Shown: piece after piece, positions 1-42,049 of the stretch | Layout of the letters: each line of letters opens with the position of its first letter | Position numbering within the stretch: position 1 is the first letter of the stretch | From: Pseudomonadota bacterium | Lineage (GTDB): Bacteria; Desulfobacterota; Desulfovibrionia; Desulfovibrionales; Desulfomicrobiaceae | Reading direction: 5' to 3' | Assembly: GCA_030529235.1 (NCBI GenBank) | Contig: JAUMXF010000009.1 | Coordinates: 1 to 42,049 of the forward strand | DNA length: 42,049 bases | Notes under the pieces: generated by a model | Told to the model about the DNA's origin: nothing | Database searches by the model: none | The model's input: the letters and a program-made list of their open reading frames with translations, nothing else | Translations under genes and position numbers: made by a program

Positions 1-646
1 TCGGCGACCACGCCGGATTTTGCTCCCTGTTGAGCTTAATGGCTGCAAGGATCACTTCCAGCTTCGGCAGTGTGCCTCGTTGGAATTGCCGCCTGAATTC
101 TCTCCAGGCTTTTTCGCGTGAGACGAACCTTGGCGGCCGAGGGTAGGCGGCCCAGACCTGCGTGAATGCCTCTTCCGCTTCTCCAGCATCAGAAAAAGAA
201 GACGCATCCCGCGCCACAGGCGCAGGAGGAACGGCGGGAACAGGGGAGGAAGAGGGGTGTCTTTTAGGTTCTGTATTAATATTATTATATATGCCGCAAA
301 TTTTGCGGTCACCGGCGCAAAATTTATCTTTTTCATCGGAATTATTGTCCTCTTTTTGGAGCCCAAGGGCTTCCCACTCCACATGGTAGCATCCCTGGTC
401 ATCTTTCCGGATCAGTCCTGTTTCGATCAGACTCCTGATATAGTTCCGAGCACTGCTTTCGCTTATCCCAAGCTGCTCAGCAAACCATGTGGTTTTGGCG
501 AAGCATCTGCGTCCATTCCGTCGAAATGCTGCGATAAGAGCAAAGACATTCTTTGCCCCTAAAGAGATTTTTTGCTTCGCAAGTAATTTGAATGGCACAA
601 TAGGTCCCTCAAAATTGATTCCAGCATAAAGAGTTGCTGTAGCCAT
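1..646 (-). CDS. Phage-type replication/helix-turn-helix protein, truncated by window edge
   Basis: An open frame of 215 codons starts at an ATG at 646 (AAGGA ribosome site nine bases upstream) and runs off the left edge without a stop. The first ~100 residues look like a winged helix-turn-helix: a helical stretch (KNVFALIAAF), then TTWFAEQLGISESSARNYIRSLIETGLI, which reads as a recognition helix, and a wing. A Pro/Ser-rich linker follows, then FTQVWAAYPRPPRFVSREKA, which resembles the Y-P-x-K/A-rich C-terminal motif of phage replication-initiation and primosome proteins. The codons are richer in A/T than in the core genes to the right, fitting transfer. Known of the family: such proteins bind phage origins or load helicase. 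The role here is inferred; it could instead be a phage transcription regulator. Confidence 0.7.
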   Translation of the reverse strand, partial: MATATLYAGINFEGPIVPFKLLAKQKISLGAKNVFALIAAFRRNGRRCFAKTTWFAEQLGISESSARNYIRSLIETGLIRKDDQGCYHVEWEALGLQKEDNNSDEKDKFCAGDRKICGIYNNINTEPKRHPSSSPVPAVPPAPVARDASSFSDAGEAEEAFTQVWAAYPRPPRFVSREKAWREFRRQFQRGTLPKLEVILAAIKLNREQNPAWSP

Positions 647-705
647 TACAGACCGTCCTTACTTTTTTGCCGGAAAAAGAGTCAAAAAGCAGAGCCCAGG
701 TCAAA

Positions 706-739
706 ATTATACTTGACGGGTTATAGCCAAATTGGCTAT
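706..739 (-). promoter_or_regulatory. Promoter -10 and 17-bp operator palindrome of the phage-type gene
   Basis: On the minus strand a consensus TATAAT lies at 711-706, about 60 bases upstream of the start at 646. The -35 position has no good match but is overlapped by a perfect inverted repeat with 8-bp arms around one central base (723-739, core TAGCCAA-A-TTGGCTA). A palindrome over the -35 region is a typical repressor or activator site, so the gene is probably controlled by a dimeric phage regulator encoded outside the window. Confidence 0.55.
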
Positions 740-783
740 GAAATAACCGTCCTTAGTTAAAAGGGCGGCTTTCCGCTCTGCTT

Positions 784-815
784 AAGCTCCGAGGTGCCCG
801 CCAAGGAGCTTTTGC
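784..815 (+). terminator. Possible weak terminator hairpin
   Basis: AAGCTCC (784-790) pairs with GGAGCTT (805-811) around a 14-base loop, followed by a T-rich run. This gives a weak rho-independent terminator in the plus direction. No plus-strand gene precedes it; it would end only a short transcript starting near 750. Confidence 0.3.
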
Positions 816-852
816 TTTTCCAGCTAGCCTATACTTCCTGTCCTGTTCTCGC

Positions 853-924
853 GTTGTAGATACTGGCTGGCATCATCAGGCCACACCCACCACGGTGTGA
901 CGACGCCCAGGGGCGTTTCGCCTT
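853..924. repeat. Direct repeat copy A (72 bp)
   Basis: This copy matches 1175-1247 at all but three substitutions and one inserted base. It contains two adjacent small hairpins: an arm GCCACACC with a near-complementary partner around a 6-base loop, and ACGCCC/GGGCGT. The TAA stop of the small gene at 923-1129 overlaps its end by two bases. It looks like a dispersed palindromic element rather than coding sequence. Confidence 0.75.
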
Positions 925-1129
925 ACACATGACGAAGACCTGAGACATAATTTGCCTTTGTTCTCCAGGTGGAATTACACTTTTTACATATGATTGAACT
1001 GTAATCACTGTAAGTATAGTGGTATCCACTGAATGCAGAATTATGATGTTTATACTTTGTAATATACCACTCCCTGTCTTTTAGTTTTTTGCTTCGCTCT
1101 TCGCACTTGCAAAAAATTCCTTTTGACAT
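923..1129 (-). CDS. Small zinc-ribbon phage-type protein (68 aa)
   Basis: A GAGG ribosome site lies about six bases before the ATG. The protein has two Cys pairs (CKCEER near residues 7-9 and CKKC near 48-51) around a basic/aromatic core containing NSAFSGYHYTYSDYSS and ending STWRTKANYV. I recall the pattern 'HSAFNGY...TPSDYS..C..C...WRTKA.YV' from small conserved phage proteins of unknown function, so this is probably a member; that match is from memory and unchecked. The four Cys could bind one zinc. The gene sits exactly between two copies of a 72-bp direct repeat and is A/T-richer than the chromosome. Function unknown. Confidence 0.6.
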   Translation of the reverse strand: MSKGIFCKCEERSKKLKDREWYITKYKHHNSAFSGYHYTYSDYSSIICKKCNSTWRTKANYVSGLRHV

Positions 1130-1174
1130 AAAGATACCTCGATTTAAGATTCAATTTGGGTTCACATCATTAAC

Positions 1175-1247
1175 GTTGCAGATATTGGCTGGCATCATCA
1201 GGCCACACCCACCACGGTGTGGCGACGCCCAGGGGGCGTTTCGCCTT
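1175..1247. repeat. Direct repeat copy B (73 bp)
   Basis: Second copy of the element at 853-924, same orientation. Here the first hairpin is perfect (GCCACACC / GGTGTGGC, 8 bp, 6-base loop), so copy A has drifted. Together the two copies bracket the 68-residue phage-type gene. Confidence 0.75.
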
Positions 1248-1310
1248 GGGTTGGATGAGAGCGAAGCGGCATCCCTGGTGTCCGCTGCGTGGCCGCAGAA
1301 AAAAGAGCGC

Positions 1311-1351
1311 AAAAAAGCCCGCCTCGGCTGAACGCCAAAGCGGGCTTTTTT
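1311..1351. terminator. Bidirectional intrinsic terminator
   Basis: AAAAAAGCCCGC and GCGGGCTTTTTT form a perfect 12-bp stem with A- and T-tracts on both sides, able to stop transcription from either direction. It separates the phage-like region from the tRNA operon. Confidence 0.85.
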
Positions 1352-1367
1352 GGAGGGGGGCGAAAGG

Positions 1368-1417
1368 AAAAAACAAAAGCGCAACAAATATCCAGTTATT
1401 CTGGATAGTTATTGCGC
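1368..1417 (-). terminator. Terminator of the serS-tRNA transcript
   Basis: Read on the minus strand just after tRNA-Glu(UUC): outer arms GCGCAA/TTGCGC and inner arms TATCCAG/CTGGATA around a 5-base loop, then TTTTGTTTTTT. This is a strong intrinsic terminator placed to end the tRNA cluster. Confidence 0.8.
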
Positions 1418-1427
1418 CATTTTGGAC

Positions 1428-1505
1428 TGGCGTCCCCAAGGGGATTTGAACCCCTGTTATCGGCGTGAAAGGCCGGTGTCCTGGACCTAGCTAGACGATG
1501 GGGAC
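1428..1505 (-). tRNA. tRNA-Glu (anticodon UUC)
   Basis: A complete cloverleaf with encoded CCA (1428-1430): acceptor arm GTCCCCA/TGGGGAC, T-arm AGGGG-TTCAAAT-CCCCT, anticodon loop CTTTCAC. Two features differ from the neighbouring tRNA-Glu(CUC): an 11-base D-loop instead of 9, and a C-A mismatch at the top of the anticodon stem (positions 27/43). Probably functional, but the mismatch is unusual. Confidence 0.9.
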
Positions 1506-1525
1506 AAGCTGTGCAGATAGAAAAG

Positions 1526-1601
1526 TGGCGTCCCCAAGGGGGTTTGAACCCCTGTTAGCGGCGTGAGAGGCCGCCGTCCTAGGCCACTAGACGATGGGGA
1601 C
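1526..1601 (-). tRNA. tRNA-Glu (anticodon CUC)
   Basis: A complete cloverleaf with encoded CCA (1526-1528), anticodon loop CTCTCAC, a perfect 5-bp anticodon stem and the T-loop TTCAAAC. Twenty bases separate it from tRNA-Glu(UUC). Confidence 0.95.
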
Positions 1602-1605
1602 GCAT

Positions 1606-1681
1606 TGGTGGGCCGTGAAGGGATCGAACCTTCGACTCTCTGCTTAAAAGGCAGATACTCTACCGTCTGAGTTAACGGCCC
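1606..1681 (-). tRNA. tRNA-Lys (anticodon UUU)
   Basis: A complete cloverleaf with encoded CCA (1606-1608): acceptor GGGCCGT/ACGGCCC, anticodon loop CTTTTAA, T-loop TTCGATC. It lies about 50 bases after the serS stop with no terminator between, so serS and the three tRNAs may be one transcript. Confidence 0.95.
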
Positions 1682-1734
1682 CTGCTAAGGAGAATCGTCT
1701 CTATAGAGGGTGCTTTTTCTTGTCAAGTCGGAAT

Positions 1735-3018
1735 TCAGCGATTCCGGGCTTCGATGCGTTGCAGTCCGCCCATATAGGGGCGCAATGCTTCCGGAATGAC
1801 AATGGAACCGTCTTCCTGCTGGTAGTTTTCCAGAATGGCGACCATGGTCCGGCCTACGGCCAGTCCTGAGCCGTTCAGAGTGTGCACGAACTGGCTTTTT
1901 TTGCTTCCCGCGGGCTTGAAGCGGATGCCAGCGCGCCGGGCCTGAAAATCCTCGAAGTTGGAGCAGGAAGAAATTTCCCGGTATTTTCCCTGGCCCGGCA
2001 GCCAGACTTCGATATCGTAGGTTTTGGCCGAGGAAAATCCCAGATCGCCGGAGCATAACGTGACCACGCGGTAGTGGAGCCCCAGCTTTTGCAGGATGCT
2101 TTCGGCGTGGCCGAGCAGTTTTTCCAGTTCGTCGAAGGACGATTCCGGATGGACGAAGCGGACCAGTTCCACTTTGTCGAACTGGTGCTGGCGGATCATG
2201 CCGCGCGTGTCCTTGCCGTAGGAACCGGCCTCCGATCTGAAGCAGGGCGTGAAAGCGCACAGGGCCACGGGCAGCTCCGCTTCGGACAGAGTGGCGTCCC
2301 GGTAGATGTTGGTCAGGGGCACTTCGGCCGTGGGAATAAGATAGTAATTTGTGTTTGTTATGTGGAAAAGGTCTTCCTCGAACTTCGGCAGCTGGCCGGT
2401 GCCTGTGAGGGACTCACGGTTGACGATGACCGGCGGCATGACTTCGGCATAGCCGTTTTCTCCGGTCTGCATGTCGAGCATGAAGCTGATCAGGGCACGC
2501 TCCATGTGCGCGGCCCAGCCTTTGAGAAGTACGAAACGGCTGCCTGTGATTTTGGCCGCGGTTTCAAAATCGAGTCCTCCCAAAGCTGCGCCGAGTTCGT
2601 CATGCTCCTTGGGGGTGAAGGACATGCCGGGTTTCTTACCCCAGACTTTGATTTCAAGATTGTCTTCGTCGCTTGCGCCCTCGGGCACGGAAAGATGCGG
2701 GACGTTGGGTATGGACAGCAGCCAGTCCGTGGTCTGCTGATCGATGGCCTTCAGTTCGTCGTCCAGCTCTTTGATCCGGGCGGACATGGCTCCCAGTTCG
2801 GCCATGAGCTCCTCGGAAGTCTGCCCCTCCTTCTTCATGCGGCTCACTTCCGTGGAGGCCTGATTGCGGCGGGCCTTGAGCCCTTCGGTTTCCAGAAGCA
2901 GATCGCGGCGTTTCTGATCGATGGCCAGAAACTGGTCCAGCTGCAGGGAGCTGCGGCGTTTGCGCAGGCTTTCCCGTACGGCATCGGGGTTGGAGCGGAT
3001 GAATTTGATGTCCAGCAT
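1735..3018 (-). CDS. serS: Seryl-tRNA synthetase
   Basis: Charges tRNA-Ser (and the tRNA for selenocysteine) with serine in the cytoplasm. The 427 residues match the usual bacterial length. The N-terminus ([14 protein letters not shown]) leads into the long antiparallel coiled-coil arm that grips tRNA-Ser (about 30-100). Class II motif 2 is seen in [21 protein letters not shown] and motif 3 in [22 protein letters not shown] ribosome site lies about seven bases upstream of the ATG. Three tRNA genes follow downstream on the same strand; groESL diverges upstream. Confidence 0.97.
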
Positions 3019-3068
3019 GAAAATGTCCTCGGTGTGTGCGAAGGCTTCGGGTATCTGAAAGAAGTCTT

Positions 3069-3097
3069 TGCATACCGAGCCTTCGGGTGAAGCTCAA
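3069..3097 (-). promoter_or_regulatory. serS promoter
   Basis: TTGAGC (3097-3092) and TATGCA (3074-3069) are separated by 17 bases on the minus strand, about 50 bases upstream of the serS start. A good housekeeping-type promoter that would also serve the downstream tRNAs. Confidence 0.6.
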
Positions 3098-3133
3098 GCG
3101 CGCCGGAGACGATGATTTTTTTCGGACCTTCCC

Positions 3134-3161
3134 TTGACTTCACTTTCCGAGGGATTATTTG
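3134..3161 (+). promoter_or_regulatory. Candidate groESL promoter
   Basis: TTGACT (3134-3139) and TATTTG (3156-3161) are spaced 16 bases apart, leaving a leader of about 110 bases before groES. The site lacks the CTTGAA...CCCCAT pattern of heat-shock sigma-32 promoters, and no CIRCE element is visible. Confidence 0.45.
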
Positions 3162-3189
3162 CCCCTCTGTCTCAAGCCTCTGGTTGCGC

Positions 3190-3212
3190 GAGCGCTGTCA
3201 GGGCTGGCGCTC
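3190..3212. promoter_or_regulatory. Inverted repeat in groESL leader
   Basis: GAGCGC (3190-3195) and GCGCTC (3207-3212) are perfect inverted arms 11 bases apart, in the untranslated leader downstream of the candidate promoter. The layout resembles a heat-shock repressor site but the sequence is not CIRCE. It may be an operator or a simple RNA hairpin. Confidence 0.3.
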
Positions 3213-3276
3213 TTCCTTGGAGAAGAATGCTGAATTTTTTATACCGAAGGAATATCTCAACATTTTGGAGGAAAAG

Positions 3277-5246
<1,970 letters not shown>

Positions 5247-5281
5247 GTCCCGGGAACCGGGATACCGGTCCACGAATCGCG

Positions 5282-5319
5282 AGCCCTCGCCGACAGCTGT
5301 CGGCGGGGGCTTGTTTTTT
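5282..5319 (+). terminator. groESL terminator
   Basis: AGCCCTCGCCGACA pairs with TGTCGGCGGGGGCT around a 2-base loop and is followed by TTGTTTTTT, about 35 bases after the groEL stop. It also separates groEL from the convergent rnc. Confidence 0.9.
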
Positions 5320-5393
5320 GGGATGATCCGCCATCTTGGGCGGGCAGTTTCTTTCCGGCGAGTGGTAATGGCGGCCGGACCGCGGGAAACGCG

Positions 5394-6107
5394 TCAGAAC
5401 TCCGGGGGCTGCGTTTCGAGCATGCGCAGAGCCTGGGCGGCGGCGCCCTGTTCCGCCTTGCGCATGCTGCGCTCCGTCCATTCCACCTGCCTGCCGTCGG
5501 GCAGAGTCAGGGTCACTGTATACTTTTTGGCGTGTTCCGGTCCGCGGCTGTCGCTCAAAGTATAGACCGGCCGGGCTTTCCAGACGCGTTGCGTGAGCTC
5601 CTGCAATTGGCTTTTGAAATCTCTCGGTCTGAAGATTTCCGGTGGCGAGGGCCACTGGCCGGCGTACATGTGCTCAACGCAGTTCTGGGCCGCCTGGAGG
5701 CCGCCATCCAGATAGACGGCGCCCAGAAGCGCTTCCAGACCGTCGCTCAGTACCGAATTTTTGTCCCGCCCGCCCTGAGCCTGTTCTCCCTTGCCCAGCA
5801 GCAGGCACGGGCCAAGGCCGATGCGCCGGGCTACTGCGGCCAGAGCCTGTTCGCTGACCAGGGCGGAACGCATGCGGGTCAGCTGTCCTTCCTGAGCTTC
5901 CGGGAACTTCTGAAACAGTTTGTGGGACACTGTCAGTTCCAGCACGGCGTCGCCCAGAAATTCCAGCCGTTCGTTGTGCTCTCCGCCGTGTTCATTGGCA
6001 TGGGACGTATGGGTGAGGGCCTGGATGAAAAGCTTGACTTGGCTGAATTCATAATGAAGTTCAGCCTCTAGCGCATGGAGCGCATCCGCCGGAATTTCCT
6101 GAGACAT
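5394..6107 (-). CDS. rnc: Ribonuclease III
   Basis: Cuts double-stranded RNA during rRNA maturation and mRNA decay. The 237 residues have the family layout: endonuclease domain with signature NERLEFLGDAVLEL near residue 45, the second catalytic patch DGLEALLGAVYLDGG near 121-136, then a C-terminal double-stranded-RNA-binding domain from about residue 155 (FKSQLQELTQ ... AEQGAAAQALRML). The ATG at 6107 is preferred over the TTG one codon upstream because GGAG lies seven bases before it. Its start is only 11 bases from the start of the divergent synthetase gene, so the promoter must lie inside that gene. Confidence 0.96.
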   Translation of the reverse strand: MSQEIPADALHALEAELHYEFSQVKLFIQALTHTSHANEHGGEHNERLEFLGDAVLELTVSHKLFQKFPEAQEGQLTRMRSALVSEQALAAVARRIGLGPCLLLGKGEQAQGGRDKNSVLSDGLEALLGAVYLDGGLQAAQNCVEHMYAGQWPSPPEIFRPRDFKSQLQELTQRVWKARPVYTLSDSRGPEHAKKYTVTLTLPDGRQVEWTERSMRKAEQGAAAQALRMLETQPPEF

Positions 6108-6118
6108 CAAGGTACTCC

Positions 6119-8206
6119 ATGAGAGACGTCCACCTGCACGCTCTGTTTTCTCCGAACTCCATAGTCATAGTCGGAACTGCTGGAAATGCGGGCGCTCCCG
6201 CGCGTGCCGTGCTGTCGAATCTCGAGAACTGGGGGTATCAGGGGCAAATTGTGTCCGTCAATTGGACTGGTGCCGCGGATGGCCGTCAGCTCCCGCATCC
6301 CTGTCCGGAACTGGCCGTTCTCTGCCTGGAGCCGGAAGAAACTCCCGGCGCACTGGAATGGCTGGCAGATGCGGGCGTGCAGGCCGCCATCGTCATCTCC
6401 GCCGGTTTCCGGGAAATCGGCGGCCGGGGATATTATCTGGAAGAGCGTCTCACGCGACTCGCTTCCAGCAGAAACATGACTCTTTTGGGTCCCAACTGTC
6501 TGGGCGTAGCGTCCTGGGGCGGCAACATGAACGCCTCTCTCGTCTCCCGCCTGCCGGACCGGGGCAACATCGCTTTTTTTTCTCCTTCGGGCTCCATGTG
6601 CAGCGCTGTTCTGGACTGGGCGGCCAGCGAGGAGGTCGGGCTTTCCAGATTCGCAAGCCTGGGCAACCGGGCCATCATCGACGAAGCGGCCATGCTCCAG
6701 TTTCTGGCCGACGATCCGGATACGGCCGTGATCATGGGCTATCTGGAGGGCATGAACAGCGGCCGCCGTTTTGCCCGTATCAGCCAGACCATCACCCGGG
6801 AAAAACCCGTCATCATGCTCCAGGCGGGCCTGACCGAGCATGGACAGAAAGCCATCTCTTCCCACGCGGGTGCGCTCACCGGCTCCGAACGCGCCTGGCA
6901 GACGGCCTTGAGACAAGCGGGCATCATCCGTACGGACAGTCTGGCCTCGTTTTTCAATCTGGCCCGCATGTTCGGCTCCCAGTCTCCTCCGGCTGGCCCC
7001 AATCTGGCCATCATCACCAATTCCGGCGGAGCCGGCATCCTCGCGGCCGACGCGCTCTCCGGGACGAGCATCAATCTGGCCCGGCTCGGCCCTGAAACCA
7101 TGTCCCGCTTGGAGTCCTGCCTGCCCCGGTATGCCAGGGCGGCCAACCCCGTGGATGTGGATATGTCCGCCCGTCCGGCACAGTATGCTCAGGCGCTTGC
7201 CACCGTACTTGAAGACCGGCGCGTGCACATGGCGCTGGTGGTGGCTGCGCCGGGCGTGGGTCTGGACATGTCCGAAGTGGTCCACGCTCTGGCCGAAGGG
7301 CCCCGGAAAACCGGCAAGCCGGTGGCCGTCTGTCTGCTGGGCCGGGAGGGTGTGGCCGAAGAAAAGCGCTATCTTCAGGCCCGGGGGCTGCCCTGCTACG
7401 CCAACCCCAAGGACGCTCTGGCCGCGTTCGACGCCATGTTCGGCTATGCCCAGTGGAAATCGGGCCCCTATCCCGTTGAGGTCAGCTACCGCCGGGACCG
7501 GGCCAAGGCCGGGCAGTTTCTGCGGGACTGTCTGCAGGCGGGCAAGACCGAACTGTCCGGCATCGAGATGCAGACCCTGCTTCAGGCTTATGAACTTCAG
7601 TTTCCCCAGGCGGAACTGGCGCGCACCAGCAAAAGCGCGGTCAAGATAGCCAAACGGCTGGCCGGTTCCGTGGCCCTGAAAGTCGCTTCACCGCACATTG
7701 AGTACAAAAGTGACATAGGCGGCGTGGAGCTTGGCCTGCAATCTCCGGAAGACGTACGCCGGGCCTTCATGCTGCTCACGGCGCGGGTGCAGCGGCTGCA
7801 CCGGGAGGCCTTCATTTCCGGGTGTGTCGTTCAGGAAATGGTGGACGGAAAATTTGCGGAGGCCCGCGTCACCGTGCAGCGCGATCCCCACTTCGGGCCA
7901 CTGATCAGCCTGAGCTTTCCCGGCGACCGGGCTGGGATGCCTCATGAGTCCCTGCGGTTGGCGCCTCTTTCTCTGGAAGATGCGGGTGGCATGATGCGGG
8001 AGCTGAAGTTTTTCTCCCTGTCCGGGCGGGAGCGCGGGCGAGCCGTTCTGGACGCGAGGGCGCTGGAGGATGTACTGTTTACCGCGTCGCAGATGACCCT
8101 GGATTTTCCTGAAATCTACACTCTGGAACTGGACCCGGTGCTAGTCGCGCAGCGGGGGGCCTGGGTGGCCGGAGCGCGGATGACGCTTCTGCCGCACGCG
8201 GATTAG
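6119..8206 (+). CDS. Acyl-CoA synthetase, NDP-forming type (ATP-grasp fusion)
   Basis: One 695-residue chain combines the alpha and beta parts of NDP-forming acyl-CoA synthetases, which interconvert acyl-CoA plus ADP and phosphate with free acid plus ATP. Residues ~8-130 form the CoA-binding Rossmann domain (SIVIVGTAGNAGAPARAVL), ~145-450 the CoA-ligase domains with the phosphorylated-His motif SSHAGALTGSERAW (His249), and ~480-695 the ATP-grasp domain (ALKVASPHIEYKSDIGGVELGL). In the ATP-grasp motif, where homologues normally read 'LHK(S/T)(D/E)xGGV', this protein has EYKSDIGGV, with Tyr529 in place of the second phosphohistidine. It may be catalytically altered, or use another acyl substrate. 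The DRTGG protein follows 37 bases downstream as an operon partner. Confidence 0.88.
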   Translation: MRDVHLHALFSPNSIVIVGTAGNAGAPARAVLSNLENWGYQGQIVSVNWTGAADGRQLPHPCPELAVLCLEPEETPGALEWLADAGVQAAIVISAGFREIGGRGYYLEERLTRLASSRNMTLLGPNCLGVASWGGNMNASLVSRLPDRGNIAFFSPSGSMCSAVLDWAASEEVGLSRFASLGNRAIIDEAAMLQFLADDPDTAVIMGYLEGMNSGRRFARISQTITREKPVIMLQAGLTEHGQKAISSHAGALTGSERAWQTALRQAGIIRTDSLASFFNLARMFGSQSPPAGPNLAIITNSGGAGILAADALSGTSINLARLGPETMSRLESCLPRYARAANPVDVDMSARPAQYAQALATVLEDRRVHMALVVAAPGVGLDMSEVVHALAEGPRKTGKPVAVCLLGREGVAEEKRYLQARGLPCYANPKDALAAFDAMFGYAQWKSGPYPVEVSYRRDRAKAGQFLRDCLQAGKTELSGIEMQTLLQAYELQFPQAELARTSKSAVKIAKRLAGSVALKVASPHIEYKSDIGGVELGLQSPEDVRRAFMLLTARVQRLHREAFISGCVVQEMVDGKFAEARVTVQRDPHFGPLISLSFPGDRAGMPHESLRLAPLSLEDAGGMMRELKFFSLSGRERGRAVLDARALEDVLFTASQMTLDFPEIYTLELDPVLVAQRGAWVAGARMTLLPHAD

Positions 8207-8243
8207 CCAGTCCTTTTCGGGCACATTTTTGGGAGGGATGGAG

Positions 8244-9305
8244 ATGGTCGGAATCTACATTGGAGCCACGGCCGGGTATTCCGGAAAAAACATGGTGGCG
8301 ATGGGCATCGGGCTCAGATTGCAGAAGGACGGTTACCGGGTCGGGTACATGAAGCCCGTGGGTGCGCTGCCCCAGGAGAAGGATGGCCGCCTCGGCGACG
8401 GCGACGCCTTTTTCGTTCAGGATGTTCTGGGCCTGAACGAAGACCCCTCTCTGGTCACTCCCGTGGTGGTGGATCATGATTTCAAAATGAAGGCTTTCGC
8501 GGGAAAATGTGAGGACCTCATCCCCAGAATCAGGTCCGCCTATGAGAAGCTCGGCCAGAACAAGGACGTGATGATCGTTTCCGGCTCCGGCAGCATGTTT
8601 TCCGGAAAGTATTGCAATGTGGACGGAATCAGCGTGGTCCGGGCCCTGGGCATCAAAAGCGTTGTCATTGACCGCTACGTGAAGGAGCTCAACTACGACT
8701 ATCTCATGGCCATGAAGGAGGCCCTCGGCGAGCAATTGGCCGGGGTGCTCCTGAACGACATTCCTCCGGCCTTCCGGGAGGAGCTGGACACGCTGCTGCA
8801 GCCGTTTCTGGAGAACAAGGGCATCAAGGTGCTGGGAAAAATTCCCACCGATCCGCTCATGGGGGCCATCAGGGTGTCCGATCTGGCCGAACGTCTGGGC
8901 GGCAGGGTGATCACGGCTCAGGACAAGTCCGAGCGGGTGGTGGAGAATTTTCTGATCGGCACCATGCAGGTGGAAAATTTCATGACCCATTTCCGCAAGA
9001 GCAAGCGGTCGGCCATCATTGTGGGCGGGGACCGTTCGGATGTGCAGCTCGTGGCCCTGGAAGGGCAGTGTCAGTGTCTGGTGCTGACGGGCAACCTCTA
9101 TCCCAACGATATCATCATGACCCGGGCCGAAGTGCTCGAAGTGCCCATTGTGGTGGTGCGCGACGACACCTTCTCCGTGGCCAAGAAGATGGAAGCCATC
9201 CTGTCCCGGCACAAGCTGCGGGACGTGATCAAAATCCAGCACGGCTCCCAGCTGGTCAGCTCCATCATCGATTTCGCCTACCTGAAGGAAACGCTGGGCA
9301 TATAG
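8244..9305 (+). CDS. P-loop / DRTGG-domain protein (phosphotransacetylase N-half-like)
   Basis: The 353-residue protein begins with a BioD/cobyrinate-synthase-like nucleotide fold (GATAGYSGKNMVAMGIG, residues ~7-23) and ends with a DRTGG domain (~215-325; IIVGGDRSDVQLVALEG). The same pair makes up the N-terminal, non-catalytic half of long phosphate acetyltransferases; the catalytic PTA domain is absent. Start 8244 was chosen because GGGAGG lies seven bases upstream; an earlier ATG at 8238 abuts that site. It forms an operon with the NDP-forming acyl-CoA synthetase, suggesting a sensing or regulatory role in acyl-CoA/acetate energy metabolism (inference). Confidence 0.85.
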   Translation: MVGIYIGATAGYSGKNMVAMGIGLRLQKDGYRVGYMKPVGALPQEKDGRLGDGDAFFVQDVLGLNEDPSLVTPVVVDHDFKMKAFAGKCEDLIPRIRSAYEKLGQNKDVMIVSGSGSMFSGKYCNVDGISVVRALGIKSVVIDRYVKELNYDYLMAMKEALGEQLAGVLLNDIPPAFREELDTLLQPFLENKGIKVLGKIPTDPLMGAIRVSDLAERLGGRVITAQDKSERVVENFLIGTMQVENFMTHFRKSKRSAIIVGGDRSDVQLVALEGQCQCLVLTGNLYPNDIIMTRAEVLEVPIVVVRDDTFSVAKKMEAILSRHKLRDVIKIQHGSQLVSSIIDFAYLKETLGI

Positions 9306-9343
9306 GTACCCCACCCGTTTCATTTTGGCATTTGGCATGTGAG

Positions 9344-9370
9344 GAGCCGCCCTTTTGGGCGGCTCTTTTT
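9344..9370. terminator. Bidirectional-position terminator between convergent operons
   Basis: GAGCCGCCC/GGGCGGCTC, a 9-bp stem with a TTTT loop and TTTTT tail, ends the DRTGG operon. The convergent reductase operon stops at 9380. Confidence 0.9.
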
Positions 9371-9379
9371 GTGTGAAAT

Positions 9380-10513
9380 TTACCGCAGCATTTCGAGAAA
9401 AGCCTCGATGCGGACTTTCAGTTGTTCCGTGTCCGCCGGGGAATAATCCGTGACGATCTGCAGGAAGGGCAGGTCCAACTCGTCACGGACAAATTTTTTG
9501 ATGGACCACGATTCCACATCGTAGGTCTGGCATCCCTGCCAGGTCAGATCGACCACGGCGTCCGCCTGGAAATCCGCCGCCAGTTCCCTGAGCGTGTCAT
9601 AGCGGTTGGGGTTCGGGGACATGACCGAGCAGGGCGTATCCAGATAGCGTCTGGCCAGGGCGGTCAGCGGGTCGTCCGTTTCGTCGATCATCTGGCGGAC
9701 TTTTTTGTAGCAGGTACAGTTGTCGATGCAGACGACGCTGGCGCCGCATTCTTCGAGCAGTTCGATGACCTTGTGGGAACCGAGCCCCGCCGGAACGCCC
9801 GTGAGCAGGATGCGGGGCGCGTGATCCGCCGCCCGTGCTTCTCCCGACTCGCGTATTTCGGCGGCAATACCCCACAGAAGCGCGATGGCCCGTTCGTAGT
9901 CGGACATGAAGGAGACGCGAAAGGAGATGTCCAGCAGGTCCATGCCCTTCAAGGGAGAGGGCCTCAGTTTGGCGAGGTCGAGGACATCCTTCAGGGCCAC
10001 GCGCAGACGGTTGGTCAGGCGGATGGCGGCGCGCAGTTTTTCCTCGGTGATGGACACGCCGAAATCCCGCTCCAGCCTGGCGACAAGCCCGGCGTACTGC
10101 GCCCGCCAGTAGGTGTGGGCCTCCTCGTCCTGAGTCTGCGGGAGTTGCAGCAGCACGATCGGTTTGTACTCGGCCAGCAGTTCGTACATTTTCTTCTTGC
10201 CGTCGCAGGTGGTGTCCGCCACCACGATGTCCGAGGCCGCCAGATAGGGACAGCTGTCCTGAAGGGCGAAGCCGAAGCTGCTTTTGATCAGCGGGCAGAG
10301 AGACCGGGGCAGCATGGTTTCCGCCGCCGGGATGGAGTCGTTTTTCGTGCCGCACAGGGACACGGGAATGGCGTCGGCGGCCAGGGCAATTTCAAGGGGC
10401 GAGTAGATGCAGTACTGTCCCACGACCTTTTTGCCGCTGGCCTTGGCTTCCTGAAGGGCCAGCACGTTGCGCCCGGTGATGTCGCGGAAGTGTTCGAGAG
10501 TCGGATAGGGCAT
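9380..10513 (-). CDS. Double-cubane-cluster reductase (HgdB/YjiM family)
   Basis: A 377-residue protein of the 2-hydroxyacyl-CoA dehydratase beta-subunit fold. Hallmarks of the double-cubane-cluster subgroup are visible: GQYCIYSPLEIALAADAIPV (Cys35), SLCPLIKSSFGFALQDSCPY (Cys73, Cys88), TTCDGKKKMYELL (Cys103), CIDNCTCYKK (262-268), TPCSVMSPNPNRYD (Cys295) and QGCQTYDVES (Cys328). Known of the family: members hold a sulfide-bridged pair of 4Fe-4S cubanes and, when energised by an ATP-driven activase, reduce small recalcitrant molecules such as acetylene; natural substrates are unknown. AGGAG precedes the ATG. It is the last gene of an operon with its activase and an ABC importer, which points to an imported substrate (inference). 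Cytoplasmic, oxygen-sensitive. Confidence 0.88.
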   Translation of the reverse strand: MPYPTLEHFRDITGRNVLALQEAKASGKKVVGQYCIYSPLEIALAADAIPVSLCGTKNDSIPAAETMLPRSLCPLIKSSFGFALQDSCPYLAASDIVVADTTCDGKKKMYELLAEYKPIVLLQLPQTQDEEAHTYWRAQYAGLVARLERDFGVSITEEKLRAAIRLTNRLRVALKDVLDLAKLRPSPLKGMDLLDISFRVSFMSDYERAIALLWGIAAEIRESGEARAADHAPRILLTGVPAGLGSHKVIELLEECGASVVCIDNCTCYKKVRQMIDETDDPLTALARRYLDTPCSVMSPNPNRYDTLRELAADFQADAVVDLTWQGCQTYDVESWSIKKFVRDELDLPFLQIVTDYSPADTEQLKVRIEAFLEMLR

Positions 10514-10562
10514 GATTTCTCCTTGGGTTGACGTGAAAGAGGGACGGGTATCTGAACGTTTT

Positions 10563-11327
10563 TCAGAGCCGGGCGGCGACGAGAGCGGCTCCCAGCGCCC
10601 CGGCGATCTGCGGCTGATCGGGGATGTTCACCGGAATGCCGAGCTCCGCCGAAAGGAGCCTGCCGAACGACGGGCTTATGCCCAGGCCGCCCGTGAAGGT
10701 GCATTCGCCCGTCATGGGGATGCGCGAGGCCAGGGCGGCCATGCGCCGGGCGATGGAACGGAAGACTCCCGCGGCGATGTTTTCGGGCGGCGTGCCCTGA
10801 GCCAGCAGGCCGATGATCTCCGTTTCCGCGAACACGGCGCACATGCTGGAGATGGCGGCCGGGGTCCCGCGTCCGGCGGCTTCGCCAAGCTCCGTAAGCT
10901 CCATGCCGAGGATGCCCGACAGCACCTGCAGAAACCGGCCGGTGCCCGCGGCGCATTTGTCGTTCATCATGAAATCCCGCACCGAGCCGTCGGCTTCCGT
11001 GCTGATGACCTTGCTGTCCTGCCCGCCGATATCGAGCACGACGCCGGTGCGCGGAAAAAGATGCACCGCGCCGAGGGCGTGACAGGTGATCTCCGTGACT
11101 GTTTTGGCCGCGAAGGGCAGGGACACGCGCCCGTACCCGGTGCCCACGACGCAAGACGGCGTGGACACGCCTGCGGCGGCGCAGGCGGCGGCAAGGACCT
11201 TTTCTCCGGCCTCCCTGGAGTTCCAGCCTGTGGGCAGGACTGCGGAACCGAGGATGGCGCGGGATTCGGGATCAAAGACAACGGCTTTCGCGGCTACCGA
11301 GCCGACATCGACACCGGCGACGGGCAT
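10563..11327 (-). CDS. ATP-dependent iron-sulfur activase (HgdC/YjiL family)
   Basis: A 254-residue ASKHA-fold ATPase. The phosphate-binding loops are GVDVGSVAAK (residues 5-14) and DIGGQDSK (99-106). NDKCAAGTGRFL (Cys125) and SSMCAVFAETE (Cys163) provide the two cysteines per subunit that hold the 4Fe-4S cluster at the dimer interface. Known role: it hydrolyses ATP to push a low-potential electron into a partner dehydratase or double-cubane reductase. The partner is almost certainly the gene 49 bases downstream. Its start overlaps the end of the ABC ATPase by 34 bases, implying coupled translation. Confidence 0.93.
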   Translation of the reverse strand: MPVAGVDVGSVAAKAVVFDPESRAILGSAVLPTGWNSREAGEKVLAAACAAAGVSTPSCVVGTGYGRVSLPFAAKTVTEITCHALGAVHLFPRTGVVLDIGGQDSKVISTEADGSVRDFMMNDKCAAGTGRFLQVLSGILGMELTELGEAAGRGTPAAISSMCAVFAETEIIGLLAQGTPPENIAAGVFRSIARRMAALASRIPMTGECTFTGGLGISPSFGRLLSAELGIPVNIPDQPQIAGALGAALVAARL

Positions 11328-12124
11328 GAATCTCTCCTGGCGGTTGGGGGTTGAGCCGGAGCCCCGTTGTTTGCGGAGTCCAGCATGTCGAGGATGGACG
11401 CGGTCAGCCGGGCGTAGGCCGGTTCGGCCCTGTTCCGGGGGTGGGGAAGATCAACGGGTATGACGGCCTGGATGCGGCCGGGTCGGGCGGTCATGACCAC
11501 TATCTTGTCGGCGAGGTACACGGCCTCGTCCACGCAGTGGGTCACGAACAGGATGGTGGTCTTGTGCTGCCGCCAGATGCGCAGCAGCTCCTTTTGCAGC
11601 AGGATGCGGGTGTGGGCGTCCAGCGCGCCGAAGGGCTCGTCCATGAGCAGCACGTCGGGTTCGTTGGCCAGAGCCCTGGCGATGGCCACCCGCTGGCGCA
11701 TGCCGCCCGAGAGTTCGTGGGGCATGACATGGGCGAAGTCTTCCAGGGCCACCAGTTCGAGATATTTCCGCGCGGCGGCGTTTCGCTCGGCGCGGGATTT
11801 TCCGGAAAATTCAGGCCCGAGGGCCACGTTGTCTTGCACGGTGCGCCACGGAAGCAGCGAATATTCCTGAAAAACCATGCCCACTTCGCGGCGCGGGACG
11901 TGCACGGTCTGCCCACGATAGAGAATTTCCCCCTCGCTGACGGGCTCCAGTCCGGCGGCCATGCGCAGGAATGTGGATTTCCCGCAGCCGCTCGGGCCGA
12001 CGATGCAGACAAAGCCGTTTTCGGAGATTTCGAGATCCAGGGTTTCCAAGGCCTGGATGGTCTCGCCGTTGCGGGCGGAAAACCGTTTTTGCACCTGGCG
12101 GGCCGAAAGAACCGGAGTTGTCAT
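11294..12124 (-). CDS. ABC transporter ATPase, NitT/TauT (nitrate/sulfonate) type
   Basis: A 276-residue importer ATPase. Walker A GPSGCGKST (~38-46), Q-loop VFQEYSLLPW, signature LSGGMRQR, Walker B VLLMDEPFGALD and the switch His in FVTHCVDEA are all present; the FGALDAHTR and VDEAVYLAD wording is typical of the TauB/SsuB/NrtD group. An upstream in-frame extension is open to 12946 but overlaps the permease, so the ATG at 12124 is used; its ribosome site is weak, suggesting coupling to the permease. The C-terminal ~25 residues are Pro/Ala/Ser-rich and overlap the activase start. Confidence 0.94.
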   Translation of the reverse strand: MTTPVLSARQVQKRFSARNGETIQALETLDLEISENGFVCIVGPSGCGKSTFLRMAAGLEPVSEGEILYRGQTVHVPRREVGMVFQEYSLLPWRTVQDNVALGPEFSGKSRAERNAAARKYLELVALEDFAHVMPHELSGGMRQRVAIARALANEPDVLLMDEPFGALDAHTRILLQKELLRIWRQHKTTILFVTHCVDEAVYLADKIVVMTARPGRIQAVIPVDLPHPRNRAEPAYARLTASILDMLDSANNGAPAQPPTARRDSCPSPVSMSAR

Positions 12125-12174
12125 GTTTTTGCCTATCGGGAAAGTTGTTTCCAGGAGTAGTGCCGCTTCTCGAA

Positions 12175-12969
12175 TCACTGGAAGGCGAGGTCGAGCAGCG
12201 CTCCGACGGCGCTGATGCAGGTCATGCCCGCGATGACGACGTCCGTTCGGCCCACGGTGTAGGCGTGGGTGATGAGGTAACCCACGCCCGAAAGGCTGCC
12301 GGGCAGCATCTCCGCCGAGACGAGGCACATCCAGGCCACGCCGAGGCCGATCCGCAGACCGTTGACGATGGAAGGCGCGGCCGCGGGCAGGAGAATTTTC
12401 AGAAAAATGCCGGACTCCGAAGCCCCGAGGACGCGGGCGGAGTCGATGAGGGTGCGGCTTGCGGTCTGTACCCCGTGCACGGCGCTGGTCAGCACCGGGA
12501 AGAACGCGCCGACGAAGATGATGAAGAGCATCGAGAGCTTGAGGTTGTTGAAATAGAAGTACAGCTGTCCGCGGGGCAACCTGGCCAGGGTGGCCAGGCT
12601 TTCCACGCCGAACCAGGCCAGTACCAGCGGCACCCAGGCCAGGGGCGGAATGGGCCTGAACATGCCGAGAAACGCGTTCAGCAGACGGTGGAGGCTCGCA
12701 TAGTACCCCATGGCCACGCCGAGAGGCACGCCGATCAGCACCGCCACGGCGTAGCCGCACAGGACGCGGACCAGGCTGATGCCGATGTTGCCCGCGAGGC
12801 TCCCCATGCTGATGACGTTTTCGGTGGGATGGGCGAGCAGACCCGCCACCTGGGAAAGGGGCGGGAGAATCAGCTCGTTGCCTGTGGAGCGCGCCGCCCA
12901 TTCCCAGACGGCGAAGAAGAAGAGCGGCACAAGAAGCGGCGCACACAGCGCGGAGAGGAATTTCGGCAT
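12175..12969 (-). CDS. ABC transporter permease, NitT/TauT type
   Basis: The 264-residue inner-membrane protein has about six hydrophobic segments and the EAA loop that docks the ATPase (DSARVLGASESGIFLKILLPAAAPSIVNGLRIGLG, ~165-199). The sequence FRPIPPLAWVPLVLAWFG near residue 105 is typical of the SsuC/TauC family. It lies between the binding protein and the ATPase in one operon; substrate not predictable from sequence. Confidence 0.94.
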   Translation of the reverse strand: MPKFLSALCAPLLVPLFFFAVWEWAARSTGNELILPPLSQVAGLLAHPTENVISMGSLAGNIGISLVRVLCGYAVAVLIGVPLGVAMGYYASLHRLLNAFLGMFRPIPPLAWVPLVLAWFGVESLATLARLPRGQLYFYFNNLKLSMLFIIFVGAFFPVLTSAVHGVQTASRTLIDSARVLGASESGIFLKILLPAAAPSIVNGLRIGLGVAWMCLVSAEMLPGSLSGVGYLITHAYTVGRTDVVIAGMTCISAVGALLDLAFQ

Positions 12970-13028
12970 GACGTTCCCTGACGGTTCCGGGCGGTATTTC
13001 CGGAAAGGGGAGCGGGCTCCCCTTCCGT

Positions 13029-14126
13029 CTACAGTTTGGTTGCTCCGCCGGATTCGATGAGCAGCGGTCTGGCCTGTTCGATGGACTTGTCCTTCAGCGC
13101 GCCGTTGAATTTGTGCATCCGGTTGAGCATATCCAGATAGGTCCCCGCGCCGCGCATCCAGTTTTCATTGAAGTCGTTCATGAACACGAGGGTGGACATG
13201 CGCCCGGCCTCCGGCGGCAGGCCGATCCATTTGGCCGCGATCTCTCCGGCTTCCTGCGGGTGCGCGTTGCACCACGTGTTGGCGTGTCTGATCAGGTCCA
13301 CATAGGCGGAGACCACTTCGGGGTGGTTTTGCAGCATGTCTTCGGAGGCCACGGCCACGCAGCAGGGGAAATTGGACCACTGTCCGGCGGGGGGCAGATC
13401 CGCCAGATTGATGACCACCTTGCCGGAACCCGTGGTCTGGGCCACTTCCGGAAACGGCGAGGGGCCGACCACGGCGTCCACCTGGCCGGAAGTGAGGGAG
13501 GCGAGGAGATTGCCCGTGTCCTTGAGGTCCACGAGAAGAATATCGGCTTCCATGTCCGACGGGTCGAGCGTCACCCGCAGTCCGGCCTGGACCAGCGCGC
13601 CTTCGAGCACGATTTTCGGAGCGCTCGTCGGCGAATGAAAGCCGATCCGGAAAGGCTCTCCGGCGTCTTTCACGCGTTCCATGAGGCTGTCCCAGCCGGT
13701 GAGCGGAGAATTTCTGGGCGCGACAAGAGCCATGCCTTCGGTCTGGAGAGGGCAGACGATTTTCATGGGGATGCCCTTGTCGATGCCGGCCATGATGGCG
13801 GTGATGGAGGCGATGCCCATGTCCAGATGCTTCTGGGCGAACAGGGTGGCGGTTTCGGAGCCGCTCTTCGCGACGACGAGATCGAGGATGGCTATGGGCT
13901 TGCCGTTTTTGACCAGCTCGTAGCTTTCGCGGTCCACAAGGGGATTGAGGCGGACATTTTTGTCCTTGAAGATTTCGCTGTTGGACGCCGCCACGAGAAA
14001 GGGGGAGTGGTGCGTGGTGAAGATGTAGCCGACCTTGAAGGCCGGAAGTTCGGCCAGGGCCATGACCGGCAGGCAGAGGAGCAGGACGGCCGAGGCCGCC
14101 GCGCGGCGAACAAAGGTGGTGAACAT
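13029..14126 (-). CDS. ABC transporter periplasmic substrate-binding protein, NMT1/TauA-like
   Basis: A 365-residue exported protein. The ATG at 14126 follows GGGAGAAG and opens a standard signal peptide (FVRRAAASAVLLLCLPVMALA, cleavage after about residue 25). The mature part has the two-lobed type II binding-protein pattern of NitT/TauT systems: FKVGYIFTTHHSPFLVA, then GWDSLMERVK, FRIGFHSPTSAPKIVLEGAL and QVDAVVGPSPFPEVAQ. First coding gene of the operon that ends with the double-cubane reductase. The ligand is unknown; binding proteins of this group carry small organic or inorganic anions, sulfonates or thiamin precursors. Confidence 0.9.
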   Translation of the reverse strand: MFTTFVRRAAASAVLLLCLPVMALAELPAFKVGYIFTTHHSPFLVAASNSEIFKDKNVRLNPLVDRESYELVKNGKPIAILDLVVAKSGSETATLFAQKHLDMGIASITAIMAGIDKGIPMKIVCPLQTEGMALVAPRNSPLTGWDSLMERVKDAGEPFRIGFHSPTSAPKIVLEGALVQAGLRVTLDPSDMEADILLVDLKDTGNLLASLTSGQVDAVVGPSPFPEVAQTTGSGKVVINLADLPPAGQWSNFPCCVAVASEDMLQNHPEVVSAYVDLIRHANTWCNAHPQEAGEIAAKWIGLPPEAGRMSTLVFMNDFNENWMRGAGTYLDMLNRMHKFNGALKDKSIEQARPLLIESGGATKL

Positions 14127-14221
14127 GCGGACTTCTCCCGGGTTGAGGTGAACGAGCGCTCCGAAGCGGGTTCGGAAGCTTCCGGCATGGCGGCAGCCCA
14201 TTGCCGACCGCCGTGCCGGCA

Positions 14222-14250
14222 CAAAAAATCCCGCACGGAACCGTACGGGA
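14222..14250 (-). terminator. Intrinsic terminator in the ABC-reductase operon leader
   Basis: On the minus strand a 10-bp stem (TCCCGTACGG / CCGTGCGGGA, one G-U pair, 2-base loop) is followed by TTTTTT. It lies about 95 bases before the binding-protein start and after ~190 bases of hairpin-rich leader. That position fits a transcription attenuator or riboswitch expression platform. It could instead end a separate short RNA. Confidence 0.7.
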
Positions 14251-14443
14251 GAAGCGATGGGAGAATGTCCGTCAGTGAAGGGCGGAAGGGGAAGCCGCTG
14301 TTTTCAGCGCACCGCCCGCAGCGACGGGGACATCCAGTCCCACCGCGGGTGGCGTCAGGTCATGCCTGAAGGAAAATAGCGGAAATGCGGCATAAAACCT
14401 CTGCTTGCGCCGGGGCGCTTGGCGCAATGAACGTGCGGAATAT
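14251..14443 (-). promoter_or_regulatory. Structured 5' leader of the ABC-reductase operon (unidentified RNA element)
   Basis: No gene of normal size lies here. The minus strand shows several local hairpins in series: TTGCGCC/GGCGCAA, CCACC-CGC-GGTGG, GGGAC-tggat-GTCCC, and GCGCTG-aaaa-CAGCG inside an outer GGGCGG/CCGCCC pair, followed by the terminator at 14222-14250. I could not match it to TPP, cobalamin, Moco, fluoride or SAM riboswitch consensus by eye. No confident promoter was found. Confidence 0.45.
14355..14393 (-). CDS. Possible 12-residue leader peptide
   Basis: AGAGG, four bases, then an ATG opens a 12-codon frame reading MPHFRYFPSGMT and stop, within the leader of the ABC-reductase operon. 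Three of the first seven residues are aromatic, which could suit ribosome-stalling attenuation, but there is no long run of one amino acid. Low confidence; it may be chance. Confidence 0.25.
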   Translation of the reverse strand: MPHFRYFPSGMT

Positions 14444-14472
14444 AAAAAAACGGCCCGTCCATGTAAAGGGCC
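14444..14472 (-). terminator. cimA terminator
   Basis: GGCCC/GGGCC around an 11-base loop, followed on the minus strand by GTTTTTTT, about 70 bases after the cimA stop. Confidence 0.75.
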
Positions 14473-14542
14473 TGTCCGGTTTTTTGTGCCGGAAACGGCC
14501 TTTTCCGGCCGGGCGCAGGGCTTCGTAAACGGCCGCGCGGCG

Positions 14543-16156
14543 TCAGATGTCCCGGATGGCCTGGGTCAGCTTCTTCTGGTCGTCCTTGAACAGTTTGTAG
14601 TTGATGGAGTCTTCCAGAGCCTGGCGACTGGCTTCGATGATGTTGTAGGATACGCCCACGGTGGTCCACCTGCTCTGGCTGTCCCCCGATTCGATGAGCA
14701 CCCGCACTTCCGAGGCCGTGCCGCCGCTTTCACGGGTCATGCCGGACAGCACGCGGACCTTGAAGTCCATGAGGCGCATCTCTCTCAGATTTGGGTAGAA
14801 GCGCTCCAGAGCCTTGCGCAGGGCGCAGTCCATGGCGTTGACCGGGCCCTTGCCCGTGGCCGCCGTGTGCTCGACGACGCCGCCCACGCGCAGCATGACC
14901 GTGGCTTCGGTGAAGGGTTCCGCGTCGGCGGTCAGCACGGAGTCCATGATCCGGACGCTGATCAGCCGGAAATAGCTCCGCGCCCGGCCCAGCACCCGGT
15001 TCACCAGCAGCTCGTAGGACGCCTCGGCGGCGGAGTACTCGTACCCTTTCTCCTCGCGCGTCTTCAGCTCCGTCAGAAGCTCCAGGACAAAGGGGTCGTC
15101 CTTGTCCAGATCGAAGCCGTACTGCCTGGCCTTGAGCAGGATATTGGCCTGCCCGGCCAGATCCGAGAGCAGAACGCGCCGTTTGTTGCCCACCAGCTCC
15201 GGTTCGATGTGCTCGTAGGTGCGTGGGTTGCGGCGCACGGCGGAAACGTGGACCCCCCCCTTGTGCGTGAAAGCGGACTGCCCGATGTAGGGCTGGCGCT
15301 TGAAGGCGCGCAGGTTGGCCACTTCGCTGACAAAGGCCGACGCGTCGCTCAGGCGGCGCAGGTGGCCGTCAGGCAGACAGGACAGGCCCATCTTCAGTTC
15401 CAGATTGGGGATGATGGAGCAGAGGTTGGCGTTGCCGCACCGTTCGCCGTAGCCGTTGATGGTGCCCTGGACGTGGACGGCCCCGTGTTCGACGGCGGCC
15501 AGGGAGTTGGCCACTGCCAGCTCGCAGTCGTTGTGGGCGTGGATGCCGAGCCGGGCCTCGGGCAGGTCGCGGCGCACGGCGTCCATGATGGGCGCGATCT
15601 CTCCGGGCAGGGTGCCGCCGTTGGTGTCGCAGAGCACCAGTAGGTCCGCGCCCGCTTCCAGAGCCTTGCACAGACAGGCCGTGGCGTAGGCCGGGTCGGC
15701 CTTGTAGCCGTCGAAGAAGTGCTCGGCGTCGTAGAAGAGTTCTCCGGCGTGGGAGCGCAGAAACGCCAGAGAATCGCGGATGAGTTCCAGATTGCGTTCC
15801 AGCGGGATTTGCAGGGCTTCGGTGACGTGAATGTCCCAGGTCTTGCCGAAGATGGTCAGAACCGGCGCTCCGGCTTCCACCAGCGCCAGCAGGTTTTCGT
15901 CCGCGTGGGCCGTGGTTCTGGCGGCGTGGGTGGAGCCGAAGGCCGCCAGTTTGGCCGTGCGGGGCCCGTGCTGGCGCATTTCCGCGAAGAATCGCTTGTC
16001 CCGCGGGTTGGAGCCCGGCCAGCCGCCTTCGATATAGGCCACGCCCAGATGGTCGAGTCTGGCGGCGATGCGCTGCTTGTCCTCGGTGGAGAGGGTCAGC
16101 TCTTCGGACTGGGTGCCGTCGCGCAGGGTGGTGTCGTAAATCTGGACGGTTTGCAT
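14543..16156 (-). CDS. cimA: Citramalate synthase
   Basis: Condenses acetyl-CoA with pyruvate to (R)-citramalate, the first step of the threonine-independent route to isoleucine. The 537-residue length fits the long CimA form. The HMG-CoA-lyase-like TIM barrel opens with QIYDTTLRDGTQSEELTLS, and the metal-binding segment GIHAHNDCELAVANSLAAVEHGAVHVQGTINGYGERCGN is intact near residues 205-245. The C-terminal ~130 residues form the LeuA-type allosteric dimer domain where isoleucine feedback acts in relatives. The gene is preceded by a leader peptide and terminator that look like an isoleucine attenuator. Confidence 0.95.
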   Translation of the reverse strand: MQTVQIYDTTLRDGTQSEELTLSTEDKQRIAARLDHLGVAYIEGGWPGSNPRDKRFFAEMRQHGPRTAKLAAFGSTHAARTTAHADENLLALVEAGAPVLTIFGKTWDIHVTEALQIPLERNLELIRDSLAFLRSHAGELFYDAEHFFDGYKADPAYATACLCKALEAGADLLVLCDTNGGTLPGEIAPIMDAVRRDLPEARLGIHAHNDCELAVANSLAAVEHGAVHVQGTINGYGERCGNANLCSIIPNLELKMGLSCLPDGHLRRLSDASAFVSEVANLRAFKRQPYIGQSAFTHKGGVHVSAVRRNPRTYEHIEPELVGNKRRVLLSDLAGQANILLKARQYGFDLDKDDPFVLELLTELKTREEKGYEYSAAEASYELLVNRVLGRARSYFRLISVRIMDSVLTADAEPFTEATVMLRVGGVVEHTAATGKGPVNAMDCALRKALERFYPNLREMRLMDFKVRVLSGMTRESGGTASEVRVLIESGDSQSRWTTVGVSYNIIEASRQALEDSINYKLFKDDQKKLTQAIRDI

Positions 16157-16185
16157 GTGGTTTCCCCTTGCCGGATGAAGTCACG

Positions 16186-16217
16186 AAAAAAGCCCCCGGC
16201 CTGCTGCCTGGGGGCTT
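16186..16217 (-). terminator. Attenuator terminator upstream of cimA
   Basis: AAGCCCCC (16217-16210) pairs with GGGGGCTT (16197-16190) and is followed by a U-run, 30 bases upstream of the cimA start. The left arm can instead pair with GCCU-C-GGGG at the end of the leader frame (16256-16248), forming an antiterminator of about eight pairs around one mismatch. Confidence 0.8.
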
Positions 16218-16241
16218 CTGGTGCGTGAAACACGGATGCCG

Positions 16242-16304
16242 TCAGCTCCCCGAGGCCGTATCGCGGTCCATGATCAGAATGATGATGGCGGGAGTGGCGT
16301 TCAT
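16242..16304 (-). CDS. Isoleucine-rich leader peptide of cimA (20 aa)
   Basis: A 20-codon frame in the cimA leader carries ATC ATC ATT CTG ATC at codons 7-11: four isoleucines and one leucine in a row. The stop (16244-16242) lies just past the antiterminator arm and 25 bases before the terminator stem. A ribosome waiting for isoleucyl-tRNA would leave the antiterminator arm free; one that reaches the stop would cover it and let the terminator form. There is no clear ribosome site before the ATG; the frame is open further to a TTG at 16343, so the true start is uncertain. Confidence 0.7.
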   Translation of the reverse strand: MNATPAIIILIMDRDTASGS

Positions 16305-16314
16305 ATCGTTTTCG

Positions 16315-16343
16315 AAACTGAAGGGCTGGCCGTGATTTGTCAA
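16315..16343 (-). promoter_or_regulatory. Candidate cimA leader promoter
   Basis: A perfect TTGACA (16343-16338) just after the stop of the upstream small gene, with a weak -10 (CAGTTT, 16320-16315) at 17 bases. If used, the leader transcript would begin only a few bases before the leader ATG, giving nearly leaderless translation. Confidence 0.4.
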
Positions 16344-16349
16344 GGCCGC

Positions 16350-16625
16350 TCACTGGGCGATCTTGATTTCCTGCGCGTCGATGACATCCATGCCGTTGTC
16401 CATCTCCCGCGAGCCGAGAACAATGGCCCGGCACCCGCCCAGGCCAGAGGCGTCGATGCCGCGCACGACGTAGTTGGTGGCGGTGGTGACCAGAATGACG
16501 CCCGAAGCGGTTTCCCTGAGGACGCCGTGTATTTCCACCGTTTCTCCGGCCAGGATCGGGGCCGGAGTCAGAGTCAGCAGGGCGATGATCAAAGTATCGC
16601 GGATATGGCCGACAATGCGATTCAT
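16350..16625 (-). CDS. Small exported protein, function unknown (91 aa)
   Basis: The ATG at 16625 (GAAGG five to six bases upstream) opens a signal peptide with hydrophobic core DTLIIALLTLTPAPILA, probably cut near residue 26. The mature ~65 residues (ETVEIHGVLRETASGVILVT ... DVIDAQEIKIAQ) alternate in a way that suggests a small beta-barrel of the OB type, as in bacterial periplasmic OB-fold proteins; one Cys (GGCRA) is present. No recognised family motif. It has its own promoter and ends directly before the cimA leader. Confidence 0.7.
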   Translation of the reverse strand: MNRIVGHIRDTLIIALLTLTPAPILAGETVEIHGVLRETASGVILVTTATNYVVRGIDASGLGGCRAIVLGSREMDNGMDVIDAQEIKIAQ

Positions 16626-16687
16626 GAATACCTTCTTTCTTTTATTTTCAACAGGTTGAATGCCTGAGGTGAACAAAAATTGAAGCG

Positions 16688-16716
16688 AAACTATGCGCGA
16701 ACATGGCTTCTGTCAA
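16688..16716 (-). promoter_or_regulatory. Promoter of the small exported protein gene
   Basis: TTGACA (16716-16711), 17 bases, then TAGTTT (16693-16688), about 60 bases before the start at 16625. The -35 is perfect, the -10 moderate. Confidence 0.5.
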
Positions 16717-16814
16717 ACGCCGTCTGTTGGACGGTCGGATCGCAGCAGCGTCTTTTCGTGTCTCTGACGGATGGGGAGTCGGCGCATGTTGTCCGCTTCC
16801 GGCCCGGATGATGG

Positions 16815-18209
16815 TTACCTCACGGAAACGCCTGCGCCGAGAAGGGTCAGGCCGCAGATGCGTTCCAGAAAGGCCCCCCGCCGTATGTCCGGCCGGTCCT
16901 CGCCCGGGCGCAGTGTGGATATGGATAGTTTGCCGGCCACGGCCCGGCCTTCCCCGCCATCCGGAAGAGCGGTGCGCAGGCCCCACAGATTGTGCAGCAT
17001 GAGCGGTTCACTATGTCCATCGACACCCAGATACAGGCCGATGTGGCCCGGCATCCAGACAAGCGATGCGAAAGGAACGCCCCGCGTCCGGATGGTTTCG
17101 AGCTTGGCGTCCGGAGCCAGGCCGTCCAGAGAGATGAACTGGCCGCCCTGTCTGGCCTGTTGGGCCGAATTGCGCGGCAGCCAGACGCCGAAAGGCAGGA
17201 AGAGGTCGCGCAGGGTGGAAGAGCAGTCCCGGTTTTCAAACATTCCGCCCCAGCCGTAGAGCTGCCCGGCCATGGCGTCGGCCAGTCCGGCCACGGCCCG
17301 CGCTGTCAGGGGCAGGGGCATGGGCGCGGCCTGTTGCGCGTTCAGTTCGGCTTCGCCCGCTTCGGCCCAGTTGCTCACACCCCGCACGGGGATCTTCACC
17401 CGCAAGCCCGTGGCCGTCTGCCCGTGTATGGGAAAAATGGCTCCGATATGGGTCTGGCCGAGAAAGCGCACCCCATCCATGAGCGGCGTGTCGTCCGCGA
17501 TCAGGGCCGCCATATGCCGGGATTCATATGCGGCGCGGAAATCCTTTCCGGCCAGGGCCACGTCCTCGGCGCGGGCCCAGCCGTGAGCGAAGGCCGTCTC
17601 CACGAGATACCAGGCCCGGTCGGCGGAAACATGGGTCACGAACACGGGCGTGCCGAGCCACAGGGCGCTGTTCTGGAAATAATCGAAGGGAAAACCCTCG
17701 CCCGGACGGGCCGGATCCAGAAAGAAGGGCCGCAGGGTCGGCAGGAGTCGCAGGGCGGTGTTCCGGGTGACAATGCCCGGACTGTGCATGGACGGATAGG
17801 CGGACATGTTCTGCAGGGCCACCAGACGGTCCCATCGGTCCCGCGGGTAGGGCTGCAGATTTTCCGCGTAACCCTGCTTGCCGCCGTAGGCGCGTACACC
17901 CCAGAAGGCCTGCTCCGGGGACAGGGACGACTTCTGCAGATGCCAGGGCGCGAAGAACCGCTCCAGCGCTCTGTCGTGCAGTACCGCCCGTTCGGCCTCC
18001 GGCAGCAGTGGCGCGTCCGAAAGCGGTACGGCCTCGGAGGCCAGTTGCGGCACATCGAAAACCACTTCGGGGAGAGGCTCGACGCGAGGTTCCTGAACAA
18101 TGGCCGGTTCCCTGACGGGAGGCGCTTCGGGCGACGGCGCGGGTTTGGAAGCGCAGGCGCCCGTAAACAGCAGCAGAAGCAGCAGGCAGAGTGTAAGGCG
18201 TGGTTTCAT
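16815..18209 (-). CDS. NlpC/P60 lipoprotein with bacterial SH3 domains (murein peptidase)
   Basis: A 464-residue lipoprotein: hydrophobic leader with lipobox FTGAC (Cys19), then a Pro/Glu-rich linker to about residue 50. A helical stabilising domain and two SH3-like segments follow (~85-285), then an NlpC/P60 cysteine-peptidase domain with Cys329 (NRDCSSTLRDL), His389 (MPGHIGLYLG) and His406 (LMLHNLWG). Family members cut gamma-D-Glu-diaminopimelate bonds in peptidoglycan fragments, and I recall that a Desulfovibrio member of this layout has a solved structure. Membrane-anchored, acting in the periplasm on wall turnover or recycling. Confidence 0.9.
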   Translation of the reverse strand: MKPRLTLCLLLLLLFTGACASKPAPSPEAPPVREPAIVQEPRVEPLPEVVFDVPQLASEAVPLSDAPLLPEAERAVLHDRALERFFAPWHLQKSSLSPEQAFWGVRAYGGKQGYAENLQPYPRDRWDRLVALQNMSAYPSMHSPGIVTRNTALRLLPTLRPFFLDPARPGEGFPFDYFQNSALWLGTPVFVTHVSADRAWYLVETAFAHGWARAEDVALAGKDFRAAYESRHMAALIADDTPLMDGVRFLGQTHIGAIFPIHGQTATGLRVKIPVRGVSNWAEAGEAELNAQQAAPMPLPLTARAVAGLADAMAGQLYGWGGMFENRDCSSTLRDLFLPFGVWLPRNSAQQARQGGQFISLDGLAPDAKLETIRTRGVPFASLVWMPGHIGLYLGVDGHSEPLMLHNLWGLRTALPDGGEGRAVAGKLSISTLRPGEDRPDIRRGAFLERICGLTLLGAGVSVR

Positions 18210-18298
18210 GGGCGGCTCGCTGGAAGACGGGCAACGCGCTTACGCCTGTTCCGGCCAGCAAAGGGAACCTGCCGGAAACATGGCGCGGCGTGCGGCCG

Positions 18299-19165
18299 TC
18301 AGTACACCTTCCATTTGGAGAAGCCCTTGCCGATGACGTTGAAGGTGTTCTCAAAAATGACGAAGGCGTCCGGGTCCAGGGTGAAGATCATCTCCTCTAG
18401 CTTTTTCTGCTGCAGGTTGTTGACCACCGTCATGACCACCTGCTTGGGCTGGTCCGTGTAGCCGCCCCGTCCTTCCAGAATGGTCACCCCGCGCTGGGCC
18501 CCCTCGATGATGGCCCGGGAAATGGCCTGGGCCTGGTTGGAGATGATGAAGACCAGTTTGCGCTGGTTGAACATGCTCAGCACATGGTCCGTGACCTGGC
18601 CGCTGACAAATACCGATATCAGGGAGTACATGACCACGTCCGTGTCCATGAGCCAGAAGCCCACGCCGAACACGCACATATTGAACAGAAAGCCGATCTG
18701 CCCGATTCTGAACCCGAAGCGCTGGTGCAGGATCACGGCGATGATATCGAGGCCGCCCGTGGAGCCGAAAGAGCGCAGGGCCGTGCCGACGCCTCCGCCG
18801 AGCAGGGCTCCCGCGGCGATGGCCGCCAGCAGGTTGTCCTCTATGGGCAGGACCACGGAGGACAGCAGCTCCATCCAGATGGAGACGGCCGCCATGCCGT
18901 AGGCCGTATACAGCACGAATCTGCGGCTGACCAGGAACCAGCCGCCTATGGCTATGGGTATGTTCAGAAAGAGCAGCCACAGGCCCGGACTCAGGGTGCT
19001 CGTGAAGTAGTAGAAGAGCAGACTGATGCCCGAAACGCCGCCGGACAGAAATCCGTGCGGCACAGCCACGCTCTGGATGCTCAGGGCCACCAGCGAGCTG
19101 CCCAGGGTCAGCAGGAACAGGTTCCACGGAATGGAAAAAGCGTAGATGCGTAGTTTTGAATTCAT
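18299..19165 (-). CDS. YitT-family membrane protein with DUF2179 domain
   Basis: A 288-residue inner-membrane protein; start 19165 chosen for GGAAGG just upstream. It has about five hydrophobic segments in the first ~190 residues, with the family signature VAVPHGFLSGGVSGISLLFYY and FGSTGGLDIIAVILHQRFG. A soluble C-terminal DUF2179 domain follows (~200-288; GVTILEGRGGYT, KQVVMTVVNNLQQKKLEE, DPDAFVIFENTFNVIGKGF). Function of the family is unresolved; a transporter or ligand-sensing role is often suggested. It follows the rhomboid gene by 91 bases without a visible terminator. Confidence 0.92.
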   Translation of the reverse strand: MNSKLRIYAFSIPWNLFLLTLGSSLVALSIQSVAVPHGFLSGGVSGISLLFYYFTSTLSPGLWLLFLNIPIAIGGWFLVSRRFVLYTAYGMAAVSIWMELLSSVVLPIEDNLLAAIAAGALLGGGVGTALRSFGSTGGLDIIAVILHQRFGFRIGQIGFLFNMCVFGVGFWLMDTDVVMYSLISVFVSGQVTDHVLSMFNQRKLVFIISNQAQAISRAIIEGAQRGVTILEGRGGYTDQPKQVVMTVVNNLQQKKLEEMIFTLDPDAFVIFENTFNVIGKGFSKWKVY

Positions 19166-19256
19166 GCGGCCTTCCATGCCCCGTGTGTGAAGGCTATGTC
19201 CAGTCTTTCGGGAGAGGTTTTTCCGGCGGATGCCCATGTTTTCCACCCTGTTGTTT

Positions 19257-20123
19257 TTACGCTGCCGCAGCCAGGCTCCAGGCCCAGCAGGACAGGGCCG
19301 CCCCGGATCCTCCCGCCGCGAGATTGAGACCGCGCCATCCGTCCGCTTTCCGCCGCCCGGGCACCAGGCCGACAGGAAGGCCGCACAGCAGCCCGAACAG
19401 ATGAGCCCCCACATCCACTCTCTCTTCTCCCGCTCCCAGCATGGCCAACAGGCTCAGGGCGAAGCCGAGAGACAGAAAGAGAATCCGCATGCGCCCCCCG
19501 GGTTTCAGGGCTCCGGCTCCACCCGCCAGCACGCCGACAAGGCCGAAGACGCCCGTGGACGCGCCCACGCTCAGATGCCCCGGCCCCTGTATCCAGGCGT
19601 TGACGGCATTACCCAGGGTCCCCGTGAGCACGAAAAGGCCCCATGTCAGCCCGGAGCCCAGACGCCTGCTCAGCAGGATGCCGAGCAGGGACAGGGCCGC
19701 GGCGTTGGAAAGCAGATGTCCGGCGTCGGCGTGCAGAAAGAGGGCGGTCACGCAGCGCCACCATTCCCCGTGCAGAATCCGCCCTGAGTCGGCCCGGCCG
19801 TTCAGGTACCAGTCCGGGCGCGGGCCGGATTGCGGGTCCAGCCAGAGGGTCAGGAGCACGCATCCGCCCACGATCAGCAGGGAAACCCAGGAATTGTCGG
19901 GCAGGGGCTCGGGGCGCGGCAGGGGCCGGTTCTCGCGCTCGTAGGCCATGATTTCCGCACAGGCCGCCTGGGCCATGGCCGGGGAAACCAGAAGACGCGG
20001 CCCGGCTTCCGTCCGGCACAGAATGCCCTGAGATTGCAGAACCAGCATCCAGGTCCGCATGGTTTTCCTGTCAGGGAGGCTCTCCCCGCCGCCGGGGACC
20101 AGCATGGGCAGAATGTCGATCAC
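19257..20123 (-). CDS. Rhomboid intramembrane serine protease
   Basis: A 288-residue membrane protease. Catalytic Ser189 lies in VGASTGVFG and catalytic His241 in DVGAHLFGLL; the oxyanion-side HADAGHLLSN motif is at 131-140. Six or seven membrane segments span ~78-288. The first ~70 residues are a soluble N-terminal domain with a helical look (KTMRTWMLVLQSQGILCRTE), which may bind substrate or regulate access. The gene starts with GTG, overlapping the ydcF-like stop as GTGA, so translation is coupled. Confidence 0.93.
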   Translation of the reverse strand: MIDILPMLVPGGGESLPDRKTMRTWMLVLQSQGILCRTEAGPRLLVSPAMAQAACAEIMAYERENRPLPRPEPLPDNSWVSLLIVGGCVLLTLWLDPQSGPRPDWYLNGRADSGRILHGEWWRCVTALFLHADAGHLLSNAAALSLLGILLSRRLGSGLTWGLFVLTGTLGNAVNAWIQGPGHLSVGASTGVFGLVGVLAGGAGALKPGGRMRILFLSLGFALSLLAMLGAGEERVDVGAHLFGLLCGLPVGLVPGRRKADGWRGLNLAAGGSGAALSCWAWSLAAAA

Positions 20124-20911
20124 GGGGAATCGTCGAAGGAAATCTGTCCGCGCAGGAAGGACCAGGCAAGGCCCAGGTATTCATGCACGGCCAGATGGCA
20201 GGTCTCTATGTTCACCGCGCGGGGCAGCAGGTACTCGGACTCGCCCCGGCACCGGTAATACGCGGGCGCGGGCAGGGGGCGCAGCCCCTCGTGACGGAAC
20301 AGCTTCACGGACCGGGGCATGTGCGAGGCCGATGTGACCAATACGAAGGGTTCGTCGCCCACGATGTCTTTGATCTGCACGGCCTCGTCATGGGTGTCCA
20401 TGGTTTTGTCCGCAAGGATGATGCGCCCCGGATCGAATCCCAGGCCGAGGGCGGCCTTGGCCATGACCTGGGCATTGGGTTGTTCGTCCCGGAGCGCCCC
20501 GCCACTTAGAACCAGCACCGAGTCCTGAAAATGTCCGGCCACGCGCAGACCCTCGGCCAGACGGAACAGGGCCGCTTCCTCCAGCATGGCCGCCGGGGGC
20601 AGCAGGGGATTGGTGTGATGCCCCGAGCCCAGCACCACCACCCATTTCACCGGAGTTCCGGCCACGGCCGGGTCGGACAGGTTCAGGGCCGGATGACGCT
20701 GTTCCAGCGGCTCCATCAGCCATGCGGCGACGGTATTCAGGGAAAAGGCGTACAGCAGGGCCGTGCCGATGGCAAAAGGAGCCACCGCGTCCCGGAGACG
20801 GCGCAGAAAAATATGCAGAAAACCGAGAGCGAAAAAAAGCAGGCAGATTGACAGCGGCATGAGCAGAGCGCCGATGATTTTCTTGAGTATGAAGCCGATG
20901 GAAAGGTTCAT
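20120..20911 (-). CDS. YdcF/ElyC-family (DUF218) membrane protein
   Basis: The 263-residue protein has two hydrophobic N-terminal segments (IGALLMPLSICLLFFALGFL and an ALLYAFSLNTVAAWL stretch) and a DUF218 domain from about residue 95. Its marks are VVVLGSGH, LSGGALRDEQPNAQVMAKAALGLG, DKTMDTHDEAVQIKD and FVLVTSASHMPRSVKLFRHEGL. In E. coli, ElyC affects envelope integrity and lipid-carrier use for wall polymers; SanA and YdcF are relatives. The start overlaps the aroC stop (ATGA). Confidence 0.92.
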   Translation of the reverse strand: MNLSIGFILKKIIGALLMPLSICLLFFALGFLHIFLRRLRDAVAPFAIGTALLYAFSLNTVAAWLMEPLEQRHPALNLSDPAVAGTPVKWVVVLGSGHHTNPLLPPAAMLEEAALFRLAEGLRVAGHFQDSVLVLSGGALRDEQPNAQVMAKAALGLGFDPGRIILADKTMDTHDEAVQIKDIVGDEPFVLVTSASHMPRSVKLFRHEGLRPLPAPAYYRCRGESEYLLPRAVNIETCHLAVHEYLGLAWSFLRGQISFDDSP

Positions 20912-21972
20912 TGCCCGCCCTCCATGCGCCGTTGCAGCAGCACGGCGTCGGCCAGCACCAGCCGGACCATGGCCGCAAGCACGGGCACGATGCGCGGGAT
21001 GGCGCAGACATCATGCCTGCCGCCCACGCGCACATATGTCTCCCGGCCGGAGCGGTCCACGGTCGGCTGCTCTCTGGCAATGGAAGCGATGGGCTTGACG
21101 GCGGCCCGGAGCACGATGTCCTGACCCGTGGATATACCCGCCAGAATGCCTCCGGCGTTGTTGGACAGGAAACCTTCCGCGTGTATGGGGTCGTTGTTTT
21201 CGCTGCCCGAAGCGCGCGCCGCCGCGAATCCGGAGCCGATCTCCACGCCCTTGACCGCGCCCACGCTCATGACGGCGGCGGCCAGACGGGCGTCGAGCTT
21301 GTCGAAGACCGGCTCGCCAAGTCCCGCGGGCACGCCTGTGGCCCGCACTTCGACAATGCCGCCCACGGTGTCTCCGTGGGAAACGGCTTCCCGGATCACT
21401 TGTTCCCACTTTGGCGCCGCATCGGGGGCGGCCGCGAAAAAAGGACGGTCCTGAGCGCCGTCCAGGTCCGTTTCCCCGGCAGGCACGCCGCCCAGTTCCA
21501 CGGCGGCGGCCCGGACAGCCACTCCGATGGTGTCCAGAAAGGCTCCGGCCACGGCTCCGCCCGCCACGCGGGAGACGGTTTCCCGGCCCGAAGACCGTCC
21601 GCCGCCCCGGTAATCCCGCAGGCCGTACTTGGCCTCGTAACTCATGTCGCCGTGACCGGGGCGGAATATATTTTTGATGGCCTCGTAATCGCGGGAGCGC
21701 TGGTCCGTGTTTTCCACGGCAAAGCCGATGCTCGTGCCCGTGGTCCGGCCCTCGAAAACCCCGGACAGCAGCCGGATCCGGTCTGCTTCCGCGCGCGCGG
21801 TGACGGCCGTCCCGCCCTGGCCCGGACGGCGTCTGTCCAGTTCGGCCTGAATCATGGCCTCGCTCAGTCCGATTCCGGCCGGGCAGCCGTCCACAACGCC
21901 GCCCAGCGCCGGACCATGGGATTCCCCGAATGTGGTCAGCCGGAAAAGTACGCCGAAAGTATTGCCCGCCAC
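20908..21972 (-). CDS. aroC: Chorismate synthase
   Basis: Converts EPSP to chorismate, the last common step to aromatic amino acids, using reduced FMN. With the GTG start at 21972 (GGGAGGACAG just upstream) the protein is 354 residues, the normal size; the longer frame upstream has no support. The family start NTFGVLFRLTTFGESHGPALGG is clear, followed by DRRRPGQGG, RPGHGDMSYEAKYG, RDYRGGGRSSGRETVSRVAGGA and GGILAGISTGQDI near the C-terminus. It sits between trmH-type and ydcF-type genes in a tight operon. Confidence 0.97.
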   Translation of the reverse strand: MAGNTFGVLFRLTTFGESHGPALGGVVDGCPAGIGLSEAMIQAELDRRRPGQGGTAVTARAEADRIRLLSGVFEGRTTGTSIGFAVENTDQRSRDYEAIKNIFRPGHGDMSYEAKYGLRDYRGGGRSSGRETVSRVAGGAVAGAFLDTIGVAVRAAAVELGGVPAGETDLDGAQDRPFFAAAPDAAPKWEQVIREAVSHGDTVGGIVEVRATGVPAGLGEPVFDKLDARLAAAVMSVGAVKGVEIGSGFAAARASGSENNDPIHAEGFLSNNAGGILAGISTGQDIVLRAAVKPIASIAREQPTVDRSGRETYVRVGGRHDVCAIPRIVPVLAAMVRLVLADAVLLQRRMEGGQ

Positions 21973-22013
21973 CTGTCCTCCCGTCTGTCTTCCGTACCCG
22001 CTGAAACAGGACG

Positions 22014-22619
22014 TCAGTACGCCTTGCCCCGCTTGCACCAGTCCGCGTACAGCGCCTCGCGCTCTCCGGCGGACCAGGCGCACCTGTCATACATGCCCGC
22101 CGCGCGGCGCTGGCGCATGGCCTCATACAGGATGGCCGCCGCGGCCACCGAAACATTCAGGCTCTGCACCATGCCGAACATGGGGATATATATTTCATCG
22201 GGCACGTGCCGCCGCACATCCGGATCCATGCCCCGGTGTTCGTTGCCCAACACCACGGCCGTGGGTCGGGTGAAATCCACCTCCATCACCGGCCGCGCCG
22301 AAGCCCCGAAGCCCGTGCCCACGATCTGCATGCCCTGTCCGCGCAGAGAGGCGATCATGGCTTCGGCGTCGCGGTGCCGGGTCTGTTCCACCCATTTCTT
22401 GGCCGAACCCGAAGAGCTGTTGGCCAGAGCGGGGAAGCTTTCCCTGGTGTAATAGAGATGCACGCCGAACACGCCGAAGGCGTCGCAGCTGCGCAGAATG
22501 GCCGAGACGTTGTGGGGATCGTGGATGTTGTTCAGCACCAGGGTCAGATCCGGCTGGCGTTTTTCCAGTACGCTTTGCAGCCGGACCTTGCGGGCGTCGG
22601 TCAGATATCTGTCGGGCAT
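22014..22619 (-). CDS. SpoU/TrmH-family 2'-O-ribose RNA methyltransferase
   Basis: A 201-residue SPOUT methyltransferase using S-adenosylmethionine. Motif 1 is NNIHDPHNVSAILRSCDAFGV (~30-50), motif 2 VVLGNEHRGMD, and motif 3 IPMFGMVQSLNVSVAAAAILYE, forming the trefoil-knot cofactor site. Its size and the C-terminal YADWCKRG end best fit TrmH, which methylates G18 of tRNAs; an rRNA target cannot be excluded. The start overlaps the tlyA-type stop by 19 bases. Confidence 0.93.
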   Translation of the reverse strand: MPDRYLTDARKVRLQSVLEKRQPDLTLVLNNIHDPHNVSAILRSCDAFGVFGVHLYYTRESFPALANSSSGSAKKWVEQTRHRDAEAMIASLRGQGMQIVGTGFGASARPVMEVDFTRPTAVVLGNEHRGMDPDVRRHVPDEIYIPMFGMVQSLNVSVAAAAILYEAMRQRRAAGMYDRCAWSAGEREALYADWCKRGKAY

Positions 22620-23422
22620 GTTTGCGGATGAGCGGCCGTCGGCCGGGAAGATGTCGAAATTTTCATGTTTTCGCCGGACCGCGCGAGGCGCAGCACATAT
22701 TCCTGATTTCCCTTGGGACCCTTCACTCCGGCGGGCAGCGCGCCCAGATCCGTCAGGCCGAGTTCCGTGCGGGCGAATTCCCGGATTTCCTCCACGGCCC
22801 GCCGTTGCAACTCTTCCGAGCGGACGACGCCCTTGACCGCATGTTCCGGCCCCAGCTCGAACTGCGGCTTGACCAGGGCCAGTACCTGGCCACTCTCTTT
22901 CAGAAACCGGACGCAGGGCGGCAGAATGAGTTTCAGGGAGATGAAAGAGCAGTCCGCCACGACCAGATCCACCTGTTCGGGGAGCAGATCGGGCGTGGCG
23001 TGGCGCAGATTGACGCGCTCCAGATTGATCACCCGTTCGTCCTGCACCAGCTTCCAGTGCAGCTGGCCGTGACCCACGTCCACGGCGTAGACCCGCTTCG
23101 CTCCGGCCTGCAACAGGCAGTCCGTGAATCCGCCCGTGGACGCGCCCGCGTCAAGAGCGGTCAGACCGGCGACATCCAGGCCGAAACCCTCCAGCGCCGA
23201 GAGCAGCTTGTACCCGCCGCGCGAGACGAAGCGTTCACCCTGCCGGACATCCAGCTCCGCCGTGCGCGGCACCTGCTGCCCCGGCTTGGCCACCGGCGTT
23301 CTGCGGCCGTTTCGCGTCAGAAACACCTGCCCGGCCATGATCAGTCGTTTGGCCTTTTCCCGGCTTTCGGCCAGCCCCTGCTCGGCCATGACCACGTCGG
23401 CGCGGTCCAGGTTCCCGGCCAT
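22601..23422 (-). CDS. tlyA: TlyA-family S4/FtsJ RNA methyltransferase
   Basis: A 273-residue protein: S4 RNA-binding domain at ~5-65 (RADVVMAEQGLAESREKAKRLIMAGQVFL) and an FtsJ-like Rossmann methyltransferase from ~75 (FVSRGGYKLLSALEGFG, AGASTGGFTDCLL as the SAM loop, DVGHGQLHWKL, ADCSFISL, LVKPQFE). TlyA proteins 2'-O-methylate 16S and sometimes 23S rRNA and affect capreomycin sensitivity; some annotated hemolysins are this enzyme. It is placed three bases after glgP and overlaps trmH. Confidence 0.93.
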   Translation of the reverse strand: MAGNLDRADVVMAEQGLAESREKAKRLIMAGQVFLTRNGRRTPVAKPGQQVPRTAELDVRQGERFVSRGGYKLLSALEGFGLDVAGLTALDAGASTGGFTDCLLQAGAKRVYAVDVGHGQLHWKLVQDERVINLERVNLRHATPDLLPEQVDLVVADCSFISLKLILPPCVRFLKESGQVLALVKPQFELGPEHAVKGVVRSEELQRRAVEEIREFARTELGLTDLGALPAGVKGPKGNQEYVLRLARSGENMKISTSSRPTAAHPQTCPTDI

Positions 23423-23425
23423 GCC

Positions 23426-26002
23426 CTACCCCTGCACGGCTTCATCGGCCCAGAAGATGAGTCCCAGACTGTGCGGGTCGCGCAGAAGCGGATGACAGGG
23501 CAGAATCCGCACCGTGAACCCGAATTTGCCCGCAGACAGCGGCTTGGCCGAGCCCCGGTAGATGTGCCAGCCGTCCTCGGTTTGCCCTTCGGGATGCATG
23601 ATGAACGTGGACCGGCTCGAAAAGCTCCCGGTGTAGTCAAGAGGGCCGGTGTATATTTCCACCTGAATGTCCGCGATATCCAGATCCCGCACCAAAATTT
23701 CGGCGCTGACTTCCAGATCTTCGCCCACGAACATTTCCCCGTTCGAGCCGCTGCGGATGTTGCGGATACCCAGCTCTCCCCAGCTGGTCAGAAGCTTCAT
23801 GCGCCACTCGGCCAGTTCTCTGGCCGGGCGGTGCCCGTCGGCCGACAGGCGGGCGTAGCTGTCGCTGGACGGCAGATAGGCCCGCCGGGCGTATTCCTCC
23901 ACCATGCGGTGCCCGTTGAACACCGGTCCCAGAAGCTTCAGGGCCTGCTTCATGCGCTGCGCCCAGCGCCGGGGGAAGGAACTCTGTCCGCGTTCATAGA
24001 AAAGCGGAATGACGTCATTCTCCAGAATGTTGTACAGAATCTGGCTCTCCACGAAATCCTGGTATTCCAGGTCGTCGTACTTCTCGGCGTTGCCGATGGC
24101 CCAGCCCACGCTGTTGTCGGGCATCCAGGCCTCGTCCCACCAGCCGTCCAGAGTGCTCAGGTTCAGCACGCCGTTGGCCATGGCCTTCATGCCGCTGGTG
24201 CCGCAGGCTTCCAGAGGACGGCGGGGGTTGTTCAGCCATACATCGCAGCCCTGCACCAGATGCCGGGCCACCTGTATGTCGTAGTCCTCCAGAAAGACCA
24301 TCTTGGCCTGCGTGTCCTTGGCCTGACACAGGGCTATCAGTTCCTGGATGATCTTCTTCCCTTCGTTGTCCCTGGGATGGGCCTTGCCCGCGAAAATGAA
24401 CTGGATGGGCCGGGCCGGATTGGACATGAGCCGTTTCAGGCGGTCGTCGTCCTTGAGCAGCAGGTAGGCCCGCTTGTACGAGGCGAAGCGGCGGGCGAAG
24501 CCGATGGTCAGGGCTTCGGGATCGAGCACGTTCTCCGCGATTTCCAGCTCCCAGCTGCGGCCGCCCCGGGAAATGATCTGCTTCTGCATCCGGCGCCGCA
24601 CGAAATCCACCAGCCGCTCCCGCAGCCGTTCGTGAGTGCGCCACAGCTCGATGTCCGGAATGGTGCCGAATTTTTCCCCCACCCGCTCGCAGTCCGGATC
24701 CTCTCTCCAGGACTGTCCCAGAAAGCGGTCGTAGAGCATGGACATTTCCGGCGCCACCCAGGAGGGGAAGTGAATCCCGTTGGTCACGGAGGTGATGGGC
24801 ACGTCCTTTTCCGGGTACTGGGGCCAGACTCTGGCCCACATTTTCCGGGAAACCTCGCCGTGCAGGCGGCTTACGCCGTTATTGAACCTCGACAGGCGCA
24901 GGGCCAGCACCGTCATGCAGAAGGTTTCGCTGTCATCGCGGGTATTTTCCCGCCCCAGGGCCAGAAAGACCTTCCAGGAAAGGCCCAGATCGGCGGCGTA
25001 TTCCTGAAAATAGCGCTCCATGAGCTCCACCGGGAAGCGGTCGTTGCCCGCCGGGACCGGGGTGTGCGTGGTGAACACGGAACTCTGGGCCACCAGTTCC
25101 ATGGCGGCCTCGAAACTCAGACCCCGCTCGTGCATGAGCGCCCGGATGCGCTCCAGACCGGCGAAGGCGGAATGTCCCTCGTTCATGTGGATGACCCGGG
25201 GCGACATGCCCATGGCTTCCAGAGCCTTGACCCCGCCGATGCCCAGCAGAAATTCCTGCATGATCCGCATTTCCAGATCGCCGCCGTAGAGCTGGGCCGT
25301 TATTTCCCTGCGGTCCGGCGTGTTTTCGGCGACATTGGTATCCATGAGGAACAGGGGAATCCGGCCCACGTCGGCCCGCCAGATGCGGAAGAAAAGCGGC
25401 CGCCCCTGCATGACGATGCGCACTCTGAGCGGCTCGGCGTTGGCGTCCAGTACGGGAGAAAGGGGCATCTCCTCGAAATCGTTGACCTGGTAGCGTTCCT
25501 GCTGCCAGCCGTCATGGGTCAGATACTGCCGGAAAAAACCGCGCTGGTAGCAGAGTCCCACGCCCACCAGGGGGATGTTCAGGTCGCTGGCGGACTTGAG
25601 ATGGTCTCCCGCCAGAATGCCCAGTCCTCCGGAATACACGGGCAGACACTGGGCGATGCCGTACTCGGCGCTGAAATAGGCCACCACCGGCCCCTGCCCC
25701 AGGCTGTCGAAACCGGCGGAACCGAGTTTCTCCATATATTTCCGGAAGTTCGCGGCAACGGTTGACAGGCGGTCCAGGAAAAATTCATCCTCCGCCAGTT
25801 CTTCCAGCATGCCCTGGGGCAGGTGGTTCAGGAACCGGACGGGGTTGTGTTCGCTCTTTTCCCACAGCTCCCTGTCCATCTGGGCGAAAAAGTCTTCCAC
25901 CTCGTGGTGCCAGGAGAAATACAGATTATGCGCCAGGTCCTTCAGCGGTTGCAGCCTTTCCGGCAGTTTGGGCACAACGGTATAGGTGTGGAGCGGTTGC
26001 AT
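23426..26002 (-). CDS. glgP: Alpha-glucan (glycogen) phosphorylase, short bacterial form
   Basis: Releases glucose-1-phosphate from glycogen or maltodextrins using phosphate and pyridoxal phosphate. The 858 residues fit the bacterial/archaeal GT35 group with an N-terminal DUF3417 region (LKDLAHNLYFSWHHEVEDFF). Further landmarks are FSAEYGIAQCLPVYSGGLGILAGDHLKSASDL (~108-140), the His-rich IHMNEGHSAF, VTNGIHFPSW, FAGKAHPRDNEGK, and the cofactor lysine in EACGTSGMKAMANG. GGAG lies upstream of the ATG at 26002 within GGGAGAAACCC. First gene of the glgP-tlyA-trmH-aroC-ydcF-rhomboid run. Confidence 0.96.
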   Translation of the reverse strand: MQPLHTYTVVPKLPERLQPLKDLAHNLYFSWHHEVEDFFAQMDRELWEKSEHNPVRFLNHLPQGMLEELAEDEFFLDRLSTVAANFRKYMEKLGSAGFDSLGQGPVVAYFSAEYGIAQCLPVYSGGLGILAGDHLKSASDLNIPLVGVGLCYQRGFFRQYLTHDGWQQERYQVNDFEEMPLSPVLDANAEPLRVRIVMQGRPLFFRIWRADVGRIPLFLMDTNVAENTPDRREITAQLYGGDLEMRIMQEFLLGIGGVKALEAMGMSPRVIHMNEGHSAFAGLERIRALMHERGLSFEAAMELVAQSSVFTTHTPVPAGNDRFPVELMERYFQEYAADLGLSWKVFLALGRENTRDDSETFCMTVLALRLSRFNNGVSRLHGEVSRKMWARVWPQYPEKDVPITSVTNGIHFPSWVAPEMSMLYDRFLGQSWREDPDCERVGEKFGTIPDIELWRTHERLRERLVDFVRRRMQKQIISRGGRSWELEIAENVLDPEALTIGFARRFASYKRAYLLLKDDDRLKRLMSNPARPIQFIFAGKAHPRDNEGKKIIQELIALCQAKDTQAKMVFLEDYDIQVARHLVQGCDVWLNNPRRPLEACGTSGMKAMANGVLNLSTLDGWWDEAWMPDNSVGWAIGNAEKYDDLEYQDFVESQILYNILENDVIPLFYERGQSSFPRRWAQRMKQALKLLGPVFNGHRMVEEYARRAYLPSSDSYARLSADGHRPARELAEWRMKLLTSWGELGIRNIRSGSNGEMFVGEDLEVSAEILVRDLDIADIQVEIYTGPLDYTGSFSSRSTFIMHPEGQTEDGWHIYRGSAKPLSAGKFGFTVRILPCHPLLRDPHSLGLIFWADEAVQG

Positions 26003-26162
26003 GGGTTTCTCCCCGGGGTGCTGGAGGTTGCGGATGGTGCAGGGCCTTTTTCCGGAGGGGCGTCTCCGCCCGGAAGCGGCGCGTGCGCCGGAACATATGG
26101 CTCCTGAACGATATTTGAACTTTTTGGGGCGTGAGCGCCAGAGAAAATTTTACGGAGGACGC

Positions 26163-26639
26163 ATGACCTTCTGTTCCGAGGAAACCACCGTTCGGGTCAA
26201 GGTCCGGTTCCTGTCCCCGGTATGTTCCGGGGAGACCTTCACATACGCCACTCCGGGTTCGGCCGGTATCGACCTGCGGGCCTGCATGGAAGAGGCGGAG
26301 GTACGCATCGGGCCGGGCGGCCGACATGCCTTTCCCACAGGAGTGGCTCTGGAATGCACGATGCCGGGAGTGGCCGGATTTGTCTATTCCAGGAGCGGCC
26401 TCGGGACCAAAGACGGGCTGGTGGTGGCTCAGGGCGTGGGCGTCATCGATCCGGACTACAGGGGCGAGATCATCGTCTGCCTGCTCAACACCTCGGACCG
26501 GGAACGTATCGTGGTCCGGGGCCAGCGCATTGCCCAGCTGGTCTTTCAGCCCGTCTTCAGGGCCTGCCTGGAACCCGTGGCCGAACTTTCGGAAACCCTT
26601 CGCGGCGCGGGCGGCTTCGGCCACACGGGAAAATCCTGA
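26163..26639 (+). CDS. dut: dUTP diphosphatase
   Basis: Hydrolyses dUTP to dUMP, keeping uracil out of DNA and feeding thymidylate synthesis. The ATG at 26163 follows GGAGG and gives 158 residues, the normal trimeric form. The five family motifs are in order: PGSAGIDLRA, RSGLGTKDG, GVIDPDYRGEI, RGQRIAQLV and the C-terminal GAGGFGHTG. A longer upstream frame is not supported. It is a lone plus-strand gene, divergent from glgP and convergent with mnmG. Confidence 0.97.
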   Translation: MTFCSEETTVRVKVRFLSPVCSGETFTYATPGSAGIDLRACMEEAEVRIGPGGRHAFPTGVALECTMPGVAGFVYSRSGLGTKDGLVVAQGVGVIDPDYRGEIIVCLLNTSDRERIVVRGQRIAQLVFQPVFRACLEPVAELSETLRGAGGFGHTGKS

Positions 26640-26775
26640 TTTCCAGCCCGCAGGGAAATTTTTCCGGCGGTCCGGGCAAGCCGCGTAAAACCGGTTATTC
26701 CACGGCGGGTACTGCGCCTCTGGCGGCAGCGGGCCGCAGGGGCCGGGATTCAGCCGTCCGGCGGAGGCGTCTCTT

Positions 26776-28656
26776 CTACCCGCGTCCGATTTTTTTGAGG
26801 TGAATTTCCAGGCAGGAGACCGCCGCGGGCGTGATGCCCGAGATGCGGCCCGCCTGCCCCAGGGTCCGGGGCCGGATCCTGTCCAGCTTTTCCACCGCCT
26901 CGCGGGACAGCCCCGCTACCCGGGCATAATCCACGTCTGCGGGCAGAACGGTCTGCTCCTGCTGTTCGGAACGGGCCGCCAGCTCTCTTTGGCGGTCCAG
27001 ATAACCCTCGTACTTGACCTGAATTTCCGCCTCTTCTAGTGCCTCGGCCCCGAAGTCCAAAAGTTCCGGCCAAAGCGGTGCAAGGTTCCCGATGCCGAGC
27101 TCCGGCTGGCGCAGCAGTTCCTTCAGACTGACGGCCTTCTGCGGCAGCCTGCCGCCCAGAGAGTCTACCAGTTCCCTGGTTGCGGCATCGGGCCGGACGC
27201 GGATGGACCGCAGGCCGTCCATGATGGCGGCAAGTTCCGCCTGCTTGCGGGTAAAGCGTTCCCACCGGCTGTCGTCCACCAGACCGAGGCGGCGGCCGAC
27301 GGGGGTCAGGCGTTCGTCGGCGTTGTCTTCGCGCAGCATCAGGCGGTGCTCGGCCCGGGAGGTGAACATGCGGTAGGGTTCGAGGGTGCCCTTGGTGACC
27401 AGATCGTCCACCAGCACGGCCACATACGCCTGGGCGCGGGTCAGTATCAGTTCCGGCTCGCCGGACAGGGCCAGAGCCGCGTTGATGGCCGCCCACAGCC
27501 CCTGCCCGGCGGCTTCTTCGTATCCGGAGGTGCCGTTGATCTGCCCGGCCAGATACAGCCCGGCCACGGCTTTGGTTTCCAGGGTGGGCTTGAGCTGCAC
27601 GGGCGGGACGAAATCGTACTCGATGGCGTAGCCCGGACGCACGATCTGGGCCTTCTCCAGACCGGGAATGGAGGCCACCAGAGCTTTCTGCACATCCAGA
27701 GGCAGGCTGGTAGGGATGCCGTTGGGATAGACCTCGAAGCTGTCCAGTCCTTCGGGCTCGATGAAAATCTGGTGCCGGCCCTTGTCCGGAAAGCGGGCGA
27801 TCTTGTCCTCGATGGACGGGCAATAGCGCGCGCCCGTGCCTTTGATCACCCCGGTGAACATAGGTGAGCGGTCGAAGCCGGAACGGATGATGTCGTGGGT
27901 GCGTTCCGTGGTCCAGGTCATGTGGCAGGAAACCTGGGGCAGGGAGACGCCCGGGCTGTCGAAGCTGAAGGGCCGGGGCGGGTCGTCGCCGGGCTGCTCC
28001 TCCATGACGCTGTAGTCCACCGAGGATTTGAGCAGCCTGGGCACGGTGCCGGTCTTGAGCCTGCCCAGCTCCAGCCCCAGTTCGCGCAGGCAGGCGGAGA
28101 GTCCGTGGCTGGCCGGATCGCCGTAGCGTCCGCCGCTGAAGTGATGCAGCCCCACATGGATGAGTCCCTGCAGGAACGTGCCCGTGGTCAGCAGGGCGGC
28201 CCGGCAGGGGATGGTTTCGCCGAGAGTGGTGACCACGCCGGTGATTCGTCCCCGCTCCACAGCCAGGGAGGCGGCGGTTTCCTGGCGGACAAAGAGCCCG
28301 TGCGTGTTGAAAATGTCCTTCTGCACGGCCCTGATGTATGCGGCGCGGTCGATCTGCGCCCGTGTGGAGCGCACGGCCGGGCCCTTGCGGGTGTTCAGGA
28401 CGCGGAACTGGATGCCCGCCTGGTCCGCCCATTTGCCCATCATGCCGCCCAGCGCGTCGATTTCGCGGACCATGTGCCCCTTGGCCAGTCCGCCGATGGC
28501 CGGATTGCACGAAAGATGGCCGATACGGTCGGCGTTTATGGTCAGCAGCAGCGTCCGCATGCCCATGCGCGCCGCGGCCATGGCCGCCTCGCACCCGGCG
28601 TGGCCGGCTCCGACCACGACCAGATCGAAGCGTTCGGGCATGGCGGGAATGCTCAT
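26776..28656 (-). CDS. mnmG: tRNA uridine-34 carboxymethylaminomethyl enzyme MnmG (GidA)
   Basis: With MnmE, installs cmnm5U at the wobble uridine of certain tRNAs. The 626 residues start at the ATG at 28656 (GGAGGACAG upstream). FAD-binding [17 protein letters not shown] is near residues 16-32, then [38 protein letters not shown], the [16 protein letters not shown] segment, and the helical C-terminal domain ending SCLEIHLKK. Start overlaps the M20 peptidase stop (ATGA). Its substrates include tRNA-Glu(UUC) and tRNA-Lys(UUU), both encoded at the left of this window. Confidence 0.97.
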
Positions 28657-29888
28657 CTGTCCTCCGGAGAATCGAAAAGCAGGCGGGCGAAGACACGCGC
28701 GTCGGCCAGGGTGGCCCGGATGGAGGAATGTTCGTTGGGCTGGTGGGCCGTGTGCATGAGGGTGCTCCAGCACACGGCGGGCAGTCCGCGCCTTCTGAAG
28801 CATGCGGCCACGGTGCCCCCGCCGATGCCCATGACGCGGGGTTCGATTCCGCGTTCCAGACGCAGGGCGTCGGTCAGGCGGGTGACCACGGGGCTGTTCC
28901 CGGGAGTGAACGGCGCGGCCTGCTCGCGGGTTACGGCTGTAAAGGAGATGGACACGCCCCGCTTGGCCTCCACCGCGTCGCAGAGGGCGCGGATTTCGGT
29001 CTCGATCTGTTCCAGCGTATATTCGGGCAGCACCCGGCAATCGAGGTAAAAGACATCCTGGCCGGGGATGGTGTTCACGTTGGGCACGTTGGCTTCTTTC
29101 CTGGTCGGAGCGAAGGTGGAGCAAGGCGGGCGGAAGAGCGGGTTCTCCAGAGGGAAAACGCCGCCCAGGCGCTCCAGATCCAGAATCAGGGCCGAGGCCG
29201 CCGTCAGGGTGTTGATGCCTTGTTCCGGCGTGGAGGCGTGGCACTGCCTGCCGCATACCGTAAACCGGAACCAGAAGACGCTTTTTTCGGCGATTTCGAT
29301 GCTGCCGCCGTCTGCGGCCCCGAAGTCCGGGATGAGAATCAGGTCATCCGGGCGGAAAAGTTCAGGGCAGTGGTTCAGAATGTATTCAACGCCCAGCTCA
29401 CTCCCCGTTTCTTCGTCTGCGGCCAGCAGAATGCCGAGGGACAGCCTGGTCCTGGCTCCTGTGGTTTCCAAAGCCCGCAAAAGGAGCAGGGAACTGACCA
29501 GCCCCTGGTGGTTATCCTCCACGCCCCGGCCGTAAATGAGGTCGCCGTCCCGGTGCAGCGTGAACGGGTCTGTTTCCCACAGCGCCCGATCGCCCGGAGG
29601 AACGACGTCCGTGTGGGCGACAAGCCACAGGGTGCGGGCGCTTTCGCCCTCCCTGCGGACCACGATGCTCGGGCGGAAGCCGCAGGGCACGCGCTCGTCG
29701 GGAGCCTGGATCTGTTCTCGGGCCGCTCCCGGGAACTGTTCCAGATACGTGTACAGCCAGGCTGCCTTGGCCTCCTCCCCGGAGCCGCCATTGGTCGGGC
29801 CGAGGGCTGGAAGGGCGACCAGATTTCGCTGGAGCGCGAGCAGCTCGTTTTCACTTCTGTCGATACATTCCAAAACGGCGTGGGGCAT
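28653..29888 (-). CDS. M20-family metallopeptidase (ArgE/DapE/ACY1-like)
   Basis: A 411-residue di-zinc hydrolase. Metal ligands appear in order: [11 protein letters not shown] (His), [11 protein letters not shown] (Asp), [12 protein letters not shown] (general base Glu plus ligand Glu), LIPDFG (Asp) and, near the C-terminus, [12 protein letters not shown] (His). A dimerisation insert lies at ~205-315. Length and motifs fit M20 peptidases that trim dipeptides or acylated amino acids; the exact substrate cannot be told. It is translationally coupled to mnmG. The ribosome site is weak and no clear promoter lies between it and the terminator at 29922. Confidence 0.9.
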
Positions 29889-29921
29889 GGCGTTTGTTCC
29901 GCAGTCAATCGGCTGGCGGTG

Positions 29922-29952
29922 AAAAAAAAGGCAGGAAATCTCTCTCCTGCCT
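29922..29952 (-). terminator. Terminator after the PxxKW gene
   Basis: AGGCAGGA/TCCTGCCT, 8 bp with an 8-base loop, followed on the minus strand by eight T residues. It ends the cluster that starts at the histidine kinase. Confidence 0.9.
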
Positions 29953-29979
29953 CGTAAACCGCGCGAATGGATGGGGAAA

Positions 29980-30246
29980 CTATTTTCCCTTGGCGGCGCG
30001 CTTGGACGCCTTGAGGGGGTTGACCTTGGCTTTGGCCTTGGCCGCGGCTTTCACGTGCGTCGAGAAATTACAGTTGCCAAGTCTCCATTTCACGGCGGGC
30101 TGAGGATACGATCCACAGTACTTGGCGCCTTCAAATTCCTTGATCCGTTCACAGCCTTCACACTGTTCCACGATCTGGTTCATGATCATGCCGTTGACCT
30201 GTACTCCCTGCTCGGTTTTGACGGCATTGCCGAAATCTACTGCCAT
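29980..30246 (-). CDS. PxxKW-family cysteine-rich protein (88 aa)
   Basis: The ATG at 30246 follows GGAGGAG. The 88-residue protein has the name-giving motif PAVKWRLGNCNF near residues 50-61 and Cys residues at EQCEGCERI, KYCGSYP and GNCNF, suggesting one zinc or iron site. The last ~25 residues are Lys/Ala-rich (KAAAKAKAKVNPLKASKRAAKGK), suited to binding nucleic acid or acidic surfaces. Such proteins occur widely in deltaproteobacteria but have no known function. Confidence 0.85.
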   Translation of the reverse strand: MAVDFGNAVKTEQGVQVNGMIMNQIVEQCEGCERIKEFEGAKYCGSYPQPAVKWRLGNCNFSTHVKAAAKAKAKVNPLKASKRAAKGK

Positions 30247-30420
30247 AAGGCTCCTCCATGATGTTGGCCTGTTATGCCGCGCCTGCAAGCCGGTGGGTAG
30301 CGGCATTTTGGGTGAGCCACCGGAAATCTGGCTTCCTTTTCCAATCCGCGGGAAAAGTCAAGCCGTCTGCCGAGCCGGGGTCCGAGCGCCAAAAGTGTAC
30401 TGCCGCCAAGGCCTGCGGCA

Positions 30421-31017
30421 TCACTTTTCCGGGGAATCCGGCGCGGGCAGGTTGCTGAAGTCGAGCTGGATGTCGTCCTCGTTTTCAGGAGCGGGCTGAG
30501 GCCTCTTATGATTTTCCACCGGGGAGAGCATCGCTTCCAGATCGGGAATGGACAAATCTTCCTGTTTGGCGGCTGCGGACGGTTGCGGGATGTCGCTGAC
30601 CAGATCGCTGAAGTCGAGCTCCATGACGTCGTCGTCCGGAGGGGTGACCGGCGGCGGGGAGGCCGGACCCGTGCCTGCCTTGGTCGCATCCAGAGAGAAG
30701 TCGATTTCCGGTACCGCGCCCGTCCCGTCATGGGCTGGTTTCTGGACCGGAGAAGATGGCGGAGCCTGCGGAGGCTGCAGAAAATCGTCGGAAAAGTCGT
30801 CCAGATCGTCCATGGCGGCCGCGGCGGATTGTCCCACCGGGGACATCTCCGGCGCATTCTGCGGTTTCGGCGTTTCCGGAGCGGAAGGTTCCCAGTGGCG
30901 GCTGCCGGTCAGCCAGCTCAGGGAGAGAGCTTTTCTTGTCTCCTCCCAGTTCGCTCCGCATTTCGGGCAGGTGCTCACGCTGTCTGAGGCATGGAATTTA
31001 CATTTTTTGCAATACAT
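30421..31017 (-). CDS. Zinc-ribbon protein with acidic disordered tail (198 aa)
   Basis: The N-terminus is a compact zinc ribbon (Cys3, Cys6, Cys17, Cys20; YCKKCKF ... CPKCGANW). From about residue 40 the chain is Pro/Ala/Asp/Glu-rich with repeated short acidic-aromatic blocks: MDDLDDFSDDFL, EIDFSLD, MELDFSDLV and IQLDFSNLP. The repeated (E/Q)-hydrophobic-DFS pattern looks like linear binding motifs rather than a folded domain. AGGACC precedes the ATG. Possibly an adaptor or scaffold; function unknown. Confidence 0.8.
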   Translation of the reverse strand: MYCKKCKFHASDSVSTCPKCGANWEETRKALSLSWLTGSRHWEPSAPETPKPQNAPEMSPVGQSAAAAMDDLDDFSDDFLQPPQAPPSSPVQKPAHDGTGAVPEIDFSLDATKAGTGPASPPPVTPPDDDVMELDFSDLVSDIPQPSAAAKQEDLSIPDLEAMLSPVENHKRPQPAPENEDDIQLDFSNLPAPDSPEK

Positions 31018-31056
31018 GGAGAGGTCCTGTTGAAGGCGGTCGTTTGTGTTTTTGTC

Positions 31057-31085
31057 CTGATACCGGATGGGAAGAGCTTATGCAA
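31057..31085 (-). promoter_or_regulatory. Candidate promoter for the zinc-ribbon gene
   Basis: TTGCAT (31085-31080), 17 bases, TATCAG (31062-31057), about 40 bases upstream of the start at 31017. It would allow the two last genes of the cluster to be expressed apart from the kinase operon. Confidence 0.4.
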
Positions 31086-31138
31086 TCCGGCGGGAGGCCG
31101 GAAGTCTTTACCGGGACAGGCCGGTCTGGATTGCGGGG

Positions 31139-31336
31139 CTATTCCGGAGGCCTTCTGCGCAGCCTGTCGGCGAATATCCTGGTGACGGCGGCGAAGATGC
31201 CGCAGCTTATGCCCATGAAAAAGGCCTTCACCGGTTCGTATCCGAACCAGCTGGCGATCATGCCGATGGAGCCGCCCACCAGAACTCCGCGCAAAACGGC
31301 GTGGCTCGGGGAATTTTCGGATGGTCTTTCGTTCAT
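31139..31336 (-). CDS. Small membrane protein (65 aa)
   Basis: Start overlaps the stop of the PEP-synthase-like gene (ATGA), so it is probably translated by coupling. Two hydrophobic stretches (LRGVLVGGSIGMIASWFG and AFFMGISCGIFAAVTRIFA) form a likely helical hairpin, with a basic tail (DRLRRRPPE). No family recognised. As it follows the second PEP-synthase-like protein directly, it may anchor it at the membrane (inference). Confidence 0.65.
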   Translation of the reverse strand: MNERPSENSPSHAVLRGVLVGGSIGMIASWFGYEPVKAFFMGISCGIFAAVTRIFADRLRRRPPE

Positions 31337-33987
31337 TGCGTACCTGCCGGTTGTTGAGGCTGAGCGCCCATGATTGCGTGCAACTGGCCGAGAATGCGGT
31401 TTTTGTAGAACAGCACGGCGTCTTCGTTGGACATGATCATGTCCAGCTGCCTGGTGTGGATGAGCAGATGTCCGAGGATTTCCAGGCGTTTTTCCACAAA
31501 ATTCTGCTCACAGTCGTCGATGCGGGCGAAAAGGGCGTCTTCCCGCGTTCTGGTCTGAAAACCGAATTCGTCGAGCAGTTCTCCCACGAAGCGCGTCCGG
31601 CGTTCCCTGCGGTGGTAGTCGGCCGCGCCGCCCTTGAACTGGAAGCGGATGTAGTTTTCCCTCGGCCTTGGACCGGCCAGGGCTTCGACGGAAGTGAAGT
31701 GGTAGCCGAACCGGGACTGCAGGTTGCAGAACTGCCTGGAGATCATGAAGTAGTTTTTTTCGGAGTAGCTCGAAGCCATGGCCGGTTCGAGATTCGTATT
31801 GGTTGCGGACTGAAACAGAACCGACAGAAAGCCCTTCCCGTCGAGGCTCGGCGGACCATCCCAGGGAAAGGCCACGATGCCGCGCCAGATGGCCAGCATG
31901 GGGATGGAGGCGATGTTGTCCAGAGGGACCGTCTTGCCCCCGGTTTCCTTTATGAAGCCGTCGTCGAGATTGATGATCCACCACTGCATCGGGGTTATGG
32001 TCTTCAGCTGCTTGCTGGACCGGGGAGAAAAATTGTGATCCCGCCCGAAGCTGAACATCTCCTGTACGGATTTTTCGTGGCAGAACCGGGTAATGTCGTG
32101 CAGGGTCCGGCAATTGGCGGGTTTGAAATCAAGAGCGTCCGGGTTGAGAAGATTCAGGGGCGTGATGAAGCGGTTCACGCGCAGCAGCGTCTGGAAGACG
32201 GGGCTTCCTTCCATCATGCCGGGCTTTCCGGGCTTTCCGTCCAGAAGTTTCTGCTGTCGTCCCGCGTACACGGCCGTATTGTCCGCATCCAGAGTGATTT
32301 CCTGTCCGGCGGTGAAGCGGGCCGGGGCCTCCCGTACTCCGAAAAGAGCGGGCACGCCGAATTCGCGGGCCACGTTGGCCAGGTGCCCGGCCACGCTGCC
32401 CTGCTCGGTGATAATGCCCGCGCATCTGTTCAGGACGGCGGCCCATTTGGGAGAGGCCTCCACGCAGACCAGAATGGGGTTCTCGGGCAGCGTCAGGATG
32501 TCCACGTCTTTTCTGACGATATGGATCACGCCGCAGGCCACGCCGGGGCTGGCCGTGTTGCCCTCCCGGAACAGCGGCGGCGTGTCCGGTGCCGGAGTTT
32601 TGGCGCTTTGGCGCACCTCCAGGGGACGCGCTTGCAGCAGGACAAGCCGCACCTGAGGCGTGAAGGTCCATTCGATATCCTGCGGGCAGCCGTAGTGGGA
32701 TTCGATACGCGCCGCCGCTTCGGCCAGCTGCAGTATCTGCGCGTCGTTCAGGGAGGCTTCGGCCTGCTGCCGTTCATCCACGGATACCCGGCGGACTCCT
32801 TCGGCGGCGGCACAGACCAGGGCCATGTTTTTGAGGGGCACGCTGCGCGCCACGATCTCCGGCGGATTCTTCTTTTCCACCGTGAACTGGTCGCAGGTGG
32901 CGGTACCGTCCACCACGCCCTTGGCCACGCCCCAGGCGGAGACGATATGAATGCGCGTATCTTCCCGGTCCAGAGGGTTGACCGTATAGGCCACGCCTCC
33001 GGCCAGGGATTCGGCCATGCTCAGGCAGCCCACGGCCATGCTGGTTTCGTCGTCGCGGATGCCCCGCATGTAGCGATAGCTCACGGCATGGGGGGAATAT
33101 TTGCTGGCGACGATCTCCTTGTATCCGTCGATGAGGCTGTCCCGTCCCAGATTGAGCAGCGACCGGTGCTGCCCGGCAAAAGATGCCCCGGCGCTGTCTT
33201 CGCCCAGAGCGCTGGAGCGCAGCGCCACGCGCACCTCCCGCCCTTCCCGCCCGCACAGGCGGTCGTAGGCCGAAAGAATCTCCTCTTCCAGCCCGGCGGG
33301 CACCGGCGCGGCGAGAATCATGTTCTGGATTTTGGCGCACAGCTCGAGCAGGGAGGAGTTCCGCTCCTTTGCGTTCTCGTCTTCGGCACGCCGTCTGGCA
33401 TCTCCGATGAAATAGCCGGCCATGGAATGTCCCAGAACCAGACAGTTGATCTCTTCCCAGAGATCGGACTGGCGCATGAACTCCGCATAGGCCCGCGCGG
33501 TGATGGCGAAGCCGTCGGGAACCGTCATGTGGAGGACATTTCTGAGCTCTCCCAGATTGGCCATCTTGCCGCCCACATCCGCCGTGTCGGCGGCGGTGAT
33601 TCGCGACAGTTCCAGTATTCGTCCGGGTTGGCCGCCGGATGTCTTCACCTGCAGTTCCGCCTGTATTTCCGTCTGGATCGAGCGCATGACCCCGGGCAGG
33701 TCTTCGTATTTTTCCGGAGCCAGCAGACGCATGTTTTCCACGATGGAATAGACCTTGGCCGTCGCGGCCGTGGCGCGGGATCGCAGGAAATGCATGCCGA
33801 AATGACGGTGCCCGCGGGCGGCTTCTTCCAGTTCGGTCATGATGTCGAGGGCGGCGTTGTTGGCCGAGAGCAGCCGTCGGAAGGTCTGGTATCTGATCTT
33901 GAACTGGGCCTCCTCCCGCGCGCTGTCTTCCGGCGGGAGAGGAGACGGAGGGGAGAAGATGTTTTTGATCCGCTGTATCAGGCGCAT
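31333..33987 (-). CDS. PEP-synthase-like phosphohistidine protein lacking the PEP barrel (copy B)
   Basis: The 884-residue protein (start 33987, GGAGCACCC upstream) has a helical N-terminal region (~20-115) and a PPDK-type ATP-grasp domain at ~130-455 (DVGGKMANLGELR, RSSALGEDSAGASFAGQHRS, QDIEWTF ... LLQARPLE). The swivelling phosphohistidine domain follows at ~470-560, with His535 in GSVAGHLANVAREFGVPALFG. The last ~310 residues do not show the TIM-barrel motifs of PEP synthase or PPDK. Instead there is a domain containing CRTLHDITRFCHEKSVQEMF. So it can probably phosphorylate its own His from ATP, but the acceptor is unlikely to be simply pyruvate. Paralogue of the next gene upstream. Confidence 0.85.
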   Translation of the reverse strand: MRLIQRIKNIFSPPSPLPPEDSAREEAQFKIRYQTFRRLLSANNAALDIMTELEEAARGHRHFGMHFLRSRATAATAKVYSIVENMRLLAPEKYEDLPGVMRSIQTEIQAELQVKTSGGQPGRILELSRITAADTADVGGKMANLGELRNVLHMTVPDGFAITARAYAEFMRQSDLWEEINCLVLGHSMAGYFIGDARRRAEDENAKERNSSLLELCAKIQNMILAAPVPAGLEEEILSAYDRLCGREGREVRVALRSSALGEDSAGASFAGQHRSLLNLGRDSLIDGYKEIVASKYSPHAVSYRYMRGIRDDETSMAVGCLSMAESLAGGVAYTVNPLDREDTRIHIVSAWGVAKGVVDGTATCDQFTVEKKNPPEIVARSVPLKNMALVCAAAEGVRRVSVDERQQAEASLNDAQILQLAEAAARIESHYGCPQDIEWTFTPQVRLVLLQARPLEVRQSAKTPAPDTPPLFREGNTASPGVACGVIHIVRKDVDILTLPENPILVCVEASPKWAAVLNRCAGIITEQGSVAGHLANVAREFGVPALFGVREAPARFTAGQEITLDADNTAVYAGRQQKLLDGKPGKPGMMEGSPVFQTLLRVNRFITPLNLLNPDALDFKPANCRTLHDITRFCHEKSVQEMFSFGRDHNFSPRSSKQLKTITPMQWWIINLDDGFIKETGGKTVPLDNIASIPMLAIWRGIVAFPWDGPPSLDGKGFLSVLFQSATNTNLEPAMASSYSEKNYFMISRQFCNLQSRFGYHFTSVEALAGPRPRENYIRFQFKGGAADYHRRERRTRFVGELLDEFGFQTRTREDALFARIDDCEQNFVEKRLEILGHLLIHTRQLDMIMSNEDAVLFYKNRILGQLHAIMGAQPQQPAGTQ

Positions 33988-34106
33988 GGGTGCTCCGGGG
34001 AAAATGGCCGCCGGGAGAATTCTGCCGGTCCGCGCGGAATGTGCCACAAAAGGCCGGGGCATAGCAACGGCGGGGGGCTCTGTTCCGCACGGGCGTGCGG
34101 CCGGGT

Positions 34107-36557
34107 TTATTTCCCGGCGTTTTCCATGTGGAAGAATCCGTCTACATGCATGGCGATCATGCCGTCGTTGTCGAGTTTCCAGTCCAGGTCGCGGACAGAG
34201 GCCAGCAGCCGGCCCAGAGTCCGCAGCCGCCGCTGGAAGCGCTCCTCGTCGTATTTGCGCATCTCGGCCTTGAGGGAGTCGCCGTTCTGGTCGACCCTGA
34301 ATCCCAGCCGACGCAGGATTCCGGCCAGCACCATGGCCCTGCGCACGCGCTGTTCGTAGGCGGCGGCTCCGCCCTTGAAGGAAAAGGTGACGTAATTGTC
34401 GTTGATGACCGGGCCGCAGTAGGAGTCCACCGTGGCGAAGTGGTGCCCCAGACGGCCGCTGAAATTCATGTATTTACTGGAAATGACGGCGTAGCTCGCG
34501 GCGCCGGCCACGGAGGGAGTGTCCGCGAGGTCCGTCATTCCTTCCAGCAGGGCTTTGAGGGGCACACAGCGCAGATTTTCGGGCTTCACCCGCGCCGTGT
34601 CCTTTCCGGACGAAATGCCTCCGCCCAGATCAAGGAGCAGGATCCTGAACGGCAGGCGGGCGTGCAGCCTCCGCGCGGCGCTGTCCGTCGCGGAAAGGCT
34701 TTCTCCGAGGCCGAACATCTCCTGCATGGCCGTTTCATGGCAGAAGCGGATCACGTCATGCAGAGTCCGGCAGCCGTCCTCGTTGAATTCGGGCGCGAGA
34801 GGATCCACCAGATTCAGCGGGTCCAGATATTTCATCGCTTCCTGAAGGGTCTTGTAGACCGGGCTGCCCTGCATCAGCTTGACGGGTTTGCGCTCGGAGA
34901 GGAGTTCCCGCACCCGGCCCGCGTAGACTGTCCCGCTGTTGGCATCCAGAGTGATTTCCGTGCCGTGGGGCAGAAGGCGGGTGCCCTTGCCCACGCCGAC
35001 CAGCGTGGGAATACCGAACTCCCGGGCCACGGAGGCCATGTGTCCCGTGACGGTGCCCACGTCCGTGACGATGCCGGCCACCTTACCCATGGCCGCCACA
35101 TAGGCCGGGGAAGTCTGCCGGGCCACCAGGATGGCTCCCTTGGGCACATCGGCCAGAGGATGTTCTTCCCCGACCACGTATGCCGGTCCCGAAGCCACGC
35201 CCAGAGCCGCGGACTGGCCTCCGTGGATGAGCGGCGGATGGCCGGGAATTTCCCGCCGCACGGCTTGCTCCGTTTCCCGCACCCGTCCCAGCGGCCGGGC
35301 CTGGAGGATGAAAATCCGGTCATTTTCGTCCACAGCCCATTCCATGTCCATCGGGATGCCGTAATGCTCTTCCAGGCGCAGGCCGTATCCGGCGATGTCG
35401 GCGATCTGTCCGGGCGTCAGGCTGGGCTTTTCACGCAACGCTTCGGGTACGGGCGTGGACACAATGCCGCCGTGCTCCAGCAGGGAGAACCCGGCGGCCT
35501 TGTGCGCGATGTCCTCCGAGAGGATGCGCAGGCCCTCCCGGCCGATGCGCCAGGAGTCCACATCGGCGGAACCATCCACTACGCTGACTCCGAGCCCCCA
35601 GGCCGAGGCCAGCAGCAGGTCGTCGCCGCTGGCGGTGTTGGGGTCCGCAGTGTACAGCACGCCGCTGGATTTGGCCTGAATCATGGGCAGCACCAGAACG
35701 CTCATCATCACGTCCTGTTCGGAATATCCCTTGCTGCGGCGGTAGAACACGGCCCGGGCGGTGAAGGCGCTGGCCACCACCGCGCACCAGGCCCGGGGCA
35801 GGGATTCGGGCGGCGCACCGAGCACCGTCGCGTGCTGTCCGGCAAAGGACGCGGACGAATCCTCGCAGACCGCCGATGAACGCACGGCCAGCCGCACGCC
35901 GGGACCGCACAGAGAGCGCATTTCTCCCGCCTTTTCCCGCAGGGCCGCCTCCAGGCGCGGAGGCAGAGGCGCGGTCATGACGCGTTCGCTCATTTTGGCG
36001 CAGATTTGTTCGAGGCCCGCGATGTCGGAAATGTCCACCTCGGTCAGCTGCCGGAGAAAGTTATCCAGGAGACCCGCCTCGTTCAGAAAAAGGGCCGCCG
36101 CCGAGGCCGTCACGGCAAAGCCGGGAGGCGTGGGCAGTCCGGCTCTGGCGCGGATTTCTCCCAGATTGGCGGCCTTGCCGCCGACTTCCTCCACGTCTTC
36201 CAGGCTGACGGCGTCCAGAGGCAGGAGCAGCGTGGGGCTGTCGAAGGTCCGTTTCCGGGAAAGAACCTCCAGGGCGCTATGGCAGATGGACTCCACTTTT
36301 TCGAACAGGCCGCAGAAACGCCCCGCGCACATGGCGTTCAGGTCCTCGACCAGCGCACAGCTTTGCTCCGCGAGCGCGCGGGTCAGGGTGCGGGCGTCAT
36401 CCAGGGTGAAAGAGCGGCCTTCGTACAGCATGCGTTCCAGAACGGTCATCTTTTCCAGGATGGCATTGTTCTCGGCCAGCAGGCTTTTGAAGAACAGATA
36501 CTTGCGCCGCAATTGGGGATGGATCGCGGGCAGCCGCCGCACGCCTTCCGGGCTCAT
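34107..36557 (-). CDS. PEP-synthase-like phosphohistidine protein lacking the PEP barrel (copy A)
   Basis: 816 residues from the ATG at 36557 (GGAGG seven bases upstream), overlapping the kinase stop as ATGA. A helical N-terminus (~15-100) is followed by the ATP-grasp domain at ~120-425 (EEVGGKAANLGEIRARAGLP, RSSAVCEDSSASFAGQHATV, FILQARPLG) and the phosphohistidine domain at ~440-560 with His506 (GTVTGHMASVAREFGIPTLVG). The C-terminal ~230 residues share CRTLHDVIRFCHETAMQEMF, SSKYMNFSGRLGHHFATVDSYCG and FSFKGGAAAYEQRVRR with copy B and have no PEP/pyruvate-binding barrel. The architecture recalls rifampin phosphotransferase, with a new acceptor domain. Coupling to a histidine kinase suggests a signalling role (inference). 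Confidence 0.86.
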   Translation of the reverse strand: MSPEGVRRLPAIHPQLRRKYLFFKSLLAENNAILEKMTVLERMLYEGRSFTLDDARTLTRALAEQSCALVEDLNAMCAGRFCGLFEKVESICHSALEVLSRKRTFDSPTLLLPLDAVSLEDVEEVGGKAANLGEIRARAGLPTPPGFAVTASAAALFLNEAGLLDNFLRQLTEVDISDIAGLEQICAKMSERVMTAPLPPRLEAALREKAGEMRSLCGPGVRLAVRSSAVCEDSSASFAGQHATVLGAPPESLPRAWCAVVASAFTARAVFYRRSKGYSEQDVMMSVLVLPMIQAKSSGVLYTADPNTASGDDLLLASAWGLGVSVVDGSADVDSWRIGREGLRILSEDIAHKAAGFSLLEHGGIVSTPVPEALREKPSLTPGQIADIAGYGLRLEEHYGIPMDMEWAVDENDRIFILQARPLGRVRETEQAVRREIPGHPPLIHGGQSAALGVASGPAYVVGEEHPLADVPKGAILVARQTSPAYVAAMGKVAGIVTDVGTVTGHMASVAREFGIPTLVGVGKGTRLLPHGTEITLDANSGTVYAGRVRELLSERKPVKLMQGSPVYKTLQEAMKYLDPLNLVDPLAPEFNEDGCRTLHDVIRFCHETAMQEMFGLGESLSATDSAARRLHARLPFRILLLDLGGGISSGKDTARVKPENLRCVPLKALLEGMTDLADTPSVAGAASYAVISSKYMNFSGRLGHHFATVDSYCGPVINDNYVTFSFKGGAAAYEQRVRRAMVLAGILRRLGFRVDQNGDSLKAEMRKYDEERFQRRLRTLGRLLASVRDLDWKLDNDGMIAMHVDGFFHMENAGK

Positions 36558-38224
36558 GACCCGTCCTCCGCGTCTTTGCTGGGCTGTGCTTCCCGGGGGA
36601 GGACGACCGTAACGGTGGTGCCCTGCCCCGCTTTGCTGTCCACGCGGATGCTTCCTCCGAGCCGCTGGAGGATGCCGTGACAGATGGACAGGCCGAGTCC
36701 GGCCCCCTTGCCGGGGTCTTTGGTGGTGAAGAAGGGATCGAATATTTTGGAGAGATTTTCTTCGGGAATGCCGAAACCGGTGTCCTGGATGCGGAAGAAT
36801 GCGCTGCCGTCCTCGGCCGGACCGGAGGATATGGTCAACCGGCCGCCCTGGGGCATGGCGTCCAGGGCGTTGCCCATGAGATGCAGCAGAACCTGTCTGA
36901 GCAGGGACGGTTCGGTGTGGATACGGGGCATGGGTGCTGTTTCCTCTTCTACCTCCACGTTTTTCTGGGCGGCGTCCCTGCGGCGCAGGGTGAGGGTATC
37001 CGCTATCAGGGCGCTCAGATCCACATCGCGAACGGTGCCTTCGGTCCTGCCGCCAAAGATCAGCAGCTTGTGGGTGACTTCCCTGCATCTGGCGGTCTGG
37101 AGCGTGATCTGGCGCAGGACGTTGCGCAGGTCTGCGGCGTCGGGCGTGTCGCGGATGGACTCGCGTTTCAGAACATCCTGCATCCACCCGGCCTCTTCCC
37201 CGATGATGGCCAGAGGATTGTTGATTTCATGGGCGATGCCCGTGCCCAGCTGGCCGATGGAATCCAGCTTCCGGACCAGCATACGCTGTTCTTCCGACTG
37301 CTTTTGCCGCTCGGCGGATTTTCGCCGGGATTTTTCGATTTTGGCGATGGTCAGGCTGAAGGCGCAGACCAGCATCAGAAAAACGGCCAGCCCGCCTCCG
37401 GCCAGAGGAATGAGCCGGGCGTCGGCCGATTGCGTCATCTCCCGCTCGTCCCACTGGGCCGCGATCCGCCATCCGGAATGGGCAGTCACGGGCAGGACGG
37501 AGGACCACAGCCGGGTGCCGCCCCAGGTTCTGGCGTACACTTTGCCGGGTGATTGCCCGGCAAGCCCGTCCACCCGGTTCAAAGGCGCGCCATGCAGGAC
37601 GGAGCGGGATTGCAGAACGCCTTCCGCGTTGATCAGAAAAACTTCGCCGGTGCGTCCGAGCCGGAATTCTTCCAGAAAAGCGTTGAACAGGGGGGCGTTG
37701 ACTGCCAGGCAGAGAACACGATCCCGGTCGAGGGCCGTAACGATGTAAAAGCGGGGCAGACCGTCGGGGCCGGTGTGCACATCCGTGATATGAAAGGCCG
37801 CGTCTGGAAGGGCGGAAATGGCCGTGTCCGGACCGGGGACATCGGCGGGAAAGCGTCCGGCCGTGATCCACCGGTCGGCGGTCCGCAGTCCCAGTCCTTC
37901 GGCCCAGCCATACGTCGCGTGCAGGCTCTCCCAGAAGGCGGCCATGCGTTGCCCGGCGTGCTGCTCCGGCTCCCCATGCATTTCCGAGCCAAGAAGAGAC
38001 AGGGCGGCGTGAGCGGCGTTTATTTTTTCATGGAGCAGATCCTGATTTCGCCGGGCGACAAGCGAGATGTCTTCTTTATTTCCATCCAGGTATTCCTGCC
38101 GGATACAGAATCCGGCATAGACGAGGATCCCGGCCACGGCCAGCAGCACGGGGATGCCGAGCCAGACGAGCAGGATGCGGAGAAGCTCCCTGTGTGGGGG
38201 AGTTGTTTCGCAGCGGTGGAACAT
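36554..38224 (-). CDS. Membrane histidine kinase with periplasmic Cache-like sensor
   Basis: 556 residues from the ATG at 38224; an upstream TTG at 38278 lies inside the promoter -10 and is rejected. Membrane segments are at ~15-38 and ~272-293 and frame a ~230-residue periplasmic Cache-type sensor (LGRTGEVFLINAEGVLQSRS is a typical dCache strand set). A short coiled coil leads to the HisKA domain with His332 in GTGIAHEINNPLAII and a HATPase domain: N-box HLMGNALDAM, G1 DTGFGIPEE, F-box FDPFFTTK, G2 GAGLGLSIC. No receiver domain and no response regulator next to it. The stop overlaps the first PEP-synthase-like gene. Confidence 0.93.
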   Translation of the reverse strand: MFHRCETTPPHRELLRILLVWLGIPVLLAVAGILVYAGFCIRQEYLDGNKEDISLVARRNQDLLHEKINAAHAALSLLGSEMHGEPEQHAGQRMAAFWESLHATYGWAEGLGLRTADRWITAGRFPADVPGPDTAISALPDAAFHITDVHTGPDGLPRFYIVTALDRDRVLCLAVNAPLFNAFLEEFRLGRTGEVFLINAEGVLQSRSVLHGAPLNRVDGLAGQSPGKVYARTWGGTRLWSSVLPVTAHSGWRIAAQWDEREMTQSADARLIPLAGGGLAVFLMLVCAFSLTIAKIEKSRRKSAERQKQSEEQRMLVRKLDSIGQLGTGIAHEINNPLAIIGEEAGWMQDVLKRESIRDTPDAADLRNVLRQITLQTARCREVTHKLLIFGGRTEGTVRDVDLSALIADTLTLRRRDAAQKNVEVEEETAPMPRIHTEPSLLRQVLLHLMGNALDAMPQGGRLTISSGPAEDGSAFFRIQDTGFGIPEENLSKIFDPFFTTKDPGKGAGLGLSICHGILQRLGGSIRVDSKAGQGTTVTVVLPREAQPSKDAEDGS

Positions 38225-38274
38225 AGGGGCCCCGGTGGTGCGACTGTTGAATTGGAAGAGGAAATCCTGCCGCC

Positions 38275-38303
38275 ACAATAGAGGATGCGAGGGGGACTGG
38301 CAA
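38275..38303 (-). promoter_or_regulatory. Promoter of the histidine-kinase operon
   Basis: TTGCCA (38303-38298), 17 bases, TATTGT (38280-38275), about 50 bases before the ATG at 38224. It diverges from the promoter of the 32-residue gene. Confidence 0.6.
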
Positions 38304-38347
38304 ACGTATCCGCAGTGGATTCTTTTGCGGACGCGAAGAAAATTCTC

Positions 38348-38376
38348 TTGTGAACGGGAGCCGGGAAGAGTATGAA
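38348..38376 (+). promoter_or_regulatory. Promoter of the 32-residue membrane gene
   Basis: TTGTGA (38348-38353), exactly 17 bases, then TATGAA (38371-38376). The expected start lies near 38383, giving a leader of about 60 bases. Confidence 0.55.
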
Positions 38377-38444
38377 CGTTTTCTTTATGGGACGGGAGTC
38401 TGCCGCTGGATTTAAGCCGGTGCGCATGGTCTGGAGAGGAGAAA

Positions 38445-38543
38445 ATGTTTACGAATTTCGGGAAAAGATTGTTGATTGGTCTGGCGGTGGCTGCCTTGCT
38501 GGTGGGAGTTCATGCAGCGGTGGTGTACTCCACCGTGGGATAG
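38445..38543 (+). CDS. 32-residue single-pass membrane protein
   Basis: A complete micro-gene: strong AGGAG ribosome site seven bases before the ATG, 32 codons, TAG, then a perfect terminator 22 bases later and a well-spaced promoter upstream. The peptide has a positive N-terminus (FTNFGKR) and one hydrophobic helix (LLIGLAVAALLVGVHAAVV) ending YSTVG. The layout is that of bacterial small membrane proteins which bind and tune larger membrane complexes. It could also be an uncleaved or cleaved signal-like peptide (VHA-A). It lies divergent to the histidine kinase operon. No family recognised. Confidence 0.7.
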   Translation: MFTNFGKRLLIGLAVAALLVGVHAAVVYSTVG

Positions 38544-38565
38544 CCGACCGCCCTTTAGGCGTCGC

Positions 38566-38599
38566 AAAAAAGCTCCGTGCATTGGCGCGGAGCTTTTTT
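38566..38599. terminator. Bidirectional terminator after the 32-residue gene
   Basis: AAAAAAGCTCCG and CGGAGCTTTTTT form a perfect 12-bp stem around a 10-base loop. It stops the micro-gene and, in the other direction, the TPR-like gene that ends at 38661. Confidence 0.9.
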
Positions 38600-38660
38600 C
38601 GTTGTGAAAATGAAGGACGACAAGCAGATGCCTGCCGTCCTTCTGGAGGTGAGGATGGCG

Positions 38661-38990
38661 CTATGAGGGCAGATTGGCGAGATTGTCGGCAATCCGTTCG
38701 TAAAGCCAGTTTCCGTGGCCGATGTGCCTGCCGACAATACGCAGGCTGATGCCGAGGCATCTTCTGGCCCGGTCGTTGCGCTGCTGCTGGGCGTAAACAA
38801 GGGCCAGACTGTTCAGAATTTTCGCCTTCACCATGGGCAGCGGCTTCCGGCGCAGCCCTCCCAGAGCGTTCATGAGCAAGGCTTCAGCCCGGTCATGCTG
38901 GCGCATGTTGGAAAGCTCCATGGCCTTTTTGCACTGTCTGGCCGCCTTGATGGCGGGATGGGAGCATCTGGGAGGGTTGAGCGGTATCAT
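38661..38990 (-). CDS. Small TPR-like helical protein (109 aa)
   Basis: The 109-residue protein reads as helix pairs: AIKAARQCKKAMELSNMRQHDRAEALLMNALGGL, then KAKILNSLALVYAQQQRNDRARRCLGISLRIV. The spacing of A/L/Y residues in the second pair (NSLALVYAQQQRNDRARRCLG) matches a tetratricopeptide repeat. Probably a small adaptor. The start at 38990 lacks a strong ribosome site; a later ATG (MELSN) is possible. It follows feoB by 69 bases and may be the last gene of the feo operon. It ends at the terminator at 38566-38599. Confidence 0.65.
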   Translation of the reverse strand: MIPLNPPRCSHPAIKAARQCKKAMELSNMRQHDRAEALLMNALGGLRRKPLPMVKAKILNSLALVYAQQQRNDRARRCLGISLRIVGRHIGHGNWLYERIADNLANLPS

Positions 38991-39059
38991 CTGGCTGTCT
39001 CGCTTTGGTTACACGTTCCGGTTTCACCGGCCGCCGTGTGCGGTTTTTGAATCGGACTC

Positions 39060-41216
39060 CTATGCGAAGCTGGTGCCGGCCTGATGGATGATCACGGCCA
39101 CCGTGTAGGCCAGCGCCGTGTTGAAGACCACCGAGAATCCGGCCCATTTCCATCCGAGCTCCCGGCCGATGACCGCCACGGTGACAAAGCAGGGCGCGTA
39201 CAGGAGCACGAAAGCGATGAGACTCAGGGCCACCCAGACATTCCAGGCCGGATCGCCGCGCAGGCGGTCCGACAGGGAAGCGCTTTCTTCCGGATCCACT
39301 TCGCCCAGAGAATACGCCGTGCCCAGAGTGGAAACGATGACTTCCTTGGCGGCGAATCCCCCAAGCAGGGCGATGTTGGTCCGCCAGTCGAATCCGGCCA
39401 GACGGGATACGGGCTCCAGTGCCGTCCCCACCTTTCCGGCCAGGGAATGCCGCAGAGCTTCCTGATTCCGGGCGTTATCCACCGTGGCCAGAGCTTCGGC
39501 CTTTTCCTCGTCGCTGGGCCATTGTCCGGCTTCGACGCCCGCTTTTTGCGCTTCAAAGGCGGCGTCCCGTTCTTCGGGCAGGCCGGGGAAGGTCATGGCC
39601 GCCCAGAGCAGCACGGAAATGGCCAGAATGATGGTGCCGGCTTTCTTGATATACTGCCAGGCCCGTTCCCAGGTGTGCAGGCACAGCCCGCGCAGGGTGG
39701 GCATGCGGTAGGGCGGCAGCTCCATGACAAAGGGAGTGGCCTGGCCCTTGATGACGGTGGAACGCAGCAGGCGGGCCGTCAGCAGGGCCATGCTCCATCC
39801 GGCCAGAGTGATCCAGAACAGGGCCTTGGCCCCCGCGCCGGGGAAAAACGCCGCGGCCAGCAGGAGAAAAACGGGAACCTTGGCGCCACAGCTCAGAAAA
39901 GGAGCTGTCAGCACCGTGGCGATTTTTTCCCTGGGGCTGCGCAGTGTGCGCGCGGCCATGACGCCGGGCACGGCGCATCCGCCGGGTATGCCACCGGAAA
40001 TGATGAACGGCATGACGGAGCAGCCGTGCAGTCCGAAAGCCCTGAAGACCCGGTCCAGCATGTAGGCCATGCGGGCCATGTATCCCGAATCCTCAAGGAT
40101 GGAGAGAAAGAAAAACATGATGGTGATGAGCGGGACAAACCCGAGCACGCCGCCCACGCCGTCGATGATGCCGGAAACCAGCAGGGAGCTGAGCAGCCCT
40201 TCCGGCAGATTGGCGGAAACGGTTTCCCCGAGCCATCCGAAAAAGCCTTCCACCCAGCCCATGGGGATTTCCCCCACGGCGAATGTCACCTCGAACATGA
40301 GATAGATGATGGCGAACATGAGGATGGGGCCGAGCAGCCTGTGGGTCAGGAACGCATCCAGCCTGTCCGTCAGGTCGAATCGCTGCTGCGTGGAAGGCCT
40401 GGTGATGACTCCGTCCTTGAGCAGTGCCGAGATGAACCCGTAACGGTAATCCGCCACAAGGGCTTCCGGGTCCATATTCAGGGTCTTCTGACAGTGCTCG
40501 CTCAGAGTCTTGGTGATTTCCTGAAGTCTGGAGTGTACATCCGGATTGGCCGCCTGCCCCCGGGACATGATTTCCGGATCGCTTTCCAGATATTTGACGG
40601 CTACCCAGCGGGCCGGACAGTGCCCGTCCAGAAAACCGGACGACTGGATCAGTCCCTGCATTTCTTCCAGAGCCTTGTCCAGGTCCGCCCCGTAGGAAAT
40701 ATACAGCGGTTCCGGCCGTGCTTTGCCACGTATGGCGTCGCGGGCTGTTTCCAGCAGGCCTTCCTTTCCCTCTCCGCTGCGCGCGACCATTTCCAGCACC
40801 GGCAGGCCGAGCAGGGAAGCCAGACGCCTGGTATCGATGGTCACGCCCTTGCGGCGGACCTCGTCCATCATGTTCAGAACCACGATGACGGGCATGCCGA
40901 GTTCCAGAATCTGAAGCACAAGATACAGGGAACGCTCCAGATTGGTGGCGTCGAGCACGGTCACCACCGCGTCGGGATCGTTTTCCATCAGAAAATTGCG
41001 CGCCACCACCTCATCCTGAGTGTAGGCGGTCAGCGAATAGGTGCCGGGCAGATCCACCACGGTTACGTCGAGTTCATTGATTTTCAGGCGGCCTTCGCGT
41101 TTTTCCACCGTGATGCCGGGGTAGTTGCCCACATGCTGTCTTGAGCCGGTCAGACTGTTGAACAAGGTGGTCTTTCCGGAATTGGGGTTGCCCATCAGGG
41201 CCATGGTCGCGTTCAT
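39060..41216 (-). CDS. feoB: Ferrous iron transporter FeoB
   Basis: Main Fe2+ uptake protein of the inner membrane. The 718 residues start with the G domain: G1 GNPNSGKTT (~9-17), G2 region VGNYPGITVEKREG, G3 DLPGTYSL, G4 NMMD, with the helical GDI-like spacer to ~280. The membrane part has two Gate repeats with the conserved Cys-bearing segments FIISGGIPGGCAVPGVMAART and FLSCGAKVPVFLLLAAAFF, and the C-terminal GGFAAKEVIVSTLGTAYSLGE. Start overlaps the feoA stop (ATGA). A cytoplasmic insert rich in Ala/Glu lies at about 560-610. Confidence 0.97.
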   Translation of the reverse strand: MNATMALMGNPNSGKTTLFNSLTGSRQHVGNYPGITVEKREGRLKINELDVTVVDLPGTYSLTAYTQDEVVARNFLMENDPDAVVTVLDATNLERSLYLVLQILELGMPVIVVLNMMDEVRRKGVTIDTRRLASLLGLPVLEMVARSGEGKEGLLETARDAIRGKARPEPLYISYGADLDKALEEMQGLIQSSGFLDGHCPARWVAVKYLESDPEIMSRGQAANPDVHSRLQEITKTLSEHCQKTLNMDPEALVADYRYGFISALLKDGVITRPSTQQRFDLTDRLDAFLTHRLLGPILMFAIIYLMFEVTFAVGEIPMGWVEGFFGWLGETVSANLPEGLLSSLLVSGIIDGVGGVLGFVPLITIMFFFLSILEDSGYMARMAYMLDRVFRAFGLHGCSVMPFIISGGIPGGCAVPGVMAARTLRSPREKIATVLTAPFLSCGAKVPVFLLLAAAFFPGAGAKALFWITLAGWSMALLTARLLRSTVIKGQATPFVMELPPYRMPTLRGLCLHTWERAWQYIKKAGTIILAISVLLWAAMTFPGLPEERDAAFEAQKAGVEAGQWPSDEEKAEALATVDNARNQEALRHSLAGKVGTALEPVSRLAGFDWRTNIALLGGFAAKEVIVSTLGTAYSLGEVDPEESASLSDRLRGDPAWNVWVALSLIAFVLLYAPCFVTVAVIGRELGWKWAGFSVVFNTALAYTVAVIIHQAGTSFA

Positions 41217-41470
41217 GAACAGACCCCGGCGGCCCGCAGAGTTTCGACCATGATCAGGTCGGCCTCACTGTTGCGCAGGGTCAGGGTGCAGCCTTTCAGC
41301 CGCAGGGCCACTGGATCTTTCAGCGGGGCGCGGCCGACCACGGTGATCTGGGCGCCGGGAACCAGTCCCATGTCCCTTATCCGCCGGCCGAGTTCTCCCG
41401 ATGCGGTAACGGCGGTAATCGTGCCTGATTCGTTTATGAGCATGAAGCGCAGGGAAGTGCTTTCCGCCAT
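41213..41470 (-). CDS. feoA: Ferrous iron transport protein FeoA
   Basis: The 85-residue SH3-like cytoplasmic partner of FeoB. Family marks are GELGRRIRDMGLVPGAQITVVGRAPLKDPVALRLKG followed by LTLRNSEADLIMVE. GGAG lies upstream of the ATG and the stop overlaps feoB. Confidence 0.95.
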   Translation of the reverse strand: MAESTSLRFMLINESGTITAVTASGELGRRIRDMGLVPGAQITVVGRAPLKDPVALRLKGCTLTLRNSEADLIMVETLRAAGVCS

Positions 41471-41560
41471 GTGGTCTCCGTCGTCAGCAGGTTGTGTTTA
41501 CGTTTCGCCTGTTGAATGAGGCCGCTTCTGAAGCGGGCCGCCCGGCCGTTACTGCAAAGA

Positions 41561-41761
41561 TTAAAGATCGGATGTGTTTTTCCGGGAAGAATCGCAGTCA
41601 CATGGCGCATCCTGAACGGAATGGCTGCAGGTGGACCGTGAGCTTTCCGTTGATCCGCAGGAGCACCCGCACCCGCATCCTTTTCTTCTGCCCAGCCGCA
41701 CAACCACATAAACGATGGCCGCCAGAACAATACCCAGTGTGATGAGAAGGTCGAGACTCAT
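41561..41761 (-). CDS. FeoB-associated Cys-rich membrane protein (66 aa)
   Basis: The ATG at 41761 follows GGAG by six bases. One N-terminal membrane helix (LLITLGIVLAAIVYVVVRL) is followed by RRKGCGCGCSCGS and a tail with further Cys, seven in all. This is the layout of the FeoB-associated small proteins, thought to help iron transfer or FeoB assembly. Here it is the first gene of the operon, before feoA, rather than after feoB. Confidence 0.88.
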   Translation of the reverse strand: MSLDLLITLGIVLAAIVYVVVRLGRRKGCGCGCSCGSTESSRSTCSHSVQDAPCDCDSSRKNTSDL

Positions 41762-41777
41762 AGCTGACTCCAAAAAG

Positions 41778-41829
41778 GTTATCATTCGCCTTGATTAACT
41801 TTTTAGGAGCTTTTCCCGCATAGGGTCAA
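41778..41829 (-). promoter_or_regulatory. feo operon promoter with possible iron-regulator site
   Basis: TTGACC (41829-41824), 18 bases, TAAAAA (41805-41800). Just downstream, at about 41799-41778, the imperfect palindrome GTTAATC...GAATGATAAC covers the likely start site. It resembles a degenerate Fur site (TGATAA-type half), which would fit iron repression, but the match is partial. Confidence 0.4.
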
Positions 41830-41880
41830 GGAGAAAGTTAGGAGATATGAATTCAGCTTCAGGAAAGAAACCACGGCGTA

Positions 41881-42049
41881 CTACTGGTCTTTTGTCCACG
41901 CCATCAGACACTTCGCGTCCACTCCTTCAGCAAACCGGCAGACCTGTGCACGGCCAGAAACCTTGTCCGCGTCCGCCATAGCAGCTGTCTGAATCGGCAT
42001 GTCAAAAGGTATCCATGACTGAGTTTTACGCGATATCGTCAGGCAGTCG
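41881..42049 (-). CDS. Possible C-terminus of an unrecognised protein, cut by window edge
   Basis: On the minus strand a frame is open from the right edge for 55 codons to a TAG at 41883-41881, ending QVCRFAEGVDAKCLMAWTKDQ-like. The residue mix looks protein-like, but no motif is recognised and no terminator follows before the feo promoter. It may be the 3' end of a real gene or a chance frame. Confidence 0.3.
   Translation of the reverse strand, partial: DCLTISRKTQSWIPFDMPIQTAAMADADKVSGRAQVCRFAEGVDAKCLMAWTKDQ

Follow-up and report, generated by a model that had tools for sequence, protein, structure and literature searches.

The question raised by this locus is why a short isoleucine-rich reading frame and a predicted intrinsic terminator stand directly ahead of cimA, the gene for citramalate synthase, in a member of the Desulfomicrobiaceae. 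The window analysed here is a stretch of 42,049 nucleotides, and all features of the cimA locus given below lie on its minus strand. We hold with considerable confidence that the leader is a ribosome-mediated transcription attenuator, by which the supply of isoleucyl-tRNA sets the expression of cimA. The gene (14543..16156) encodes a protein of 537 aa, carries the Shine-Dalgarno-like sequence AAGGGGA just 5′ of its ATG and starts 29 bases past the T run of the terminator. Its product was assigned as CimA by the equivalog model TIGR00977 (722.8 bits against a cut-off of 450), with the models for LeuA (isopropylmalate synthase) falling far under their own cut-offs, and it is 99% identical to CimA of the nearest genome (G011). 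The sole other family member found in the genome of the window is distant (28% identical) with a LeuA-like N-terminus, and no leader or terminator is visible ahead of it. CimA catalyses the committed step by which isoleucine is made from pyruvate through citramalate, and is also employed in metabolic engineering. As no threonine dehydratase was detected above the TIGR01127 cut-off in 16 genomes of the genus, isoleucine synthesis in these genomes probably has no known entry other than CimA, which makes the enzyme a sensible target for control by isoleucine alone. A terminator-like hairpin with a T run, AACCGGACAGGCCC..GGGCCGTTTTTTT, was read by eye after the gene (14447..14482), thereby suggesting that cimA is probably transcribed alone.

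The leader frame (16242..16304) comprises 20 codons and a stop, with its ATG at 16304-16302 and its TGA at 16244-16242, and reads MNATPAIIILIMDRDTASGS. Codons 7-11 (16272..16286) are ATC ATC ATT CTG ATC, specifying Ile Ile Ile Leu Ile, so that the four Ile codons of the frame occupy positions 7, 8, 9 and 11; re-reading of the window agrees in this with the first-pass annotation of the locus. The frame is followed by the elements of two competing folds. Segment 2 (GCCTCGGGG, 16248..16256) is the left arm of an antiterminator, while segment 3 (CCCCCAGGC, 16206..16214) serves both as the right arm of the antiterminator and as the left arm of a predicted intrinsic terminator, hairpin 3:4 with its T run (16186..16219; stem AGAAGCCCCC / GGGGGCTTTT), which folds at −24.9 kcal/mol over the terminator tail and was also flagged by a terminator scan at 16219-16186. 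The proposal that the arm at 16256-16248 can pair with the left terminator arm was upheld, as eight of nine positions pair with 16214-16206. The distance of 25 bases originally given from the stop to the terminator was accurate to within a few bases and not as an exact figure, the actual values being 22 bases to the start of the stem and 27 to the C-run. A further hairpin, 1:2 (16254..16269; arms 16269-16264 and 16258-16254), is formed in the window by GGaCCG / CGGCC, five pairs with a bulge, and is weak there; it is much stronger in relatives (CCGTGAT..ATCACGG) and strong in most congeners, with 80% of cells paired over 15 sequences, and its predicted role is to pause RNA polymerase.

We infer that the leader has a promoter, is translated, does terminate transcription and responds to isoleucine, and these steps would act together as follows. 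RNA polymerase would start at a promoter just 5′ of the leader, and a ribosome would begin the leader peptide. If the supply of charged tRNA-Ile is sufficient, this ribosome would reach the stop codon and cover segment 2 (16256-16248), upon which hairpin 3:4 would form and transcription would stop ahead of cimA. With too little charged tRNA-Ile the ribosome would halt on the Ile codons and leave segment 2 free to pair with the emerging segment 3, so that the terminator would be pre-empted and cimA transcribed.

The dependence of the two folds on ribosome position was assessed by placing a ribosome at selected codons and folding the RNA 3′ of it, both with segment 4 still to be transcribed and with it present. 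With the ribosome on the Ile codons and segment 4 still untranscribed, pairing of segment 3 with upstream RNA reaches P 0.94-1.0 in 17/17 loci; with the ribosome at the stop, the same pairing has P 0.00-0.61 across the 17 loci and 0.02 in the window. In a codon-by-codon walk of the ribosome through the window's leader, using footprints of 10, 13 or 16 bases, the switch falls between codons 13 and 16, just past the Ile codons at 7-11. The same switch was obtained for a sister-genus locus that was not in the RNA model described below (L173), and the E. coli ilvL leader, taken through the identical protocol as a control, gave P 0.82 on its Ile run and 0.005 at the stop. The anatomy of the leader and its ribosome-position logic are in this way established in silico, in agreement with the earlier claim that a stall on the Ile codons frees the arm and a ribosome at the stop covers it. 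For the full-length transcript at equilibrium the terminator is favoured in nearly all loci regardless of where the ribosome stands, and the model therefore requires antitermination to be kinetic, just as the textbook attenuator does; since equilibrium folding of the full-length E. coli ilvL leader likewise favours the terminator, the failure to show antitermination is a limit of equilibrium folding. With a free-energy z-score of −1.3 the leader as a whole does not stand out, and this value was not taken as evidence because a two-fold switch need not be unusually stable.

Taken alone, the Ile count of the window's leader is weak evidence (P about 0.014), and a pattern search found ATHATHATHNNNATH 20 times on both strands and in any frame of the 2.3 Mb genome, or about once per 230 kb of strand; conservation is the deciding evidence. 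An Ile-rich frame of 20-27 codons, a terminator and then cimA were found in 15/15 cimA-bearing genomes of the genus and in 2/2 full-length loci of the sister genus, of which all three genomes carry the Ile-rich leader, the terminator and the competing arm ahead of cimA. Only one congener (G010) lacks the leader, and it gave no cimA match either. In the relatives the C-run of the terminator starts within ~25-40 bases of the leader frame, and their leader peptides include MKNITASISIIILISVIPGSRSGE (L008), MKNIIAPISIIIISVIEKSRPGE (L009), MNIITLAIISIISEIHKSRPGA (L015) and MRTVFHCLSIIDIIWTATRRFGAACA (L018). The Ile run, the competing pairings and the terminator are thus all retained in relatives; relatives without the Ile run or without the pairings would, according to the first-pass annotation, have spoken against an attenuator. 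Thirteen of these loci were used to build a covariance model, and a search with it through 247 genomes of the order returned 18 strong matches (E 1e-22 to 9e-9), every one immediately 5′ of cimA and all confined to the genus and its sister genus, with the next-best match at E 8e-4. Among the strong matches is the sister-genus locus G021/L173, which lay outside the model-building set and encodes the Ile-rich MNATLCPIISITGIIRIASRRFGAAYA. Weak matches in other families (E 8e-4 to 0.01) were also returned, and the two that were inspected (L174, L175) are ordinary terminators beside unrelated genes with no Ile leader.

Compensatory changes were sought in the pairings themselves. For hairpin 3:4, 0/500 shuffles reach the observed covariation score and eight cells are two-sided. 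For pairing 2:3, columns 111/168 hold U-A in eight sequences, C-G in three and U-G in three, and columns 110/169 hold G-C in eight and C-G in two, these two being the window's lineage; the covariation score of this pairing was matched by 22/500 shuffles. These counts come from related sequences and are hence inflated, so that they are offered as supporting evidence only. In the percentage paired, pairings 1:2, 2:3 and 3:4 all exceed their register-shifted controls, and when dinucleotides are shuffled, the best duplex between the free leader and the left terminator arm is equalled in 4% of cases for the window and in <1% for nine of the remaining 16 loci. Both the conservation of the element and its two-sided changes, seen in 2:3 as well as in 3:4 and named from the outset as the appropriate check, are accordingly matters of in silico observation. 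The window's copy is among the weaker ones, with its four Ile codons, its bulged 1:2 hairpin and no Shine-Dalgarno sequence.

These data also bear on the reading that the hairpin is a mere terminator of the upstream gene and the Ile-rich frame a chance ORF. Terminators can follow any gene, and a 108-aa gene on the same strand does end at 16350, a few bases before the −35 element; however, the Ile-rich frame, segment 2 and the terminator are kept together in 18 genomes, several of which have different upstream sequence, while the strong model matches in 247 genomes lie before cimA alone and the leader retains Ile through synonymous changes, all of which makes this reading very improbable.

The composition of the leaders indicates what is sensed. 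Ile accounts for 28.5% of residues over the 17 leaders as compared to 5.1% in the neighbouring genes of the window, while Leu (4.5% against 13.1%) and Val (4.5% against 7.5%) are below background, which points to an Ile sensor and not to a general branched-chain sensor. Among relatives the Ile codons interchange synonymously between ATC and ATT, and alignment gaps within the frame are whole codons; the leader peptide thus appears, as judged from its sequence, to be under selection for its Ile content. A real attenuator could still respond to free isoleucine, if the nascent peptide arrested the ribosome instead of its codons awaiting tRNA. Arrest peptides exist, and the stretch ISIIILISVI is conserved in the genus, yet the peptide varies widely while its Ile content persists (as between the peptides of the window, L015 and L018), which fits codon counting and not a specific arrest motif, and we give arrest by the peptide no more credit than a chance frame. 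Least probable of all is a riboswitch or T-box that senses isoleucine or tRNA-Ile directly with the frame incidental, since, despite the frequent control of amino-acid genes elsewhere by such elements (PMC3766115, PMC12452182), none was detected at Rfam gathering thresholds in the window (five related loci gave one unrelated sub-threshold match), the leader of ~120 bases has no conserved aptamer beyond the frame and the hairpins, and what is conserved is codons and three pairings.

The attenuator proposed here is limited to one genus and its sister genus, and the generality across Desulfovibrionales that the first-pass annotation had envisaged was not borne out. A different genus of the family (g3) and the remaining families sampled from the order have cimA directly behind lysC, and neither a leader nor a terminator was found between the two genes. 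The arrangement was also absent within 450 bases upstream of cimA at another 79 loci, drawn from other Thermodesulfobacteriota, Nitrospirota and comparable groups, and blastn of the leader and the start of cimA against plasmids returned distant cimA coding sequence only. The genera that keep lysC beside cimA differ from the present genus, which is without a full-length match to aspartate kinase; in its genomes (G001-G015, and contig C144 of the window's own genome, G000) TIGR00657 matches ~190 residues or none. The lineage would have gained an attenuator as cimA left an ancestral gene pair.

The presumed promoter of cimA contains a perfect −35 element, TTGACA (16338..16343), and a presumed −10 element, CAGTTT (16320-16315), which is a poor match at a 17-base spacing. 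TTGACA is present 35-51 bases 5′ of the leader ATG in 17/17 loci, and the −10 hexamer is poor throughout; a promoter scan of the window gave no full sigma-70 match at the cimA leader. In the window the distance from the start of TTGACA to the ATG is 39 bases, which places the predicted transcription start ~4 bases 5′ of the ATG, and a Shine-Dalgarno sequence was looked for ahead of this ATG and none was seen. The first-pass annotation had noted neither this absence nor the −35 element nor the weak 1:2 hairpin. The distance is similar in one congener (L016) and in the sister genus, while in the remaining 12 loci it is 47-51 bases, mostly with an AGGA-like sequence. In the window's species, L016 and the sister genus the frame therefore lies within ~4 bases of the predicted start, and a ribosome would have to initiate there on leaderless or nearly leaderless RNA, which, if so, would be unlike the enterobacterial attenuator models. 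In the short-spaced species, either translation of the leader would start on near-leaderless RNA or the promoter call is misplaced. That cimA left an ancestral lysC-cimA pair, gained a new Ile-only attenuator and in some members has its sensing ribosome start on leaderless or nearly leaderless RNA is accordingly put forward as a tentative scenario, about which we are more doubtful than convinced. It was also observed that the spacer 3′ of TTGACA (TTGACAATCGATT, including the palindrome AATCGATT) is nearly constant in most congeners and alike at its beginning in the sister genus (L004-L018, A2 columns 1-26), being more conserved than a sigma-70 spacer requires; this constant spacer is lost in the window's lineage.

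Further leaders were encountered in the course of the analysis. In the genus, a second gene for acetolactate synthase, which was not detected in the genome of the window, is preceded by a Val-rich leader with 8-10 Val codons (e.g. MNRITADVSVSLVVVVVVCVVMDALTL) and a G+C-rich terminator (L129, L131, L148-L155). This is a probable valine attenuator, of the same design as the cimA leader in the same genus (a codon run and then a terminator) with different codons and a different gene, and valine synthesis thus seems to be handled separately from the control by isoleucine. In several families of Desulfovibrionales (L176-L205), TyrA (prephenate dehydrogenase) carries WWW or WWWW in its final ~20 codons, and the tyrA stop is followed after 25-42 bases by an intrinsic terminator and then by trpE in 8/8 loci checked (L140-L147). 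When the tyrA tail was folded, a ribosome on the Trp codons freed the antiterminator with P 0.69-1.0 as compared to 0.21-0.64 at the stop. The tail is a predicted Trp attenuator inside an operon, with the C-terminus of an enzyme as its candidate sensor, and is perhaps more unusual than the cimA leader. A 2005 survey of TyrA noted that in D. vulgaris the gene adjoins the trp operon, and did not describe an enzyme-tail sensor (PMC1173090). In the window's genome (L190) and in its nearest relative, G011, the TyrA tail is shortened to LWW and the terminator is gone; neither genome has a trpE match (TIGR00564), of which most congeners have one or two, and tryptophan synthesis has possibly been lost in both. 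Elsewhere in the window, two type II hammerhead ribozymes (RF02276, 54 and 58 bits) lie on the minus strand at 861-923 and 1183-1246, just downstream of three tRNA genes at 1431-1681. Together, the cimA, valine and tryptophan cases suggest that leader-peptide attenuation is routine for amino-acid genes in Desulfovibrionales.

Leader-peptide attenuators are textbook knowledge for the trp, his, leu, thr, ilv and phe operons (PMC1183508, PMC3766115). A 2013 survey of RNA regulons that included Desulfovibrionales proposed that amino-acid attenuators may have a gamma-proteobacterial origin, and its search set contained no Ile/Val model (PMC3766115); cimA is unmentioned in the main text of a genome-wide terminator survey (PMC2965389), and a reconstruction of delta-proteobacterial regulation mentions neither citramalate nor leaders (PMC545781). 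The first-pass annotation knew of no description of such control for cimA in sulfate reducers, and we too found no published cimA attenuator or leader peptide in the open-licence literature, bearing in mind that the absence of a report is not proof. The cimA leader thus appears to add to a known class of attenuators a gene where we found no such control on record, and the transcriptional control of cimA in sulfate reducers appears to be undescribed. Our proposal would extend the leader-peptide attenuation of isoleucine synthesis to a lineage in which surveys reported none.

The closest known counterpart is ilvL of the E. coli ilvXGMEDA operon, which likewise combines an Ile-containing leader peptide with an antiterminator and a terminator that compete, follows the same logic of ribosome position, and has a terminator hairpin (CACCGAAAGGTCCGGGGGTTTT) that looks like that of a congener of the window (L004, GACCGAAAGGTCCGGGGGCTTT). 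The two differ in that ilvL contains Ile, Val and Leu codons and precedes a multi-gene operon, whereas the cimA leader is enriched in Ile only, is shorter and precedes a single gene. E. coli K-12 is not known to carry cimA. The trpL, hisL, leuL, thrL and pheL leaders of enterobacteria belong to the same mechanism class, sharing a leader peptide, regulatory codons and alternative hairpins. The Rfam His, Leu, Thr and Trp leader models gave no match in the window or in five related loci, and these enterobacterial leaders differ from the cimA leader in the amino acid concerned and in the target gene.
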